Below are positions 1 through 64,000 of a stretch of DNA of 64,000 nucleotides, one piece after another (position 1 is the stretch's first letter; every line of letters begins with the position of its first letter). Under the pieces are notes generated by a model, which saw only the letters and a list, made by a program, of their open reading frames with translations, was not told where the DNA came from and did not search any database. The position numbers and the translations under genes were made by a program. The stretch comes from Thermoplasma sp. Kam2015 (lineage in GTDB: Archaea; Thermoplasmatota; Thermoplasmata; Thermoplasmatales; Thermoplasmataceae). Where the stretch lies: NCBI RefSeq assembly GCF_003205235.1, contig NZ_QJSM01000026.1, positions 62,001-126,000 of the forward strand. The letters run 5' to 3'.

Positions 1-135
1 GTGTCTTATCACCTCACCGGTGAATGTCATATATCCGACTTCACGTTTGCTTATCAACTCTGGAGGATCTATAGTGTTCTCCGCGTAATATTTTCTAAAC
101 AGATCAATGAGTTTCTGCGAAACCAACCTTTTCAC
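1..135 (-). CDS. priS: DNA primase small (catalytic) subunit PriS, N-terminal fragment
   Basis: Only the first 45 residues are present; the gene runs off the left edge. They fit the start of archaeal/eukaryotic small primase subunits: a short helix (LIDLFRKYY), a PPEL turn and then the family-typical KREVGY strand before a basic RH. The catalytic aspartates lie outside the window. PriS makes the RNA/DNA primer together with PriL at the replication fork. The frame opens after a stop at 151-153, and the GTG at 133-135 is the only start codon between that stop and the conserved core. Identification is by family pattern on a short fragment. Confidence 0.72.
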   Translation of the reverse strand, partial: MKRLVSQKLIDLFRKYYAENTIDPPELISKREVGYMTFTGEVIRH

Positions 136-172
136 GCCCCCATTTTGCCATTATACTGCAGTACTTGGAACA

Positions 173-3100
173 TTACCTCCTTCTCCTCATGAATATTGAG
201 ATCGCGAAATACACATAGATGAGGATGGCCACCACTATGACAAGATTGAGACCAAGGTACACAGGATTGGAATATGACATCACCGTGACCTGGCTCTGGA
301 AAAACTGTCCGTTGTTGAGCATGAGCACCTCCTGAATATAGTAGCTGTGTCCAGGAGTTGTACCAAGTATGAATAGGCTGTTCTGCGTCTGCTGCGAGAT
401 TAATAGCTTTTCAGGATTTGCCATGGACCTGCTGGTAGATATCAATATCTCGTATGTGCCGAAGTCCGGTCCGGTGTACGTGTTCCAGGATATATATGTG
501 ACATAGAAAAGAAATGGAAAAACGTTCAATATCTTAGGCGTAAATAAAGATAATGCAGATACATTCAACGGATAAAGATCAACGTTCAGATACAACGTTT
601 CAGATGGATCACCGCTATAATTCATGACGGCGGTGCTGTAGATCGGATAGCTATACGTTACGTTGCCCGTCCTGGTGTCAGAGAAGACTGTATAACCACC
701 GCTGCGGTTTGTATATGCAAAGGTTGAATTCGTCTTTACGAGCACGCCGGGTATGGGAAATTTAAATAAACCGTCGCTTACATTTCCAGATATCCTTATC
801 ATAGGGATCGTTGGAACAAGATCTATCTGATCGATGTATTCTTCTCCGGGTGACAATGATACGTTCGCAGAGTAATTATTGAATCCAGGTTTTGATATAT
901 TGAGTTCGTATGTTCCGGGATGAAAACTTCCAGTATAATGCCCATCGATCATTCTCAAAGGATAATTAGAAAGTGCGACGTTCTGTGGAGCCGGATATAT
1001 GTCAAGGATCACATCTGCATTCATCGGATACATAGTCTCATTGATCGTTGTGTTTTTAACTATGTTTCTTGTCTCAGTTAGGCTATAGAAGCTGCTGGAT
1101 GACAGTATAAAGGTTAAATTTCCCTGCACAACTGGAATCTGTGAATTGTTTTTAACAGCAGCTGAATAGAAATGATCATATTTTATGAGGACTGTCACTG
1201 GTGAATATCCATATACAGGTTTGAAGATCAGCGTTAGACCGCTCATTCCCGGAATAGAGATATTTGCAGTTATATTTGTTCCATTATAGGTTGTGTTGAA
1301 TTCGAGGTTCAGAGCGCCGTAGGTTGTGAACGGCATGCTGACTTCTTTTCCATCAAGATAGAATTGGGTCTGAGCGCTATTGTTGAGCGACAGATACAGT
1401 TTGGCCGGAAGCCCCATAGCAAGCCTGTACTCAATGAATGGTTTATGGGTCGATCCTTCTATTACATTATGTACATAGGAATAGGACCTTTCAGCCATAA
1501 GACTTCCATTCTTTTCTATGGCGATAGAAAGGGAATCGTAGGATGATCCGATTCCTGAATAACGTAGCTGCACGGCACTGAAATTTCCATAACCTTTTCC
1601 ATCTATCATGAGATGATCAATGAATATCCTTGGTGCACTGAGATTATCCATAGCACCAACCATCTCCACGCCTGTGACCGGTCTCATTATTCCTAGGTTC
1701 GCGAAAAACATATGGTATGTGAAATTCCTATTTCCATATTGTATGGTAATATTATTGAACGAATTAGCATATAAACCAACGAAGACTCCGCCCGTCTTTA
1801 CGGGAGCTGCATTTGCCTCGTATGAAATTCCATTTTCAGCAGCCATTAGGGCAATGTATGATCTGTTCGTATCATTCATCACGCCCGCGAATATATAATT
1901 AGAGGCATTATAATAAAAACCTACGTATGAATACGTTGAATTGCCATCTGAAACGGAGAATTCAGCAGACACCGATGAAACCGATGCATTGAAGAGGTAC
2001 ATTGAACCATACGGTTCCATCGTTGCAAGGCTGTCGTTGAGTAGATTCGAGACTATTGGCGTTCCGAGACCAGTCACGGGATTCCAGCCTGGTCCGGCGC
2101 TATAATAGCCATTTGAGCCGGATGTCACTTGTGTGAAAGCATTTGTGTAGAGCTTTGTGTTTGATATCTGATACAGGAGAGGATTGACCAGCCCAAGCGA
2201 TCTGTTGCTAGCCTGATCCATTAGAGCCACTATTCCTGCCCACAGAGGGGCGGCAAGACTTGTACCCCCAGCATCATATGCCCTGGCATCTGATATCATC
2301 AGTACACCCGTATTTGGATTTGCTATCATAGATACATCCGGTACCCCTCTATAAGGCGAACTGTAGTTGGGTGGATCTTGCCATATGGGCCTCATGAAAA
2401 CGGAACTATATCCTCCGCCGCTTCCGTAACTTTTACCACTTGACATACCGCCCCAGGCAGATTCTGAGAATTTTCCATTGAACGCAAAGAGTGATACTCC
2501 TCCAACAGAGAGAACATATGGCGATGATGCTGGGAAGTTCACTGTGAGGTTGCTTGTACCGTCATATGCGCCGTTATCGCCAGAGGCGGCCACTATAGTT
2601 ATGCCCTGTTGGCTCGCCTCCTGATATATAGAATCCATCGCAATTATATCGGATTTAGGAACCTGACTCTCAGCTATACCCCAACTGAGAGAGATAACAT
2701 TAGGCTTGACGTTGTTTATCATATAATTGAGCGCAGACGTCAATGACGATACGGTATCGTTATTCGCTATTACCAGTACAATCCTGGCATCTGGGGCTGA
2801 AACATGCGCCCATTCAACATCAAGGCTTGTTTCCTCAACCCAATGCTCATCGACATTAAACCCCGTGAAATTCAGGTATATGACACTCAGATTAACGGCT
2901 GGAAGCCCAGTCATGTGGTCGAAGGCAAATATATCATAGTTCAGATTTGGATCCCCAAACGCATCGACTATTCCGATCGTCTCTCCCTTCCCAGTTAAGC
3001 CGCTAGAAAACGCTGGAATATAGCTGTATGCCTGATATATCTGATTTGGATAGTAGACCAGGGCGTTTGACTGCTGCATGGGCACTGCATCTATATATGG

Positions 3101-3451
3101 GGTGGCGGTTAAATTCTGAGGCATGCTGATGTAACCAATATCAAAACTCTTCAATATGCCGGCAAGTTCAGAAAATTCCAAATTGGATAATCCTGAGACT
3201 ATAAGATAATTACCCATTTTATGAAATTTAAAATCCATCGATCTGAATATACTAAAAGATAAACCGCTGTAATTGACTATAATTATATTATCAGCCTTAT
3301 TATAATTAACGGAAGTGATATTATAATTGCTGACATTCATATCATTGGATCTCACATATGCATTGTCAGTACCGTTCAGATAATATGCATATGACGAGAA
3401 CAGAAGAACCGCGATCATCGTCAGTACCATAAGTTTTATAGACAACTGCAT
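173..3451 (-). CDS. Large secreted sedolisin-family (S53) serine-carboxyl protease with C-terminal membrane anchor
   Basis: An acid-active extracellular peptidase of 1092 residues. A signal sequence or N-terminal anchor (residues about 5-23) is followed by a pro-region to about 150 and an S53 catalytic domain to about 475. The Glu-Asp pair lies in E207-T-S-L-D211, the oxyanion Asp in SGD292, and the nucleophile Ser398 in GGTSLAAP, matching sedolisin/kumamolisin. About 560 further residues, rich in Asn, Ser and Tyr and in N-glycosylation-type sequons, follow. They include a carboxypeptidase-regulatory/PEGA-like stretch near 850-960. A final hydrophobic helix (about 1068-1088) ends in four arginines, so the enzyme is probably anchored with its bulk outside. 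Sedolisins work at low pH, which suits an acidophilic scavenger of peptides. It is a single gene, with no operon partner seen. Confidence 0.9.
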   Translation of the reverse strand: MQLSIKLMVLTMIAVLLFSSYAYYLNGTDNAYVRSNDMNVSNYNITSVNYNKADNIIIVNYSGLSFSIFRSMDFKFHKMGNYLIVSGLSNLEFSELAGILKSFDIGYISMPQNLTATPYIDAVPMQQSNALVYYPNQIYQAYSYIPAFSSGLTGKGETIGIVDAFGDPNLNYDIFAFDHMTGLPAVNLSVIYLNFTGFNVDEHWVEETSLDVEWAHVSAPDARIVLVIANNDTVSSLTSALNYMINNVKPNVISLSWGIAESQVPKSDIIAMDSIYQEASQQGITIVAASGDNGAYDGTSNLTVNFPASSPYVLSVGGVSLFAFNGKFSESAWGGMSSGKSYGSGGGYSSVFMRPIWQDPPNYSSPYRGVPDVSMIANPNTGVLMISDARAYDAGGTSLAAPLWAGIVALMDQASNRSLGLVNPLLYQISNTKLYTNAFTQVTSGSNGYYSAGPGWNPVTGLGTPIVSNLLNDSLATMEPYGSMYLFNASVSSVSAEFSVSDGNSTYSYVGFYYNASNYIFAGVMNDTNRSYIALMAAENGISYEANAAPVKTGGVFVGLYANSFNNITIQYGNRNFTYHMFFANLGIMRPVTGVEMVGAMDNLSAPRIFIDHLMIDGKGYGNFSAVQLRYSGIGSSYDSLSIAIEKNGSLMAERSYSYVHNVIEGSTHKPFIEYRLAMGLPAKLYLSLNNSAQTQFYLDGKEVSMPFTTYGALNLEFNTTYNGTNITANISIPGMSGLTLIFKPVYGYSPVTVLIKYDHFYSAAVKNNSQIPVVQGNLTFILSSSSFYSLTETRNIVKNTTINETMYPMNADVILDIYPAPQNVALSNYPLRMIDGHYTGSFHPGTYELNISKPGFNNYSANVSLSPGEEYIDQIDLVPTIPMIRISGNVSDGLFKFPIPGVLVKTNSTFAYTNRSGGYTVFSDTRTGNVTYSYPIYSTAVMNYSGDPSETLYLNVDLYPLNVSALSLFTPKILNVFPFLFYVTYISWNTYTGPDFGTYEILISTSRSMANPEKLLISQQTQNSLFILGTTPGHSYYIQEVLMLNNGQFFQSQVTVMSYSNPVYLGLNLVIVVAILIYVYFAISIFMRRRR

Positions 3452-3576
3452 TAAACCTCATATTACAAATATAGTTAATATTATTATCGTATTTTCAAAG
3501 AATTGTTTGATGCGTGCTGATCTAACTCAGGAATCCGCGAAAATATGAAAAATGTTGTTTTAAAAAATTTATCCAT

Positions 3577-4608
3577 CTACAGATTTTTCAGTACCTTGTT
3601 CCTTGCGGCTACCATATTCCTAAGTTTCTGTTCTCCTATCTCCCTGCTCCTGGTTCTCAGACCGCAGTCTGGATTGATTCTCACGATCTCCGGATCCTTG
3701 ATTATCTTCAATGCATAGTTGATTCTGTCTTCTATCAGTTCCACCGGCTCAATGTAATCTATGTGTACGTCCGTTACTCCTATGCCTATGAATTTTCTCC
3801 TCTGAAGGCTTTCATTGATCTCGGTGAAATATTTCAGATCGTTGAATCCTGGCCTCTTGTCATCGCTTAATCCACGCTCCAGAAGGTCTCTGTTTGAATA
3901 TTCCAGATTGTATCCATCAATTTTGAGATCTGGTATCCTATCGTATAGCAATCTGTAGTCCCTGCTGTAACATACATGCATGCTTATTTCGCCATCTATA
4001 CCCTCCACCGACCTGTTGATGGACTCAACAACTATATCCATCTCATCAGGATGCGTGGTCGTTGCTGGCTCGTCTATCTGGATCTCAAGTTTACGTCCAC
4101 CCGAAACCTTATCCCATGTACGCTGTATGTCCTTCAGTTCTTCGTTTATTATTCTTGCAAACTCCATAGCAAGATCTTCTCTGCTCTCATAGTAATCGTT
4201 GAATGACCACTCCATCATGGTGTATGGGCCTGTGATTGGGACCTTTAGAGGTCTATCGGTCGATCTCGCCACGAAATTGACCTCATCCACATGGAATGGT
4301 TCTCTCCTTTCGAGTCTGTCTATGGCAGATCCTTTCCTGTAGTAACGATTATCGAAGGAACGAACCATACCATAGAATATTATTCCCTTGATGCGTTCTG
4401 CCGGATGCTCATACATTTCCCAGCGAAACATCTCGCCTCCTATTCCGACATTGTCAAGGCCAGATCTTTCGAATACCTCAAGCGTTTCCCTTGTGGCTTT
4501 TTCAGCAAGCTCTTTGAATCTTGGAGTACCCTCAATCTTGTGAAAATCTCTGGCAAGATATTCTGGTTTGCGAAAACTTCCAATTTCCTGAGTTATCAGT
4601 TCCTTCAT
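3577..4608 (-). CDS. metE: Cobalamin-independent methionine synthase, catalytic (MetE C-terminal type) protein
   Basis: 343 residues corresponding to the catalytic C-terminal barrel of MetE, which methylates homocysteine at a zinc site. Visible signatures are QIDEPA (about 177-182), HVCYS with the zinc-binding His and Cys (about 213-217), and NPDCGL near 313, which supplies the second Cys ligand. The enzyme is half the size of bacterial MetE; the missing N-terminal half corresponds to the upstream gene. The ATG overlaps the upstream stop by four bases (ATGA), so the two are translated as a coupled pair. The methyl donor of such short archaeal enzymes cannot be read from sequence. The MTHFR-like gene in the same operon points to a pterin or folate carrier. 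Confidence 0.88.
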   Translation of the reverse strand: MKELITQEIGSFRKPEYLARDFHKIEGTPRFKELAEKATRETLEVFERSGLDNVGIGGEMFRWEMYEHPAERIKGIIFYGMVRSFDNRYYRKGSAIDRLERREPFHVDEVNFVARSTDRPLKVPITGPYTMMEWSFNDYYESREDLAMEFARIINEELKDIQRTWDKVSGGRKLEIQIDEPATTTHPDEMDIVVESINRSVEGIDGEISMHVCYSRDYRLLYDRIPDLKIDGYNLEYSNRDLLERGLSDDKRPGFNDLKYFTEINESLQRRKFIGIGVTDVHIDYIEPVELIEDRINYALKIIKDPEIVRINPDCGLRTRSREIGEQKLRNMVAARNKVLKNL

Positions 4609-5486
4609 GCCGTATCACCCATCTTTCCAAGCACCTCTACCTTTATATCTGCTATCTCTCTGGGCAGAAAGTCCATATAATCATCATGCGTGATGAGATC
4701 CACGGAATCATCCATCTTTTTCTCAATTGAAGCGCCTTCTATCTTTGTTTTATGGGCGCTTACAGCCTTTATGCCTAGGCTGTCTGAATAATTGATCAGA
4801 TCTCTGTCGACGCCATCGGCCACCAACGTTTCAAATTTGTGTTTCAAGCCCTTCAGGTTCTGTTCATTCGGGGTTCCCTTGGCAATTAGTATAACACCAG
4901 TTGACTGGAGAAGTGGATCAAGATAGGAGATGTTGTGCTTTCCATAATCAAAGACATCGAAAAGCACAAGCTTTCTCCCACCGAAAGCCTTCACTATCTT
5001 TATGTATTCATCCACCACCGATCTAAGTAGAACATCCTCTCTAAGATCGGCCTCCAATCTTGACATCCTAACTAATGAATATGGAGAAGGTAGAAACAGC
5101 GAAGATTTTCTGTCAAGCTGATATGCAGGCAGCGGTGGATTTTCTTCAAGCTGTTCGAACTTTGTCAGATCCTTGAAAATACGCGGAATCCCATAAAACT
5201 CAGGCATTCTGTAGAACGTATTAGTTTCAAGATATCTGGTGAGCGGACCTAGCTTCACATTCTCCATAGATAGGACAATCGGTCTGAGTATATCGTACCA
5301 GTTAAACAGCGGATCCGTATATATCTCTATCCCGGATATCTCCATCATTTCATAGAACGCGTTCTTCTCCTCTCTTATGATCTCGGAGAGATCTTCTGTC
5401 TTAATCATGCCTCTCTCCCATCTATTATAGCTTCGCCTCAATTTCTCGCTTCTTGGATAAAGCCCATAAACAAGTGTCTTCAACAT
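4605..5486 (-). CDS. MetE N-terminal-like partner protein of methionine synthase
   Basis: A 293-residue protein in the middle of the methionine operon. Its fold pattern (LVYGLYPRSEKL start, FNWYDILRP near 61-69, LGPLTRY, then a barrel-like second half with LVLFDVFDYG) resembles the N-terminal barrel of MetE, which in full-length enzymes helps bind the methyl-folate tail. It has no HVCY-type zinc motif, so it is unlikely to be catalytic by itself. A GAGGTG ribosome site precedes the ATG. It starts nine bases after the MTHFR-like gene and overlaps the catalytic gene by four bases, which supports a complex of split MetE halves. The role is inferred from context. Confidence 0.75.
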   Translation of the reverse strand: MLKTLVYGLYPRSEKLRRSYNRWERGMIKTEDLSEIIREEKNAFYEMMEISGIEIYTDPLFNWYDILRPIVLSMENVKLGPLTRYLETNTFYRMPEFYGIPRIFKDLTKFEQLEENPPLPAYQLDRKSSLFLPSPYSLVRMSRLEADLREDVLLRSVVDEYIKIVKAFGGRKLVLFDVFDYGKHNISYLDPLLQSTGVILIAKGTPNEQNLKGLKHKFETLVADGVDRDLINYSDSLGIKAVSAHKTKIEGASIEKKMDDSVDLITHDDYMDFLPREIADIKVEVLGKMGDTA

Positions 5487-5495
5487 ATAAACACC

Positions 5496-6287
5496 TCAGA
5501 TAGTCTCAAGTATCTGTGCGGCAACCTCGTTATGCCCGAGCGGCATAATATGGATACCATCTACATATTCTTTTACTTCGTCAAATACCTCGGTTATTAT
5601 CCTGACGCTGGTGGATACGATATCATCACTGTTCAGAAGACGTTCTCTTATCTCCTCCGGTATCATTATACCAAGATTTTGGGAAAACTTGACCTGACTC
5701 TTCTTGGTCAATGGGAGAAATCCAGCAAGGAGCTTGAAGTTTCGCCTTCTTATCCAGTCCTTCTCGAGGTATTCCGGAGAATATATGGCCTGCGATATGA
5801 AGAAATCAGCGCCAGATTTCAGCTTTGCACCAACTATCTCCTGCTCCACTTCTCTGTACGGGTTGAGGGCGGCCCCAACTGTGGTATTCTCCCTGCTCTT
5901 CACCAATTTCATGATCTCCATGACATCTATCTCTCTGACCTCTCTAGACTCATATTTCGGATTTATGGGGTCGCCGCCTATAGTGAAAAAATTTCTGATA
6001 CCCACCTTTGCTGCAGTTTCTATCTGCGAAAGTATGTAAACCCTGTTTTTGTCTCTGGGAGTTATATGCGGAATTGGGATTATATTTCGCTCACTGGAAA
6101 TTATGTATAATGCCATTATTGGATCTATTCCAGGGCTTCCACGTGGATTTTCAGGACATGTCAGTGCATTAACTCTGCCATCCAGCATATCTGCGGCCTT
6201 CAAGAGATCCTCCGTACCGGATTCTCTCGATGGGACTATCTCCACCGATTTGACGAAGTCTATGGATTTAATACTGCTGGAGAGCAT
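5496..6287 (-). CDS. Methylene-tetrahydrofolate reductase-like flavoprotein (MetF family)
   Basis: First gene of the methionine operon. The family reduces methylene- to methyl-tetrahydrofolate (or methanopterin analogue) in a FAD-dependent TIM barrel. Seen: an N-terminal VEIVPSRES strand, PIPHITPRDKNR (the flavin-barrel region), FFTIGGDP, and a C-terminal GIHIMPLGHNE. The Glu of VEI is the position of the catalytic Glu in MetF. I choose the ATG at 6285-6287 because an AGGAGG ribosome site sits just ahead of it; an in-frame ATG at 6308 lies upstream of that site. The product is then 263 residues. A TATA-like CTTTATTT lies further upstream. It probably supplies methyl groups for the two downstream MetE-type proteins. 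Confidence 0.85.
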   Translation of the reverse strand: MLSSSIKSIDFVKSVEIVPSRESGTEDLLKAADMLDGRVNALTCPENPRGSPGIDPIMALYIISSERNIIPIPHITPRDKNRVYILSQIETAAKVGIRNFFTIGGDPINPKYESREVREIDVMEIMKLVKSRENTTVGAALNPYREVEQEIVGAKLKSGADFFISQAIYSPEYLEKDWIRRRNFKLLAGFLPLTKKSQVKFSQNLGIMIPEEIRERLLNSDDIVSTSVRIITEVFDEVKEYVDGIHIMPLGHNEVAAQILETI

Positions 6288-6403
6288 ATCTTTCCTCCTA
6301 TTCAGCATTGCAAATAAAGTTTTCTTACTAAATAATTACCAATGGTAATCTGTTATTTCTAACCGATGGAATGGCCTCAGAATTTCTCAATACCAGGAGT
6401 TTC

Positions 6404-6420
6404 AAAAATAAAATAAAAAA
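6404..6420 (-). terminator. Oligo-T transcription terminator of the thermosome gene
   Basis: On the minus strand, about 45 bases after the thermosome stop, there are two closely spaced T tracts (TTTTTTATTTTATTTTT). Archaeal RNA polymerase stops at such T-rich runs without a hairpin. Confidence 0.5.
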
Positions 6421-6463
6421 TGAATGTGTGAAGGACAATAAAAATAATGCCAGAGCAGCTATC

Positions 6464-8101
6464 TCAGTATTCTGGCATGCCGCCGCCCGGCATTCCCTGG
6501 CCCTGGCCACCTTGACCAGATGGCGGGGTGGATTTCTTGCTTGCAATAACATCGTCGATCCTGAGGATCATCGTTGCCACTTCGACCGCACTTTCGAGGG
6601 CATGCGTTTTGACCCTGAGCGGATCTACGACACCCTTCGCCTTCATGTCGCCAACGCCGTTGTTGTCAAGATCCACACCCATAGATATGTGCCCTTTCTC
6701 GTGCTCAGCCTTCAGCTTTATGAGGGTATTTATCGGGTCTATTCCAGCGTTCTCAGCCAGAGTCCTCGGTATTATCTCCAGTGCCTTGGCGAAAGCCTCT
6801 ATTGCGAGCTGCTCTCTGCCTCCCACGCTGTTAGCATACTTGGCCAATCTCATGGCAAGCTCGGCCTCAACAGCTCCTCCACCCCAGAGGAATTTTCCGT
6901 CCTCCTTGGTTATGGCAACGACCCTTATGGCATCGTTGAGTGCTCTCTCAACCTCAGAGACAACATGATCTGTTCCTCCCCTTATGAGTATGCTGACGGC
7001 CTTTGGATTCTTGCAGCCCATCACAAAGGTCATTCTGTCATCGCCAATCTTGCGCTCCTCAACGGTTTCAGCCTCGCCGAGGACAGATGGCGTCAGGTCA
7101 TCCAGATCTGTTACGATCTTTGCACCTGTGGCCTTAGCCAGCTTCTCCATGTCACTCTTTTTAACTCTGCGAACAGCGTATATGCCTTCCTTTGCAAGGT
7201 AGTGTTGTGCAACATCGTCTATACCCTTCTGGCAGAGCACGACATTTGCACCGCTCTTCTTTATCTTCTCAACCATCTGCTTGAATGTGTTTGTCTCCTG
7301 GTTCAGGAAGTCCTGTATCTTGCTTGGATCTGATATCTGTACCTTTGCCTCGATCTCAGTCTTCTTTATCTCCAAGGCCGAGTCTATAAGGGCTATCTTT
7401 GCATTCTTGACAACATCAGGCATCTTGGAGTGTACCTTCTCCTTATCGATGACTATTCCGCTTATGAATTGAGTGTCATTGACACTTCCGCCATTTTTCT
7501 TGTCTACCTTTATGTTTGCAGTGTCAACTATTGTCTTACCGTCCCTTACCTCAGCAACGGCATTGACCGCTTTTACAACTAGATCCGCGAGGAAATCATT
7601 CGATAACCCTGTGTTCTTGCCAGAGAGGGCTGTGAGAGCGATCTTCCTCAGCGTTGCGTCATCCGTTGACTTCTCGGCGATCTCATCTATTATTTTCCTT
7701 GCCTCATTCACAGCAAGCCTGTATCCGTTGGAGATCACCGTTGGATGAACGCCCTGATCGAGCAGCGTCTCAGCCTGTTTCAGAAGCTCTCCAGACAGGA
7801 CAACTGCAGTAGTCGTACCGTCACCGACAGCCGTATCTTGGGCTTTAGACACTTCCACTATCATCTTGGCTGTCGGGTGTTCTACATCCATTTCCTTCAA
7901 TATCGTAGCACCGTCATTTGATATTATTATGTCTCCGATTGAGTCGACCAGCATCTTGTCCATGCCTTTTGGACCAAGAGTTGTTCTGACAGCATCGGCA
8001 ATGGCCTTTGCTGCTTCAATATTGTTTCTCTGTGCATTCTTACCCTGTTCCCTCTGGGTACCTTCTTTCAGAACTAGAATTGGAACCTGTCCCGTCATCA
8101 T
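6464..8101 (-). CDS. thsA: Thermosome alpha subunit (group II chaperonin)
   Basis: Archaeal group II chaperonin, an ATP-driven protein-folding double ring in the cytosol. The ATPase motifs are clear: [10 protein letters not shown] near 38-47, then GDGTT near 90-94 with the catalytic Asp, a helical-protrusion apical domain in the middle, and an ATP-site GGGAVE near 400. The C-terminus is the Gly/Met/Gln-rich tail ending GGGMPEY. I start at the ATG at 8099-8101 (545 residues, ATG-ATG). AGGTGAT sits just upstream at a suitable spacing, whereas the GTG at 8113 overlaps that ribosome site. The sequence matches my memory of the T. acidophilum alpha subunit. The beta-subunit gene is not in the window. 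A perfect palindrome lies in the promoter. Confidence 0.98.
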
Positions 8102-8144
8102 ATTGCTTATCACCTAGCAAACGGATAAATATGTTCTTCAATAT

Positions 8145-8161
8145 AAACTTTACTAAAGTTT
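8145..8161. promoter_or_regulatory. 17-base perfect palindrome in the thermosome promoter (candidate operator)
   Basis: The sequence AAACTTTA-C-TAAAGTTT is a perfect inverted repeat of 8 + 1 + 8 bases. It lies 44-60 bases upstream of the thermosome ATG and directly abuts or overlaps a TATA-like segment on the minus strand (AGTTTATATTG). A second candidate TATA box (CATATTTATC) lies closer to the gene. The position suits a dimeric heat-shock or stress regulator. The binding protein is not known from the sequence. Confidence 0.5.
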
Positions 8162-8486
8162 CCATGAAGATACCATGCCTTATTTATCGCATTATTCGTG
8201 TGTACTATAGTTTCAGCTGAAAGAACTCTCTGCTTTATGAAATGACCTATAGCTATACTCACATATTCCATGAAAATCTGAAATTTCCATCGCCCGACAC
8301 ACATTCCGGATGCATTATATCTGATTTCATCAATATTCTTAATGAACGTCGATGCATTGCAATTTCTATCAATTGTTGAATGGCGTACCTTGAGGTTATA
8401 GATTGCAAAATATGAGGATAGAATCTTCGATCTATGCGATTAGCGTCATAACCGCATAGTTAAATTTTTAATTGGAGAGGAATTAT

Positions 8487-8885
8487 ATGGTCGTGGATCA
8501 AAAAGACAGAGACATTCTCAATCTGCTGATGGATAACGCGCGAATAAGCAATACGGAGATAGCTAAAGTCTTGAATGTGTCTGAAGGAACCGTTAGAAAA
8601 CGTATCAAAAAGATGATGGACGACGGGATCATAAAGAGATTCACGGTAGAAACGAGCGATGATACTATAGATGCCCTAGTACTCGTAAAAATAGATAATA
8701 AAAGGTACAAGGATGCACTTCAGAAGATCAAAAGCAGATTTAGAGAGGTTTATGAATTCAGCGGTAAGATAGATGTTGCGATACGGATAAGAACAGACTC
8801 GACGGACAATCTTAACAGGATTGTAGATCAGATCAGGGAGCTGGATGGTGTCCTCGACACCGATACATTGATCAGGTTACAATAA
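8487..8885 (+). CDS. Lrp/AsnC-family transcriptional regulator
   Basis: 132 residues in the classical archaeal Lrp layout. An N-terminal winged helix-turn-helix (DRDILNLLMDNARISNTEIA, then the recognition helix VSEGTVRKRIKKM) is followed by a short hinge and a RAM/ACT-type ligand and dimer domain (ALVLVKI to the C-terminus). Such proteins sense amino acids and control their metabolism. The ATG at 8487 has GGAGAGG five to seven bases ahead; an in-frame TTG at 8472 lies upstream of that site. A TATA-like TTAAATTTTTAA at about 8460-8472 makes the leader very short. The gene stands alone and converges on the next gene with a 14-base overlap. The target genes are not evident. Confidence 0.92.
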   Translation: MVVDQKDRDILNLLMDNARISNTEIAKVLNVSEGTVRKRIKKMMDDGIIKRFTVETSDDTIDALVLVKIDNKRYKDALQKIKSRFREVYEFSGKIDVAIRIRTDSTDNLNRIVDQIRELDGVLDTDTLIRLQ

Positions 8886-9294
8886 CTTTTTCTACCCCCA
8901 TATAAGGAGACTCCCTGCTCATGAGATATTTTTCAACGCTCATGTTCCTCTTCGAAGCCTCTTCAATGATTCTGCTGGCCTCAGGGCCGGAGATTCTTAT
9001 ATGATGTCTGATATCCAGGCATAGATGGCTGTTGAAGAATATCTCGATGGATTTCTGATCCGAATGTTTCTCAACCGATCCTTTAGACTTTCTCTTTAAA
9101 ATTTCCACATATTCTGCTTGCTTGAATCTTGTGTATTTTCTTACATATTCTGATATGGGAATATTCAGCTTTTCACTTCCTGAGATTATATTCTCAGCTA
9201 TATTACCATACAATCTGTAAATTGATCCATTCTCCATCACTATTTTTAAAATACTTTCATCGTTGATGCTGTTCATCGTCCAATTCGTCTCCAC
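8872..9294 (-). CDS. Hypothetical protein, Thermoplasma-type
   Basis: A 140-residue soluble protein that I do not recognise. It has two similar halves in outline: a helix-turn stretch near SGSEKLNIPISEYVRKY (about 39-55) and another near SGPEASRIIEEASKRN (about 102-117) followed by MSVEKYLMS. Each looks like a small DNA- or protein-binding helical unit of the form S-x-E then helix then I/M-S-x-x-Y. A central basic segment (LKRKSKGS) links them. The GTG start at 9292-9294 is uncertain; the ATG at 9276 is the alternative. The gene overlaps the end of the convergent Lrp gene by 14 bases. Confidence 0.6.
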   Translation of the reverse strand: METNWTMNSINDESILKIVMENGSIYRLYGNIAENIISGSEKLNIPISEYVRKYTRFKQAEYVEILKRKSKGSVEKHSDQKSIEIFFNSHLCLDIRHHIRISGPEASRIIEEASKRNMSVEKYLMSRESPYMGVEKVIVT

Positions 9295-9341
9295 AGCATG
9301 ATGGTTTCCTTATTGATGAGTTCTTTTGATCATGCATATAT

Positions 9342-9591
9342 TGTGTCTACTCCTCAGCCGAATCTTCGGATCTTCCTTCAGCGAAGGGACCTCTGCCTAT
9401 ATATCTGATTCAATATAGGCCTCATATCGTGCTGTCTATAGTCTGATGTTCCAACCGTCCCAATTCCATTCTCATCAGTCTTGCAGAATTTATATTGATT
9501 ATTTCTATTGAAGAAAGTCCATGTATCTCATCGCTGAAGCTGTTGAGATTTGCCGTTTCACCCAAACCCTGACTTCTCTATGAACCTTAAA
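9342..9591 (-). repeat. Interspersed repeat, copy A
   Basis: About 250 bases between the hypothetical gene and arginine deiminase. The left end (plus strand) is ACTCCTCAGCCGAATCTTCG and the right end is GTTGAGATTTGCCG followed by a CTTCTCTATGAA box. Both ends recur in copies B-H. On the minus strand one frame reads NLNSFSDEIHGL and then ARLMRMELGRLEHQ, matching the frames of copies B and H. A one-base deletion upstream breaks that frame, so it is not an intact gene. It also holds a CCTTC-agc-GAAGG hairpin. Confidence 0.8.
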
Positions 9592-9640
9592 CATGATGTG
9601 ACTGTGCTAGATTACTAATACCTCGTAAGTATACTGATTC

Positions 9641-10900
9641 ATGCGTTCTCGGGCTGAATGGTATCCATTGAAAGAGGTGATGATACACAGGCCTTCCATA
9701 GAAATCGAATATGCCATGCTTGCTCCAAAACCTTTTCTGTTTGAACGTGCATTCAATGTAGGGAAGGCTATAAGGGAACATCGGCGGCTGGAGGAGATAT
9801 TAGAAGAAGAGGGTGTAAGGGTTAGGAGGCTGGAGGATGAGATAATAGAACATGCAGAAAACTCCCCCGAATTCAGGAGAAAGCTTATAGAATATATACT
9901 TCAGAACATCCATTTCTATGGAAAGATGGATGAAGTAAGATCTGCAATGCAGGATCTTCAAAGAAATTTAGAAAAACTAGACAGTTCCACACTTTTCGAT
10001 TATATGGTCCTAGAACCGTCCATTGATCTGAAGACTGATTATGAGAACAGAGCAGTTTATCCTACCGTTTATTCCAATATTCCACTTGCAAATCTATATT
10101 TCATGAGAGATCAACAGGCTGTTGCTGATAGAGGTATGATCATTGGCAATATGAAACGAGATCAGAGAAAGAAAGAAACTGAGATCACCGAATTTTTCTT
10201 CAGAAATGCGATGGGGGAAGCAAATATTTTCAAGGTTCCGCAAAGTTCACATTTTGAAGGGGGCGATTTCATGCCGGCGGATAGTTTCAGTCTGATCGGC
10301 GTGGGGTTGAGAACTGATCTGAATGGTGCCTTCTCTGCTATGAATTCAGGCATGATTACAAGCGATGAGGTTATTATCGTAGAAAATCCGAAATACGAAT
10401 TCTCTAAAGGAGACAACATGGTGAATATGCACCTCGATACCTATTTCAATATAGCTGGTGATGGAATAGCCGTGACATCCATGTATCTGGCATCACGCGC
10501 AAAAGCAACGATATACGGAAGAGCATCATCAGGAAATTATGAAAGGGTAGGTGAATCGACCCTGCTTGACTATCTTAAATCAAAGAATTTCAACATAATT
10601 GATCTCAGCATACCGGAACAGCTGGCCTATTCTTCAAACTTTCTCACCGTCAGAGACAGACGAATAATATCGGTTGAGGTCAAAAGCGTTGTGAAGAGGT
10701 TAATATCAGATGGTGCTTTCGATGCGGTAACGGAGAATATAGTCAGACAAGAGCTTTCCAAAATGTCAGATGGGATCTTTCCTGACAGGAGAGACGTTTC
10801 ATCGGCAGGAATTGAATATATCAATGCCGAGCTTATAGAGTTAACAGGAGGATATGGCGGCGCCCATTGCATGACGGCGACATTGGAGAGGCAGAACTGA
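9641..10900 (+). CDS. arcA: Arginine deiminase
   Basis: Hydrolyses arginine to citrulline and ammonia, raising internal pH or feeding ATP synthesis when coupled to ornithine transcarbamylase and carbamate kinase. The guanidino-modifying-enzyme signatures are all present: FMRD at 154-157, EGGD at 206-209, HLDT with the catalytic His264, and the C-terminal nucleophile Cys410 in GGAHCMT. The 419 residues are the usual length. The ATG at 9641 immediately precedes the conserved WYPLKEVMIH. No arcB, arcC or arginine antiporter lies nearby. The gene is flanked on both sides by copies of the same interspersed repeat, which may point to past rearrangement or acquisition. Ammonia release would be useful at very low external pH, but that is inference. 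Confidence 0.94.
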   Translation: MRSRAEWYPLKEVMIHRPSIEIEYAMLAPKPFLFERAFNVGKAIREHRRLEEILEEEGVRVRRLEDEIIEHAENSPEFRRKLIEYILQNIHFYGKMDEVRSAMQDLQRNLEKLDSSTLFDYMVLEPSIDLKTDYENRAVYPTVYSNIPLANLYFMRDQQAVADRGMIIGNMKRDQRKKETEITEFFFRNAMGEANIFKVPQSSHFEGGDFMPADSFSLIGVGLRTDLNGAFSAMNSGMITSDEVIIVENPKYEFSKGDNMVNMHLDTYFNIAGDGIAVTSMYLASRAKATIYGRASSGNYERVGESTLLDYLKSKNFNIIDLSIPEQLAYSSNFLTVRDRRIISVEVKSVVKRLISDGAFDAVTENIVRQELSKMSDGIFPDRRDVSSAGIEYINAELIELTGGYGGAHCMTATLERQN

Positions 10901-10965
10901 CTAGATATGTGGATAAGCATTCCCTATCAATAATTGTGTATTAAAATTCTGCCTTCTTTCAATAT

Positions 10966-11245
10966 GCGAGCTACACCTAAGCTGAGTCTACTGATCCTAC
11001 TTTCAGTGAAAAGATATCTGCTCGTACTTGTATATTCTAGTTAGACCAGAAAGCACGATGACCAGGGGCGTGTATTGGAACTGCACCAGCTCTCCTCTCA
11101 TCAGTTTTGCACATTTTTCATTGAATTTCATGATTAGTTGAAGTTTGTGTATCTCATCGCAAAAGTTGCTGAGATTTAAAGCTCTTTCAGGTCCATCAGA
11201 TTCCGTTAAAAACTTCGTTAAACAGCTCAGGTCAATCATAATTTG
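10966..11245 (-). repeat. Interspersed repeat, copy B
   Basis: About 280 bases downstream of arginine deiminase. It is one of the fuller copies. The left end CTACACCTAAGCTGAGTCTA, a CTTTCA-g-TGAAAAG hairpin, a GTGTATTGGAACTGCACC block, a TTTTGCACATTTTTCATTGA block and the right end all align with copy H. The minus strand keeps an open frame of 78 codons containing RALNLSNF-DEIHKL and FNEKCAKLMRGELVQFQYT. The same frame is seen in H (60 codons) and, broken, in A. Confidence 0.82.
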
Positions 11246-11290
11246 TAAATCTTCATTGAAGCGACTTTAAACAGCATGTTTTTCATGACT

Positions 11291-11512
11291 CGTGAGCTAC
11301 TCCTAAGCTGAATCCTCGATTTTTCCTTTCATCGAAGAATCTCTATCTTTCCGGACATCCGTACAAGCCATATATCGCTATGACCACGGATGTGTATTCG
11401 GTTCGCACCGATCCTACTTAGGTATAATTCTATTGTGGGAATTCCGTGTATCTCTTGTTCGAAAAAAGAGTTTTACTGCTTCCTCCAAATCCCTAACCTC
11501 TCTATAACGACA
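11291..11512 (-). repeat. Interspersed repeat, copy C
   Basis: About 220 bases, only some 45 bases beyond copy B and in the same orientation. The left end GTGAGCTACTCCTAAGCTGA and the right end GAGTTTTACTGCTTCCTCC / CCTAACCTCTCTATAAC match copies D and G. The minus-strand remnant reads VRDLEEAVKLFFRTRDTR and stops soon after. The block encoding NEKC...LMR is missing, so this copy is internally deleted relative to B and H. Its right end lies 33 bases from the stop of the DUF998 gene. Confidence 0.82.
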
Positions 11513-11544
11513 GACCTGAAAAATAGGTGAAGACAGACATAGGT

Positions 11545-12132
11545 TTACTTCCAGGTCATCACATATATTATGACTATGATATCTATCACGATTATTCCGA
11601 ATATTTCGCTTTCGGCAACTGAACCCCATTTAACAGCATTCTCTATGAACCAAGAAATCATGATTATAATAATTGAAGAGAGACCGCTTCCGTAATTCTT
11701 CATCATCACTCTGGACAGACTAATGGTAAAAAATGAGATACTCGATAGTATGAAGAACCATATGGAAACGAAATTATGCGGATAGGTACCCTCATGATAT
11801 ATACCTATCAAGGCGAGGAACAGCCCAGATATTATAAAGAAAGAAAGCCCCGAAGTTTCGACCTTGTTCTTCGAATATAATATTCCAAACGATGAAAAGA
11901 TTCCTATAAAAAGACCAGTTAAAATCATTCCATCATTATAGATGAAGGGAAAGGTTGGAGCTGGATGCCCGTTCTGAATTAGGTTTCCTCCACCGAGATC
12001 ACTCAATGCATTATGAGTGACAGAAAACCATGGATTGAACATAATCGAAACCAGAATCGTGATCCATGCTGATATTATGGCCAGAGCTGACGTTATAAAT
12101 AGAGCTCTCTTGGAGTTTAAGGGCGGAATCAT
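11545..12132 (-). CDS. DUF998 family integral membrane protein
   Basis: About 195 residues with five to six hydrophobic helices. The N-terminal loop carries the DUF998 hallmark NPWFSVTHNALSDLGG, and HEGTYPHN follows the third helix region. The function of the family is unknown; it is a small polytopic protein of the cytoplasmic membrane. The open frame continues upstream through the tRNA-His gene, so a start inside that gene is not credible. I choose the ATG at 12130-12132, which directly follows GCATAATATTAAT and has a TATA-like TTTTTAAG about 25 bases upstream, the pattern of a leaderless archaeal message. It sits inside the repeat-rich stretch. Confidence 0.8.
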   Translation of the reverse strand: MIPPLNSKRALFITSALAIISAWITILVSIMFNPWFSVTHNALSDLGGGNLIQNGHPAPTFPFIYNDGMILTGLFIGIFSSFGILYSKNKVETSGLSFFIISGLFLALIGIYHEGTYPHNFVSIWFFILSSISFFTISLSRVMMKNYGSGLSSIIIIMISWFIENAVKWGSVAESEIFGIIVIDIIVIIYVMTWK

Positions 12133-12189
12133 ATTAATATTATGCAATTTGACCTTAAAAATTCCATGCAATGATATTCTGAACTTCAG

Positions 12190-12262
12190 GGCCGGGACCG
12201 GGAATCGAACCCGGGTCCGGGGATCCACAGTCCCCAAGGATAGCCACTACCCCACCCCGGCC
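12190..12262 (-). tRNA. tRNA-His (GUG)
   Basis: The minus strand folds as a complete tRNA. The acceptor is GCCGGGG with TCCCGGC, the anticodon loop is ACTGTGGAT giving anticodon GUG, and the T arm CCGGG-TTCGATT-CCCGG is standard. The base before position 1 is G and the discriminator is C, so the histidine-specific G-1:C73 pair is encoded in the DNA. There is no intron and no encoded CCA. Confidence 0.96.
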
Positions 12263-12410
12263 ATCGTATCAGAACAACAAATTGGAAATCGTAATATTCT
12301 AACGATTGATAAGCTTTTCCTTATTTTCCACATTCATGAAGGCAAATGTTTCGTTTCTGCAATGAAATAAAGGTTGAACATGATTAATTAGGATGATTTG
12401 ATGTGGGGCT

Positions 12411-13181
12411 ATGCCTTTATTACTTCTATTAATTCTGATCGGTATTTCAGTTGGTGCTCTGACAGGAATAACAGGAAGCAGCGGTGTTTTGATCGTTGTA
12501 CCGGCTTTGAGTCTCATGGGCCTTACATTTCAGGATTCCGTTGGAACAAGTCTTCTAGTTGACGTTATAACAACTTCGACTGTCATCTACGTCTATTTTA
12601 GAAACAAGAACATAGACATAGCCCCGGCATTGATAATGGGACTTGGTGCACTACTTGGAACTCAGATAGGAATAAGGATAGCCATAAGCGTGTCAGAGAC
12701 CCCGCTTGAGATAGCCTTTTCAATACTGACCATGGCGCTTGCTGTGCAGATGTTCAGAAGGGCGAGGGGCCATGGAATTAACATAAAGGAGAAGAACGCA
12801 GACAACACCAGATCGCATTTTTTTCTAGCATTTCTTCTTAGCATACCCGTAGGCGTACTAACTGGAACGCTGGGTACGAGTGGCGGAATAATGTTCATAG
12901 GTATACTTATGCTGTTATTTTCGCTTAGTGCTCAAAAGATGGTCGGAACGGCCACGCTTGCAATGATCTTTTCTGCTCTGAGCGGATCAGCTGGGTATAT
13001 CATTGTGGGAAGGATTTCCCTCTTAGATGCAGCCATAATAGGATCGATTTCGCTTATCTCAGGTTATTTTTTCTCGACAACAGCCAACAAAATAAGGGAA
13101 AGTTTGGTTTATGAGGCTATAGGTTCAATATTTGTCATAGTGGTTATAGTCGAGATAATGAAGATCACTGGATTTGTGTAA
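12411..13181 (+). CDS. TauE/SafE family permease (sulfite/sulfonate-type exporter)
   Basis: A 256-residue membrane protein with about eight helices arranged as two similar halves. Each half starts with a glycine-rich motif: GALTGITGSSGVLIVVPALS near 16-35 and GVLTGTLGTSGGIMFIGILM near 145-164. This duplicated pattern defines the TauE/SafE (old DUF81) permeases, which move sulfur-containing or organic anions across the cytoplasmic membrane. The substrate cannot be read from the sequence. A sulfur-related role would fit an organism that respires sulfur, and a cupredoxin gene follows, but the two are separated by a repeat copy. The start ATG immediately precedes the first helix. Confidence 0.88.
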   Translation: MPLLLLLILIGISVGALTGITGSSGVLIVVPALSLMGLTFQDSVGTSLLVDVITTSTVIYVYFRNKNIDIAPALIMGLGALLGTQIGIRIAISVSETPLEIAFSILTMALAVQMFRRARGHGINIKEKNADNTRSHFFLAFLLSIPVGVLTGTLGTSGGIMFIGILMLLFSLSAQKMVGTATLAMIFSALSGSAGYIIVGRISLLDAAIIGSISLISGYFFSTTANKIRESLVYEAIGSIFVIVVIVEIMKITGFV

Positions 13182-13324
13182 GTCAGCCAAGTGATGGGAA
13201 CGGCCATACATGATTAGCGATTCGGCATGTGCGGGTGCATAATCGGATCGGAATGAGCCCATCATTTTTTAAATAATGGTAGAGATGCCTCATCCATCAA
13301 TGCAAAATGCACAGGATGTTATTA

Positions 13325-13651
13325 TGTGAGCTACTCCTCAGCTGAAGCTTCGGATCTTCCTGCTTCAACGACCAAACTCGGTCCCCATACTGCCAGATCG
13401 CATTTTCCCGTCATTGGAAACTTTCTTTCGGATCACGTCTGGAAGAAGGGTTACGGAGGTTGCGATCTCCACAGGCGTCTATTCGGATCTCATCGATCCT
13501 ATTCAGTTATCATCCACTTGGTTTTCATGGATGATACAAGAGAATATGGGAAGACGATCTATAAATATTTCCATTGAAGGGAGTCCGTGTATCTCCTGTA
13601 CGAAGAGAGAGTTTTACTGCTTCCCTCAAACTCCTAACTTCTTTATAAAGG
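13325..13651 (-). repeat. Interspersed repeat, copy D, longest; its end supplies the promoter of the cupredoxin gene
   Basis: About 327 bases. The left end GTGAGCTACTCCTCAGCTGA and the right end AGTTTTACTGCTTCCCTCAA / CTAACTTCTTTATAAAGG are nearly the consensus, while the middle 170 bases resemble no other copy in the window. The minus-strand remnant is EVRSLREAVKLSLRTGDTRT. The terminal TTTATAAA box is about 35 bases before the cupredoxin start and is a good archaeal TATA element. Confidence 0.8.
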
Positions 13652-13680
13652 TTTAGGATCGTCCTGACGGAGGTGTCTAT

Positions 13681-14253
13681 TTGGAGAAAAGCAGGACAAC
13701 AATTATTATCGGAATTCTTATAGTTGTTCTTCTGCTTCTGACCGCTTCGATCATCGTTGAGCATCGAAGAACAACCGAAACCGGGTATCTAAGCGCATCA
13801 CAGTTAGAGGCACTGAACGCTACAACCAGCAACATTAGTGTTCTGCCGGATTCAAATGAGATATTCATAAACAGCAGTGCAACGATCCTCGTGATGCTCG
13901 GGCCAATGAATTCTCCCAGCATGTACAGCTTTGAAATTTTTGGACTGTATAATCCTCATCTTATAATAAGAGTCGGAAGTCTTGTAAGGTTCTATGCAGT
14001 CAATGTAGACACGGACTCTTATCATAACTTTGTCATAACCGATATGGCTCCGCCGTATGGCTATACAATCATGGGGAACATGGGTGAAATGGGGTCAATG
14101 ATGCCATATCTACCACCCCAATCTGAAGGCCATTTTGCCTATTATGTCTATGATTTCAGTTTCGCCCAGACAGGGACTCTGTGGTACATATGCACATATC
14201 CAGGACACGCCGAACACGGGATGTACGGTGAAATAACCGTTTCATCAGCGTGA
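13681..14253 (+). CDS. Rusticyanin-like type I blue copper protein, membrane-anchored
   Basis: 190 residues. An N-terminal hydrophobic helix (about 7-25) acts as signal anchor, so the copper domain faces the acidic outside. The cupredoxin ligands are plain: His115 in SYHNF, then Cys171, His176 and Met181 in CTYPGHAEHGM. The Cys-x4-His-x4-Met spacing is that of rusticyanin and of sulfocyanin-like proteins. It would carry single electrons between extracellular or membrane redox partners and a terminal oxidase. The TTG start has a strong GGAGGTG ribosome site at 13669-13675. The promoter TATA box appears to lie in the end of repeat copy D. The partner oxidase is not encoded next to it. Confidence 0.88.
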   Translation: MEKSRTTIIIGILIVVLLLLTASIIVEHRRTTETGYLSASQLEALNATTSNISVLPDSNEIFINSSATILVMLGPMNSPSMYSFEIFGLYNPHLIIRVGSLVRFYAVNVDTDSYHNFVITDMAPPYGYTIMGNMGEMGSMMPYLPPQSEGHFAYYVYDFSFAQTGTLWYICTYPGHAEHGMYGEITVSSA

Positions 14254-14296
14254 AGAAATTGAAAGAAGACAAGTATTCCGCAAGCCATTATTAACT

Positions 14297-14540
14297 TGAA
14301 TATTCAGAACTTACTTTCAAGGAAGAGATCTCCGGCCAGACATCTAATTCATTCTGGATCTATCAATAGTGCACACAGGCTTGTATTCGAGCTTTACCAA
14401 GGCCATTCTCATAGGGCCATTCTTATAAGTCTTGAATTATTTTTCATTAAATTCTATCATTGGTAGAAGTTCGAGTACATCATGGTCAAGGATGGGAGTT
14501 TTATAGTTCTTATAGAAACATAAATTTCCTATAAAATTGG
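14297..14540 (-). repeat. Interspersed repeat, copy E, degenerate; fills the gap between cupredoxin and thioredoxin reductase genes
   Basis: Within the 380-base gene-free stretch 14254-14633. Recognisable blocks in family order are TTACTTTCAAGGAAGAGATCT, TTGTATTCGAGC-TTACCAA, TTCATTAAATTCTATCATTGG-AGAAGTTCG, and a final GGGAGTTTTATAG. All are diverged and no long frame remains. Nothing else was found in this gap apart from AT-rich sequence near 14555-14590. Confidence 0.6.
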
Positions 14541-14633
14541 ATATATCGAATCAATGATCCGTTTCAAAAAATATAGGTACATATTTATATTGTTTGAATT
14601 CTAACTTTGAGCGGTGGTATCGTCGGCGGATCT

Positions 14634-15593
14634 CTACTTTCTTGATATTGAATCGGAATACATTGAGAGTGCCGCCTTGCAGCCGTCACCCACCGCTGAA
14701 GCTATCTGGGCGAAACTTCCAGAGGTGACGTCTCCGGCAGCGTAGATGCCTGGGACGCTTGTCCTCTGTCTGGAATCTACGACTATGTAGCCTCTTTCAT
14801 CCAACTTTACGCCGCTGTCCTTCAAGAAGGATGTCTGTGGGATTAGGCCGACGTACACAAAGACTCCGTCTGTTTCAATGACCTTTTCCTCTCCACTTGT
14901 TCTGTCTTTGTATCTAACACCTGTTACCTTCTTTCCATCCCCCACAATCTCAGTTACCTGTGCATTCATAATATATGGTATCTTCCTGCTCTTGATCTCC
15001 TGTACGTAGGCATTTTCGCACATGTATTTGGGCATGTATTCGATTATAGTTACATCTTTCACATATTCGCTCATGGATATGGCCGCTATGGCTCCTGAAT
15101 TTCCTCCACCTATAACAACGACTCGCTTTCCCTTGAACAGGTATCCATCACATGTGGAACAGTAAGAGGTCCCCTTTCCAAAGTATTCAGATTCACCTTT
15201 AACGCCAAGATGCTTATGCGTTGTTCCTGTCGTAATCACAACATACTTCGCATGATAGATATCGTCGCTGGTCTCTATATCGAATCCACTTGCGGTCTTC
15301 TTTATGGATCTGACCTCCACACCTTCCCTGATTTTTGCATAGTTAGCAGCATGATCCGAAAAAAGTTTTGCGAGTTCAGAGCCGACTATGCTTTTGAATC
15401 CAAGATAGTTTTCCACAAGAGGTGCCTCTGCAGTCAGGCCGCCCGCAACGGATTTGTCAAGGATCACGACTGAGAATCCGGACCTTGCAGCATATACTGC
15501 AGCAGAAAATCCTGCTGCGCCTGCACCGACTATGACAACATCAAAGTCTCTTTCTTTTTCCTGTGATGATACTGCATGTAAGTTAAATTCCAT
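14634..15593 (-). CDS. trxB: Thioredoxin reductase, unusual NADPH-site variant
   Basis: 319-residue low-molecular-weight flavoprotein disulfide reductase. FAD binding uses GAGAAG (23-28), the redox pair is C145-STC148 followed by DG, and the C-terminal FAD motif is GIYAAGDVT. A second glycine motif GGGNSG (162-167) is present. The HRRxxxR-type segment that normally binds the NADPH 2'-phosphate after the next strand is replaced by IIEYMPKYMCE (183-193), so ordinary NADPH use is doubtful. I recall that the T. acidophilum enzyme was reported not to use NADPH. It would keep thioredoxin reduced in the cytosol with another electron donor. Single gene. Confidence 0.95.
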   Translation of the reverse strand: MEFNLHAVSSQEKERDFDVVIVGAGAAGFSAAVYAARSGFSVVILDKSVAGGLTAEAPLVENYLGFKSIVGSELAKLFSDHAANYAKIREGVEVRSIKKTASGFDIETSDDIYHAKYVVITTGTTHKHLGVKGESEYFGKGTSYCSTCDGYLFKGKRVVVIGGGNSGAIAAISMSEYVKDVTIIEYMPKYMCENAYVQEIKSRKIPYIMNAQVTEIVGDGKKVTGVRYKDRTSGEEKVIETDGVFVYVGLIPQTSFLKDSGVKLDERGYIVVDSRQRTSVPGIYAAGDVTSGSFAQIASAVGDGCKAALSMYSDSISRK

Positions 15594-15709
15594 GCCCCTT
15601 CATTATTAATTTATTAAAAAGATTAACTGTATCAGCCTATGCTAACGGATCTCTCATGCTCCGCGGATCGGCTACAATAGGATGAGCAGGATGAAAATGG
15701 ATCGATGAA

Positions 15710-16666
15710 TCAAATGATGGCTTTGAGTGCCTTGGACAGACTAAAATCTATCCCGAAGTGCCTTAGATCTCTGGATATCAAAGGAAGATATCTTATATTT
15801 GAAAAGTTTACAAGCATCCCTCGCTGTACACGGCTGACAAATTCTGAAAGGGCGTAATAAGCAGAGAAATTCTTCTTAAGACTACGGACATATCTGTCCT
15901 CAATTTCATTCAGAGTGCCACCTTCAGATATGGATCTGTAGAGCAATTCTGCAGATTCTATGGATGGAATTATTCCTTCACCAGTTAGCGGTGATACGGT
16001 TCCAATTGCCTCGCCTATTCCAATTATATTGCCTTTCACAGCTTTTTCGAATAAAGGTTTCATCCGTATCTTCCTGCCTGTTATCCTCAATCTTCGATAA
16101 GCATCTATGAAGGCAAGATCCTCACGCCTTATTGAGCCGACGCCCACATGCGATAGGCCTGACCCAAGCGGGAATTCCCATAAATATCCACTACCATTCT
16201 TTAAGAATAAAAAATAAAAATCGTCATGGATCTGCGAATCTGTGAGATACTCCTTTGTGAAATATGTCACATCATCAGGCGTCTGCCCTAAATAATATCT
16301 GGAGACCCCGGTTGCATCAACGATGATATCTGTTTCTCTGTTATTTTTAATATCTATATCTCTTCGAAGATCTTCTTGAAGCCTGTTGCGATCGAATGTT
16401 ATGAGGCCTGATGGCCTAAAGTCAACCATAGAACCATTTTCTCCTGCGAATGTAACGTTTTCTGCCCAGTGTAATACATAGCCTTCAAAATCAAGATCGA
16501 TTTTTGACATGTACTCCTTCATCTGGTTGAAATTCGTTCCATACGCACACGGTATGTAATGGTTCGGTCTCTTGACATCGAAGGCATCAACGTCGAAACC
16601 TGATTTTTTCAATCGTTTATAAAGATAAAGACCAGATATACCGAGACCCATCACAGAGATTTTCAT
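15710..16666 (-). CDS. Geranylgeranyl reductase-family flavoprotein
   Basis: 318-residue FAD protein. The N-terminal Rossmann motif is GLGISGLYLYKRL (7-19), and the IPCAYGTNF segment near 38-46 occupies the place of the conserved Cys-containing PCG-type motif of geranylgeranyl reductases. The second FAD motif is GIGEAIGTVSPLTGEGI (about 216-232), typical of the GGR/PHBH class. Members hydrogenate isoprenoid chains of archaeal lipids or menaquinones at the membrane. It is shorter than the main archaeal lipid reductase (about 390-450 residues), so the substrate may differ. It is transcribed alone, 43 bases or so after any upstream gene on that strand. Confidence 0.75.
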   Translation of the reverse strand: MKISVMGLGISGLYLYKRLKKSGFDVDAFDVKRPNHYIPCAYGTNFNQMKEYMSKIDLDFEGYVLHWAENVTFAGENGSMVDFRPSGLITFDRNRLQEDLRRDIDIKNNRETDIIVDATGVSRYYLGQTPDDVTYFTKEYLTDSQIHDDFYFLFLKNGSGYLWEFPLGSGLSHVGVGSIRREDLAFIDAYRRLRITGRKIRMKPLFEKAVKGNIIGIGEAIGTVSPLTGEGIIPSIESAELLYRSISEGGTLNEIEDRYVRSLKKNFSAYYALSEFVSRVQRGMLVNFSNIRYLPLISRDLRHFGIDFSLSKALKAII

Positions 16667-16723
16667 CCAGTATCATCATTTTCCAATTATTATATAAAGG
16701 TTATGTATAAAAATAATATCGAT

Positions 16724-17746
16724 TCATAAAAAATATTTGCCTTTATATGTGAAAAGTTTGATCTCGTTGCCCTCAGTCCTGCCCTTTATTGTTATGATCC
16801 TGAATGTCTGAGCATCCATCAGCTGGCTTTCATCTTCAGTCCTTGAGATAACTATAAAATTCTTCACCTGAGGTTCCTTCGTTATGATCTTACCATCATT
16901 GGAAAAGAAGACATTTCTGTTTATCCTTCCTCTTTCCTCGGTATCCACATCTATCACATCTATGTGTCTGTTTCTCACCGCAGTTAAAATGTATTTCCTT
17001 TTGTCCACCGAGATTATCGCACCTTCCGGAGCATCCAGAATTCTAAGTGAATAAGTGAACCTAAAGAATTTCCTACCCTCCTTTACTCCCGCCAACGACT
17101 TTGAAACTATAAGCGTGGCGAAGTAGTGATCCAGTATGAAGGAAGATATGAGATCTCCATCGCCCTTCTTTCCCAGATATATGTCTATTCCTTCAGGCTT
17201 TTTCTCTATCTTTGATATGAAAGATGCGGCATCCATCTTCCTTCTTTTCTCCATTATCTTTTCAATGGATTCCAGAACTCCTGACAGCATATCGTCATAT
17301 TTCATACTCACTGTTCTCAACTGTATGGTGGCCTCAAAATAGGATCCGGTAACCTTATTACAAGTTGGACAGCTTATATAATTGACCGAATATGGAACGG
17401 AAACGATTTCAACTTTTGAATCCATATTCTGTCTTTCGATGCTGACCTTCAATACCAAATTTCGGCTGGACTCATCGAAATATATACTTTTGGGATCGCC
17501 AGTGATCTTGGCCACTGGATCGGTGCATTTTATCTCATCCATTATAAGTGGTAAAAGACGATCGGCGTAATCTTCTCTGTACCATTTCTTTCCTATCCTA
17601 ACAGATCCGCATTTAGGGCATATTGCTATATTAACATTGCCTATATTTTCGATATTTGCACGTTCATAAAGGCACTGGCTGCATACGCCATGTTCAATGG
17701 CCTCATTCTTGCCACAAACTACACATTTCATTAATTTATCATTCAC
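16724..17746 (-). CDS. NMD3 family ribosome-associated protein
   Basis: 340 residues with an N-terminal double zinc finger: CVVCGKNEAIEHGVCSQC (about 8-25) and CPKCG near 43-47, with a further CPTCNK near 131. This is the cysteine pattern of archaeal NMD3, whose eukaryotic relative exports and matures the 60S subunit. The remaining two-thirds fold as the mixed domains of the family (SYFEATIQLR start). In archaea it presumably acts in large-subunit maturation. The ATG at 17746 is used; an in-frame ATG five codons later is the alternative. It lies 58 bases downstream of the phosphoesterase gene with its own A/T-rich promoter. Confidence 0.85.
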   Translation of the reverse strand: MNDKLMKCVVCGKNEAIEHGVCSQCLYERANIENIGNVNIAICPKCGSVRIGKKWYREDYADRLLPLIMDEIKCTDPVAKITGDPKSIYFDESSRNLVLKVSIERQNMDSKVEIVSVPYSVNYISCPTCNKVTGSYFEATIQLRTVSMKYDDMLSGVLESIEKIMEKRRKMDAASFISKIEKKPEGIDIYLGKKGDGDLISSFILDHYFATLIVSKSLAGVKEGRKFFRFTYSLRILDAPEGAIISVDKRKYILTAVRNRHIDVIDVDTEERGRINRNVFFSNDGKIITKEPQVKNFIVISRTEDESQLMDAQTFRIITIKGRTEGNEIKLFTYKGKYFL

Positions 17747-17804
17747 ATATTACAAATTGATACTTCTTTTTTACGTAATTGCTGAACTACCTTCGGATCG
17801 CCTT

Positions 17805-18506
17805 TCACATACCGAAAAGCGTATAGATCCTGGCAAGTACCTCCTTATCCTCGATCAGCGATCTCAATTCTGATCTCAACCTTGAACGATCGTAATCGAA
17901 CCTTTTCAATTCTATAGAATTTTTATCAGGATCGTAGACAGCATATGAGGGAAACCTCTGATCTCTAGGCTGTCCTATGGATCCTGGATTTATGATAAAG
18001 TTCCCGGCATATCTAAGGACAAATTGGTAGTGTGTGTGCCCTACGAAGTAATTTGCAGGGCCGATTGGAGCCCCTATTGCACTTTTCATATGATCTGGAA
18101 CAGACCATGGATACATATATCCATACAGTTCGTCTCGTGGCGAGGCATGTATTATCTGAAATTTCAAACCATCCACATCCATCTCTTCCCTGATCTTAAG
18201 AGATTTGAGATAGGATATGTCATTTTTTCCGAGTTTCCTGATCGTTATGTTATTGCGCGTATAGATGGACAGGTCGTGATTTTCCTCTCCACACCTGCAA
18301 TCAACTGAATATGCAACGGCATAGTCATGGTTTCCAGAGACAATGACATCTGCGTTGCTTCTGATTATATCGAGAACCTCCGCTGGATTTGGGCCATAAT
18401 CCACGGCATCTCCACAGAATATAAGCTTATCGTACTTCTCCTCCTCGATCACGCGAGACACCGGTATTATATTCGCATGAGCATCGCTTATTATGAGATA
18501 TCTCAT
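17805..18506 (-). CDS. Calcineurin-like metallophosphoesterase (MJ0936/YfcE type)
   Basis: About 233 residues. All metal-ligand motifs of the family occur in order: SDAHAN at the N-terminus, FCGDAVDYGP, SGNHD, IHASP, and the terminal pair GHTHYQF followed by NPGSIGQPRD. The enzyme hydrolyses phosphodiesters or phosphomonoesters with two metal ions in the cytosol; the natural substrate is unknown. I start at the ATG at 18504-18506, directly before RYLIISDAH; a GTG six codons upstream is possible. Single gene, with no partner suggesting a pathway. Confidence 0.9.
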   Translation of the reverse strand: MRYLIISDAHANIIPVSRVIEEEKYDKLIFCGDAVDYGPNPAEVLDIIRSNADVIVSGNHDYAVAYSVDCRCGEENHDLSIYTRNNITIRKLGKNDISYLKSLKIREEMDVDGLKFQIIHASPRDELYGYMYPWSVPDHMKSAIGAPIGPANYFVGHTHYQFVLRYAGNFIINPGSIGQPRDQRFPSYAVYDPDKNSIELKRFDYDRSRLRSELRSLIEDKEVLARIYTLFGM

Positions 18507-18663
18507 ATACGGAAATGAACCCACATGTTAAAAGGCTTTCATCATTTCATCTTTATATGGTGATCGAAGACCAGGATCCTCAGAAAGCTGAGAACTTGAG
18601 CTCTGTCTGCTAATACATGGATCTTCGTAACGCAAAAAATTTATGAGTAAATGAATTATATTT

Positions 18664-18807
18664 GTGGACCGGTTCAATCCATCACGAAGGTTTATGCGGT
18701 ATGATCGACAGAATCTGCACCCCACCGGAAAATGTAAAGAAGCCGGTGTTGATGAGGAAATGGATGGTACCAAGGGCATACAATGCCGTATGGATCACAG
18801 TAGCTAG
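18664..18807 (+). CDS. Small basic/acidic protein, 47 residues, not in common gene models
   Basis: A short frame starting at GTG 18664 and ending at TAG 18805-18807. The protein begins VDRFNPSRRFMRYDRQN, continues LHPTGKCKEAG and then VDEEMDGTKGIQCRMDHSS. Composition is protein-like: basic head, acidic centre, two cysteines 16 residues apart with two histidines that could bind metal. A TATA-like AAATTTATG at about 18637-18645 lies some 20-27 bases before the GTG, the leaderless spacing used by many genes here. I do not recognise a family. A longer frame in another phase (18662-18889) covers the same bases but has an implausible composition. Confidence 0.55.
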   Translation: MDRFNPSRRFMRYDRQNLHPTGKCKEAGVDEEMDGTKGIQCRMDHSS

Positions 18808-18890
18808 AGTTTTAAAGATCTATACGTGCAGGTCCATATCGATCCTTGGCAGAAAAAAGCAAAGTTTACAAGATCAGTACACGTGGTAAA

Positions 18891-19610
18891 ATGCAGATCA
18901 GGATAGGCTGTTCTGGTTGGTATTATCAACATTGGAGAGGAACTTTCTATCCGGAGGATCTTGATAAGAAAGAATGGTTCAAATATTATATGAGCAAATT
19001 CGACACTGTGGAGATCAACTCATCCTTTTATTCTTTTCCAGATAGGAAGAGAGTTAGATCTTGGGAAAAACAAAGCTCCGACGATTTCATATTCAGCGTG
19101 AAAATGAACAGATCAATAACACACGTGAAGAAGCTTAGAGACGTTGAGGAAGATCTTACTTCGTTCTACGACGCTATTGATGCGCTTGGAAGGAAACTCG
19201 GATGTGTACTCTATCAATTTCCGCCTTCCTTCAAATATTCTCCTGAAAATCTCATTCTCATAGAAAGTGTCATTAACAAAAAATTCTGCAATGTTGTTGA
19301 ATTCAGAAATGTCACATGGTTCTCAGAGTCAGCAATGTCCCAATTGGAAAGAACCGACATGCACATCGCGGCCATAAGTTCTGATCGAATACCTCTATGG
19401 TTCAAAGGAGATTCGATAGTTTATCTGAGGCTCCATGGTGATGTCAATGGCTATGCCACTTATTATCCGGATGACAGGCTGAGAGCCTTTGCGCAGAAGA
19501 TAGTCGATATGGATCCTGAAGTAGTCTATATATATTTCAACAACGATTACAACGGCTATGCGCCAAAGAATGCCATAACCATGAAGAAAATGCTTGAAGA
19601 GATGGTATGA
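18891..19610 (+). CDS. DUF72 (YecE-like) family protein
   Basis: About 239 residues forming the TIM-barrel-like DUF72 fold. Diagnostic pieces are IRIGCSGWYYQHWRGTFYPE at the N-terminus, VEINSSFYSFP, FSVKMNRSITH, LYQFPPSF, VVEFRN and a late VYLRLHG, then YIYFNNDYNGYAPKNA. The family is widespread; its biochemical role is not established, though nuclease or endonuclease-like folds have been proposed. I start at ATG 18891, with a TATA-like AGTTTACAAG about 20-28 bases upstream. An in-frame TTG at 18846 would add 15 residues that are not part of the domain. Single gene. Confidence 0.88.
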   Translation: MQIRIGCSGWYYQHWRGTFYPEDLDKKEWFKYYMSKFDTVEINSSFYSFPDRKRVRSWEKQSSDDFIFSVKMNRSITHVKKLRDVEEDLTSFYDAIDALGRKLGCVLYQFPPSFKYSPENLILIESVINKKFCNVVEFRNVTWFSESAMSQLERTDMHIAAISSDRIPLWFKGDSIVYLRLHGDVNGYATYYPDDRLRAFAQKIVDMDPEVVYIYFNNDYNGYAPKNAITMKKMLEEMV

Positions 19611-19720
19611 GGAGCCTGATTGCGCAATCCGGGTATTTCAATGTTGGGAGGATCATGAAATTGCTTTTTGTTGCAGCCAAAAATAGAGAAAGTTATTAAT
19701 TCAAAAACAAATAGAACCTC

Positions 19721-21646
19721 ATGTCGAATGAACTGGCTGGAAGCTCAAGTCCATACCTGCTGATGCATGCAGATGATCCTGTGAACTGGCGTGCCTGGAC
19801 CAAGGAAACGCTTAGAACCGCAAAAGAGCTGAACAAGCTTATATTCCTTAGTATAGGTTATTCCTCTTGCCACTGGTGCCATGTCATGCATGATGAGAGC
19901 TTCGTCGATTCTGAGATCGCGAAAATACTCAATGATCATTATATAGCAGTCAAGGTTGATCGCGAGGAGAGGCCGGATCTTGATGCATATTTTATGAAGG
20001 TATCTCAGGTTATAAATGGGAACGGAGGTTGGCCCCTGAACGTCATTCTTTTGCCTGACGGCAGGCCGGTTTTCGCCATGACTTATGTTCCAAAAGAGGA
20101 CAGGAACGGCATGACAGGATTGAAAACCATATTGATTCAGCTTTCTCAAATGTACATCAGGAACCCTCAACAATTTGATGACCAAGCGAAAGCCGTAATT
20201 GACGCACTCGAGGAAAGATCAGGCATTTCAGCCAAGATAACAGAGTCCATAGGCGATCGCCTTTATGAATTAATAGCAAGATACCTTGACTTCACGGATG
20301 GTGGTTTTTCGGGACAGACCAAATTCTACAATACGCCAGTTCTTGAGTTTCTGATTGAAAGATATGAGGACAGACATGATGATAATATCAAGAGGTTTCT
20401 GGAAACAACCCTCAAGACCATAGCCATCCGTGGTGTTCACGATCCATTGTTCGGAGGGTTTTTCAGGTATTCAACTGATTCTATGTGGATAATACCACAT
20501 TTTGAAAAGATGACCTACACGCAGGCTCAGCTGATGAAGGTTTACACGAAGATGTTTCTTCTTTTCAAAGATCAATTTTATGTGAAAATGATCGATGATA
20601 TTTATAATTTCATGGACAGATACATGTATGACGGTGAAGCTTATTATACCGCCATGGATGCCGATTATAAGGGTGTCGAAGGAGGCCATTACCTCTTTCG
20701 GTATGACGATATTAAGGCGTTACTTGGTGATACATTTCCAAAATTCACAAGCGTATATGATATCAATGTAAATGGAAATTTTTCTGATCCGTTCGGACAA
20801 AACAGAGGGATGAATTTTCTCTATTTTTCAGGCACATACAATGAATTTGACGATCTGACCCAATCCAGGGATGTGCAGGAAGCCCTGGTCATCGGAATGT
20901 CGAAGCTCAGATCCATAAAGGAAGGGGATGATGTATTCATAGACAGGAAAAAACTTGTCGACATGAATGCCATGATGATTTCAGCGCTGACATGGGCATA
21001 TAGATCCACTTCGGATGCCAGATATCTGAAACGTGCCTCGGATCTCTCGTCCTGGATCATCAAGCTGAACGAGGGATCCGTTGTGCATGGACTATTCAAC
21101 GGTAAGATTCTGGAAATACCAACCATCCAAGATTACGCCTTTCTTTCTCAGGCAATGATCGATATGTTTGAAACAACCTTTGATGAAACATATCTTGAAA
21201 AGGCAAAAAACTTCGCCAAGAAGGCCATGGTTCTGATCAAAGACGGAAAATTGGCATATTCCTCTGAGATCACCGATCTGGATCCTGCCGACGGGGAAAT
21301 AGAATCATCCTATGCTGTCTTCGTCAGGGTATTGGATGAAATATCCTTGCTAACGGATGATATAGATCTTCATGATACCTCGGATGGCCTTATAAGAAAC
21401 GTATTCGGAAACGTCATTTCGTTCCCTGCGGCTTATCCCTCAATGGTTCGATCCGCTGAATTCCACCGGAATGCAAAGCATGTATATTCCGAACTGCCAA
21501 AGATAGAAGAAATCATGCACAGATCGCTTCTGCATAACGCCATATTCAGCGTGGAAGAATCCAAGAATTACAATGTCTGCGGGTATGGAATGTGCTATCC
21601 CCCATCAGAAACAGTTGAAGAAGTGCTGTCAAGAATTTCTTCATAA
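19721..21646 (+). CDS. DUF255 thioredoxin-fold / six-hairpin protein (YyaL, SSP411 type)
   Basis: 641 residues. The N-terminal thioredoxin-like domain has the family signature LFLSIGYSSCHWCHVM-type motif with CHWC near 48-51, preceded by SPYLLMHADDPVNW and followed by VDREERPDLD and NGNGGWPLNV. The larger C-terminal part has the repeated helical hairpins of an (alpha/alpha)6 barrel, including GGFFRYSTD and PHFEKM. The function is unproven; the fold suggests a redox sensor joined to a sugar- or nucleotide-binding barrel. The length is slightly short of bacterial relatives (about 680). It is transcribed alone with a promoter-like AAAGTTATTAATTC upstream. Confidence 0.9.
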   Translation: MSNELAGSSSPYLLMHADDPVNWRAWTKETLRTAKELNKLIFLSIGYSSCHWCHVMHDESFVDSEIAKILNDHYIAVKVDREERPDLDAYFMKVSQVINGNGGWPLNVILLPDGRPVFAMTYVPKEDRNGMTGLKTILIQLSQMYIRNPQQFDDQAKAVIDALEERSGISAKITESIGDRLYELIARYLDFTDGGFSGQTKFYNTPVLEFLIERYEDRHDDNIKRFLETTLKTIAIRGVHDPLFGGFFRYSTDSMWIIPHFEKMTYTQAQLMKVYTKMFLLFKDQFYVKMIDDIYNFMDRYMYDGEAYYTAMDADYKGVEGGHYLFRYDDIKALLGDTFPKFTSVYDINVNGNFSDPFGQNRGMNFLYFSGTYNEFDDLTQSRDVQEALVIGMSKLRSIKEGDDVFIDRKKLVDMNAMMISALTWAYRSTSDARYLKRASDLSSWIIKLNEGSVVHGLFNGKILEIPTIQDYAFLSQAMIDMFETTFDETYLEKAKNFAKKAMVLIKDGKLAYSSEITDLDPADGEIESSYAVFVRVLDEISLLTDDIDLHDTSDGLIRNVFGNVISFPAAYPSMVRSAEFHRNAKHVYSELPKIEEIMHRSLLHNAIFSVEESKNYNVCGYGMCYPPSETVEEVLSRISS

Positions 21647-21747
21647 TTGTGAGCTTTTCTTATCTTTCTGAATAATTATTTTTCGCAATTTCTATTTTAT
21701 AATTATTTAATTTTAGTTTTAAATACTTCTTATGTATTCTTATTAAT

Positions 21748-23121
21748 ATGAACATAGGTACGTTTGACAGATTGCTATTCGCGTACTCAATAGGTTCACA
21801 TATTCTTATCGTCCTGATGAGTATTGGACTGTCGGTTATATTGCCAGTGCTGGAATACATTGCCATAAAGTACAAGGATGCCTACTATGACATACTGACG
21901 CGTAGAGTTGCAAAGGCGTTGGTCATGTTCTTCGCCGTTGGAACAGCCTCAGGTGCCGTCATGGCGGTGGAACTGATAGATCTGTTCCCAAAATTTATGA
22001 CCGTGATAGCAGTGGTCGGTGTCCTCCCGTTCTATTATGAGATATTCGCATTCTTCCTGGAAACAATAATGCTGGTTTCCTATTACTACTACTGGGATGT
22101 ATTCAAGAACAGGATGCATCACTGGCTTCTGACTTTCGGCGTAGCTGGAGGCACACTCGGATCTGCTGTTTTCATAACCATGATCAACGCCTGGATGAAC
22201 ACGCCCAATGGATTCAATATAAGCTACTACGAGCAGACGGGCAAGATAATAGACGTTAATCCATTCATAACCGCAATGACGCCGTCTACTGGACGCGAAA
22301 TATTCCATGTGGCAATAGTTACAGCATTCTCAGGGCTTATGGTTCTTGGAGCTTTCTTTGCCTATCAGTACCTCAGGTCAAAGACGTTCGAGGAAAAGAA
22401 TCTCTGGCGCAAGGGCCTGAAGGTAACCTTCCCCATGAACATGTTTCTGATAATAATGGCTGGGCTTTCGGGCACACTGGAAATGAGTGGTCTTCTTGCA
22501 TACCAGCCAGAAAAATACGCCGCCCTAGATCTGAATCCATACCCGATCGCAAAGGATGCCCCAGAACACTTATTCGGAACCATCGTTGAACAGAACGGGC
22601 ATTATGTCGTGGTGGGAGGCATAAAAGTGCCTTTGCTTCAGAGCCTTCTCGCGGGCAACGGAAACCTCAATACCTCTGTACCTGGTCTTTCACAGTTTAA
22701 TCCTAGTACATGGCCACCGCTTGCTGTTCATGATACCTTCGATCTGATGGTTCTTGGCGGCTCCCTTATAGGGCTGTACCTCTTTGTGACTCTCATAGCC
22801 TGGATACTCAAGAAGAAGCCATATGAAAACAAAGGATTCATGATAGCACAGATATTATTCGCAATACTTACCATACCAATCTATATAGCTGGATGGGTCA
22901 CAGATGAGGTGGGAAGACAGCCATGGATAATCTACAACGTAATGACAGTCTATCAGGCGGCTAACTATTCACCATCGATTGTTGTTCCTGGTTATCTGAT
23001 AATGGCCTTCTATACAGTACTTATGCCATTTTCATACTGGTATGCATTCAGGCTCATGAAGAAGGGAGACCTCAGATCCGAAATAAGATCCACTGGTTCT
23101 TCAGCAGTGGCAGGGAGGTGA
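21748..23121 (+). CDS. cydA: Cytochrome bd-type quinol oxidase subunit I
   Basis: 457-residue polytopic membrane protein with about nine helices. It keeps His18 in GSHILIVL near the outer face (heme d/b595 ligand position), EIFHVAIVT with a further heme His near 190, and GRQPWIIYNV, the family hallmark near 390. The loop between helices 6 and 7 that forms the quinol Q-loop is short, as in the CIO (cyanide-insensitive) group. The enzyme reduces oxygen to water with quinol electrons at the cytoplasmic membrane without pumping protons. A TATA-like TTTAAATAC lies 24-31 bases before the ATG, indicating a leaderless message. Operon with the next gene. Confidence 0.9.
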   Translation: MNIGTFDRLLFAYSIGSHILIVLMSIGLSVILPVLEYIAIKYKDAYYDILTRRVAKALVMFFAVGTASGAVMAVELIDLFPKFMTVIAVVGVLPFYYEIFAFFLETIMLVSYYYYWDVFKNRMHHWLLTFGVAGGTLGSAVFITMINAWMNTPNGFNISYYEQTGKIIDVNPFITAMTPSTGREIFHVAIVTAFSGLMVLGAFFAYQYLRSKTFEEKNLWRKGLKVTFPMNMFLIIMAGLSGTLEMSGLLAYQPEKYAALDLNPYPIAKDAPEHLFGTIVEQNGHYVVVGGIKVPLLQSLLAGNGNLNTSVPGLSQFNPSTWPPLAVHDTFDLMVLGGSLIGLYLFVTLIAWILKKKPYENKGFMIAQILFAILTIPIYIAGWVTDEVGRQPWIIYNVMTVYQAANYSPSIVVPGYLIMAFYTVLMPFSYWYAFRLMKKGDLRSEIRSTGSSAVAGR

Positions 23122-23126
23122 TATAG

Positions 23127-24113
23127 GTGCTTACACTCTTTGCAATCCAGTTTTTTACCACAGCTGCGGCTATAGCATTCCTTCTCACAGAACTAATGGG
23201 GGGTGTGATGCTTCTCCTTGACTGGAAAAACAGCGGATCTAAGATAATGGCATATGTGGCCCCTGTATGGGAAGTCACAGGCACATTTCTTGCCATGTTC
23301 GTGGTAGAGACAGATGCAACGTTTGCCGGCATATTGATTCCAGTGGCATTTGCATTTGCTGCGCTGCTCCTTGTATTTCTCATTCTCTTCATTATAAGAA
23401 ACGTGGCAATAATACTGGGGGAATTCGCAGAGAAAAGGCGTATCTTCACCGACAGGCAGCTATATTACATATATGTGACCTCAACATTGCTCCTCTCAGT
23501 TGTATTTCTGGCATTTGTTTCAGCAGTGATCAGCGGTCATGGAGTGAGCATTTCCATAACAGGAAATCCTGTAAACTCCTTGAGTTCTGTTAATAATGCA
23601 CAGGTCACATTCAATGTAATTAAATGGATGGTAGCACCCGGAGATATACTCTTCATAATTTCTGCAGTGCTGATAACCTTCGGGCTGGCGCCTGCATTGT
23701 ATGATGTTAGGAGATTCGCCACGGTGGGAATTATATCTGCAGTACTCGGATTCGTTCTCGGCATCATATCGCTTGTACAGATGGGCGTACACATCAGTCC
23801 AATCATAGTCATACCCGCCCTCATAATAATGGGTGTACCAGCGATGTATCTCCTGAACATAGCAAAGAACCTCCTATCTAACAAAGCGATCTTCATCGTG
23901 TTGCTCATCATCTCGATCTATTCCCTTTATTTCACGGTGTATCCAACAGCAATGGGAGGCAAATTAGTTCTCTCGCAGGTTGTGACCACCGGACCAATGG
24001 TGCTTGGAACCATTCTCACTACCGCGGTAGGCTTCACACTTCTGGCGCTCATGCTCTCATTGTATGTCTATGTCAATTACAGAAGCAGCCAAGCACTAAC
24101 TACCGCGAAATAA
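23127..24113 (+). CDS. cydB: Cytochrome bd-type quinol oxidase subunit II
   Basis: 328 residues, eight to nine hydrophobic helices. It opens with LLTELMGGVMLLLDWKN and has VAPVWEVTGTFLAMFVVET, the segment that in CydB reads W-E-x-N-E-x-W; it then follows the CydB helix spacing. CydB stabilises the heme-bearing subunit I. It begins with GTG five bases after the cydA stop, and the GGAGGTGAT ribosome site overlaps that stop, so the two are translated together. Sequence conservation with bacterial CydB is low, as usual for archaeal forms. No cydC, cydD or cydX-like gene is near. Confidence 0.85.
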   Translation: MLTLFAIQFFTTAAAIAFLLTELMGGVMLLLDWKNSGSKIMAYVAPVWEVTGTFLAMFVVETDATFAGILIPVAFAFAALLLVFLILFIIRNVAIILGEFAEKRRIFTDRQLYYIYVTSTLLLSVVFLAFVSAVISGHGVSISITGNPVNSLSSVNNAQVTFNVIKWMVAPGDILFIISAVLITFGLAPALYDVRRFATVGIISAVLGFVLGIISLVQMGVHISPIIVIPALIIMGVPAMYLLNIAKNLLSNKAIFIVLLIISIYSLYFTVYPTAMGGKLVLSQVVTTGPMVLGTILTTAVGFTLLALMLSLYVYVNYRSSQALTTAK

Positions 24114-24115
24114 AT

Positions 24116-24141
24116 AATTTTTTTGAAAAAAATTTTAATTT
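24116..24141 (+). terminator. T-rich terminator after cydAB
   Basis: Directly after the cydB stop come three T tracts: AATTTTTTTG, AAAATTTTAA and ATTTTTTAC. Runs of six to seven T on the sense strand are the usual archaeal termination signal. Confidence 0.55.
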
Positions 24142-24182
24142 TTTACGGCAAATGATATATAATCAAGACTGCATGAGGAGAT

Positions 24183-25730
24183 GTGAAACGAAGCAGACCA
24201 AATGCCTTCTCAAATAAAGCCGTTATCGCCTCCTCCAGTGAGCTTGCCTCGATCGCTGGCAGAGACGTCATGAAAGCTGGTGGCAACATATTCGATGCTG
24301 CACTGGCAGTCAGTGCTGCACTTTGCGTAACACAGAACAATCTCTGCGGCCTTGGTGGTGATCTCTTCGCACTCATAAGAGACGAAAACGGTGAAATTAT
24401 TGATTTGAATGGTAGCGGACAGTCAGCAAGAGCAGCCAGCATAGAGTTCTATGAATCAATGGGCATGAGCAGAATACCGGAGCGAGGAATATATGCAGCC
24501 ATCACTGTTCCTGGAATTGTCGGATCCTGGGAAACGATATACAGGAGATATGCAAGCCTGGATATTCATGAAATTCTGAAACCCGCCATACGCATGGCAA
24601 GGGAAGGTTTCCCAGTTACACAGAATTATTCGGAGTCCATAACACGCAGTGCAACACTTCTTGGAAGATACTCTGGCTGGTCTTCAATATTTATGCCTGG
24701 CGGCAGATCCCCAGCACCAGGTGAAATTTTCAAACAGCCAGATCTTGCCAATACTCTGAAATCATTGGCTGAAGATGGCTATGGATCCTTCTACGATGGA
24801 AGGCTTTCTGAAACCATAGCTGCCGGGCTAATTGACGCAGGTTCACTGATCGATGATCAAGATCTCAAGGCGTATAGCCCAGTACTGCGTAGACCGGTAT
24901 GCACTGCCCTTGATGATTTCAAAATATATGAGACCTCACCGAACAGCCAGGGTATCACAGTGATTCACTGGGTGGAGAATCTTTTCCAAAGGGGGTATGG
25001 GACAGAATCCATGGCCGATGTCAAGGCGATCGATCTGATGGAATCGATGTATAACGCGTATGAGAAGAGAAGATATATAACGGATCCTACCTTCATGAAG
25101 AATCCAAATTATAAAGATTCGGGAATCGATTCTTTCGCAAGGCAGGAAAACAAAGATCCGGATAGAGGAGATACAACTTACTTTTCTATAAGCGATGGAG
25201 AGGGGCGTTCCGTCAGCATGATTCAAAGCAACTACATGGGCTTCGGTTCTGGCATCGTTCCAAGAGGTACAGGTTTTGTATTGCAGAATAGAGGTACATA
25301 CTTCAGCCTTGACAAAACTCATCCTAACGCACTGATGCCAGGCAAGAGAACCTTTCATACCTTAGCGGCCTGCATAGTTGAGAAGCGTGGTGACCTGTAT
25401 GCCTCATTTGGATCGATGGGGGGCGACATTCAACCACAGGTTCAGATGCAGATCTTGATGAACGTACTCAGAGAAAACTCTGATCCTCAGGCCATTATAG
25501 ACAGGCCAAGGTGGGCTGAGCCATACACCATCTACGAGGATCCAGGCCCAATATATGTCGAATCTACGCATCTCGCAGAATATCTGTCCGAATACTCAAA
25601 GACCAGAGGCATAAGAAATAAAGAGGTTTCACCTGAATTTGGTACCGCTCAGATAACCACTATGCTTCCAAACGGTGTTGTCGTGGGTGCTGCCGATCCA
25701 AGGGGAGATGGGATTGCCATACCTGTCTGA
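24183..25730 (+). CDS. ggt: Gamma-glutamyltransferase (Ntn hydrolase), cytoplasmic form
   Basis: 515 residues. The N-terminal chain has the GGT features GGNIFDAALAVSAAL and NLCGLGGD. The autocatalytic site is D330/T331-T-Y-F-S, where Thr331 becomes the nucleophile of the small subunit after self-cleavage. MPGKRTFHTL, GSMGGDIQPQVQ and PRWAEP follow. It transfers or hydrolyses gamma-glutamyl groups. There is no signal peptide, unlike the periplasmic or secreted bacterial enzymes, so it should act inside the cell, and the substrate may be a cytosolic gamma-glutamyl compound rather than glutathione. The start is GTG in GATGTGAAACG. Neighbours give no further clue. Confidence 0.9.
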   Translation: MKRSRPNAFSNKAVIASSSELASIAGRDVMKAGGNIFDAALAVSAALCVTQNNLCGLGGDLFALIRDENGEIIDLNGSGQSARAASIEFYESMGMSRIPERGIYAAITVPGIVGSWETIYRRYASLDIHEILKPAIRMAREGFPVTQNYSESITRSATLLGRYSGWSSIFMPGGRSPAPGEIFKQPDLANTLKSLAEDGYGSFYDGRLSETIAAGLIDAGSLIDDQDLKAYSPVLRRPVCTALDDFKIYETSPNSQGITVIHWVENLFQRGYGTESMADVKAIDLMESMYNAYEKRRYITDPTFMKNPNYKDSGIDSFARQENKDPDRGDTTYFSISDGEGRSVSMIQSNYMGFGSGIVPRGTGFVLQNRGTYFSLDKTHPNALMPGKRTFHTLAACIVEKRGDLYASFGSMGGDIQPQVQMQILMNVLRENSDPQAIIDRPRWAEPYTIYEDPGPIYVESTHLAEYLSEYSKTRGIRNKEVSPEFGTAQITTMLPNGVVVGAADPRGDGIAIPV

Positions 25731-25751
25731 TTATTGATTTATCTTTGATTA

Positions 25752-26510
25752 TCAATGTATTTTCGACAACCCTATTTCCTTTATGCTTTCGATTATAGGG
25801 TGCAGGGCTTCATATACGTTGGATGCCCTCTCAGTTATTGTTCCTGTGACGATCATATCAGCACCGGCCAACGCCAATGACTTTGCGGACTCTGCAGTCC
25901 TGATGCCCCCTCCAACTATGATCGGTATCTGCACTTCACTTTTAACCCTCTTGATCACATTTTCGCTGACATGATAGGGAGAGCCGCTACCAGCCTCGAA
26001 GTAAAGCAGTCTGAAGCCAAGGTACTGCGCAGCCAGCGCATAGGATAATGCGGTATTTTCATCGTCTCTTGGTATCAACCTGGCCTGGCTTACTCGTCCC
26101 ACGGTCATTCCAGGATAGAAAACGAGATATGCCATCGGTATCTTTTCTATAGGCATGGATGAAAGCGGAATGGCAGCCTTAACTTGATGCCCAACCACAT
26201 AATCGATGTTGCCTGAATTGAGCAGACTCATGAAAAATATTGCATCGGCTTTTGACGAGATCATGAGCGATGAACCAGGGAATATGATCACCTTCAGATC
26301 TGTACGATCCTTTATGGCAGTGATGGCCTCGTCCATCATCCTCATGTCGATATCCGTTGAACCACCTACCATTATGAAGTCCGTTCCGGCCATCTCTGCC
26401 TCCTCCGCTATACGTGCACATTCCTGAGGGGGCTTTGAAGCTGGATCTATCAGGGTCATATGCACCTTGCCGCTCTTCGATCTCTGTATCATCTCTTCTA
26501 GTACAGTCAT
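25752..26510 (-). CDS. Geranylgeranylglyceryl phosphate synthase
   Basis: 252-residue TIM barrel of the PcrB/GGGPS family. It makes the first ether bond of archaeal membrane lipids, joining geranylgeranyl diphosphate to sn-glycerol-1-phosphate. Family features are HMTLIDPASKPP (17-28), FIMVGGSTDI, FPGSSLMIS, AYLVFYPG, YFEAGSGSPYHV and the phosphate-binding IIVGGGIRTAE. Its ATG overlaps the stop of the DGGGP synthase gene by one base (TGATG), giving a coupled operon for two successive lipid steps. Confidence 0.96.
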   Translation of the reverse strand: MTVLEEMIQRSKSGKVHMTLIDPASKPPQECARIAEEAEMAGTDFIMVGGSTDIDMRMMDEAITAIKDRTDLKVIIFPGSSLMISSKADAIFFMSLLNSGNIDYVVGHQVKAAIPLSSMPIEKIPMAYLVFYPGMTVGRVSQARLIPRDDENTALSYALAAQYLGFRLLYFEAGSGSPYHVSENVIKRVKSEVQIPIIVGGGIRTAESAKSLALAGADMIVTGTITERASNVYEALHPIIESIKEIGLSKIH

Positions 26511-27319
26511 CAGAATGCACCTGCGAGGAACGACGCCATGCCCACTATCATAGCATACTTTGATACCTTTTGGCCAGACGTTGGATTTCTTGATGATATC
26601 GCGCCTGAGGCTATAAACAGTGCATCCGCCACAAGAACAACGTACAGATAGTAAATGGATAGAATGTGAAGGGCAAAGGGCAGATAAGAGACAATAACTA
26701 GGACAGCTATGATTATATCTGAAAGCATTATCGCCTTTTTAACGCCATATCTCTTTGGAAACGTAATTCTATCAGAATCTCCGTTAACGTCCTCGACGTC
26801 CTTTATTATTTCTCTCGACATGTTGGATGTGAATGCAAGTAAGAAGAGGAATATCATCCTACTGTAAGAGAATACGGATACCCCGCCGAAGATGAAGATC
26901 AGACCTATAAGAAGGCTTATGACTGCGTTTCCGGGCAGTCCGGTCTTTTTAAGAAAATATTCGTAGGATACGAGCAGCACTTCGGCCAATATAACTATGA
27001 GCATCGCAACTATGGAGATGAAAACCGATATAACTATGGAAATGCCAAATAAAACCAGGAATATGGTTTCAGCTTCTCTCTTGGACATCTCTCCAGTGAC
27101 AAGCGGCCTCTTTGGATGGTTTATTCTATCCACTTCCACATCCACTATATCGTTGATTATGTTGCCACCGGACGTGACAAGAAAAACAGCTATGGCAGCC
27201 ATTGTAACCGGAACCAAATGAGCCGTGATCCTGCTTCCCACCGCTATGTATGCGGAGATATAGGTTGATATGAAACCCATTGTACCGTTGATCGGTCTTA
27301 TTATGGAAAATCTGCTCAT
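26510..27319 (-). CDS. Digeranylgeranylglyceryl phosphate synthase (UbiA family)
   Basis: About 269 residues with seven to nine membrane helices. The UbiA prenyltransferase aspartate motifs are NDIVDVEVDRINHP (about 55-68) and the later KDVEDVNGDSDRITFPKRYG. The enzyme adds the second geranylgeranyl chain to GGGP at the membrane, directly after the reaction of its operon partner. I choose the ATG at 27317-27319 (MSRFSIIRP), about 36 bases from a TATA-like AATAATATAT; an in-frame TTG eight codons upstream is less likely. Confidence 0.93.
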   Translation of the reverse strand: MSRFSIIRPINGTMGFISTYISAYIAVGSRITAHLVPVTMAAIAVFLVTSGGNIINDIVDVEVDRINHPKRPLVTGEMSKREAETIFLVLFGISIVISVFISIVAMLIVILAEVLLVSYEYFLKKTGLPGNAVISLLIGLIFIFGGVSVFSYSRMIFLFLLAFTSNMSREIIKDVEDVNGDSDRITFPKRYGVKKAIMLSDIIIAVLVIVSYLPFALHILSIYYLYVVLVADALFIASGAISSRNPTSGQKVSKYAMIVGMASFLAGAF

Positions 27320-27368
27320 TCTAGGGAACTGAACATTATGCAATATATTATTTTTGCCTATGCTTCGG

Positions 27369-28391
27369 TCAGTGATGCAAAATATCCATCATCATCTCTT
27401 CGATGTGAGCGCAGCTCGCGTCTGTCTTGATGCCCGTTGGTGAAAACATGGTTCTGGCTGCAATATATCCAGCCTCCCTGATTTTATCTATAACCGAGGA
27501 AACTGGGGGAAGGCTGATATGTCTGAATCGTGCTATATCAGTCATATCGCAGAACAACAACCTATTTTCTTCCGGATTGAAATTTATATGGCCGGTGGAT
27601 TCGAGTACATCTCTGGCAACCTCATTATCCTGTATCCTTCCCTTCCAGACAGGCCCCTCTTCAACGTCTGGGTACATGTCAGCGTGAATATCGTGCTTGT
27701 TGACATATCCCACCTCATGGATCATCCTTCCGGCGTTCTGAAAACCCTTTTCAATCTTCAGAAATATGCGATAATAATGTCCATGCCATATAGAAAGCAT
27801 AGGCTCAATGGATCTGCCAAGCGCGGCTGCTCTCTTTGCCGTGTATCCTATCAGAAGCCTGATACCCATCTCATGCCTGAAAGTATCGTTCTGAATTAAA
27901 GCATCATACCTTATTCTTGTCTTATGCGGTACTGATCCGGTGAGGGCAGTCTGATCGGTTGCGGTTATACCAAGAAAACCACCACGTTTTACCCCCACCA
28001 ATGCGGCATCAATATATGGAACTGGTGATCCGTATGGATCGATATCCACGTATTCAAACGAACCATGCTGCAATACACATTCAAAGGTATCATTCACGGC
28101 TGTCGCGTGGGAACCATTCCTCTCTATGTTATCCCTTACGATTCTATATGATTCTGGAGACACCTCTGCTATCGTGACCGAGGCGTTGGTTTCCTTAGCA
28201 ATCCTTATTCCACGTATCCCGGTTCCGCCAAAACCATCCAGAGCAGTTTTTATACCCATTCGCTTTATGAATTCTATAGTTATATCTCGGTTTATCTTCT
28301 GATCCGCATTGTAGAAACCAGCGCCCCTCTTTCCGGGGCCATGATATATCTCAGGAACGAAGATCTCGGCCTCTCCCTCCTTTATTATCAT
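27369..28391 (-). CDS. trm1: tRNA (guanine26-N2)-dimethyltransferase Trm1
   Basis: 340 residues. The N-terminal Rossmann methyltransferase has GFGGTGIRGIRIAKE for S-adenosylmethionine binding (59-73) and the catalytic DIDPYGSPVPYIDAA (about 115-129), unique to Trm1. LGITATDQTAL follows, and the C-terminal substrate domain is present. It dimethylates G26 at the junction of the D and anticodon stems of many tRNAs. The start overlaps the end of the THEP1-like gene by four bases, so it is the distal gene of a MptD-THEP1-Trm1 unit. Length is usual for archaeal Trm1, slightly short. Confidence 0.95.
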   Translation of the reverse strand: MIIKEGEAEIFVPEIYHGPGKRGAGFYNADQKINRDITIEFIKRMGIKTALDGFGGTGIRGIRIAKETNASVTIAEVSPESYRIVRDNIERNGSHATAVNDTFECVLQHGSFEYVDIDPYGSPVPYIDAALVGVKRGGFLGITATDQTALTGSVPHKTRIRYDALIQNDTFRHEMGIRLLIGYTAKRAAALGRSIEPMLSIWHGHYYRIFLKIEKGFQNAGRMIHEVGYVNKHDIHADMYPDVEEGPVWKGRIQDNEVARDVLESTGHINFNPEENRLLFCDMTDIARFRHISLPPVSSVIDKIREAGYIAARTMFSPTGIKTDASCAHIEEMMMDILHH

Positions 28392-28924
28392 TCCTCTCCC
28401 TTTAGGACATGCATAACCTTAAAGGGCAGAATATTCTTGTTTATAGGCGTAATATCGAATACCCTGACGCCCTCTAGACTCTTGATCTCCTGTAGGACTG
28501 GATTTCTCGATCTTTTATGCAGGGTCACAATGAGTGGCTTACCACATTTCAGAGTTTCCTCTATTTCAGCGTGCACCTTCTTTGTGGTGTTCTCTAACTT
28601 TCCGACCTCGTCTATGACGATAACATCGGCCGTTTCCCTTGCCTTCTGCAAACTCGGTATAAGAATCTCCTCGAGTATCTTTGTATCAACCCCGAGTTTG
28701 TCTATCTTTACTCTTGAGACGAAGTTGTCGAAGCAGAACTGTGCCTTTCTCTTGGATTCTATATCCTCAATTGTGTAACCAGTGAGTTTTCCGTTGTTCG
28801 TCACCTTCGATACGAGTACGCCCTGAACGTTGAGGTGGTCATTCCTAAGCATGTCTATTATCTTCTGCAGCGCTTCCGATTTTATCGAACCAACAGGACC
28901 TGTGATTCCGATTTTTATAGCCAA
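28388..28924 (-). CDS. THEP1-like nucleoside-triphosphatase with altered P-loop
   Basis: 178 residues resembling the THEP1 family of small NTPases, which hydrolyse NTPs or nucleotides in the cytosol. The second half has the Walker B-like VIVIDEVGKLE (about 100-110) and the PLIVTLHKRSRNP strand-loop typical of the family. The N-terminal P-loop reads G9-P-V-G-S-I-K15-S16: the glycine before the lysine in the normal GxxGxGK[ST] is replaced by Ile14. Lys and Ser are kept. Six bases separate it from the aldolase gene upstream and it overlaps trm1 downstream. Its physiological substrate is unknown. Confidence 0.8.
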   Translation of the reverse strand: MAIKIGITGPVGSIKSEALQKIIDMLRNDHLNVQGVLVSKVTNNGKLTGYTIEDIESKRKAQFCFDNFVSRVKIDKLGVDTKILEEILIPSLQKARETADVIVIDEVGKLENTTKKVHAEIEETLKCGKPLIVTLHKRSRNPVLQEIKSLEGVRVFDITPINKNILPFKVMHVLKGEE

Positions 28925-28930
28925 CCTGCA

Positions 28931-29293
28931 TCACTCCTCTATATACATAAGCGGATAGTCCATTTCCGGAATATACTTCAGGCGTGCCACGACCACGTTG
29001 CCGTCGTAGTTCACCTTAATCCTTACGTCCAGCATTTCTCCACTCAATGTCAGATATTTATATACGCCAGGTTTTTTATTATTGACCGATGGATCGATCT
29101 TGACTTCAGCCTCCTCAACAAAAGGCTGAACCATTATACTTTCCTTTATCGCTTTTTCGATATAACTCACATTCCCCTGGTTTATGGGTATACCAACATA
29201 CTGATGATAAACTGTTCCGAGCTTGATGCCCGCTTCAAACACAGCTCTCTCCCGTGGCGTACATTTGAAATAATGTGATGCTGGATCTTTCAT
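28931..29293 (-). CDS. mptD: Archaeal dihydroneopterin aldolase (MptD type)
   Basis: About 120 residues. The diagnostic stretch is RERAVFEAGIKLGTVYHQYVGIPI (a helix and loop near 15-38), characteristic of the archaeal MptD family, which is unrelated to bacterial FolB. It cleaves dihydroneopterin to 6-hydroxymethyl-dihydropterin on the way to tetrahydromethanopterin or an archaeal folate. This agrees with the MetF/MetE-type operon elsewhere in the window. The start chosen is the ATG at 29291-29293; the TTG one codon earlier is the alternative. First gene of a unit with the THEP1-like and trm1 genes. Confidence 0.82.
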   Translation of the reverse strand: MKDPASHYFKCTPRERAVFEAGIKLGTVYHQYVGIPINQGNVSYIEKAIKESIMVQPFVEEAEVKIDPSVNNKKPGVYKYLTLSGEMLDVRIKVNYDGNVVVARLKYIPEMDYPLMYIEE

Positions 29294-29447
29294 CAAAGGG
29301 TAATAACATAATTATAGATAAATAATATGTACAATAGTCTCGCATTCGTTTTTGATCGTGCATCTAAAATCTGTGGCTCTAAATCGTAAAGTGGCCGAAG
29401 ACACATTTTCGTCCAAATATAAAGGCAATCTTCATGTGTTCTTGCGT

Positions 29448-32108
29448 TTACATCTCGATGCTTCCGTTCTTCAATATTGCTACTATACGATCATAAAGCG
29501 TATCATCTGCATTCTTGGATCCATATTCGATGAGATCGTCTATGAACTTTTCAGGATCTTTGCAGTAATCCACATATCGCTGTATCAGACTTCTTATCTT
29601 TGAATCCTTGTGTTCCATCCTATAAACTTCGTATGTTATTTCCCCCGTATTTACAGTCGGGCGAAGGGCGAGATATCCAATAGCCGTTTGTATCTTCTTT
29701 GGATCTATATGATTTGATTTTGAATAAAGCATCTTGTAGAATGCGAGCTGATCGCCGTAGTGGTTAGTCGAATTCCTTCTCTTATCCGTCTTGTAATCAA
29801 GTATGAGATATTGTTCTCCATCGCTGAAAATAGCGTCAATTTTACCATACAATATAAAATCTTCTGCCTCCTTCATATAAACTGATCCAGGGATCTTCAC
29901 CTCTACCTCACTGCCTATCTGCTTCATGTGCCATTCTTCATCTATCTCTTTCATGACGCCAATTATATTTTCATAATATTGCACAAGATGAGGCGGTAAA
30001 GCCTGCACATTTATCGTTCCCTCGTAGATCTCCTGCGCCATTCCGTGTATTTTTGTGCCGAAACTCATGGCCGGGCTTGTGTACTTAAGTTCCAGTATAT
30101 GATCCTTCAGAAACCTGAACGGATCTTCTAGAGAGGAAAGCAGAGAGAATGATATTACATTATTCCTCCTTATTCCCGAGTAGATCAGCTTTCTTATTCT
30201 TCCCCCTTCATGGATCAGATCGAATGCTTTATTGAGTTCTCCACGTACAAAGGCAAGGTATGGCTCCCTCTTGATATCGTATCTATTCTCATCTATGAAG
30301 TTTTGCGTAGCAACGATAGAACCTCCCCGTATAGAATAAGCATTGAAATAACTATCATCGTCCGTGACAATTACAAGATTCTTGGCAGCACGCGTTATTG
30401 CGACAAAATCAACACGCGTATCCTCGTCTTCCAGATCAACGGAGACATCTCTCCCATTATTTATCCTGATCATCTGCTCCGCAACCAGATCCACTGCGCT
30501 CATCTTTTCGTCCTTCTTGTTCTTCGGAAAGTATATTACCGTGTCAAATTCGAGGCCCTTTGCCTTGTGCACGGTCATAACCGATATTCTCTCATCGGCG
30601 TCTATCTCCTCCATTTCGTCGTCACATATCTCCAGATAATTGATCAGATCGTCTCTGCTTTCGTTTCCGTAGAAGTCAAGATACTCGTTAAGGTTTCTGT
30701 ATAATCTCTGAACGGTGAGGAAATAGCGCTGGTCGAATGCTATCGCTATCGGAATTATCAACCTATCGAATATATCTATGAGGCCTTTAATTCCAAGTGC
30801 CGAGTATGTAAGCCTGAGACTCTTAAGCAGATCGTAATTCTGAAGGCTGGTATTTCCACTTATCAGGCTCTCCTTAATGTCATACGCTTCGCTTATCTGT
30901 AAGCCACTGAATGGCGTGAACAGGCCGTTTATCACACTCTGCATGTCACCATAAATTATCATCTTCAGGAAGGCAATCACATCCTTCTTGGCTCGATCGC
31001 TTGTTGCAGACAAGGCACTGGAGGCGTATTTTACGTTGTTTCTATCTAAAATCGATGATATCCTTATGACCTGATCGTTTCTCCTGGCAAGAATGCCCAC
31101 TTTATCATTTGGAAACTTCTTCAAAATATCAATAATGGCTTCTTCGTCGGCCTCGATAACCTCGACATATCCCTTATCATCCCTTGAACTTTTCAATTCA
31201 GCCAATTCAGCATGGTACTGATTCGGATACCTGGTATTCTTGAGAAAGAACTCACGTGCGTAATTCAGTATCTGCTCAGAATTTCTATGATCGGTGGAAA
31301 GATAGTCAATAGACGCGTCCGGGAAATGATGTTCGAAATTCCCGAATCCACCGCCCTGAAAACCGAAAATTGACTGCTTCCTGTCTCCGACGGCATACAC
31401 CTCCTCACCAACTGAACTGATCAATTTGGCCTGAAGCTCACTCGCGTCTTGAAGCTCATCAACAAGCACATATCTGAATTTTGGCTTCACATCCAGCTTC
31501 AGGAATTTTGTTATCATATCATTGTAATCGATCAGGTTCTTTGACTCCTTGGCCAGATGATACTCATCCATTATCCTGCTGATATGAACGAATAGATCTA
31601 TTATCTCATCCGTGCTTTCCTTTACACCTTTTTCCTTTCTCCGAGCCTCAAATACATCTCTCAATGATGCAGCCACCTTCTCCGGTTCTTCGACATGATC
31701 GATACCGAAGCTGCCGAGGTATCTAACTATATTCTCAAGCTGAGGCACAATTCTGGATATCAGATATTCCCTTTCATAATTGAATACATTATTTTTGATG
31801 AGATAGTCAAAGATCACCTTTCTCAGGAAATTCTGATTGACGATCCCTCTGTATCCGTATTTCCTGACGGCGGAATAGGCAAATGAATGGAATGTATATA
31901 CGTTTAATGCGCTCAGATCTGTTAAAAGATCCTCTTTCTGGAGAGCCTGCATGATTCTATTTCTCATATTCTCTGCAGCCTTATTGGTGAAGGTCAAGCA
32001 GAGTATATCTCTCTGGTCTACACCCTTTCTTATAAGCTCGACATATTTTTGGGATATACTCGTGGTCTTGCCTGTACCTGGACCGGCAATCACTACGTTT
32101 GCATTCAC
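29448..32108 (-). CDS. UvrD/AddA-like superfamily 1 helicase fused to a PD-(D/E)XK nuclease
   Basis: 886 residues. The N-terminal Walker A is AGPGTGKTT (8-16). LCLTFTNKAAENM (motif Ia), VLVDELQDAS (Walker B, about 220), GDRKQSIFGFQGG, and the late ISVMTVHKAKGLEFDTVI (motif V) and FVAITRAAKNL (motif VI) follow. A C-terminal RecB-like nuclease domain has GSEVEVKIPG, the GKIDAIF aspartate and LILDYKTDKRR, the catalytic D-x-K. Such proteins unwind and trim DNA ends in repair and recombination. The start is GTG. The arrangement is like a single-chain AddA; no AddB or HerA/NurA partner is next to it. Confidence 0.92.
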   Translation of the reverse strand: MNANVVIAGPGTGKTTSISQKYVELIRKGVDQRDILCLTFTNKAAENMRNRIMQALQKEDLLTDLSALNVYTFHSFAYSAVRKYGYRGIVNQNFLRKVIFDYLIKNNVFNYEREYLISRIVPQLENIVRYLGSFGIDHVEEPEKVAASLRDVFEARRKEKGVKESTDEIIDLFVHISRIMDEYHLAKESKNLIDYNDMITKFLKLDVKPKFRYVLVDELQDASELQAKLISSVGEEVYAVGDRKQSIFGFQGGGFGNFEHHFPDASIDYLSTDHRNSEQILNYAREFFLKNTRYPNQYHAELAELKSSRDDKGYVEVIEADEEAIIDILKKFPNDKVGILARRNDQVIRISSILDRNNVKYASSALSATSDRAKKDVIAFLKMIIYGDMQSVINGLFTPFSGLQISEAYDIKESLISGNTSLQNYDLLKSLRLTYSALGIKGLIDIFDRLIIPIAIAFDQRYFLTVQRLYRNLNEYLDFYGNESRDDLINYLEICDDEMEEIDADERISVMTVHKAKGLEFDTVIYFPKNKKDEKMSAVDLVAEQMIRINNGRDVSVDLEDEDTRVDFVAITRAAKNLVIVTDDDSYFNAYSIRGGSIVATQNFIDENRYDIKREPYLAFVRGELNKAFDLIHEGGRIRKLIYSGIRRNNVISFSLLSSLEDPFRFLKDHILELKYTSPAMSFGTKIHGMAQEIYEGTINVQALPPHLVQYYENIIGVMKEIDEEWHMKQIGSEVEVKIPGSVYMKEAEDFILYGKIDAIFSDGEQYLILDYKTDKRRNSTNHYGDQLAFYKMLYSKSNHIDPKKIQTAIGYLALRPTVNTGEITYEVYRMEHKDSKIRSLIQRYVDYCKDPEKFIDDLIEYGSKNADDTLYDRIVAILKNGSIEM

Positions 32109-32339
32109 ACTTGATCAGGTTATTCTGAAAAATAAACCTATTGGTGCAGAAAAGCGATCCGATCTTCCATATCTGATATGAAATATTCTTGAGTTGAAAA
32201 CTCCGAATTTAGATCCGACCAAAGACTATGGTAGCATACGGATATACCTCCATATCATAAGGCATCCTTATTGCAGAGACATATATCCCGATACTATAGA
32301 CTCCATTCAGTAGCACCGTAATACTCCCATCATAGATCA

Positions 32340-32505
32340 AGTCGAAATTGATCATGTATAGAATGCCTGTACATCCTTCTGCTGGATGAAATCTGCACAA
32401 GTCATTGCTGATGCATATTGTATGTAAGCTGATCTTTAGCCGAAGTCGTTGAGATTTGCAGCTTCTTCCAAGTCCGTAACAAATTTTTTATGGCCTGCAG
32501 CAAAC
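32340..32505 (-). repeat. Interspersed repeat, copy F, fragment; in the gene-free stretch 32109-32689
   Basis: Only the right-hand part is clear: a diverged TGCACAAGTCATTGCTGATG block, then GCCGAAGTCGTTGAGATTTG and CAGCTTCTTCCAAGTCCGTAAC. These align with A and H in the same order. The bases 32190-32340 are too diverged to assign with confidence. The rest of the 580-base gap is AT-rich upstream sequence of sdhA with a TATA-like AAAAATATATTTG near 32647-32659. Confidence 0.5.
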
Positions 32506-32689
32506 GCTGGAACTTAGTATAAATGATTTGTTCATCAAAAATCAATATTTATGAAATTCAACATTATATGCACATATTACAACGCTGTTTGTATATTAGC
32601 AGAAAAATTCAGCCGATTTCCATCACGCTATGTGTATGGTAAGGCAAAAAAATATATTTGTTTCAGGGATAATACTCTGGTGTGTTTAC

Positions 32690-34393
32690 TTGGAAAAGAT
32701 TAAAGAGGATGTGATCATCCTTGGTGGCGGTATGGCTGGCCTGAGGGCAGCTGTCGCAGCCGCAGAATATAATAAAAATCTCTCTGTAGGGGTGGTCTCT
32801 AAACTGTATCCCCTCCGTTCTCATTCTGTTTCAGCAGAGGGTGGTACGAGTGCCGTCCTGAATCCAAAGGATAGCTTTGATCTCCATGCATATGATACCA
32901 TTAAAGGTTCAGACTATCTGGCGGATCAGGACGCAGTTGAGGAATTTGTGAGGTTAGTCCCTGAGCAGATCTACACCACAGACCACTGGGGTTGCCCATG
33001 GAGCAGAAATCCAGATGGCACGATTTCTCAGAGAGATTTCGGAGCGCTGAGCTTTCCCAGAGCAACATTTGCTGCAGATAAGACCGGTTTCCACGTCATG
33101 CAGACGCTCTTCAGCCGTGCTCTGAAATATGATAACATTCGATTCTATAATGAATATTTCGCGACTTCGATGTTTATTGAAAATGGCAGATTCAACTCGC
33201 TTACGACCATCAACCTAAGAACTGGTGATTTTACCGTATTTCAGGGGAAGGCAATAGTCTTTGCAGCAGGTGGAGCTGGAAGGCTTTACCAGTTCAGCAC
33301 TTACGCACATTCTGTTTCCGGTGATGGGGACGCCATAGCTTACAGAGCTGGAATACCGTTGAAGGATATGGAGTTCATTCAGTTCCATCCAACAGGGCTG
33401 GTACCATCCGGAATACTCATAACCGAAGGCGCCAGAGCAGACGGCGGATACCTTCTGAATGGCGAGAAGAAGAGGTTCATGCAGGCCTATGCACCCAACA
33501 AGCTGGAAAAGGCTTCCAGAGATGTTGTTTCAAGAGCCATCATGTGGGAGATAGAGGCGGGAAGAGGGGCCAAAGGAGAATATGGAGACATGGAGTATGT
33601 GTATCTTGACCTCAGGCATATGGCTGATGTACTGGATGAACGCCTACCAATGATAACTGAAATAGCCAAGAAGTTCAACGGGATAGATGCGCATACAGAA
33701 CTTATCCCTGTACATCCGGCGACGCATTACACTATGGGTGGCATAGATTCAAACGTAAAGACAACCACGGATTATTCTGGAATTTTTGCCGCCGGAGAAA
33801 ACGCGTGTGTGAGTATTCACGGAGCCAACAGACTCGGTTCCAACTCCACCAATGAATGCCTCGCGCTTGGAAATGTAGCCGGGGTATCTGCAGCCAAATA
33901 TGCAATGGAACATGATATCCCTGACCTCGTAGTCTCCAATGTAGATGCCGAAGAGAAAAGGATATGGGATGACCTTCTCAAGAGGAATGGAGGAGAAAAC
34001 GTCGCCAAGATAAGGGAGGATCTCAGAAACAACATGGACAAAAACGTGGGGATATTCAGAGACGCTAATGGCCTGAACACAGCTCTGAAAAATATAAAGA
34101 ATTATAAGGAGAGGTATGAAAAGATATCGATACAGGACAAGTCCAGCACGTTCAACATGGAGCTGGAGTGGGCCCTTGAGGTTGGCTTCATGCTTGACCT
34201 GGCTGAAATTATTACTGTGGGCGCAATAATGAGGACTGAGAGCAGGGGCGCACACTACAGGAAGGATTATCCAAACAGAGACGACGAAAACTTTTTGAAA
34301 CATACGATAGCTACGTATACAAAGAATGGACCTAAGATAACGTACAAGCCAGTGGTCATAACGAAGTGGCAGCCCACGGTCAGGACATATTGA
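32690..34393 (+). CDS. sdhA: Succinate dehydrogenase flavoprotein subunit
   Basis: About 567 residues. It oxidises succinate to fumarate with covalent FAD at the inner face of the membrane, in complex II. FAD motif GGGMAGLRAA lies at the start. RSHSVSAEGGTSAVL holds the flavin-linking His. DMEFIQFHPTG, HPATHYTMGGI and GANRLGSNSTNECLALG follow, with RGAHYRKDYP near the end containing the substrate-site Arg and His. I favour the TTG at 32690 (LEKIKEDVIILGG). The frame runs back to ATG 32630, which would add 20 non-conserved residues and precede the likely TATA box. First gene of sdhABCD; an AGGTGA ribosome site joins it to sdhB. Confidence 0.96.
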   Translation: MEKIKEDVIILGGGMAGLRAAVAAAEYNKNLSVGVVSKLYPLRSHSVSAEGGTSAVLNPKDSFDLHAYDTIKGSDYLADQDAVEEFVRLVPEQIYTTDHWGCPWSRNPDGTISQRDFGALSFPRATFAADKTGFHVMQTLFSRALKYDNIRFYNEYFATSMFIENGRFNSLTTINLRTGDFTVFQGKAIVFAAGGAGRLYQFSTYAHSVSGDGDAIAYRAGIPLKDMEFIQFHPTGLVPSGILITEGARADGGYLLNGEKKRFMQAYAPNKLEKASRDVVSRAIMWEIEAGRGAKGEYGDMEYVYLDLRHMADVLDERLPMITEIAKKFNGIDAHTELIPVHPATHYTMGGIDSNVKTTTDYSGIFAAGENACVSIHGANRLGSNSTNECLALGNVAGVSAAKYAMEHDIPDLVVSNVDAEEKRIWDDLLKRNGGENVAKIREDLRNNMDKNVGIFRDANGLNTALKNIKNYKERYEKISIQDKSSTFNMELEWALEVGFMLDLAEIITVGAIMRTESRGAHYRKDYPNRDDENFLKHTIATYTKNGPKITYKPVVITKWQPTVRTY

Positions 34394-34402
34394 GGTGAAA
34401 CC

Positions 34403-35128
34403 ATGGCCGATGAATATGAATTTGAAATAAAGAGGAAGGATGAAAGTGGGAAGGTCTATTACAGTACCTACAAGGTACCAAAGGATAAGATATCCACGGT
34501 GTTAGAGGGCCTGCTTTACATCAAAGAGAACCTTGATCAGTCGCTGTCATTCAGATATTCCTGTAGAATGGAAATATGCGGAAGCTGTGGCATGGAGATA
34601 GATGGAAAACCAAGAATGGCGTGTTCAACGATAGTAGAGGATCTTAAGAAGGACCATATAAAGATCGAACCGCTGAAACACTATAAGGTTATACGAGATC
34701 TCGTGGTTGATATCGATCCATTCTTTGATAAATACAGGGAGGTCAAACCTTACATAATCAGGGACGACGATGGGAAATATGACAAAGAACTTCCACAGAC
34801 GCCGGAACAGTTCCATGAATATGCCAACTTTGCCATGTGCATAAAATGTGGCCTGTGCATGGCTGCATGCCCGATTGAGGGATCAGATCCAAATTATCTG
34901 GGGCCTGCACCGCTGGCAGCAGCATGGAGATACATAGCTGATAACCGTGATCAGGGGGCAAAATACAGAGTCGAAGTTGTCGATGGTGAGGAAGGTACGT
35001 CCAGATGCCACTTCGCAGGTGAATGCACTGAGGTCTGCCCCAAGGGCGTGGATCCATCATTCGCAATACAGAAACTAAGAAGAACAGCCCTGAAGATTGA
35101 GATTGCGAGCATATTTGGAGGGAGATGA
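34403..35128 (+). CDS. sdhB: Succinate dehydrogenase iron-sulfur subunit
   Basis: 241 residues with three clusters. [2Fe-2S] is held by C54, C59, C62 and C74; [4Fe-4S] by C146, C149, C152 with CP at 156; and [3Fe-4S] by C202, C208 and C212 in CHFAGECTEVCP. These are the standard spacings of SdhB. It passes electrons from FAD to the quinone site in the membrane subunits. An AGGTGA site precedes the ATG, nine bases after the sdhA stop. Confidence 0.96.
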   Translation: MADEYEFEIKRKDESGKVYYSTYKVPKDKISTVLEGLLYIKENLDQSLSFRYSCRMEICGSCGMEIDGKPRMACSTIVEDLKKDHIKIEPLKHYKVIRDLVVDIDPFFDKYREVKPYIIRDDDGKYDKELPQTPEQFHEYANFAMCIKCGLCMAACPIEGSDPNYLGPAPLAAAWRYIADNRDQGAKYRVEVVDGEEGTSRCHFAGECTEVCPKGVDPSFAIQKLRRTALKIEIASIFGGR

Positions 35129-35130
35129 AT

Positions 35131-35544
35131 ATGGTTGAAGTTAATAAAGAGATGAAAGAAGGGATAACCGCTTGGGCCAAATTCTACAAGAAGGGTATGG
35201 GATATTTCGCCTTTGCCTTCCACAGGCTTTCTGGCCTGGTAATACTGTTTTACCTGTATCTGCATTACACCGTTCTGTCAAACCTTTTGAGAGGACAGGC
35301 CACATACAATGCCATCGTAAGATCAATAACATACGGACCATATGATAGTTTTCTTGTGCTGGACTTCCTGCTGGCTCTGGTTATATTCTATCATGGGGCC
35401 AATGGTGTGAGACTTGCTCTCAATGAGTTCGGTATAGGTATGTACCATCACAAGGCATTGTTCATCACCTTCGAGATCATAGCGATGGTGCTCCTGGGTC
35501 TATTCGACTATTATGCATTGCAGTTTGTGGGGGTAGGTTTCTAA
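35131..35544 (+). CDS. sdhC: Succinate dehydrogenase membrane anchor subunit C
   Basis: About 137 residues and three helices. FAFHRLSGLVILFYLYLHY carries the conserved H-R-x-S-G motif (start of helix I), and IFYHGANGVRLALNEFG after helix II holds the likely heme-b His. This is the classical cytochrome b556 anchor, not the heterodisulfide-reductase-like SdhE type of Sulfolobus. The ATG at 35131 is chosen because GGAGGGAG lies at 35117-35124; the in-frame ATG at 35125 has no space for it. Confidence 0.9.
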   Translation: MVEVNKEMKEGITAWAKFYKKGMGYFAFAFHRLSGLVILFYLYLHYTVLSNLLRGQATYNAIVRSITYGPYDSFLVLDFLLALVIFYHGANGVRLALNEFGIGMYHHKALFITFEIIAMVLLGLFDYYALQFVGVGF

Positions 35545-35915
35545 TGGCGGAGAAGGAAAAGATGAAATATGGATCACTCAACAGATTCGTTCAGGCTGTA
35601 ACTGGCCTTTTCCTGATGTTCTTCCTCGGCGTTCACCTATATGTAGCACATATAGATTTCGGCCATCCTGTAGCATTCTTCAGTTCAGTCATAAATCAGC
35701 TGCACAATCCATGGTGGCTCGCCTTCTTCCTGATCTTTGTTTACATAATCACTTACCACGGCGTAAATGGTCTTAACCATATAATAGCTGATACAAGCAT
35801 AAGCGAGAAGGCCAAGAGGAATATAGGGATCGCACTCATGGTCATATACGTGATAACCATAATATATGGAACCATACTGGCTCTTCTCGTGGCCAGGATG
35901 ACAGTTCCAGCATAA
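35544..35915 (+). CDS. sdhD: Succinate dehydrogenase membrane anchor subunit D
   Basis: 123 residues, three helices. LFLMFFLGVHLYVAHIDFG (helix I with His) and IITYHGVNGLNHIIADTSI (after helix II) mirror the SdhC pattern and provide heme and quinone-site residues. The ATG shares one base with the sdhC stop (TAATG), so translation is coupled. It closes the operon; a T-rich terminator follows. Confidence 0.9.
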   Translation: MAEKEKMKYGSLNRFVQAVTGLFLMFFLGVHLYVAHIDFGHPVAFFSSVINQLHNPWWLAFFLIFVYIITYHGVNGLNHIIADTSISEKAKRNIGIALMVIYVITIIYGTILALLVARMTVPA

Positions 35916-35932
35916 TTTTTTATAAAAATTTT
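35914..35932 (+). terminator. T-rich terminator after sdhABCD
   Basis: Immediately after the sdhD stop comes ATTTTTTATAAAAATTTTTA, two runs of five to six T on the sense strand. The T-rich segment also works as a boundary against the convergent gene that ends at 35939. Confidence 0.5.
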
Positions 35933-35938
35933 TAATCA

Positions 35939-36229
35939 TTATCCGAAGACAAAACCCATTCCCTCTTCTGCATTATCGTTTTCTTCCTTGATCTTTCTGT
36001 ATATCTTTTCTGCTTCTTTGGAGTCTAGCTCCACCATGCTGGCCGGTTTTATACTCTTGACATAATTTACAGCTTCATCATTGCCCTCGAACAGATATAT
36101 CGTTCCATCCTCACCATACATTGATCCGTCCCTTTTGAGAACGGTCATCCTTGAAACTCTGTCCTCTTGAAGGAAGTTGTTTATTGCGTTTTCGTCATCG
36201 CCCTTGCTCTTAAATATGACAAACGCCAT
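35939..36229 (-). CDS. Small hypothetical protein
   Basis: 96 residues, acidic overall; I do not recognise it. A beta-strand start (AFVIFKSKGDD), a central strand pair (RMTVLKRDGS and GTIYLFEGND) and a C-terminal helix (SKEAEKIYRKIKEENDN) suggest a small alpha/beta domain. There are no cysteines and no membrane segments. The gene is convergent to sdhD and ends 24 bases from it. The next gene upstream on its strand starts 69 bases away. Confidence 0.7.
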   Translation of the reverse strand: MAFVIFKSKGDDENAINNFLQEDRVSRMTVLKRDGSMYGEDGTIYLFEGNDEAVNYVKSIKPASMVELDSKEAEKIYRKIKEENDNAEEGMGFVFG

Positions 36230-36297
36230 CTTTCATCGGGTGGTCATGCATGCGTAGCATATAAATTCATTTGGAAATTAAGAGGCCACCGTATCTA

Positions 36298-36699
36298 TCA
36301 TTTGCCCATAAGCTTCATGTGCTCCTTCATCATACATCTGTCTGATACAACCAGAAGACCATTCTTTCTGGCCCTTTCTTCCGCCTCCTTATGCTGTATA
36401 CCTTCCTGAAGCCATAAGACTCTAGCACCCTTTAAAATGGCCTGATCTACGATTTCTGGAACAGCTTCAGGTTTCCTGAATACATCCACCACATCCACCG
36501 GTACAGGAATCGATGTTAAGTCCCTGTACGCCTTTTTACCATTCCATGATTCTATTGCAGGATTAACAGGTATTATTTCATAGCCATTTTCTGAAAGATA
36601 TTTTGCAACTCTATAGCTGTCTCTTTCCGGCTTATCGGAGATACCAACAACAGCCACAATTCTGCTGTTTTTAAGGATCATTTCGATATCATCATACAT
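36298..36699 (-). CDS. CoA-binding domain protein (YccU type)
   Basis: 133 residues forming one Rossmann fold of the CoA_binding_2 family. The marks are VAVVGISDKPERDSYRVAKYL (14-34), IIPVNPAIESWNGKKAYRDL, VDVVDVFRKPE and VLWLQEGIQHKEAEERA near the C-terminus, with DRCMMKEH at the end. Related domains occur in succinyl-CoA synthetase alpha chains, but here the domain stands alone. The role is unknown, perhaps CoA-dependent binding or regulation. Confidence 0.88.
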   Translation of the reverse strand: MYDDIEMILKNSRIVAVVGISDKPERDSYRVAKYLSENGYEIIPVNPAIESWNGKKAYRDLTSIPVPVDVVDVFRKPEAVPEIVDQAILKGARVLWLQEGIQHKEAEERARKNGLLVVSDRCMMKEHMKLMGK

Positions 36700-36830
36700 A
36701 GCGAAAATATGCCTAACACGCTAATTAAAATGATGGTAGATTCTCTCGCTACATGTTAATTTATCATTGAGGCCTGAATCAAATTAATAAACTATTAAGT
36801 TTAAATAGAAAATAGTAATTCTTTAATTCT

Positions 36831-37133
36831 ATGTTTTGTCCAAAATGTGGTTCTCTCATGACCCCAATGAATGGGAAATATGTATGCCCATCATGCGGGT
36901 ATGAAATATCAAAGAATAAGGAGACCATAAAGATAGTGGCAAAGAGCTCAGATAAGGAGACAATAATGATAAAGGAAGAGGTATCTGCGGAGCCCCTGGA
37001 TTCAGATGCCGTATGCCCAAGATGCCATCACAAAGGCGCAAGATATGTGCTGAAACAAACAAGATCGGCTGATGAACCTGAAACAAAGTTCTACACCTGC
37101 GAAGAATGCGGATACAGGTGGAGGGAATATTGA
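36831..37133 (+). CDS. tfs: Transcription factor S (TFIIS-like RNA polymerase cleavage factor)
   Basis: 100 residues. The N-terminal zinc ribbon is CPKCGSLM...CPSCGY. A C-terminal TFIIS-type ribbon has CPRCHHKGARY, the hairpin tip RSADEPETKFYTC with the catalytic Asp-Glu pair, and CGYRWREY at the end. It enters the RNA polymerase funnel to trigger transcript cleavage and rescue arrested complexes. A TATA-like TTTAAATAG lies 23-31 bases before the ATG, so the mRNA is probably leaderless. Single gene. Confidence 0.95.
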   Translation: MFCPKCGSLMTPMNGKYVCPSCGYEISKNKETIKIVAKSSDKETIMIKEEVSAEPLDSDAVCPRCHHKGARYVLKQTRSADEPETKFYTCEECGYRWREY

Positions 37134-37186
37134 AGCCGTATTTAGCATTAAGAAACTTTTATATCTAATCTTTACTAACTTAAACG

Positions 37187-37834
37187 ATGCCTGTTTACGA
37201 CCCAGATGAACATGAGATCCTCCAAGAAAAATCAAGCATGACCCGTGGAGGAGAGCAATATTTCAAGGGTACTCTCTATCTTAGCGACAAACGCCTGATA
37301 TACGAAGAGAAAGGCCATAGGGGATTCATACATGCTCATCCAGCGAAGATATTGCTGGATCTGCCCCTCTATTTAATTATAAATATATCCACAGCTGTAC
37401 CGAGAATAAAACTTGGTACAAAGAAAACATTATCTGTTGAGTTCGTCACGGATAAAGGTGATGATAGAGCCACATTCGTCCTGAAGGATCCAGAAAAATG
37501 GAAGAAAGAAATGGAGAGATGGACAACAGACGCAAAGCGTAGACATGATCAGGAAGAAAAACTTAAACTTGAAGAGCAGAGAAGAAGGGAGATAGAGCTC
37601 GCCCGTGCCAAGGCTCCAACTGCCAACATAGGCATGTATATAAATGCCGGCAAAAAGGAAGATGGAAAGAATATACCTAAATTTATAGAGTCTGCTGTTT
37701 CTGAAGAGAAGGAAAATATCTTCGAAGGGCAGGAGCAACCGGCCTTACCTAGAACTAAAAAATGCCCAAACTGCGGTAAAGACATTCCTGCAGATTCCGT
37801 CTACTGCCCATATTGTGGATTCAAGCAGCCATAA
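37187..37834 (+). CDS. PH/GRAM-like domain protein with coiled coil and C-terminal zinc ribbon
   Basis: 215 residues in three parts. Residues 1-105 look like a beta-rich GRAM or bacterial PH-type domain (EHEILQEKSSM, GTLYLSDKRLIYEE, KILLDLPL, LSVEFVTDKGDDRATFVL). Residues 105-145 are a highly charged helix (EKWKKEMERWTTDAKRRHDQ). The C-terminus is a zinc ribbon, CPNCGKDIPADSVYCPYCG. The combination suggests a cytosolic adaptor that binds lipid or protein and senses zinc or nucleic acid; no specific function is known to me. TATA-like CTTTTATAT lies 24-32 bases before the ATG. Confidence 0.8.
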   Translation: MPVYDPDEHEILQEKSSMTRGGEQYFKGTLYLSDKRLIYEEKGHRGFIHAHPAKILLDLPLYLIINISTAVPRIKLGTKKTLSVEFVTDKGDDRATFVLKDPEKWKKEMERWTTDAKRRHDQEEKLKLEEQRRREIELARAKAPTANIGMYINAGKKEDGKNIPKFIESAVSEEKENIFEGQEQPALPRTKKCPNCGKDIPADSVYCPYCGFKQP

Positions 37835-38064
37835 ATATTATTGACGGGCTTTATTATTTTTCAAGTAAAGGTCCATATTTTTGTATTTTTTCTACGTGAT
37901 CTCCCCATAATTTGTCTCAGCACATGATGTACATATTAAAACATTGTACATTCCAACGTTTAAGTCAAGGAGTCATATATCTCTGAATTGAAACTGCTTG
38001 AACCCATCCACCTTTCAAACATCATAACAAATATCTTTAACCGCAGTGGCAATACCCCCATTCA

Positions 38065-38907
38065 ATGAAAGAGATAAAGTACCTCATTCCTTATGTGATC
38101 ATAAGCTCATTCTCTTACTATTTTGCCAAGAATGGAGTCGATCAGGTCTCACCGGCAATCTTCATGTCCATGAGGTACTTTATAGCAGGACTTTCGCTCC
38201 TGCCATTTGCGAAACATATGAAGCTTTCGTGGAGTGTGGTGGTACTATCAGTAATGACCTCCACAAGCACAGCTCTGTGGGCATACGGGCTCATATATGT
38301 ATCGCCTGCCGAATCCGCAATATTGAGTTATTCCATGCCCGTCTTCTCGCTACCCATAGCTTTCCTGATGGTGAAGGAAAGACCGTCCAGGATAGAGATC
38401 GCCGGCATAACAATAGGTTTTGCGGGAGTGATGCTGTACGGATTGCCTTTGATGCACGGATTCACTCTTTTCGGCGCGGTACTCACTCTTGCAAATGCAG
38501 TATTCTGGGCACTCTTTACAGTATATTACAGGAAACTCAAGGAGGAGGATCCTATATCAATAAACACCATGCAGTTTTTCATAGGTGGTGTTATATTATT
38601 AGCCTATATCCCTTTCGATGCCAGATTTGATCCGGGATTATCCTTCATAGCGGATGTTCTCTGGATGGCACTGCTTGGAGGTTCAGTACAGTTTATACTC
38701 TGGAACGTAATGATAAAAATGAGTTCAGTTAATAAGATAACAGTACTCGCATTTTCAGTGCCAATTTTCACAATGATCCTTTCGATAATCATAGATCATG
38801 AGATACCTAATTTTATGGAGATCGCTGGCGTCATAACAATGTTCACTGGGATATTTATCTCAAGACTGAGGGGCGGGATATCCATAGTCAAGGAAACAAG
38901 CACCTGA
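38065..38907 (+). CDS. EamA/DMT superfamily transporter
   Basis: 280 residues, ten predicted helices in two EamA repeats. The first repeat has YFAKNGVDQVSPAIFMSMRYFIAGLSLLP and the conserved YVSPAESAILSYSMPVF; the second contains VFWALFTVYYRKL and SSVNKITVLAFSVPIFTMILS. Such carriers export or import metabolites such as amino acids; the substrate is not known. TATA-like ATCTTTAAC lies 23-33 bases upstream of the ATG. Single gene, with no partner. Confidence 0.9.
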   Translation: MKEIKYLIPYVIISSFSYYFAKNGVDQVSPAIFMSMRYFIAGLSLLPFAKHMKLSWSVVVLSVMTSTSTALWAYGLIYVSPAESAILSYSMPVFSLPIAFLMVKERPSRIEIAGITIGFAGVMLYGLPLMHGFTLFGAVLTLANAVFWALFTVYYRKLKEEDPISINTMQFFIGGVILLAYIPFDARFDPGLSFIADVLWMALLGGSVQFILWNVMIKMSSVNKITVLAFSVPIFTMILSIIIDHEIPNFMEIAGVITMFTGIFISRLRGGISIVKETST

Positions 38908-39000
38908 ATTGGATATGTCAGCAGAAAAATAGATTATACCGGATATACACATTAATAAATTTCGAATTGTACTTTGGCAAAAGGTATAGGTAGTTTTTGA

Positions 39001-39074
39001 AGCCGCCGACGGGGTTTGGACCCGCGACCTCGTGCTTACCAAGCACGCGCTCTACCAGGCTGAGCTACGACGGC
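39001..39074 (-). tRNA. tRNA-Thr (GGU)
   Basis: The minus strand folds completely: acceptor GCCGTCG with CGGCGGC, D arm GCTC/GAGC, anticodon stem CGTGC/GCACG with loop TTGGTAA, anticodon GGU, discriminator U. The T arm GCGGG-TCCAAAC-CCCGT has C where U55 (pseudouridine) is nearly universal. No intron, no encoded CCA. Confidence 0.94.
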
Positions 39075-39135
39075 AGGATAGGATGAGATGCTACAGTTAT
39101 ACATGAATTTTTCAATCAAATGCTCATGGAGTGAT

Positions 39136-39459
39136 TCACAGCTTTATATATAGCCAGCCCTCAGATTCCTTTTTCAGAACTTCATATATACCTGCATTAA
39201 CTATTCTGACGCCCTTTATGACCGATTTTTCATCCAATTTCTTCGCTATCAGCGAATTTCTGCATGCCACGATATCCACGCCCTTGCTCATCAAGGAGGA
39301 TAGCCTTTCTTCATTTTCATTACTGCATACATAGTCTATCGCATCTGAATGAAACACGATCTCCACCGCTGCATCTGGATCCTCTCTGATAAGATTGAGG
39401 GCACTGGCTATTGTAACGTTAATCTTTCCTGGTTCTGTAACATTAATGATCGCTTTCAT
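39136..39459 (-). CDS. DsrE/DsrF-like family protein
   Basis: 107 residues, one alpha/beta DsrE fold. KAIINVTEPGKINVTIASALNLI, VEIVFHSDAIDYV and VDIVACRNSLIAKKL follow the family layout, with the Cys in VACRNS at the usual sulfur-carrier position. Members relay sulfane sulfur or act as small binding proteins. It overlaps the end of the methyltransferase gene by 17 bases, last in a three-gene run with FKBP. The link to methylation is not evident. Confidence 0.82.
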   Translation of the reverse strand: MKAIINVTEPGKINVTIASALNLIREDPDAAVEIVFHSDAIDYVCSNENEERLSSLMSKGVDIVACRNSLIAKKLDEKSVIKGVRIVNAGIYEVLKKESEGWLYIKL

Positions 39460-40189
39460 CTTTAACGACCCTCGAGAGACTATCCTTTACTCTCCTGATA
39501 ACACCCATCATTCTGAAATATTCCCGATCGCTCATATGCGATCTAGCGATCAGCCTCCTGATGAGAACCTCGGTGTTCCTGATCTTATGTTCGGGATACG
39601 ATGTCATTCTCATTATCTGTATTATATCTCTTATCATGAGATCCTCGTGCTCTGGTACTATGGCAGCTACTTCGATATTCTCTGGAGGGTTGAATCTGGT
39701 AAACATCACATAAAGAATTATTGCGACCGCATGTGAGAGATTGTATACTGGATATTCCGGATTTCCTGGAATATTGATGAAATAATTGCATTTTTCAATC
39801 TCCGCATTTCTGAGGCCATCGTCCTCCCTTCCAAAGACAAGAGCTATTTTACCATTTTCGCCAGCCATTTCATCCCAAAATTTCTCAGGTGTGAGCGGCA
39901 ATCTTCTAAAATGCTTCTCGTCATTCGAAGCCGTACTAGACGTTGCCGCAATAATATTGAACCTAGACACGATGCAAGAAAAATCATCTACTATTTCAGC
40001 GTTCTCGAGTATGAATCTTCCGCCCATTGACCTGGCGAAAGCCTCATCTTCAGGTTTATTCCCCACTATTATGAGGTGCTTAAGACCAGAATTCCACATG
40101 GATCTGGCCACTGCACCAATATTTCCCTGATATTTTGGGTATACGAGAACTACGTATACATTTTCAGATATGTATTCAGCTCTGGACAT
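39443..40189 (-). CDS. SpoU/TrmH-family RNA 2'-O-methyltransferase (TrmJ type)
   Basis: 248 residues. SPOUT motif 1 is VLVYPKYQGNIGAVARSMWNSGL (about 14-36), motif 2 is KIALVFGREDDGLRNAEIE (about 112-130) and motif 3 is INIPGNPEYPVYNLSHAVAIILY (about 137-159). The C-terminal 80 residues are helical, as in TrmJ, which methylates the ribose at tRNA position 32. Target identity is by similarity only. It overlaps the FKBP gene stop by 14 bases and the DsrE gene start by 17, so all three share one transcript. Confidence 0.9.
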   Translation of the reverse strand: MSRAEYISENVYVVLVYPKYQGNIGAVARSMWNSGLKHLIIVGNKPEDEAFARSMGGRFILENAEIVDDFSCIVSRFNIIAATSSTASNDEKHFRRLPLTPEKFWDEMAGENGKIALVFGREDDGLRNAEIEKCNYFINIPGNPEYPVYNLSHAVAIILYVMFTRFNPPENIEVAAIVPEHEDLMIRDIIQIMRMTSYPEHKIRNTEVLIRRLIARSHMSDREYFRMMGVIRRVKDSLSRVVKDESDH

Positions 40190-40964
40190 TCTCCTGCTTC
40201 TGTTCAGGCTGGCTTTCGCTGGGTTCCTGTTTCTTCTCCTTCACTTCTGTACTCTCTGTCTTGGCCTGTTCTCCCTCCGTCTTCTGCTCTTCCTGCTTCT
40301 TGTATACCTCAAGTATGACTATATCGTATCCGGGGATGTATTTTCTTACGGTATTGACTATGTTGTATTTCGCATCGATCCATTGTAGACTGAATTTGGC
40401 TGATTCTGGTATTTCTATGTGTATATCCTTGTCGATGGATACGGTGAAGCCCTCAGAATCGTAATTGTTCGCTATAATTGCGTTTACCTTCTCAACTGGA
40501 TCCGTTATCACTCCATTTATCTTGAATTTATAATAGACGGTCTTTCCTGCCCATCTGTGATTGTAGTCCACAAGAACCCTGCCAGGTGTAACCGAGATTA
40601 TCCTGCCCACTCTTCTATTTATTTCAACCTCCTTTCCAACCTGCGGGTCTATATTGAGCCTCTGGAATTCGCGCATTGTATGTATCTTTATATTTGAGGG
40701 CAATCGCTGCCCGAAAGCATCCTCAGGCGGTATTTCAACCTCGAATTCCTTTCCAGGCTCCGCCTTCTTAAAGGCTTCATTAACTTCCTTAAAAATTCCA
40801 TCCTGGCCAACTATGACAACGATATCTCCATACTTGGCCTTCTCGTCAAAAATATCATTTTCCTTTGCAAGATCCGCTTTGCTGGTAGAAACCAGTTTCT
40901 TATCTTCACCAACGCGCATCTCGAATTCTATCTTAATGAAATCTCCATCATTCAATGATTTCAC
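40176..40964 (-). CDS. FKBP-type peptidyl-prolyl isomerase, long archaeal form with charged tail
   Basis: 262 residues. An SlyD-like FKBP domain (GDFIKIEFEM to PEDAFGQR) is interrupted by an IF (insert-in-flap) chaperone segment around residues 95-150; VDYNHRWAGKTVYYKFKI is the family's return strand. A second domain (about 150-215) is common to long archaeal FKBPs. The C-terminal 40 residues are almost all E, K, Q, S and T and probably disordered. It helps cytosolic folding. First of three overlapping genes. Confidence 0.9.
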   Translation of the reverse strand: MKSLNDGDFIKIEFEMRVGEDKKLVSTSKADLAKENDIFDEKAKYGDIVVIVGQDGIFKEVNEAFKKAEPGKEFEVEIPPEDAFGQRLPSNIKIHTMREFQRLNIDPQVGKEVEINRRVGRIISVTPGRVLVDYNHRWAGKTVYYKFKINGVITDPVEKVNAIIANNYDSEGFTVSIDKDIHIEIPESAKFSLQWIDAKYNIVNTVRKYIPGYDIVILEVYKKQEEQKTEGEQAKTESTEVKEKKQEPSESQPEQKQENVQS

Positions 40965-41189
40965 CTTTAAACTAGAAGGTCATATATAATCACTATTTTA
41001 GGTTTGTCATTCTTTTTTATATATAAAATATGGATAATAATCGCAATTTCCATTTACTATATAAGCATATCTATGATGAAACCTTTAATTTCAGTATCTT
41101 CGTCTCATTTCAATTTTCTTTTATTGTGTCATATAGAATTATCATTTCAAGATACGTCATATTTACATACCTATTGTGCGATACTATGG

Positions 41190-43007
41190 ATGATGCCGAA
41201 ATCAAAATTTATGATCGGCAATGAAGCCATAGCGATAGCTGCAGTTCATGCCGGCGTGAGCGTCGCAGCAGGTTATCCAGGGACACCCTCCACAGAGATT
41301 ATAGAAAATATAAGCAGATTCAGTCCTGACGTTTATGTTGAATGGAGCATAAACGAAAAGATAGCGTTCGAAACCGCATATGGGGCCGCAATAAGTGGTG
41401 CTTATGGACTCGTGGCCGTCAAACATGTGGGCCTCAATGTAGCTTCAGATCCGCTATTCAGCTCTTCATATACTGGAATAAATGGTGCACTTGTTATAGT
41501 TTCAGCTGATGATTCATCCATGTGGTCATCTCAGAACGAACAGGATAACAGATACTATGGCTTACATGCACTCATACCCGTTATCGAACCTTATGATGTT
41601 CAAAGCGCTTACGATTTTACGCTAAAAGCATTCGAGATCAGTAGAAGATTCCATCATCCCGTCATTCTAAGAACGACTACAAGAATAGGTCATGTGAGAT
41701 CGAATGTACTCTATTCCGATGATCGTGAGCCAGTACGTGGACGGATGATAAAGGATCCAAATACCTATGTACTTGCTCCGGAAAACGCAAGGAATGATAG
41801 AAAGAATCAACTTGCGAGATGGAAGGAGATAACGGATTATGTTTCCTCTATGAGCTCATTGGAGAAAGCCGATGGAGATTTGATCATTATAACTGGTGGC
41901 ATATCATATTCCTATGTAAGAGAGGTGCTTGATGATGCTAGATTCAATGCAAGTGTTCTGCGCCTGGATGCAACTGTTCCAGTAGCTGAGGATCCTGTAT
42001 TGAAGGCCGTAAAAGGCAAATCTAAGGTTTTGGTTGTTGAGGAAAACGATCCAGTGATTGAAATGCAGGTGGCGGAGATTCTGGCGAAACACGGTATCCT
42101 AGCAGAATTTCATGGTAAAGATCTCATACCTATGGAAGGTGAGATGACATTCGAGAAGCTTAAGACTGGACTGTACGAATTTTTAGGCGTACAATACCAT
42201 GCTGCAGAATTTCAGGATGAGCCGCTAACTCCCAGGCCGCCAGCACTTTGCCCCGGCTGTCCTCATAGATCCAGCTTCTTCGATATAAAGAAGGGGCTCA
42301 GTAGGATCTCTATGCAGAATACCTATTTTTCCGGCGATATTGGCTGCTATACTTTGGGTGCGCTTCCTCCCTTCAGAGAACAGGATAGTGCAACAAACAT
42401 GGGTTCAAGCCTTGGAATAAGTAATGGTGTCTTCAGATCTACCGGTCAGGTACCGGTGGCTATAATAGGCGATTCCACCTTCTTCCACAGTGGTATGGAG
42501 GGTATAGCAAATGCGGTATACAACCATACGGCAGAGGTTATTGTTGTTCTTGATAACAGATCCACAGCCATGACGGGTCAACAGCCCAGTCCATCAACTG
42601 CCATAGACATCGCAAAGGTCTGCAGTGCCATGGGTATCGAATACGTTGAAACATTCGATCCTTTCGATGCGGATGCAGGAGAAAGAAGCGTCCAGGAAGC
42701 TGCAGAATACGTAAAGAACACGGGTAAGCCTGCGGTCGTGATAGCTAAAAGGGCATGCGCCTTGGAGGTTCTTGAGAAGGTGAGTTCAGATACGCTTAAG
42801 GCGCATGTGGATCAGAATAAGTGCACTGGTTGCTCAATATGCTACGATTTCTTCACCTGTCCATCAATAGTTCCCTTGCCCAACAGAAAGGCCATGATCG
42901 ATGATAGCTGTATAGGCTGCGGAGCCTGCGTGGAAGTGTGTCCGTTCAAGGCAATAACGGTTAAGGGCGAGAAACCTGTGGGATGGGAAGAGGCATGGAA
43001 CGCATAA
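41190..43007 (+). CDS. iorA: Indolepyruvate ferredoxin oxidoreductase alpha subunit
   Basis: About 605 residues. It oxidatively decarboxylates aryl pyruvates from aromatic amino acids to aryl-CoA, with thiamine diphosphate and iron-sulfur centres. GNEAIAIAAVHAGVSVAAGYPGTPSTEI begins the pyrimidine domain, CPGCPHRSSFF and the ThDP/Mg motif GDIGCYTLG ... GDSTFFHSG follow. The C-terminal two ferredoxin motifs are CTGCSIC and CIGCGACVEVCP. I start at ATG 41190, about 25 bases after TATA-like ATATTTACAT; the open frame extends 62 codons upstream through non-conserved, Ile-rich sequence. It overlaps iorB. Confidence 0.94.
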   Translation: MMPKSKFMIGNEAIAIAAVHAGVSVAAGYPGTPSTEIIENISRFSPDVYVEWSINEKIAFETAYGAAISGAYGLVAVKHVGLNVASDPLFSSSYTGINGALVIVSADDSSMWSSQNEQDNRYYGLHALIPVIEPYDVQSAYDFTLKAFEISRRFHHPVILRTTTRIGHVRSNVLYSDDREPVRGRMIKDPNTYVLAPENARNDRKNQLARWKEITDYVSSMSSLEKADGDLIIITGGISYSYVREVLDDARFNASVLRLDATVPVAEDPVLKAVKGKSKVLVVEENDPVIEMQVAEILAKHGILAEFHGKDLIPMEGEMTFEKLKTGLYEFLGVQYHAAEFQDEPLTPRPPALCPGCPHRSSFFDIKKGLSRISMQNTYFSGDIGCYTLGALPPFREQDSATNMGSSLGISNGVFRSTGQVPVAIIGDSTFFHSGMEGIANAVYNHTAEVIVVLDNRSTAMTGQQPSPSTAIDIAKVCSAMGIEYVETFDPFDADAGERSVQEAAEYVKNTGKPAVVIAKRACALEVLEKVSSDTLKAHVDQNKCTGCSICYDFFTCPSIVPLPNRKAMIDDSCIGCGACVEVCPFKAITVKGEKPVGWEEAWNA

Positions 43008-43591
43008 ATATTCTAATTGCAGGAGTCGGTGGTCAGGGAATAATCACCATGGGTAAGATGATCGGAAATGCCGCAGTCAATGCTGGTGTTAAAGTCCTGG
43101 TCGCTGAAACACACGGTCTATCACAGAGGGGTGGATCTGTCCAGGTTCACGTTCGCATAGGAGATGTTATGGCACCTCTGATAGAGAGGGGATCTGCGGA
43201 TTATATTGTTGGACTTGAAGCCAGCGAAGCCCTTAGGAATCTCTCATATGCCAGCAAGGATACGATCTTCATAATCAACAATCAGACAGTAAAACCTGTC
43301 CTACCAAAGGTCTCCGCACCGGATGTCGATGCTGTATTAGATAGACTCCATGGATTCCGCCATTATCTGATAGACGGTGAAAGGATAGCCATAGAAGCAG
43401 GAAATCCAAAGGGATCAAATGCGGTGTTAATAGGCTTCATGCTTGGTCTAGGTTTCTTCAAGATTGTGGATACCTCGGCATTCGAGAAGGCCATGATCAC
43501 GGACAAGAATCTGAAATGCTTGCATGCTGGTTATGAGGAGGCCCTCAAAATTAACCATGGGGAAGGATCACAGAGAACCTTAACACATTGA
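42995..43591 (+). CDS. iorB: Indolepyruvate ferredoxin oxidoreductase beta subunit
   Basis: About 198 residues. The gamma-domain motif of 2-oxoacid ferredoxin oxidoreductases is intact: NILIAGVGGQGIITMGKMIG near the start, VLVAETHGLSQRGGSVQVHVRIG, and VGLEASEALRN. It completes the IorAB enzyme. ATG 42995 follows GGAAGAGG, which could serve as ribosome site; an in-frame ATG at 42983 is the alternative. It lies inside the last codons of iorA, so expression is coupled. Confidence 0.94.
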   Translation: MERINILIAGVGGQGIITMGKMIGNAAVNAGVKVLVAETHGLSQRGGSVQVHVRIGDVMAPLIERGSADYIVGLEASEALRNLSYASKDTIFIINNQTVKPVLPKVSAPDVDAVLDRLHGFRHYLIDGERIAIEAGNPKGSNAVLIGFMLGLGFFKIVDTSAFEKAMITDKNLKCLHAGYEEALKINHGEGSQRTLTH

Positions 43592-43696
43592 ATCAGACTT
43601 CAAAATACCAAAATGCTGGCCTGGTAATGAATATTATTGATGTTATCAACATGTTCTGCAGATCATAGGATCGTGCTTCATATTCTCATACTATTA

Positions 43697-44284
43697 TTAT
43701 ATATTTTCAATCTCATGGCCCAATTTTATCTTCTTGGTTTCAAGATAGAATTTGTCGTATGGTGTTGGATCGCTGAAGATCGGTATTCTGCCCTTAACGT
43801 TTATGCCACTTTCAATCAATGCCTTCATCTTTTCTGGGTTATTTGTCATTATATAGATCGATTTTATTTCGAAGAACTTAATAACCTCTGAGGCAAATGA
43901 ATAATCTCTGCTATCAACAGGAAGGCCCAGTTTCAGGTTAGCTTCCACCGTATCAGCTCCTTTGTCCTGAAGGCTGTAGGCCTTTATCTTATTCAGAAGC
44001 CCAATGCCCCTCCCCTCCTGTCTCAGATAGATGAGCATACCATAATCCTGCCTTCCAAGGTATCGAAGAGACTGTATCAGCTGATCTCTGCAGTCGCATC
44101 TGAGAGACCCAAGAACATCCCCCGTCAGACATTCTGAGTGAATCCTGACGGGAACATCCTCCTTACCTCTCGGATCCCCTCTTACTATAACGGCGTGATC
44201 CTTGTTTTCATCATTGACAAATGTGTATATGCGAAAAAGGCCAAATTCAGTGGGTAGTCTCGCATCAGAATAGAGTTCGATCAT
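43697..44284 (-). CDS. ribA: GTP cyclohydrolase II
   Basis: 195 residues of the bacterial-type RibA. It opens GTP to the first riboflavin intermediate. Zinc is held by C-x10-C-x-C in [16 protein letters not shown] (about 51-66). The catalytic stretch [20 protein letters not shown] (about 88-107) and the NNPEKMKAL helix are complete. Many archaea use the different ArfA enzyme instead, so this gene may have been acquired from bacteria; that is inference. It is not fused to or next to DHBP synthase. Single gene. Confidence 0.95.
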
Positions 44285-44335
44285 CTTTGCGTCGAAAGTA
44301 ATTTCTTGCCTTTATAAAAACATTGTTTTGCATGA

Positions 44336-45481
44336 TTATAAATTGGCTTTCAAATTATAATTAATATCAAATATTTTATTTGCCAGCACATATCTATCCG
44401 AAAACTTGAATATATAAAGATCTCCTGATCCTCCCGGATATTCCAGCTTCGCGGTTGTTCCGTAATAGTCTTCGCTCGATATTCCATATCTGAGGTAAAC
44501 CTTCCTTGGTTTGATCTCTGCTATCTTCTTTTCCAGATCTGGCCATTCATATATACCTATAACGGAAAATACCATGCCGGGAAAATCTTTTCTAAAGGAT
44601 TCTGAAGATAGTACGGTGCGCCTATCGTCCCTCGAAACAAGCGCCATATCGGAGAATTCCCACATCAAACCAGCAGCCGCAACGGCCGGATCCACAACGT
44701 ATATGTAATCGTACACGTGTGGACTGGCAAAGCTACCTGTGTAAGGCGATCCGGTTATATGAATGCCTGCCGGCATTATATGGGCAGAAAACTCCGAATC
44801 CATGAGGTTTCCTGTGTAGACTGTCAATCTTGAAAGGACACCATCCACAGATATGTATTCCTTCTCACCCTCAAATGTGATGGTCTGCAGATCAGTGTGA
44901 GGGGGAACATCGAAAACGTATGAATCTGATCTGATACGGTCCATTATGTCGTACGGTGAGGGTACCAGCTTTCTCAGATCATGAGTGTTCATCCTGAGAG
45001 GATCCGAAAATACAACGTCTGCTGAAACATCGGTTATTGAGTAAAAATCAACGTTTCTAAACCTACTCTTTGAACCGTAAACATCTGCGTTTATTATGGA
45101 CGAGAGATATCTCAGTCTCTCTCTTTCTATGCCAAGACATTCATCCTTCAATCCGAACATAATACACTGCATACCTGACCCTGATCCTATATCTATGACA
45201 GAGCCGCGTATTCTGCCAGATCGATATTTGCCGATCATTTCTGGCGTGGAATATCTTGCTGAGTATTCATCCAGAAATAGTCTATTCCAGAGTGTGTACT
45301 TCTTTCTAACACGTATTCTGGATCTGGCCAGTTCAAGAATGGAGGAATATTGCACGCTGTGGCCAGCATCTAAAAGATCAATTACCTCATCTATCCTGCG
45401 ATTAATATTCTCTCTGTAATTTTTGTCTCTCACGCATCTTGAGATTATGGATTCCAGATCAGACTGACTTTTATCCTTCAT
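44336..45481 (-). CDS. Class I SAM-dependent methyltransferase with THUMP-like C-terminal domain
   Basis: 381 residues. A helical N-terminal region (about 1-90) leads to a Rossmann domain with VIDIGSGSGMQCIMFG (about 92-107), CLGIERERLRYL and the VVFSDPLR motif. The C-terminal 80 residues (RKVYLRYGISSEDYYGTTAKLEYPGGSGDLYIF) match the THUMP-like tail of a poorly studied methyltransferase family. PAVAAAGLMWEF in the middle is also typical. The substrate may be RNA; none is proven. Single gene. Confidence 0.85.
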   Translation of the reverse strand: MKDKSQSDLESIISRCVRDKNYRENINRRIDEVIDLLDAGHSVQYSSILELARSRIRVRKKYTLWNRLFLDEYSARYSTPEMIGKYRSGRIRGSVIDIGSGSGMQCIMFGLKDECLGIERERLRYLSSIINADVYGSKSRFRNVDFYSITDVSADVVFSDPLRMNTHDLRKLVPSPYDIMDRIRSDSYVFDVPPHTDLQTITFEGEKEYISVDGVLSRLTVYTGNLMDSEFSAHIMPAGIHITGSPYTGSFASPHVYDYIYVVDPAVAAAGLMWEFSDMALVSRDDRRTVLSSESFRKDFPGMVFSVIGIYEWPDLEKKIAEIKPRKVYLRYGISSEDYYGTTAKLEYPGGSGDLYIFKFSDRYVLANKIFDINYNLKANL

Positions 45482-45676
45482 ATGCTCAATGCACCGCCTT
45501 CAAATCTGGTCAATATGATACCGCATGCGCATTGGATTGAAAACTATTATGATCACAGCATGCAATGTACACATTCCCGCAATATGTTGACTGAACATAG
45601 GTCACGCATATCAGAATAGTTAATGTGTAGTATGTATTCTGAGAAATGTTTATTATGCGTCTACATATAGTGAGAT

Positions 45677-47038
45677 GTGCCTGTTCTCAGCTATTCTGGA
45701 GGATCCATATTGATCAAGGATTTTGATGGACGCATACCCGAGGATCTCGCTACCTACGATAAAAGAATATCATGCTACAGATCACTCGGCGTTAACTATC
45801 CGAGAATCATCACCTTTCTAAGGGAAAGCGGAGTTAAATTTGAGGATCACGTCATGGAGAGAAAGCGCATAGAGCTGAATGGCAAAATTTCACTGAGACC
45901 GTACCAATCACAGGCACTTGAAGAATGGAAAAAATATGGAATGAGAGGTACCATTGTGCTTCCAACGGCAGCCGGAAAGACGCACATAGGAATGGCTGCC
46001 ATACAGGCGATATCCGAAAAAACTCTCATCCTAGTGCCGACGATCGATCTGATGATACAGTGGAAGCGAAGGGTATCTGAAACCTTCGGCATTGAGCCCG
46101 GGCAAATAGGCGGTGGAGAACATGATGAGCGTGATATTACAATATCTACGTATGACTCGGCCTACCTAATGGCTGAGAAATACGGGAATAGATTTTCCCT
46201 GCTGATCGCGGATGAGGTTCATCACCTTGCCTCTGAGAAACTCAGGATGATACCGCAGATCTACACGGCGCCATTTAGAATGGGCCTCACAGCGACATAT
46301 GAGCGAACAGACGGCCTGCAGAATGTTCTTGAACAGGTTATGGGCGGAAAGATATTTGAACTTGGATATGAGGAAATCGATGAGTATCTGGCGGATTACA
46401 CAATAGCCAGAATACCCATAGAGCTGAGCGAAGATGAATACGCCGAGTATCAGAGATATCACGATATCTTCGTATCTTATCTGAGAAAGCACAGGATGAC
46501 GATGCGCGGCCCATGGGATTTCGAGAAGTTTATAAGAAGTTCATGGACTCCAGAGGGACGTGAAGCCCTGATCGCATGGAGAAGATCAAGAGAGATAGCG
46601 TTCAATTCACAGGGAAAGATGGAGATGCTGAGAACCCTAATGTCAAAACATCGCGGAGAGAAAATACTCGTATTTGCTGAAGATACGGAGACTGCATACA
46701 CCATATCAAAGGAGTTTCTGATACCGGCCATAACGTATCTAACAGATAAGGATGAAAGGGAGAAGATACCTGCCATGTTCAGGGAAGGCAAGATAACCGC
46801 AATAGCCACATCCAGAGTCTTGGATGAGGGCGTTGACTTTCCGGACGCATCAGTTGCCATAGTTGTGAGCGGATCTGGCAGCATGCGGCAGTTCAGGCAA
46901 CGACTTGGTAGGATACTCAGGCCATCTGATGGAAAAAAGGCAATACTTTATGAACTTGTAACGGCAGAGACATCAGAATACGGAGTATCAAGAAGGAGGA
47001 GGAAGGGTGTTCCCGGCAGAATTGATGGTGGTACGTAA
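45677..47038 (+). CDS. xpb: XPB/Rad25-type DNA helicase
   Basis: 453 residues. SF2 ATPase with LRPYQSQALEEW (Q-like motif), the P-loop TAAGKT near 97-102, DEVHH (motif II) and TATYER (motif III). Between the RecA domains, a helical thumb-like stretch (about 250-315) is typical of XPB. SRVLDEGVDFPDASVAI and QFRQRLGRILRP are motifs V and VI. It remodels or opens DNA in repair, and it works with the nuclease Bax1 whose gene overlaps its end by 32 bases. Starts at GTG 45677. A short DRD domain occupies the N-terminus. Confidence 0.95.
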   Translation: MPVLSYSGGSILIKDFDGRIPEDLATYDKRISCYRSLGVNYPRIITFLRESGVKFEDHVMERKRIELNGKISLRPYQSQALEEWKKYGMRGTIVLPTAAGKTHIGMAAIQAISEKTLILVPTIDLMIQWKRRVSETFGIEPGQIGGGEHDERDITISTYDSAYLMAEKYGNRFSLLIADEVHHLASEKLRMIPQIYTAPFRMGLTATYERTDGLQNVLEQVMGGKIFELGYEEIDEYLADYTIARIPIELSEDEYAEYQRYHDIFVSYLRKHRMTMRGPWDFEKFIRSSWTPEGREALIAWRRSREIAFNSQGKMEMLRTLMSKHRGEKILVFAEDTETAYTISKEFLIPAITYLTDKDEREKIPAMFREGKITAIATSRVLDEGVDFPDASVAIVVSGSGSMRQFRQRLGRILRPSDGKKAILYELVTAETSEYGVSRRRRKGVPGRIDGGT

Positions 47039-48227
47039 AGCTCAGGACGGCTCTCTGAAGCCGATGATGCTAAATCCTGATAATGTGGAGTTAGCTCAGA
47101 AAGTTATAGACCTCTATAGGTCGTCCATCGGCATGACCAAGAAGGAGATAATGAAGGGCATCACCAATATAGAGTACGGCGTCAGAAATCCAAAGATAGT
47201 TAGAGGTCTGGCGCTGATCATGGAGCGCACATCAATTTTCAAAAGCAGATCAAAGGTAAGCAGCAAGGATGTCAGAGATTTCCTCTTTCAGCTTGGTCCT
47301 GCAGTCACTCCCGAGGAGAGATATGAAAGGATAAAACTTACTGCGAAGCACTTCTCAGTTTCACCTGAGGATATAGAGGACGCCATCTATGGGGATATGG
47401 ATTCAGAGAACGTCTTAGAAGAGTGCTCATCGCTTAGCGCATTAGACTTGAACAGGCGCTTCAATCTCGAACAGCTGACAACGTTGATGTACAGGGCGCG
47501 GTACTTAGAGGTATCTGGCGTTAAAGATTGGTATCGTTTCATCTCCATGATAAAGGGCCTAGGACTTGTGTTCGAAGCCAGAGGAAATCCTTTACAGAGC
47601 GTTCGCATTGATGGACCAAACTCAATATTCAACAACATGGACAGATATGGATCGTCCATAGCCAGGGCTGTTGAAAGACTTACAGCGTTTGAGGATTGGA
47701 CTCTGAGTGCCGAGATTGCGATTAAGGATAGGATCTCAAGCATAAGCATAGATAGCTCCATCAAATATTATCTGCCGGAGATGAGGATGGAGGAAACAGA
47801 TAAATTTCCTGATCCTGTGGTTGTTGGGACTAGGGTATTTTTCCCAACACGTATCATCGAAGTTAATGGAAAGCCAGTATACCTGGATGTGGTGTATCAC
47901 ATGAGTCCTGAGGCAATAAGGAAAAGAGATGATGTTATCAGATCCGCAGGCATCAGATGGATCACTGCAGTTGTTGGGGATTGCAAGAAATTCCAGAATA
48001 TACCCTGTTTCAGGAACAAGGTGGACTGGGATTCACTCATTTCCTATGCCTCAAAGGCCTTTCCGGCGGAAATAGACCCCCTAAAAGATGAGATAGACGC
48101 CCTCTATCCCAATATCGATGCAATAATGGATCTTCTATATAGTCGCGGCGTACCGATCTCATATCTAGAGAGAATAGGGTACAGGATAAAATGGAACGGA
48201 ATTTTGCCAGAAATATATAGAGAATAA
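47007..48227 (+). CDS. bax1: Bax1, XPB-associated nuclease (DUF790)
   Basis: 406 residues. Its start FPAELMVVRK and its position right after xpb identify the DUF790/Bax1 family. The C-terminal half (about 190-370) is the PD-(D/E)XK-like nuclease: LEQLTTLMYRAR, ALDWTL-type linker, and the VYLDVVYHMSPEA region. It binds XPB and cuts DNA next to repair bubbles. The Thermoplasma protein has, to my memory, been studied biochemically. Starts at GTG 47007, in a different frame from the last codons of xpb. Confidence 0.94.
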   Translation: MFPAELMVVRKAQDGSLKPMMLNPDNVELAQKVIDLYRSSIGMTKKEIMKGITNIEYGVRNPKIVRGLALIMERTSIFKSRSKVSSKDVRDFLFQLGPAVTPEERYERIKLTAKHFSVSPEDIEDAIYGDMDSENVLEECSSLSALDLNRRFNLEQLTTLMYRARYLEVSGVKDWYRFISMIKGLGLVFEARGNPLQSVRIDGPNSIFNNMDRYGSSIARAVERLTAFEDWTLSAEIAIKDRISSISIDSSIKYYLPEMRMEETDKFPDPVVVGTRVFFPTRIIEVNGKPVYLDVVYHMSPEAIRKRDDVIRSAGIRWITAVVGDCKKFQNIPCFRNKVDWDSLISYASKAFPAEIDPLKDEIDALYPNIDAIMDLLYSRGVPISYLERIGYRIKWNGILPEIYRE

Positions 48228-48232
48228 TTTAT

Positions 48233-48420
48233 TGTAAGGTTAGAGGTTTGGAGGAAGCAGTAAAACTCTTTCTTCGGACAATAGATAAATGGATTCCCCT
48301 CAATGGATGTATAAATTGCGTTTCCAATGTTTTTGTATCCCCAGCGATAACCAGATGGTATTATACGTGAATGGTATCGATGAAAGAAGATCCGAAGATC
48401 CAGCTGAGGAGTAGATTACC
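48233..48420 (+). repeat. Interspersed repeat, copy G, opposite orientation
   Basis: Shortest well-conserved copy (about 188 bases) and the only one inverted relative to the others. Read on the minus strand it begins with CTACTCCTCAGCTGGATCTTCG and ends with GAGTTTTACTGCTTCCTCCAAACCTCTAACC. The plus strand retains LEEAVKLFLRT, as in copies C and D. It starts five bases after the bax1 stop and so lies between bax1 and the aminotransferase gene. Confidence 0.82.
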
Positions 48421-48494
48421 TTTTATTCAGTACACTATAAAACTTTGCGATCATGATATCGATACAGTTATTATGCAGACATTGATATGAAATC

Positions 48495-49643
48495 ATGCAA
48501 AGAAAATTGATGCATGTTGGGCCGTCATTTACAAGTTACAGGGTGCAGATGGCCGGTATCGGTGAAAATATAGGTTTTGCGTCTCCCGAATTTCTGGAAG
48601 CAATGAAATACTCACTGGAAGGCCTACTAAGAGTAGCGGGAGCTGATGATGCATATTTGCCTTTCATATTGCCCGGTAGTGGCACGGTGGCGATGGAGAC
48701 GGTGTCTTCAATACTACCTAAAGGAACAAGGACTCTCCTCCTGACCAACGGCGTGTTCGGTGACCGATGGATACCGATCATGTCATCGCATGGGCTTGAT
48801 CTTGATGTACTTTCTGCCGAACCGGGAAAAGCTGTTACTGTTGATGATATGGAGAAAAAGCTTGAGACTGGAAAATACCAAAATCTGATAATGACCCATG
48901 TGGAAACCAGCACCGGCGTACGAATGGATCTTGAAAAGATTGTACCGGTGGCAAGGAGATATGTGGAGAGGATCATCGTGGATGGGGTTGCAAGCCTAGG
49001 TGCTGAGAAGGAGGATGTCAAGAAACTCGGCATAACAGCCGTCATAAGTGCCAGTCAGAAAGCCCTTGGAGCTCCACCCGGTGCAGCCCTTATGGTTGTT
49101 TCGCGTTCCGCACTGGATAGTATTAATGAATTTAGCTATTTCTTCAATCTGAAGAACTGGATCGCGCCAATGGAAAGATATCTTGAGGGTAAAAATGGAT
49201 ACTTGTCTACCGAGCCTGTGGGCGTGATACTCTCGCTGAGCAAGGTGTTTTCGGACATAGATGCCATGGGTCTCGATGCAAGGATAGAGGAACATCGGAG
49301 GCTAACCATGGCGCTTAATGAGGGAATAGAAGCAGCCGGCCTCAGGGTGCTGGCTGACAGGCAACTATGGAGCAATACTGTCACTGCCGTGCTGTCAGAC
49401 CATGCGGATGATATCGTGAAGAGATCGATGGAGCTCGGCGTGGAATTTGCCACCGGAGTTCATCCAAAACTCATAGGGAAATACTTCAGAGTTGGGCATA
49501 TGGGTTATATCAATGATTTTGATGCGCTGACAGCCTTATCGGTGATCGAAAGATCTGCATCGTATTGCGGTGAACGCGTGAAGATCGGCGAAGGCGTAAG
49601 AAGGGCGCAGCAAGTTCTTTTCGAAATGACCGATAGGAACTGA
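48495..49643 (+). CDS. Class V aminotransferase (alanine-glyoxylate / serine-pyruvate type)
   Basis: 382 residues of fold-type I PLP enzymes. LPGSGTVAMET (about 56-66) is the cofactor-phosphate loop. THVETSTG (about 135-142) and VDGVASLG (about 162-169) give the PLP-ring Asp and the SASQKALGAPPG-type loop, where Lys189 is the Schiff-base lysine. The C-terminal KYFRVGHMG is typical. Likely substrates are alanine or serine with glyoxylate or pyruvate. It lies next to moaD (12 bases apart), but no functional link is obvious. Confidence 0.9.
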   Translation: MQRKLMHVGPSFTSYRVQMAGIGENIGFASPEFLEAMKYSLEGLLRVAGADDAYLPFILPGSGTVAMETVSSILPKGTRTLLLTNGVFGDRWIPIMSSHGLDLDVLSAEPGKAVTVDDMEKKLETGKYQNLIMTHVETSTGVRMDLEKIVPVARRYVERIIVDGVASLGAEKEDVKKLGITAVISASQKALGAPPGAALMVVSRSALDSINEFSYFFNLKNWIAPMERYLEGKNGYLSTEPVGVILSLSKVFSDIDAMGLDARIEEHRRLTMALNEGIEAAGLRVLADRQLWSNTVTAVLSDHADDIVKRSMELGVEFATGVHPKLIGKYFRVGHMGYINDFDALTALSVIERSASYCGERVKIGEGVRRAQQVLFEMTDRN

Positions 49644-49654
49644 GGTGGTGAGAG

Positions 49655-49897
49655 ACGAATGTTATAGTTAAATATTTCGCATATTATAGAGAGGCGATCG
49701 GAAAGGATCATGATAGCGTCCAAATAGATCCTGGTTCGCGAATATCGGATCTGGTGGAAATTCTGAGAAATAGATATCCAAATGTCTTCTCCGGCAGAGG
49801 AATATTCGTGGCACGCAATTTTAGATATGCTGATCTTGATGAGACAATAATGGACGGTGATGTGATCGCGATCATGCCTCATGTGTCAGGTGGATGA
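49655..49897 (+). CDS. moaD: MoaD/ThiS-type sulfur-carrier protein, no canonical start codon
   Basis: 80 residues ending PHVSGG, the diglycine tail that becomes a thiocarboxylate and gives sulfur to molybdopterin. NVIVKYFAYYREAIGK begins the ubiquitin-like fold; MDGDVIAIMPHVSGG ends it. The frame contains no ATG, GTG or TTG before the conserved N-terminus; ACG at 49655 occupies the initiator position and GAGGTGGTGA lies 4-15 bases upstream. A downstream GTG would delete half the domain. The two MoeA genes 2-5 kb away fit the molybdopterin pathway. A sequencing or frameshift error cannot be excluded. Confidence 0.8.
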   Translation, partial: TNVIVKYFAYYREAIGKDHDSVQIDPGSRISDLVEILRNRYPNVFSGRGIFVARNFRYADLDETIMDGDVIAIMPHVSGG

Positions 49898-49978
49898 TGT
49901 TTCACCTCTTGGAATTATTTTGATCCCAATGACAGGTAAACCTAATATGTCAAATAATTACATTATGTTTAAATATGA

Positions 49979-50683
49979 ATGTTTCAATTTACATATGTGG
50001 AAAGACTTGAACCGGAAATAGATAAAGATGAACTTGTATCGAGTTTTTTGGGGAGACTAAAGCGATATAGGGGATTGAGGATTCCAGAAAATATATCCAG
50101 AGAAGAAAATTTGAACAGAATTGCCCCATATCTCAAGAGATCAGGCATGTTAGCGGAGCTGCCGGATAACGTGATCATAGATGCACTCAAGCTGTACTTA
50201 GATAGCGTTTCCAGAGGAATTTCGCGCGGAAGAGGATGCCTTTCAGTTCTTGCAGCATGCATTCTGATAGCCTCTAGAAGGCAGTCAAATCCGATGACCT
50301 TGAAATACATAGCGAAGAGCATGCACACCGATGCGTCTCGCATTTGGAGGACGGAAGGTGCAATAATGAAGAACATGAAGACATCCAATATATCGGCCAG
50401 GCCAATGGACTTCGTAGAGAGATATGCTGATGTTCTGAATGTGGATAATGACGTCAGAAATGAGGCTATAAGTGTGATACAGAAGGTTTCAGGAGAAATG
50501 AAGATAATGCGAAAGGCACCGTCAACTATAGCAATATCCGCGATATATCTGGCCTCTGAAAGATTATCCAAACACCTTGTCCAGAGGTATATAGTTAAAA
50601 AGACCGGTATAACTGAGGTTACTCTCATAAGAACATACAAGGAGATGGCCAATTATCTATCTATGTCAATCAACGATACATAG
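49979..50683 (+). CDS. TFB-like transcription factor lacking the N-terminal zinc ribbon
   Basis: 234 residues. Two cyclin-like repeats are visible: first about 55-135 (ALKLYLDSVSRGISRGRGCLSVLAACILIASRRQS) and second about 150-230 (EAISVIQKVSGEMKIMRKAPSTIAISAIYLASERLS, then ITEVTLIRTYKEM, a TFB helix-turn-helix). Normal TFB has about 300 residues with a zinc ribbon and B-finger at the N-terminus. Here only about 40 residues precede the first cyclin fold and they have no Cys. It may still bind TBP-DNA or act as a regulator. TATA-like ATGTTTAAAT lies just upstream. Confidence 0.8.
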   Translation: MFQFTYVERLEPEIDKDELVSSFLGRLKRYRGLRIPENISREENLNRIAPYLKRSGMLAELPDNVIIDALKLYLDSVSRGISRGRGCLSVLAACILIASRRQSNPMTLKYIAKSMHTDASRIWRTEGAIMKNMKTSNISARPMDFVERYADVLNVDNDVRNEAISVIQKVSGEMKIMRKAPSTIAISAIYLASERLSKHLVQRYIVKKTGITEVTLIRTYKEMANYLSMSINDT

Positions 50684-50729
50684 GCGCAAAACTGGCAAAG
50701 CTAACATATGATGTTGTAATGATCATGCT

Positions 50730-51476
50730 ACGGAAAGGATACTGATAACTGATGGGAATTCTGTCTCCGGATTCAATCTTGTGAAATCCGCACTGGAAAT
50801 GGGATATCAGGTCGACGCTATTCTAGGCAACGACCCGATGGTACTAACGAGATCTCTTGAAAATTACAGGAAATTTCATTACGATGCAACGGTGATAACG
50901 AATCAGAGGCCTGAAATGGCCCTTGTTGCGATCGATTTGGTGAAGAAACATATAAAGGCTAAAAAAATCGTGCTCATATCCTCTGATCTTGTCTACAGAC
51001 CATCAAATATTCCGAAACCAGAATTCTGGGATATAGACCCAGTCACCGATGAAGGTAGAATGTTTGCTCGATCTGAAGAGATGCTTGATATATACAGCGA
51101 TATAATATTCCGTACAGGTTATATAATAGGCCTTTGCTCCATAAATCTGTACACAAACATACTCAATCTCGCAAGATCCGGGATGGATATAGTTCTATCC
51201 AGGAGGACGGTGAGAAATTTCATAAGAAACACCGATCTGTCAACATTTGTACTGGAATCTATAGAACGCAATGTAACCGGCGTGTATAACGTTGCATCGG
51301 ACATCGCCACCGAGTATGATTTTGCCCAATGGATATGCAGTGCCTCTGGGCTGAACTGCAAGATCAAGGATTCCGGTGAAGACCTAGGCAATTACTCCAT
51401 GGATACTTCTAAGGCCTTGAAAACATTTGGGTTCAGACCATCCAGCGTTTTAGAGACTTATATGTTTCCAAAATGA
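50730..51476 (+). CDS. RmlD/NAD-dependent epimerase-like (extended SDR) protein, no canonical start codon
   Basis: About 248 residues resembling dTDP-4-dehydrorhamnose reductase and related SDRs. The first strand and Gly motif ILITDGNSVSGFNLV are encoded only if translation begins at ACG 50730; the nearest upstream ATGs are in another frame and the GTG at 50781 would remove the motif. YDATVITNQRPEMA, KIVLISSDLVY (strand 4), FRTGYIIG and GVYNVASD fit the family. The usual YxxxK pair is not obvious. A TATA-like ACATATGAT lies about 20-27 bases ahead of the ACG, which would make a leaderless mRNA. Confidence 0.68.
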   Translation, partial: TERILITDGNSVSGFNLVKSALEMGYQVDAILGNDPMVLTRSLENYRKFHYDATVITNQRPEMALVAIDLVKKHIKAKKIVLISSDLVYRPSNIPKPEFWDIDPVTDEGRMFARSEEMLDIYSDIIFRTGYIIGLCSINLYTNILNLARSGMDIVLSRRTVRNFIRNTDLSTFVLESIERNVTGVYNVASDIATEYDFAQWICSASGLNCKIKDSGEDLGNYSMDTSKALKTFGFRPSSVLETYMFPK

Positions 51477-51707
51477 ATTCTGATTCCTCTCAAAAGGCCT
51501 AGTACCAGCATTTCCATAACAGAGAATAGCGAAAAACCATTACAGTGCCGGAATCCGATATATCTGAGCACAGCATGGAAAATTATTATAAGAAGCGGCT
51601 TCGGAGCAGATCGATGATCTATAAGGGACGCTGAACGCGCCCCTTTACACTAAATCCGGGAACCTCTGGAAGCAGTGAGATTCATACGCTTTGGGTTGGG
51701 AGATAAA

Positions 51708-53588
51708 TCACAGGATCACCTCGCCAATATCGCTTGGTATTTCATATCCTGGATACTGTGATTCTCTACCCTTCAAAGCCTTAAGTTCCTTAATGAAGCT
51801 TCGGCCGGTCTCCGACTCATAGAAATCTATTGAAACAAGGATATCGTAATTTTCCTTCTTTATATGCTTGTACTGAAGGCCCAGCTTTATCGCATAGAAC
51901 TCAAGGCCTATTCCGGCATCAGCTCTGCCCTGCGCAATGGCCTGCGCCACACCAGCCTCAGAGGGGGATTCCCAGAGGTATCCACGCATTGATGTTCTTA
52001 TTCTATCGTCATTGCCTATCATCTCCTCTATAAGATCCCTGGTACCTGATCCCTTGTTTCTGTTAACAAATGTTAGGCCGTTTCTTATTATCTCATCGAA
52101 TGAACCTATACCTGTCCTTGACAGAAAACCCCTATTTCTGTCAAAGCCCCTTATAAGAACTGATCTTTTATTCAGATCCTCGTCTATCACGGGAATGTTG
52201 TAGGTTCCACCCCTAAGTATGTGTATCCCGGACACGTCAGCTACACCTATCCTCATGGCATTTATACCACCCCATGAACCCATGTTCACTATCTTCGCAT
52301 TCCTGTCGGTACCCAGGACGACTATATCCAAAAGTGGGTCACTACTCCCGATGGATATTATTGATGCTGCCCGCTCTTCCAGAGCATAATAATCTACGGT
52401 TTCGCCTGCATCAACATACTTTACATCACCAGGGATGGAGATCAACCCATCTGCGAACCTCAATCTGCTTATGGAGCCTGAATTGCCCATTATGGGGAAG
52501 GCTGTGCCATTTCTGGTTATTATGACCGGATATACTGTTTCTTGCATATGTTCCGGCGTTATCTTTATTGGTACCTTCACTTTCCTTGGACCTTCAACAC
52601 CTCCGAAAACGACAGAACGCATGGCCGGTATCACTATATAGTTAAGTATAATGGCAGAGGACAGAGGAAATCCTGGCATACCTATGAACAGCTTATCTTT
52701 TATCTTTCCAAAGAATGTCGGCTTGCCCGGTCTCATGTTGATCCCATGGAACAATATCGTTCCTCCAACACTCTCTATGACTCTATAGAGCATATCATAG
52801 AAACCGGCTGATGTGGATCCTGACGCCATTAGAATATCAAAGTATTCAAGGTTATCTTTTATGATGCTGATCATTTCTTCCTCCCTGTCTCCCACGTAGC
52901 CAAGAAAGACGGTATCAGCCAGTCCAGTCGCATTGAGTTTGGCCTGGAAGTAATGACCGTTGACGTCGAATATCTGACCCATTTTCAAATCTGTTCCAGG
53001 CTTAACTATCTCGTTTCCCGTGGAGAATACCCCTATTCGGATCCGATCAAAAACCGTCACGTCAGAGACTCCTGAAGCGGCCAGTGTAGCAAGTCTCTCC
53101 GGCATCATAACCGTTCTGGATGTGGCTATGATCTCACCTAAAGATATGTCTGTACCGGCGAACGCAACGTTTTCTCCAGGGTAGACTGAACGATAGATAT
53201 CGACTTGATCCCCTCTCTGTCTTGTATCCTCAACCATAACGACCGCATCTGCCCCCTTTGGCATGATTGCTCCAGTTGCTATGTACACCGCTGTACCCTT
53301 TTCAACGCCCGTTATGCTTGACTCGCCTGGGGATACACTTCCAGCTATCTTAAGCGTAACCGGTCTGTCTTCCCTCGCCTCTTCAACATCGGAATGATCT
53401 ACGGCGAAACCATCAACCTCGGATCTGTCGAATGGAGGCACATCATATTGAGAGAAAATATCCTCGGCAACAACACGCCCTTCCGCTTCTTCAATTGGAA
53501 TATTGGTGGTACGCACTATATTCTTCATCTCCTCAGCAATTATCGTCCTTGCATCGTACGCAGAAACCAGTCTGTGAAAAACCTTCAT
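51708..53588 (-). CDS. moeA: MoeA-type molybdopterin molybdenumtransferase fused to a periplasmic-binding-like domain
   Basis: About 626 residues. The first 400 are MoeA: VEEAEGRVVAEDI, PPFDRSEVDGFAV, ATGAIMPKGADAVVMVED, FSTGNEI and MPGFPLSSA. Residues about 415-628 form a substrate-binding-protein-like domain (GSGTRDLIEEMIGNDD, AQGRADAGIGLEFYA) as in MoeA-PBP fusions of archaea and clostridia; it may sense molybdate or tungstate. The ATG at 53586-53588 follows AGGTGAT at proper spacing and overlaps the preceding gene by four bases. An in-frame TTG two codons earlier is unlikely. Confidence 0.93.
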   Translation of the reverse strand: MKVFHRLVSAYDARTIIAEEMKNIVRTTNIPIEEAEGRVVAEDIFSQYDVPPFDRSEVDGFAVDHSDVEEAREDRPVTLKIAGSVSPGESSITGVEKGTAVYIATGAIMPKGADAVVMVEDTRQRGDQVDIYRSVYPGENVAFAGTDISLGEIIATSRTVMMPERLATLAASGVSDVTVFDRIRIGVFSTGNEIVKPGTDLKMGQIFDVNGHYFQAKLNATGLADTVFLGYVGDREEEMISIIKDNLEYFDILMASGSTSAGFYDMLYRVIESVGGTILFHGINMRPGKPTFFGKIKDKLFIGMPGFPLSSAIILNYIVIPAMRSVVFGGVEGPRKVKVPIKITPEHMQETVYPVIITRNGTAFPIMGNSGSISRLRFADGLISIPGDVKYVDAGETVDYYALEERAASIISIGSSDPLLDIVVLGTDRNAKIVNMGSWGGINAMRIGVADVSGIHILRGGTYNIPVIDEDLNKRSVLIRGFDRNRGFLSRTGIGSFDEIIRNGLTFVNRNKGSGTRDLIEEMIGNDDRIRTSMRGYLWESPSEAGVAQAIAQGRADAGIGLEFYAIKLGLQYKHIKKENYDILVSIDFYESETGRSFIKELKALKGRESQYPGYEIPSDIGEVIL

Positions 53589-54784
53589 AGGCAATCACCT
53601 ATCTCAATGATCTCCACCTCAGCACCCTCAGGATAGCCTTCGCTGTTCTCTTCGATTACGAGATATCCATCTGCAGATATCACAGAATTTATAACTCCTG
53701 AACCTGTCGTACGCATCGGATCTATCATCATCTTTCCATCCTCCTCAAACATTCTTACCCTTACGAACATCCTCATATTTTCGTTGTTAAATATGGATCT
53801 TGTCAGAAATCCTTTCTTAGTGCGACGAACTTTCGATCCCATACCGAACCAGGATCTAATGGCCGGTTCTATTATATTTTCAAAGGCTATTAGTGCGGCC
53901 ACAGGAAGCCCTGAGATCATGAAGATCGGTTTCCCGTTTATGATCCCAAGACCTGTTGTTCGCCCGGGTTTCATCCTAACACCATGAAATACTATCTTTC
54001 CATTTTCCTCGATGATGTCATGCACCAGATCCTGTGAGCTTGGACCGGACCCACCAGTGATTATAATTATGTCCGACTTCATCTCATTTATTTTACTAAG
54101 GATTTCCCCCTTCTCATCGGCAACATTTCCATAAAAAACGGATCGCAGACCAAGATTTGATGCAAGAGCCTTAAGCATGGGCGCGCTGGAATTCTTCACA
54201 ACACCTTCAACAAGCTCTGTTCCCGTTGATAATATGCCAAGTTCAGATCTGAAAACATGCACCTTCTCTACACCCGTCTCTATGAATGCAGGAATGTGCC
54301 AAGGCATTATCCTCTGGCCACTTCGAACGATGATGTCGCCTGCCCTCAGATCCTCTCCTGATCTGGATATATTCTGAAATTTCTTGACCTGCTTATAGAT
54401 TGAGGCTATCTTTCCATCAATAAATGCATCCTCCATCATCACAACCGCATTTGCACCAGTTGGTATTGGAGATCCTGTAAATACAACGGCACATTCGCCT
54501 CGATCGATGCTGAATTCTGGATCATCGCCTATTCTGACCTGCCCAATCACTGTAAGGGTCACAGGATTCGATCTTGATGCGCTCAGGCTGTCCTCAAACC
54601 TAAGAGCTATTCCGTCAACAGCGCTCCTGTCAATCTCCGGAAAATCATGCGGACTCGTCACGTCCTCGGCGCAATATAGCCCTGACGACTCCGCAGCAGG
54701 TATATACTCAGATCTTCCATGTATGGATAATCCTGATGCAAGCTTCAGAGCTTCACCGTATGGTGTAAGGCTCTTGAATTCCAT
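53585..54784 (-). CDS. moeA: Molybdopterin molybdenumtransferase MoeA
   Basis: 399 residues, full-length MoeA with all four domains. FPEIDRSAVDGIALR (substrate region), FTGSPIPTGANAVVMMEDAF, ILSTGTELV and IITGGSGPSSQDLV (MoaB-like fold), and KPIFMISGLPVAALIAFE at the end of that domain. It inserts molybdate or tungstate into adenylylated molybdopterin. First gene of a two-gene unit with the MoeA-PBP fusion; in such pairs the two MoeAs may separate Mo and W incorporation. The start is the ATG at 54782-54784. Confidence 0.94.
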   Translation of the reverse strand: MEFKSLTPYGEALKLASGLSIHGRSEYIPAAESSGLYCAEDVTSPHDFPEIDRSAVDGIALRFEDSLSASRSNPVTLTVIGQVRIGDDPEFSIDRGECAVVFTGSPIPTGANAVVMMEDAFIDGKIASIYKQVKKFQNISRSGEDLRAGDIIVRSGQRIMPWHIPAFIETGVEKVHVFRSELGILSTGTELVEGVVKNSSAPMLKALASNLGLRSVFYGNVADEKGEILSKINEMKSDIIIITGGSGPSSQDLVHDIIEENGKIVFHGVRMKPGRTTGLGIINGKPIFMISGLPVAALIAFENIIEPAIRSWFGMGSKVRRTKKGFLTRSIFNNENMRMFVRVRMFEEDGKMMIDPMRTTGSGVINSVISADGYLVIEENSEGYPEGAEVEIIEIGDCL

Positions 54785-54937
54785 GCTCTTACAATACTTT
54801 ATCGAATATCACATTATCGCAATATCTGCGCTATACTGATCCGGAAATTCATGCAATCATTATCATAAATTATCCTTGAAACTATAAAATAGTGTTTCCA
54901 GTAGGAAATAAAAAATTGACAATGGAGCAAACTACCG

Positions 54938-56683
54938 TCATGTCCTTTTTCCAGGGGCAAATGGTAACCCAGCCTGAGAATTAGTTGATTCTGCCTTATC
55001 TTCATCAAATACCGCATGTTTCATTGCTTCTGGATTAATATATCGCTTTCCACGGAATGCAGAAAGAAGTGCTGCGAATACGGACAGTCCAGCCCCTATG
55101 TAGAACGAAACTGAGAGTGAGTTCATCAGAGCCGGTGCGAGAGCATATGGAAACCATGTGCGGCTTTCCATCGCATTTATAGCTGAGGGACTTATGCTAG
55201 CCGTTAGGGAAGGTGGCAGATAGCTGAGCATCGTACGAACAGGATCATAGCCCAAAAAGGCTGCGAAAAGTGCGGATGTCGGTGGTAACTTTGTAAGGTA
55301 TGGTATAAGAATTCCAGCGCCGACGCTGCTTAGTGCTGAGGAAAGCGTTGAGGGTAATCGAGTTGATAGCGTCACTATAACTATCGTGAAAAAGATGCCC
55401 ATAGAAATGGTCATACCAGCATTCTGCAGGGTGGATCTCATGCCACTTGAGACGCCACGAACTTCTGGTTGTACTGAGTTCATTATTGAACTTGTGTTTG
55501 GTGCCGCGAACATGCCGTTGCCGATTCCCATCATAAATATTATCGCAGCGAACTCGGGATAATAGAAATTAAAGGGCAATGAGGCCAGAAGAACAAATGC
55601 CACAGCAACCACAGCCATGCCAGCGGTGGCAAGCCCACGTGCCCCCATTCTATCGGACAGCGCCCCACTCACTGGCCCCATAACAAGAAACCCCGCAGTC
55701 ATGGGTGTCATATATATTCCAGCCCAGAATGGGACGGACGAATACGAATATCCATGGAGAGGCAGCCATATACCCTGGAGAAATATTATAAGCATGAACA
55801 TAACGCCACCCCTAGCTATGGCGCTGGCAAGCGCCGACAGATTCCCAAGCGCAAATGCCCTAATCTTAAAAAGCGAGAGATTGAACATGGGACTTGAGAC
55901 ATGAAGTTCTACAAATATGAAAGCCATCAACATTATTAGACCTGCGGCCAGTGATGCGATCACATAAGGACTCCCCCAACCGGTAGATGCTTTTCCATAG
56001 GGCATGAGCCCATAGGTGATAGCTATGAGTATCAGTGTCAGCGCAGCAGCAAAGAGAGAGTTTCCAGCAGCATCTATTCTGTCACGCTTGAGGCTACCGG
56101 TCTCCTTCAATTTGAGAAAGCTCCATGCGGTACCGAATGCACCTATGGGTACGCTGACAAGGAATACATAGCGCCAGTTTATTATCGCGAGAATACCTCC
56201 AAGTATCAAACCGATGAAGGATCCTGATAAACCTATAACTTGATTTATTCCCAGTGCCTTACCTCTCTCATTGTAAGGAAATGAATCTGTCAATATGGCC
56301 GTACTGTTGGAGAATAGAAAGGCCGCACCTATTCCCTGAATTATTCTGAATACTATGAGTTCTATCGCTGCCGTGTTTCCCTTTCCTGGAGTAAGAAATA
56401 GAAGTATAGAGCCGGCAGTGAAAACGGCAAAACCATAATTGAAGAGGCGGACTCTGCCATATATATCAGACAGTCTTCCAAATGTGACGAGCAGTGTGGC
56501 CGTGACTATATTATAGCCCATCAGAATCCATAGAAGATACGCAAAAGATTGTGGTGTCAATGGATTTATACCAATACCCTTGAAGATCGCTGGAAGCGAT
56601 ATCATTATTATTGTGCTGTTAACAGAGGCCATCATGACTCCAATACTCGTATTAGAGAGAGCTATCCACTTATACTGCACCAC
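54938..56683 (-). CDS. MFS drug:H+ antiporter-type transporter, 14 helices (DHA2)
   Basis: 581 residues, about fourteen helices. MFS loop motif [13 protein letters not shown] (about 68-80), motif C-like [10 protein letters not shown] and a late [12 protein letters not shown]. The size and the extra two helices place it in the DHA2/EmrB family, which exports drugs or other toxic organics with protons. The C-terminal loop (about 420-520) is large. Start GTG-GTG at 56678-56683. The substrate cannot be inferred; no regulator gene is adjacent. Confidence 0.88.
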
Positions 56684-56784
56684 ACTAGGACATTAATTTT
56701 CGTTATAAAAGGTTTAGTTATTAATTAGTTCTATTACAGTCGAGATATTGATCAAAAAGGTCGATGGGTGTATCATTTGGAACC

Positions 56785-57010
56785 ATTCCGCGGCTGAATA
56801 TTCGAATTTTAATTTTTAACGAGGATATGTCTGCCTGTGCTGGTATATTCTAGATGTGGCATCCAAGGCCTGAATTTCTCTGCACCGGCCCTACCGATCA
56901 CTCATGCAAAATTTTTTATCAGATTTCATCGCTAGTGGCAATCGCATCTTTATTTCCTGAAGATCTGAGTTTTACAGATTCTTGTCAAATCCATGATCTT
57001 TCAATAATGA
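56785..57010 (-). repeat. Interspersed repeat, copy J, strongly degenerate; fills much of the gap 56684-57060
   Basis: Blocks in family order: CGGCTGAATATTCGAA, GGATATGTCTGCCTG, GGTATATTCTAGA, TGAATTTCTCTGCACC, CTCATGCAAAATTTTTTAT, and GATCTGAGTTTTACAG. They align best with copy B, including the phrase TATATTCTAG. Spacing is preserved within a few bases but identity is low and no frame survives. Nothing else is evident in this gap apart from A/T-rich promoter-like sequence near 56700. Confidence 0.5.
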
Positions 57011-57060
57011 CCGAAGCTAAGAGATTCATTATTCATATATATTTTATGCGATCCTTACTC

Positions 57061-58104
57061 CTATGCTAAGTGCATCTTATTCATATGCGTTAAGAATATG
57101 GCTGTTGACGTTATCGCATAAATCCATGCTATGATCAGTATTATAGAAGCGGCTAGTCCAACATAGTAAAGAAAGTCTCCAGCAATGCTGTAGTGATATT
57201 CCATCAATATTGATTCGAGTTGAAAGGATGAGATAGAAAAGATGGCTATGGGAAACGTATATCCCCAGATGCTTATGCTTGCAGGTTCTCTGAACACTTT
57301 CTTCAAACCGATCATCATGGCAACGACAAAGTTCCATAATTCAAAGGCCCAGAGCATTACAGAAATCAGCATTGCCTGTGACATAGCTATCTGAAAAATC
57401 GATTTGGTTGTTGCAAGAATAAGGATATTTATCACTATTATACTAGAGACTCCTACCGGAAGTACAAGCATAGGCGAAGTGACATTTGATTTGAGATCGC
57501 GTATATAGGAGGCAAATGCCATGATCCCTATGAATAAGAAGAGCAGAAGTGCCATACCTATGCCCATCACCGTCATAAAAATGATGGTACTGAAGTATTC
57601 CGTTCTGAAAAGATATAGTCCCAGGAGCGCGTTGGAAGATAATGCCACCGGAGGTATCAACAGAGCATAGGATATCTCGTTTGTATGCACAGGAGACTTT
57701 GTATACAGTTTGTAACCAAGGAAGAAGCTCATTATAAGAATCGCAGTAAAATCTGCGAAATAGTTGATAAGATACAAATTCAGATACAGTTCGTTTAACC
57801 CATAATATGATATAAGGAGAACATTGAATACCGAGGCTGAAAGTGGTATAACCGTTGTAAAACTTATCCTGTTAAGGCTGTTCCAGTCATTCCAGATGAC
57901 CTTATGATCAAGAAAAGTTCTGGCTATCCATACGACAATGGTTGCTATGAAAAATGTTATACCTAGATATAGAAAAACCAAACCAATATAGCGAAGATAA
58001 TGATAACCAAATATCGCATTGAGATGGTACATGGAAATTGAAAGCGCAAAGGTTCCTAAAGTAATAGTAAACCATTCAGATCCGAATATCTCTAATTTAG
58101 GCAT
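57061..58104 (-). CDS. TDT-family (TehA/SLAC1-like) membrane carrier
   Basis: 347 residues, ten hydrophobic helices. The family's N-terminal WFTITLGTFALSI, the repeated IPPVALSSNALLGLYLF in the middle and the late LWNFVVAMMIGLKKVF plus WGYTFPIAIFSISSFQL are seen. SLAC1/TDT proteins form channels or carriers for C4-dicarboxylates, sulfite or tellurite-type anions. The substrate is unknown. A sulfite role would match sulfur metabolism but is only a guess. Start ATG at 58104; single gene. Confidence 0.83.
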   Translation of the reverse strand: MPKLEIFGSEWFTITLGTFALSISMYHLNAIFGYHYLRYIGLVFLYLGITFFIATIVVWIARTFLDHKVIWNDWNSLNRISFTTVIPLSASVFNVLLISYYGLNELYLNLYLINYFADFTAILIMSFFLGYKLYTKSPVHTNEISYALLIPPVALSSNALLGLYLFRTEYFSTIIFMTVMGIGMALLLFLFIGIMAFASYIRDLKSNVTSPMLVLPVGVSSIIVINILILATTKSIFQIAMSQAMLISVMLWAFELWNFVVAMMIGLKKVFREPASISIWGYTFPIAIFSISSFQLESILMEYHYSIAGDFLYYVGLAASIILIIAWIYAITSTAIFLTHMNKMHLA

Positions 58105-58194
58105 TTCTATATATAGGGGTGTAGTATTTCATCAACATAAATTTTTCCACCAAAAAAGAGAATTTAGCCTGAGAGAATGAGACCTTACTTTATA

Positions 58195-58466
58195 ATATAC
58201 TCCTCAGCTGAATCTTCGGATATTACTTTCAGTGAAAAGATATCTCCCCGTACGTGTATATTTCGAATAGTCCAGAAGGCGCTATTGCCATAGCATGTAT
58301 TCGAACTGCGTCAATTGCATTCTTATAAGTATTGCACATTTTTCATTGAATCCCCAGATTGTCTGAAGTCCGTGCATCTCATGTCCGAAGAGGTTGAGAT
58401 TTACAGCTTTACCTAAAACCCCAACTTCTCTTTTAAAGAAAATTTTATTGAGATATTCAATCACAT
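58195..58466 (-). repeat. Interspersed repeat, copy H
   Basis: About 270 bases, full-length type, next to tRNA-Gly. It has the left end TACTCCTCAGCTGAATCTTCG, hairpin CTTTCA-g-TGAAAAG, GTGTATATTTCGAATAG, GTATTCGAACTGCGTCAATTG, TTGCACATTTTTCATTGAAT, and right end GAGGTTGAGATTTACAGC. Minus-strand frame of 60 codons from ATT/GTG at the right end: KREVGVLGKAVNLN then HEMHGLQ and FNEKCAILIRMQLTQFEY. Confidence 0.85.
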
Positions 58467-58545
58467 TTACTTCTGTAATTTTTTACTCTTATAGACTCGA
58501 AGAATGATTGTTCAGCGTTATATGCAGATTGAGAAATTATAAAGA

Positions 58546-58618
58546 TGCGGATGTCGGGATTTGAACCCGAGGCACGAGCTTGGCAAGCTCGCGTGTTACC
58601 AGGCTACACCACACCCGC
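58546..58618 (-). tRNA. tRNA-Gly (GCC)
   Basis: The minus strand folds as a tRNA: acceptor GCGGGTG with CATCCGC, anticodon loop CTTGCCAAG giving GCC, T arm TCGGG-TTCAAAT-CCCGA, discriminator A. No intron and no encoded CCA. Confidence 0.96.
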
Positions 58619-58832
58619 TTACCATATCACTATGAAGGAAGCATAACGGAATTAATACCTGAAATATAAATTCTTTTATGACTGCTTTCAGAGAAACGGT
58701 ATTTGGGCAAAAATATGAAAATAGGATTGGGGAAAAATAGCAATTCAGACGGGTCTTCCTGCAAACCCAAATAAAAAATGTGTATTTTTATGTCAAATAG
58801 GCTGAATCTGAGATCCTTCATTCCTTCTATCT

Positions 58833-59648
58833 TTATTCAGAAAGACTCTCAACCAGCATATCCCATCTGTCCTTTAGACGGTTAAGAGCATAAAGCAGAG
58901 TATCCTTGGCTGTAAGGGAACCGTCTGTCTCAAACTGGAATATGAATCTGCTGTCATCCTCTTTTATGTTTACCCCATCCGACTCAAATAGAATGTTAAG
59001 GTCATTGCACCCGAAATCATCGGTGAAAACGATCTCTTCATCGTTTTCGCTCATTACCGATTTGGGGCATGATTCCTTTATCTTCTGCCAGCCATCGAAT
59101 TCCTTCTTAGAAACATGAAATTCCCTGTGGTACTTGTATGAGACGCCTGATGTGACCTGCCATTTTGCATGATCCTTGGCCGTACCAAGAATTGCTTCCG
59201 CGGTTATCAGTATAGCCTGTTTTGCTCCAAGTTTAACTATTGGTATCTCACCATCCACAGGTACAAGATCCGGATGGCTCACGGCCTGTAGATCGGATGA
59301 AAACACTGTTGATGGCCCAAGCTTATTTATTGAATAGGTAACGGTACATAGAGAGCAGCCCTTACCACCGCAGGAGCACTGATCTCTGAAATTTAGCGTT
59401 AGATCCGTCTTCAGCGGTATAAGGCCAAGCCTATGTGCAACCATTTCATCGAAGAGCGGAAGAGAGGAGTCGTATACATTCCCTTCCGAATCTCTTATCT
59501 CACCGTGATGAAATGTGACATTCTCTATGGCCAGCTTTGGTATATCGTTTATAAGCGTGCGACGCAGCGCGTTGGCCTGGGATGGCGTAATGCCATCTAT
59601 CTCAAATCTTATGTATCTATCGGATAACTTGAAAATTTTTACGTCCAT
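58833..59648 (-). CDS. rpoD: DNA-directed RNA polymerase subunit D
   Basis: 271 residues of the archaeal Rpb3/alpha-like assembly subunit. [20 protein letters not shown] and [17 protein letters not shown] are family-defining. A zinc loop C91-S-C93...C98-SL-C101 matches that of Rpb3. A complete second iron-sulfur ferredoxin-like cluster, found in several other archaea, is not present: only two further cysteines lie in the later insert. It pairs with subunit L to start polymerase assembly. The ATG follows the rps11 stop directly (TGAATG), last in the ribosomal operon. Confidence 0.96.
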
Positions 59649-60032
59649 TCAGACCCTTCTCCCTCTCTTTCCCCCCTTCTTCTTGGTCCCATCGTGGGGG
59701 ATAGGAGTTACTTCCTCTATACGGACAATCTTAAGTCCAGCCCTTGAAAGCGCCCTTATAGCTGCCTGTGCACCAGGTCCAGGGATCTTTGATTTGTTTC
59801 CTCCCGGCGCTCTCACCTTTATTATCAGATCCGTTATCTCCTTCTCTTTCAAAGCCTCAGAGACCATATCTGCGGCCTTCATTGCAGCATATGGACTTGC
59901 CTGATCCCTATCGTTCTTAACAACCATCCCACCGGATACCATCGCTATGGTCTCAGCGCCGGTCGGATCTGTGACGTGTATTATCGTGTTGTTCTGAGAT
60001 GCATAAATGTGAGCAATGCCTGTCTTATTCAT
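59649..60032 (-). CDS. rps11: 30S ribosomal protein S11
   Basis: 127 residues. [20 protein letters not shown] at the start, [24 protein letters not shown] and the basic C-terminal tail ([20 protein letters not shown]) are standard for uS11. It lies in the platform of the small subunit. The ATG overlaps the rps4 stop by eight bases, with GAAGGTGGTG upstream. Confidence 0.98.
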
Positions 60033-60624
60033 TTACACCACCTTCCTCAGAGGATTCTTCACTGGTTTCCTTTATCTCAGCAGATCTCTGCGCAGGTGCA
60101 AGGAGGGCCTGCCTTATGGGATGCAGCTCGTTCGCAAGAGGCGAATTCTCTTCGAATGTTATTGCATCCTCGTCCTTGGCTTCCACCAGCATTCCGGGGA
60201 CAGTGACACGCCTGCCTGCCACCGATATATGGCCATGGGTTATCAACTGCCTGGCCTGCCTGACGCTTATGGCAAGGTTCTTTCTGAAAACTATAGTCTG
60301 CAGGCGTCTGTCCAGGATATTCTCCACGGTCAATGAAAGGACATCATCAAGGTTCGCGTTCTCGCTCAGAAGCTTGTATCTGCTCAGCCTTTTTATCATC
60401 CTCTCAAGCTGCTTCTGTGCATTGACATCGTTTGTTCTTAGCCTGGCTCTAAGATATCTTGCCTGCGATCTGATCGATGACAGGAGAGCCTCACTTCTCC
60501 ATATCTCCTTTTTGTTCTTCAGCCCATATTTAACAACTATCTTATTCTCCTCATCTATTCTCTCCTTCTCCCAAGGATGGCGAGGAGTCGAATACTTCTT
60601 ATGATGGAATTTAGGATCTCCCAT
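60025..60624 (-). CDS. rps4: 30S ribosomal protein S4
   Basis: 199 residues. [19 protein letters not shown] is the conserved archaeal start; an S4 RNA-binding domain follows ([17 protein letters not shown] and [18 protein letters not shown]). An acidic tail ends the protein. I choose ATG 60622-60624 because GAGGTAG is just ahead; the TTG 11 codons upstream lies inside rps13's last codons. uS4 nucleates 30S assembly. Confidence 0.97.
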
Positions 60625-60634
60625 TTTATCTACC

Positions 60635-61150
60635 TCATTCTTTCTTCCTGACAACACCTATACTGAGACCTTTTCTACCGTTAGATCTTGTCCTCTGGCC
60701 CCTGACCTTTTTACCTTTTTCGTGTCTTATTCCTTTGTATGATCTTATTTTCTTCATCAGGTTTATATCTTCCTGAACCTGAATCTCAAGATCCGTTGAA
60801 ACTAGATTGAAATTTTTGCCCGTAATGGGCTCCCTTCTGTGGTTGAGAAGCCACTCAGGAAGATCATATTCCTTAGCCTCAACGTACTCACGGAGTTTTT
60901 CGAGCTGTTCTTCCTTCAGTTCTCCAATCTTCTTATCGATTGGTAGATCCAAACGTTCCGCTATAACATAACCTAGTCTTTCCCCTATACCCTTCAGATC
61001 TGAAAGAGCCAGTGGCAGAAGACGCTCACCGTTCAGATCCTTGTTTGCTATACGTACTATGTACTGGAAATCCTTATTTTCCTTTTTTTCCGGTTGATTC
61101 TTGCCGGACTCTTGATTAACCTTAACATTATTTGCAGATCCCTTTGCCAT
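60635..61150 (-). CDS. rps13: 30S ribosomal protein S13
   Basis: 171 residues. FQYIVRIANKDLNGERLLPLALSDLKGIGERLGYVI and the C-terminal GKKVRGQRTRSNGRKG with a basic tail identify uS13, at the head of the 30S. The first 25 residues are a charged extension (GSANNVKVNQESGKNQPEKK) absent from most relatives. First gene of rps13-rps4-rps11-rpoD. The ATG at 61148-61150 follows AGGATGAT. The order is the conserved archaeal alpha-operon. Confidence 0.97.
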   Translation of the reverse strand: MAKGSANNVKVNQESGKNQPEKKENKDFQYIVRIANKDLNGERLLPLALSDLKGIGERLGYVIAERLDLPIDKKIGELKEEQLEKLREYVEAKEYDLPEWLLNHRREPITGKNFNLVSTDLEIQVQEDINLMKKIRSYKGIRHEKGKKVRGQRTRSNGRKGLSIGVVRKKE

Positions 61151-61425
61151 TAGATCATCCTGTCCGTTCGATATATTTTTTCGTCATATAAACATTATCA
61201 AATGAATCAACCCCAGCTAGAGCTTTTGATCTCCTATCCAGTAGGCTGTCCTTATCAAGGCGTCAGCGTGTTGAACGAGCGAATAAAGAGACGAAATCAA
61301 TGAATATCGCATTACATTGTCCGAACGCCATCTGGCTGATCTTGATCGTTCCATCGCTCCGATCTAGGTGCGCTATATTTTTTGATTCGTAGGAATAATT
61401 TGATGCCCACATGGGAAAAAGGTTT
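61151..61425. other. Gene-free stretch upstream of the ribosomal operon
   Basis: About 275 bases between rps13 and the end of the MFS gene. A TATA-like TATATAAACATT (minus strand ATATATTTTTTCG...) near 61167-61192 probably serves the rps13 operon. No open frame with plausible composition, tRNA or copy of the interspersed repeat was found. Confidence 0.4.
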
Positions 61426-62670
61426 TCATGAGGTTGATGCTTTCATCCTTGCTGCGGAACGCTTATTGGGTATCAGTGGAAATAGGATCAGGGAAACTGC
61501 TCCAAATATGGTCATAATCCACATGGCATCAATCAGAGTCGTATGGACATATAGCAGAATGGATATTATGGCTATTCCAATACCTCCACCGACTGTGTTG
61601 CCGATACCCCATACCATCCCTCCAGCGGTTGTTGAGATCTCGCGCGGGACGATCTGATTGACGTATCCCATAAGAACTGGAAAACCTGAAAAGGCTGTGA
61701 AAACGTAGAGCGCATAAGTTATGGTGTTCAATACGGGATCAGTGCCAGCAAACATGAAGAAGATGAAGAAAAGTGTTGAAAGGCCGGTGGTCAATCCTAT
61801 AGTAAATTTTCCTCCGTGTTTCTGGGTCAATCTCCCGAAATATGGTTGCCCTGCTACGGCCGTCAGAAAGCTTATGGTCAAGATGATGCTCATCATGGTC
61901 TCGGATCTGACACGATCCAGCACAAACTGTGAGATGTATGTAGTTGTACCGGTGAGAAACATAGACCTTATGAAGACCATCGCAACGATTATGGCCAGCA
62001 CGCTGGAGTATCTGGAAAGTGTGTCACGATTCCTTGAAGAACTCGCCGATCTTGAGCTTGCCGGTATCTCGTGCTCTCTTATGAATGAGAGGCCACTGTA
62101 GATTATTACGCCTGCGATTATCATGTACGAGCCAAGCACGATCAGAGCGTATTTTTCACCAACGAGAATTATCAAAGGAACGAGTATGACAGGAAGGGCC
62201 GATCTGCCTATGCTTCCAAATGCGCCGTTTATGCCCAGAGCCGAGGCAGATGAATTTCCATAGGTCAAGTTTAGAACAGAGCTACCAAGTGGATGGTAGA
62301 AGGCTTGACCAAATCCAAAGAGAATCGATGCCACTATCATCACAGGGAGTGCTAAACTAGCCGAAACGAATGACAGCGCAAAAAGGTACACTGAGATCCC
62401 AAGTATCAGAAATCCAGATAACAGCAGAAATCTGTATCTGCGTGTCTTATCTGCATATCTGCCTATCGGAGTACTTAAGAGACCGCTTATTATACTGTAA
62501 ATGATGGCTACTGCGCCAAGAACAGCGAGGCTTATCCCAAAGTCGGAGTGGTAGTATGTTATTAGGATTGAGAAAAGAAGTATATTGAAGTCGTTAGTGA
62601 AATGTCCAAGCGATGTAAAGACCAGAGATCTGATCTTAGCAGACTGTGTGAAATTTACACTTGCTTCCAA
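61426..62670 (-). CDS. Major facilitator superfamily transporter (12 helices)
   Basis: 414 residues and twelve hydrophobic helices. Motif A-like GRYADKTRRYRFLLL follows helix 2, and the equivalent YFGRLTQKHGGKFTIG opens the second half. GQAFYHPLGSSVLN and GINGAFGSIGRSALP in helices 4-5 resemble the fosmidomycin-resistance (Fsr) subfamily of exporters. The substrate is unknown. Single gene, ending opposite the start of the ribosomal operon region. Confidence 0.87.
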   Translation of the reverse strand: MEASVNFTQSAKIRSLVFTSLGHFTNDFNILLFSILITYYHSDFGISLAVLGAVAIIYSIISGLLSTPIGRYADKTRRYRFLLLSGFLILGISVYLFALSFVSASLALPVMIVASILFGFGQAFYHPLGSSVLNLTYGNSSASALGINGAFGSIGRSALPVILVPLIILVGEKYALIVLGSYMIIAGVIIYSGLSFIREHEIPASSRSASSSRNRDTLSRYSSVLAIIVAMVFIRSMFLTGTTTYISQFVLDRVRSETMMSIILTISFLTAVAGQPYFGRLTQKHGGKFTIGLTTGLSTLFFIFFMFAGTDPVLNTITYALYVFTAFSGFPVLMGYVNQIVPREISTTAGGMVWGIGNTVGGGIGIAIISILLYVHTTLIDAMWIMTIFGAVSLILFPLIPNKRSAARMKASTS

Positions 62671-62742
62671 TTTAACACCTCTTATCGATAAGTCATTTAC
62701 CTATATAAACATTTGCAAAAATATAATTTATTTAGCATAATG

Positions 62743-63753
62743 CTAATCGAAGCTATCAAGCTTCGATTGTGTGGATGCCTGATAATTCTTCTTCAGCGTC
62801 TCAAGGTGATCCCTTATCCTGTCCCTCGAAAAATCGTGTTCATCACACAGGAAGCGTTCCACACCATCTGCATCCAGCTGCCCAAACTTGAAGTCAACAT
62901 CGATCACTGGAGGGTTTCTGAAGAAATCCTCGATCTCGTCGAGATTCTCGATCTCTTTACCCAGTCGCTTCAATACATTCTTTATGTTCCCCTCCTTCTT
63001 TATGAGTACAAGCGCCTTTTTTGCTCCTATGCCCTTTATCCCTTCGTTGAAGTCCGTACCCACCAATATACCTATATCAATAAGCTGATCATGGTTGATC
63101 TGATTTACCGTGAGCGTTTCATCCAGCAGTATGTACTCTGGATATATAGTCCTGTAAACGTTCTTTCTTGGAACCTTCCTTCTACCATAGATTGCGAAAT
63201 TTCTCAGGATCTTCTTCGCGCCGAACAGCAAACAGTCATAGTCCTGTGAAATCACGCCGTCAACGTTCTTCTTTGTCATGTACGATGCCTGCGCCTCACC
63301 TTCAGATGGCGCATCAACATAGGGGATTCCCATATAGTCAAGAAGCTTCTTCGTATCATCGACTATTTGAGGTGTTATATAATTTACGCGAGAGTAATAC
63401 TGCCTCAGATTTTCTTCGCCCCTCTCTATGGCCTCCTCGAGCTCAACTTTAGCCTTTTCCTTCATCAACTGCCTCTCGCTGAGCGTTCTGTTCTTTAAGG
63501 GACTTGGTTTTCCATCAAATACGTATACCGGCTTGATCTTGTTTTCTATGAGATTGACAGTACGATAAAAAATTCCATACAGATGCGATGTCACATTGCC
63601 ATGCGAATCCATAAGAGGCATTCCATCAAACTGCCTCACATTGCTGAGTAGTTGGTAAAGTATATTGTACGTATCTATGGAGAATATCTGGTTCGCCTGA
63701 TCCTTGAGCGATGTGTCATGACTAACAACTATATCGGATATATCAGTTCCCAT
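62743..63753 (-). CDS. fen: Flap endonuclease 1
   Basis: 336 residues of the FEN-1/XPG family. [11 protein letters not shown] lacks the usual DLxxL start but [12 protein letters not shown] holds the first metal Asp. [24 protein letters not shown] (acidic metal cluster) and [12 protein letters not shown] continue the nuclease core, and [23 protein letters not shown] is the helix-hairpin region. The C-terminus ends QSKLDSF, a PCNA-interacting PIP box. It cuts 5' flaps in Okazaki-fragment maturation and repair. It starts three bases after the radB stop, so the two are co-transcribed. Confidence 0.96.
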
Positions 63754-63756
63754 ACC

Positions 63757-64000
63757 TCACACCTCGCATGTCAGTCCACCATCCGTAATCCTGAAAAATG
63801 CCGATAGACCCTCCTTCACGGATCGATGCTTTGTTATGCTTATCTTTCTTCGGCCGTCGGGCAGCTTTTCAACCTTGAGAATCGCCTTCATAGCATGATC
63901 GACGAGAAACCCACCGAATGGCTGCAGCGTTCCATTATCTATATCCTGATATATTTGATTGGTTATGAGAACCGGTATGTTTCTCTTGGCTGCCAGTGAT
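63757..64000 (-). CDS. radB: DNA repair and recombination protein RadB, C-terminal fragment
   Basis: The last 80 residues; the rest runs off the right edge. LAAKRNIPVLITNQIYQ, GTLQPFGGFLVDHAMKAILKVEKL and KISITKHRSVKEG, then AFFRITDGGLTCEV, follow the C-terminus of archaeal RadB, the RadA paralogue. The ATPase core is outside the window. RadB modulates recombination. It precedes fen directly. Confidence 0.85.
   Translation of the reverse strand, partial: SLAAKRNIPVLITNQIYQDIDNGTLQPFGGFLVDHAMKAILKVEKLPDGRRKISITKHRSVKEGLSAFFRITDGGLTCEV

Follow-up and report, generated by a model that had tools for sequence, protein, structure and literature searches.

The window analyzed here, a 64,000-nucleotide stretch of the genome of Thermoplasma sp. 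Kam2015, contains an SDR-like gene that raises the question of how a conserved protein can be translated from a frame without a recognizable start codon. A first-pass annotation had proposed that this gene lacks a usable start, that its first strand is encoded only if translation begins near an ACG, and that the ATG codons just upstream are out of frame. We confirmed that after the in-frame TGA at 50709 the codons read TGT TGT AAT GAT CAT GCT ACG GAA AGG ATA CTG, with ACG at 50730, and that there is no in-frame ATG, GTG, or TTG from this stop to the conserved N-terminus, the first being GTG 50781. The upstream ATG codons, at 50708, 50711, 50719, and 50725 (the last given earlier as 50724), are each out of frame. 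The features of the locus are listed in Table 1.

Table 1. Features of the SDR-like locus and its upstream neighbors, in window coordinates
Feature	Position	Strand	Basis or remark
MoaD/ThiS-family gene, read from ACG 49655	49655..49897	+	Pfam ThiS 7e-14; moaD_arch 1e-19
Shine-Dalgarno-like GAGGTGG, 6 nt 5' of MoaD ACG	49642..49648	+	Sequence; conserved before the G002 GTG
TFB-like gene directly 5' of the SDR-like gene, cyclin repeats only	49979..50683	+	Profile matches
TATA-like box AAAGCTAACATA, conserved as AAARCTAACATA	50697..50708	+	-33 to -22 from the SDR ACG
In-frame TGA closing the SDR frame 5' of ACG	50709..50711	+	Sequence
SDR-like gene, RmlD-like fold	50730..51476	+	248 codons from ACG including the stop; orthologs in 4 other Thermoplasma genomes
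Proposed start codon ACG	50730..50732	+	ACG in the same column of G001, G002, and G003; ATG/GTG in other genera
GTG, first canonical in-frame start codon of the SDR-like gene	50781..50783	+	17 codons downstream of ACG 50730

We compared five Thermoplasma genomes: that of the window organism (G000), G001, which we take to be T. acidophilum, G002 and G003, which contig matches identify as Thermoplasma sp. FL and Thermoplasma sp. KMA_Bin19, respectively, and G004, which we assume is probably T. volcanium. The SDR start column is ACG in four of the five (G000 to G003). It is followed in G001, G002, and G003 by GCA or GAA and then by AGG ATA CTN ATA AC, and none of these three orthologs has an in-frame ATG, GTG, or TTG upstream of the ACG; the G004 gene starts with ATG and is extended by 10 codons. 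Homologs from other genera carry ATG or GTG at this column (G012, G021, G022, G028, G140, G153, G165, G192, and G216), and these homologs begin exactly there, with M-E-R-I-L or V-E-K-I-L. A 29%-identical homolog from a different genus (G014) has an ACG two codons past a stop, and no canonical codon lies nearby; the homolog in G010 also has ACG, but with a GTG two codons further on and in a poor assembly. The tryptic peptide ILITDGNSVSGFNLVK, which lies upstream of every canonical start of the SDR-like gene, is identical in G000, G001, and G002. Since synonymous divergence of this gene between G001 and G002 is saturated (dS of ~2.4), the ACG that they share is informative. The G003 contig is 99.06% identical to window positions 48230 to 53973 (5.7 kb), including the SDR and MoaD genes, so at neither gene can G003 be treated as independent. 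The SDR dS between G000 and G003 is only 0.012, compared to values near 0.31 for other genes of this pair, and this near-identity could reflect either a recent exchange or a mis-binned contig.

The first-pass annotation had also described a TATA-like box ahead of the ACG, consistent with a leaderless transcript, and a box is indeed present there. It has the same sequence in all four ACG orthologs and starts at -33 in each; it is weak compared to the TATA consensus (scores of -1.4 to -2.3), though its position is fixed. The model behind these scores rests on 309 G001 genes that have a single shared ATG; in these the TATA 12-mer mostly starts at -35 to -32 relative to that codon, a spacing that marks leaderless genes. 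The base directly 5' of the SDR ACG is T in all four ACG species, and a T ahead of the start codon has been noted for leaderless genes (PMC7531240). A sigma-70 promoter scan was set aside as not relevant in archaea.

A second gene without a usable start had been reported about 1 kb away, and this case is real. The ACG of the MoaD/ThiS-family gene lies 1,075 bases upstream of the SDR ACG in the context TGA GAG ACG AAT GTT, and its first canonical codon is 33 codons past the ACG. The start column of this gene is ACG in G000 and G003, GTG in G002, ATG in G001, and TTG in G004, and the Shine-Dalgarno sequence is at the same distance from the start in G000, G003, and G002. The TFB-like protein encoded between the two genes matches positions 106 to 311 of the TFIIB model only and, judged from these matches, seems to be without the N-terminal zinc ribbon and B-finger region.

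A scan of genome contigs found only two loci. A genome-wide look for conserved N-termini beginning at ACG, which the first-pass annotation had suggested, was run on about half of the genome (800 kb of G001, 942 kb of G002, and 159 kb of G000), with stop-to-stop frames compared between G001 and G002. Among 580 testable orthologous pairs, 38 had no shared canonical codon near the N-terminus and were sorted by manual inspection. Shadow frames, gene truncation, or an ATG or GTG further in accounted for most of these, and a 118-amino-acid gene with ATC in G001 and ATG in G000 and G002 was left out of the count because of a shared TTG downstream. Four further genes combine a conserved N-terminal ACG with the lack of any canonical start: those for a toprim protein, a DUF92-like protein, a family 2 glycosyltransferase (GT2), and a DUF2070-like protein. 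These names, like that of the FGGY kinase below, are our own reading of the sequences and have no library match behind them.

The toprim gene has ACG in all five Thermoplasma genomes (with a TTG three codons before it in G000) and ATG at the same column in G016. Its TATA 12-mer starts at -32 to -35 and matches the consensus strongly (scores of 6.1 to 8.0). The glycosyltransferase gene, also ACG in all five genomes, has a good match at -30 to -33. For these two genes the 12-mer lies at -32 or -33 in four species; in G004 it lies at -35 and -30, respectively, with scores of 4.3 to 8.0 overall. The G000 glycosyltransferase gene (G000:C24:22068-23302) contains an in-frame TGA and TAG further in, where the other Thermoplasma copies are open, and looks like a broken gene or an assembly error. 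The DUF2070-like gene has ACG in four of the five genomes, and in G004, where it reads ACC CAC ATC ATA, it is also without a canonical start. The DUF92-like gene has ACG in all five, immediately past the UAA that ends the upstream gene, which makes termination-reinitiation likely. DUF92-like frames in several other genera also adjoin an upstream stop with no ATG, GTG, or TTG near (for example, TAG ATC ATA or TAG ACC ATT), and AUH starts by termination-reinitiation are possible there.

The survey also identified an FGGY kinase gene whose N-terminal column is ATT or ATC in four species (G000 to G003), with no plausible canonical start and with a box at -33 in the two species measured; it would represent a second class of non-canonical start. 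A transporter gene on the minus strand of G001 (rc 304822-306034 in the concatenated G001 stretches) has CTG where G002 has TTG, and may use a CUG start.

An ordinary Thr ACG would be expected to drift among the ACN codons. Within the five ACG genes, only 1 of the 50 internal columns that are Thr in every species is ACG throughout (toprim counted without G004 and GT2 without G000), while the start column is ACG in each species that lacks a canonical start there, with the exception of the DUF2070-like gene of G004. This result, together with the same ACG column in the SDR genes of G001, G002, and G003, argues for more than chance. Where dS was measurable, dN/dS was well below 1 (0.015/0.32 for toprim, 0.006/0.31 for DUF2070, and 0.025/0.31 for DUF92), and these ratios show purifying selection on most of the ACG-start proteins, namely those with measurable dS.

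The absence of a canonical start, the conservation of the ACG column, and the conservation of promoter spacing are directly observed. From them we infer, with no RNA or protein data but with considerable confidence, that translation of the SDR-like gene begins at ACG 50730 and that Thermoplasma uses near-cognate starts, mostly ACG and mainly on leaderless mRNAs, for ~1% of its genes. RNA-seq data for T. acidophilum exist and were used in a published study (PMC6877293). Of the two possibilities raised earlier, chance or real ACG initiation, the second is supported, because the orthologs keep the ACG and the box spacing at saturated synonymous divergence, which rejects chance and also a sequencing error or a base insertion.

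Of the alternatives that we weighed, initiation at another near-cognate codon beside the ACG, such as the ATA at SDR codon 4, survives best, although we regard it as unlikely. The four species conserve that ATA as well, and AUH starts seem to occur in Thermoplasma; however, the ATG and GTG codons of SDR homologs sit exactly at the ACG column, the box spacing points to the ACG, and an ACG column is the feature shared by all five start-less genes. We give slightly less weight to C-to-U editing, which would make the genomic ACG an mRNA AUG and leave initiation normal, as in plant organelles. DNA sequence alone leaves this possible. We know of no mRNA editing of this type in archaea. The predominance of ACG among the non-canonical starts found (five genes, compared to one with AUU/AUC and one with CUG in a single species) would fit such editing, but the conserved AUU/AUC of the kinase cannot become AUG through it and would need a separate explanation. 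ACG-to-AUG editing is common in chloroplasts (PMC9845219).

It is less probable again that the SDR-like gene is decayed or truncated and either starts at GTG 50781 or is untranslated. In a fold model built with six homologs (pLDDT 92.3), strand beta1 comprises residues 3 to 6, numbered from the ACG, and the first helix residues 12 to 23, so that a start at this GTG is predicted to delete beta1, as the first-pass annotation had claimed, and roughly half the helix. The neighbors of the model in Foldseek are RmlD and UDP-glucose 4-epimerases, placing it among Rossmann folds of the RmlD type. The model shares this fold and architecture with RmlD/extended SDR structures (PDB 1vl0 and 2ggs, and MAT2B 2ydy; TM-score of 0.71 to 0.79 by query) but has only 16 to 17% identity to them and is missing the YxxxK pair, and it does not meet curated family cutoffs (RmlD_sub_bind, 19.2 bits versus 27; rmlD, 12.7 versus 224). 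In the alignment, E and F occupy the two YxxxK positions of the window protein. The pair is also missing in the other Thermoplasma proteins and in G014, while Y and K are kept in the G022 homolog. Without this pair, the protein is probably no standard reductase, and from its sequence it may be non-catalytic or act differently. The missing pair would be compatible with decay, and dN/dS between G000 and G003 is uninformative at so low a dS. Against decay, conservation of the protein stands at 63% across 244 residues; counting from the ACG column, G000 and G001 share 16 of their first 17 residues, with changes mostly in third positions; and GTG 50781 is itself not conserved (GTA in G001 and GTC in G002). 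A sequencing error or frameshift hiding an upstream ATG, for which the out-of-frame ATG codons 50719 and 50725 just 5' of the ACG might speak, can be dismissed, since independent assemblies, one of them a single-contig genome, have the ACG, and G001 and G002 have no ATG close to the site in any frame, which also contradicts the earlier idea that an inserted base would put an upstream ATG in frame.

If the SDR-like gene is read by near-cognate initiation at ACG, RNA polymerase would start the mRNA at or beside the A of this codon, a 5' end that we infer, and the ribosome with initiator Met-tRNA would treat ACG at the 5' terminus as near-cognate to AUG, with decoding as Met also inferred. Most likely, the initiator tRNA would pair with ACG through a C-A mismatch in the second position while the codon is held at the mRNA 5' end, giving a protein that begins Met-Glu-Arg-Ile-Leu. 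AUU/AUC, and perhaps CUG, would be rarer starts than ACG in Thermoplasma. The context would be mostly leaderless (SDR, toprim, glycosyltransferase, and kinase) but would also include a Shine-Dalgarno sequence (MoaD) or a position right after an upstream stop (DUF92). Weak starts are perhaps kept to hold expression low, as for sigR in Streptomyces (PMC5472188), a regulatory purpose that we infer.

Two published observations count against such initiation: a Haloferax leaderless reporter accepted AUG only (cited in PMC4574771), and aIF1 of Sulfolobus disfavors non-canonical starts (cited in PMC6237735). We considered loss of aIF1 as a cause of lax start choice and rejected it; all five Thermoplasma genomes have SUI1, as do 40 of the 41 genomes searched, so start choice is not lax for want of this fidelity factor. 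We also rejected a dedicated initiator-like tRNA for ACG, as the G001 tRNA-Thr(CGT), found with half of the genome scanned, has G1-C72 like an elongator.

We found no description of natural ACG starts in prokaryotic genomes in the open literature searched, coverage of which was incomplete, and to our knowledge none has been described. Standard gene callers never accept ACG as a start, so such proteins would be truncated in databases or absent from them, including those of complete reference Thermoplasma genomes. The AUU/AUC start of infC, the gene for bacterial IF3, is similarly a conserved true start other than AUG, GUG, or UUG that annotation often misses (PMC5472188), but it is an IF3-regulated start of a single bacterial gene, whereas Thermoplasma would have an archaeal set of unrelated genes that start at ACG and are mostly leaderless. 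The GUC start of Streptomyces sigR is likewise conserved, non-canonical, and misannotated in available genomes; unlike the Thermoplasma starts it is bacterial, experimentally proven, and not ACG, and it lowers expression and is IF3 repressed (PMC5472188). A GUC start on a leaderless archaeal mRNA is known from Halobacterium salinarum (Srinivasan 2006, cited in PMC4574771), where it concerns one experimental gene and no genus-wide conserved set. In eukaryotes and viruses, e.g., the Sendai virus P/C mRNA, ACG is decoded as Met by initiator tRNA (cited in PMC9845219), which concerns a scanning ribosome, whereas in Thermoplasma the ACG is probably 5'-terminal on an archaeal mRNA.

Genus-conserved ACG starts on probable leaderless mRNAs provide test cases for how the archaeal ribosome and aIF1 choose a start at the 5' end. 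The same set of genes also bears on whether weak starts are kept as a means of expression control.
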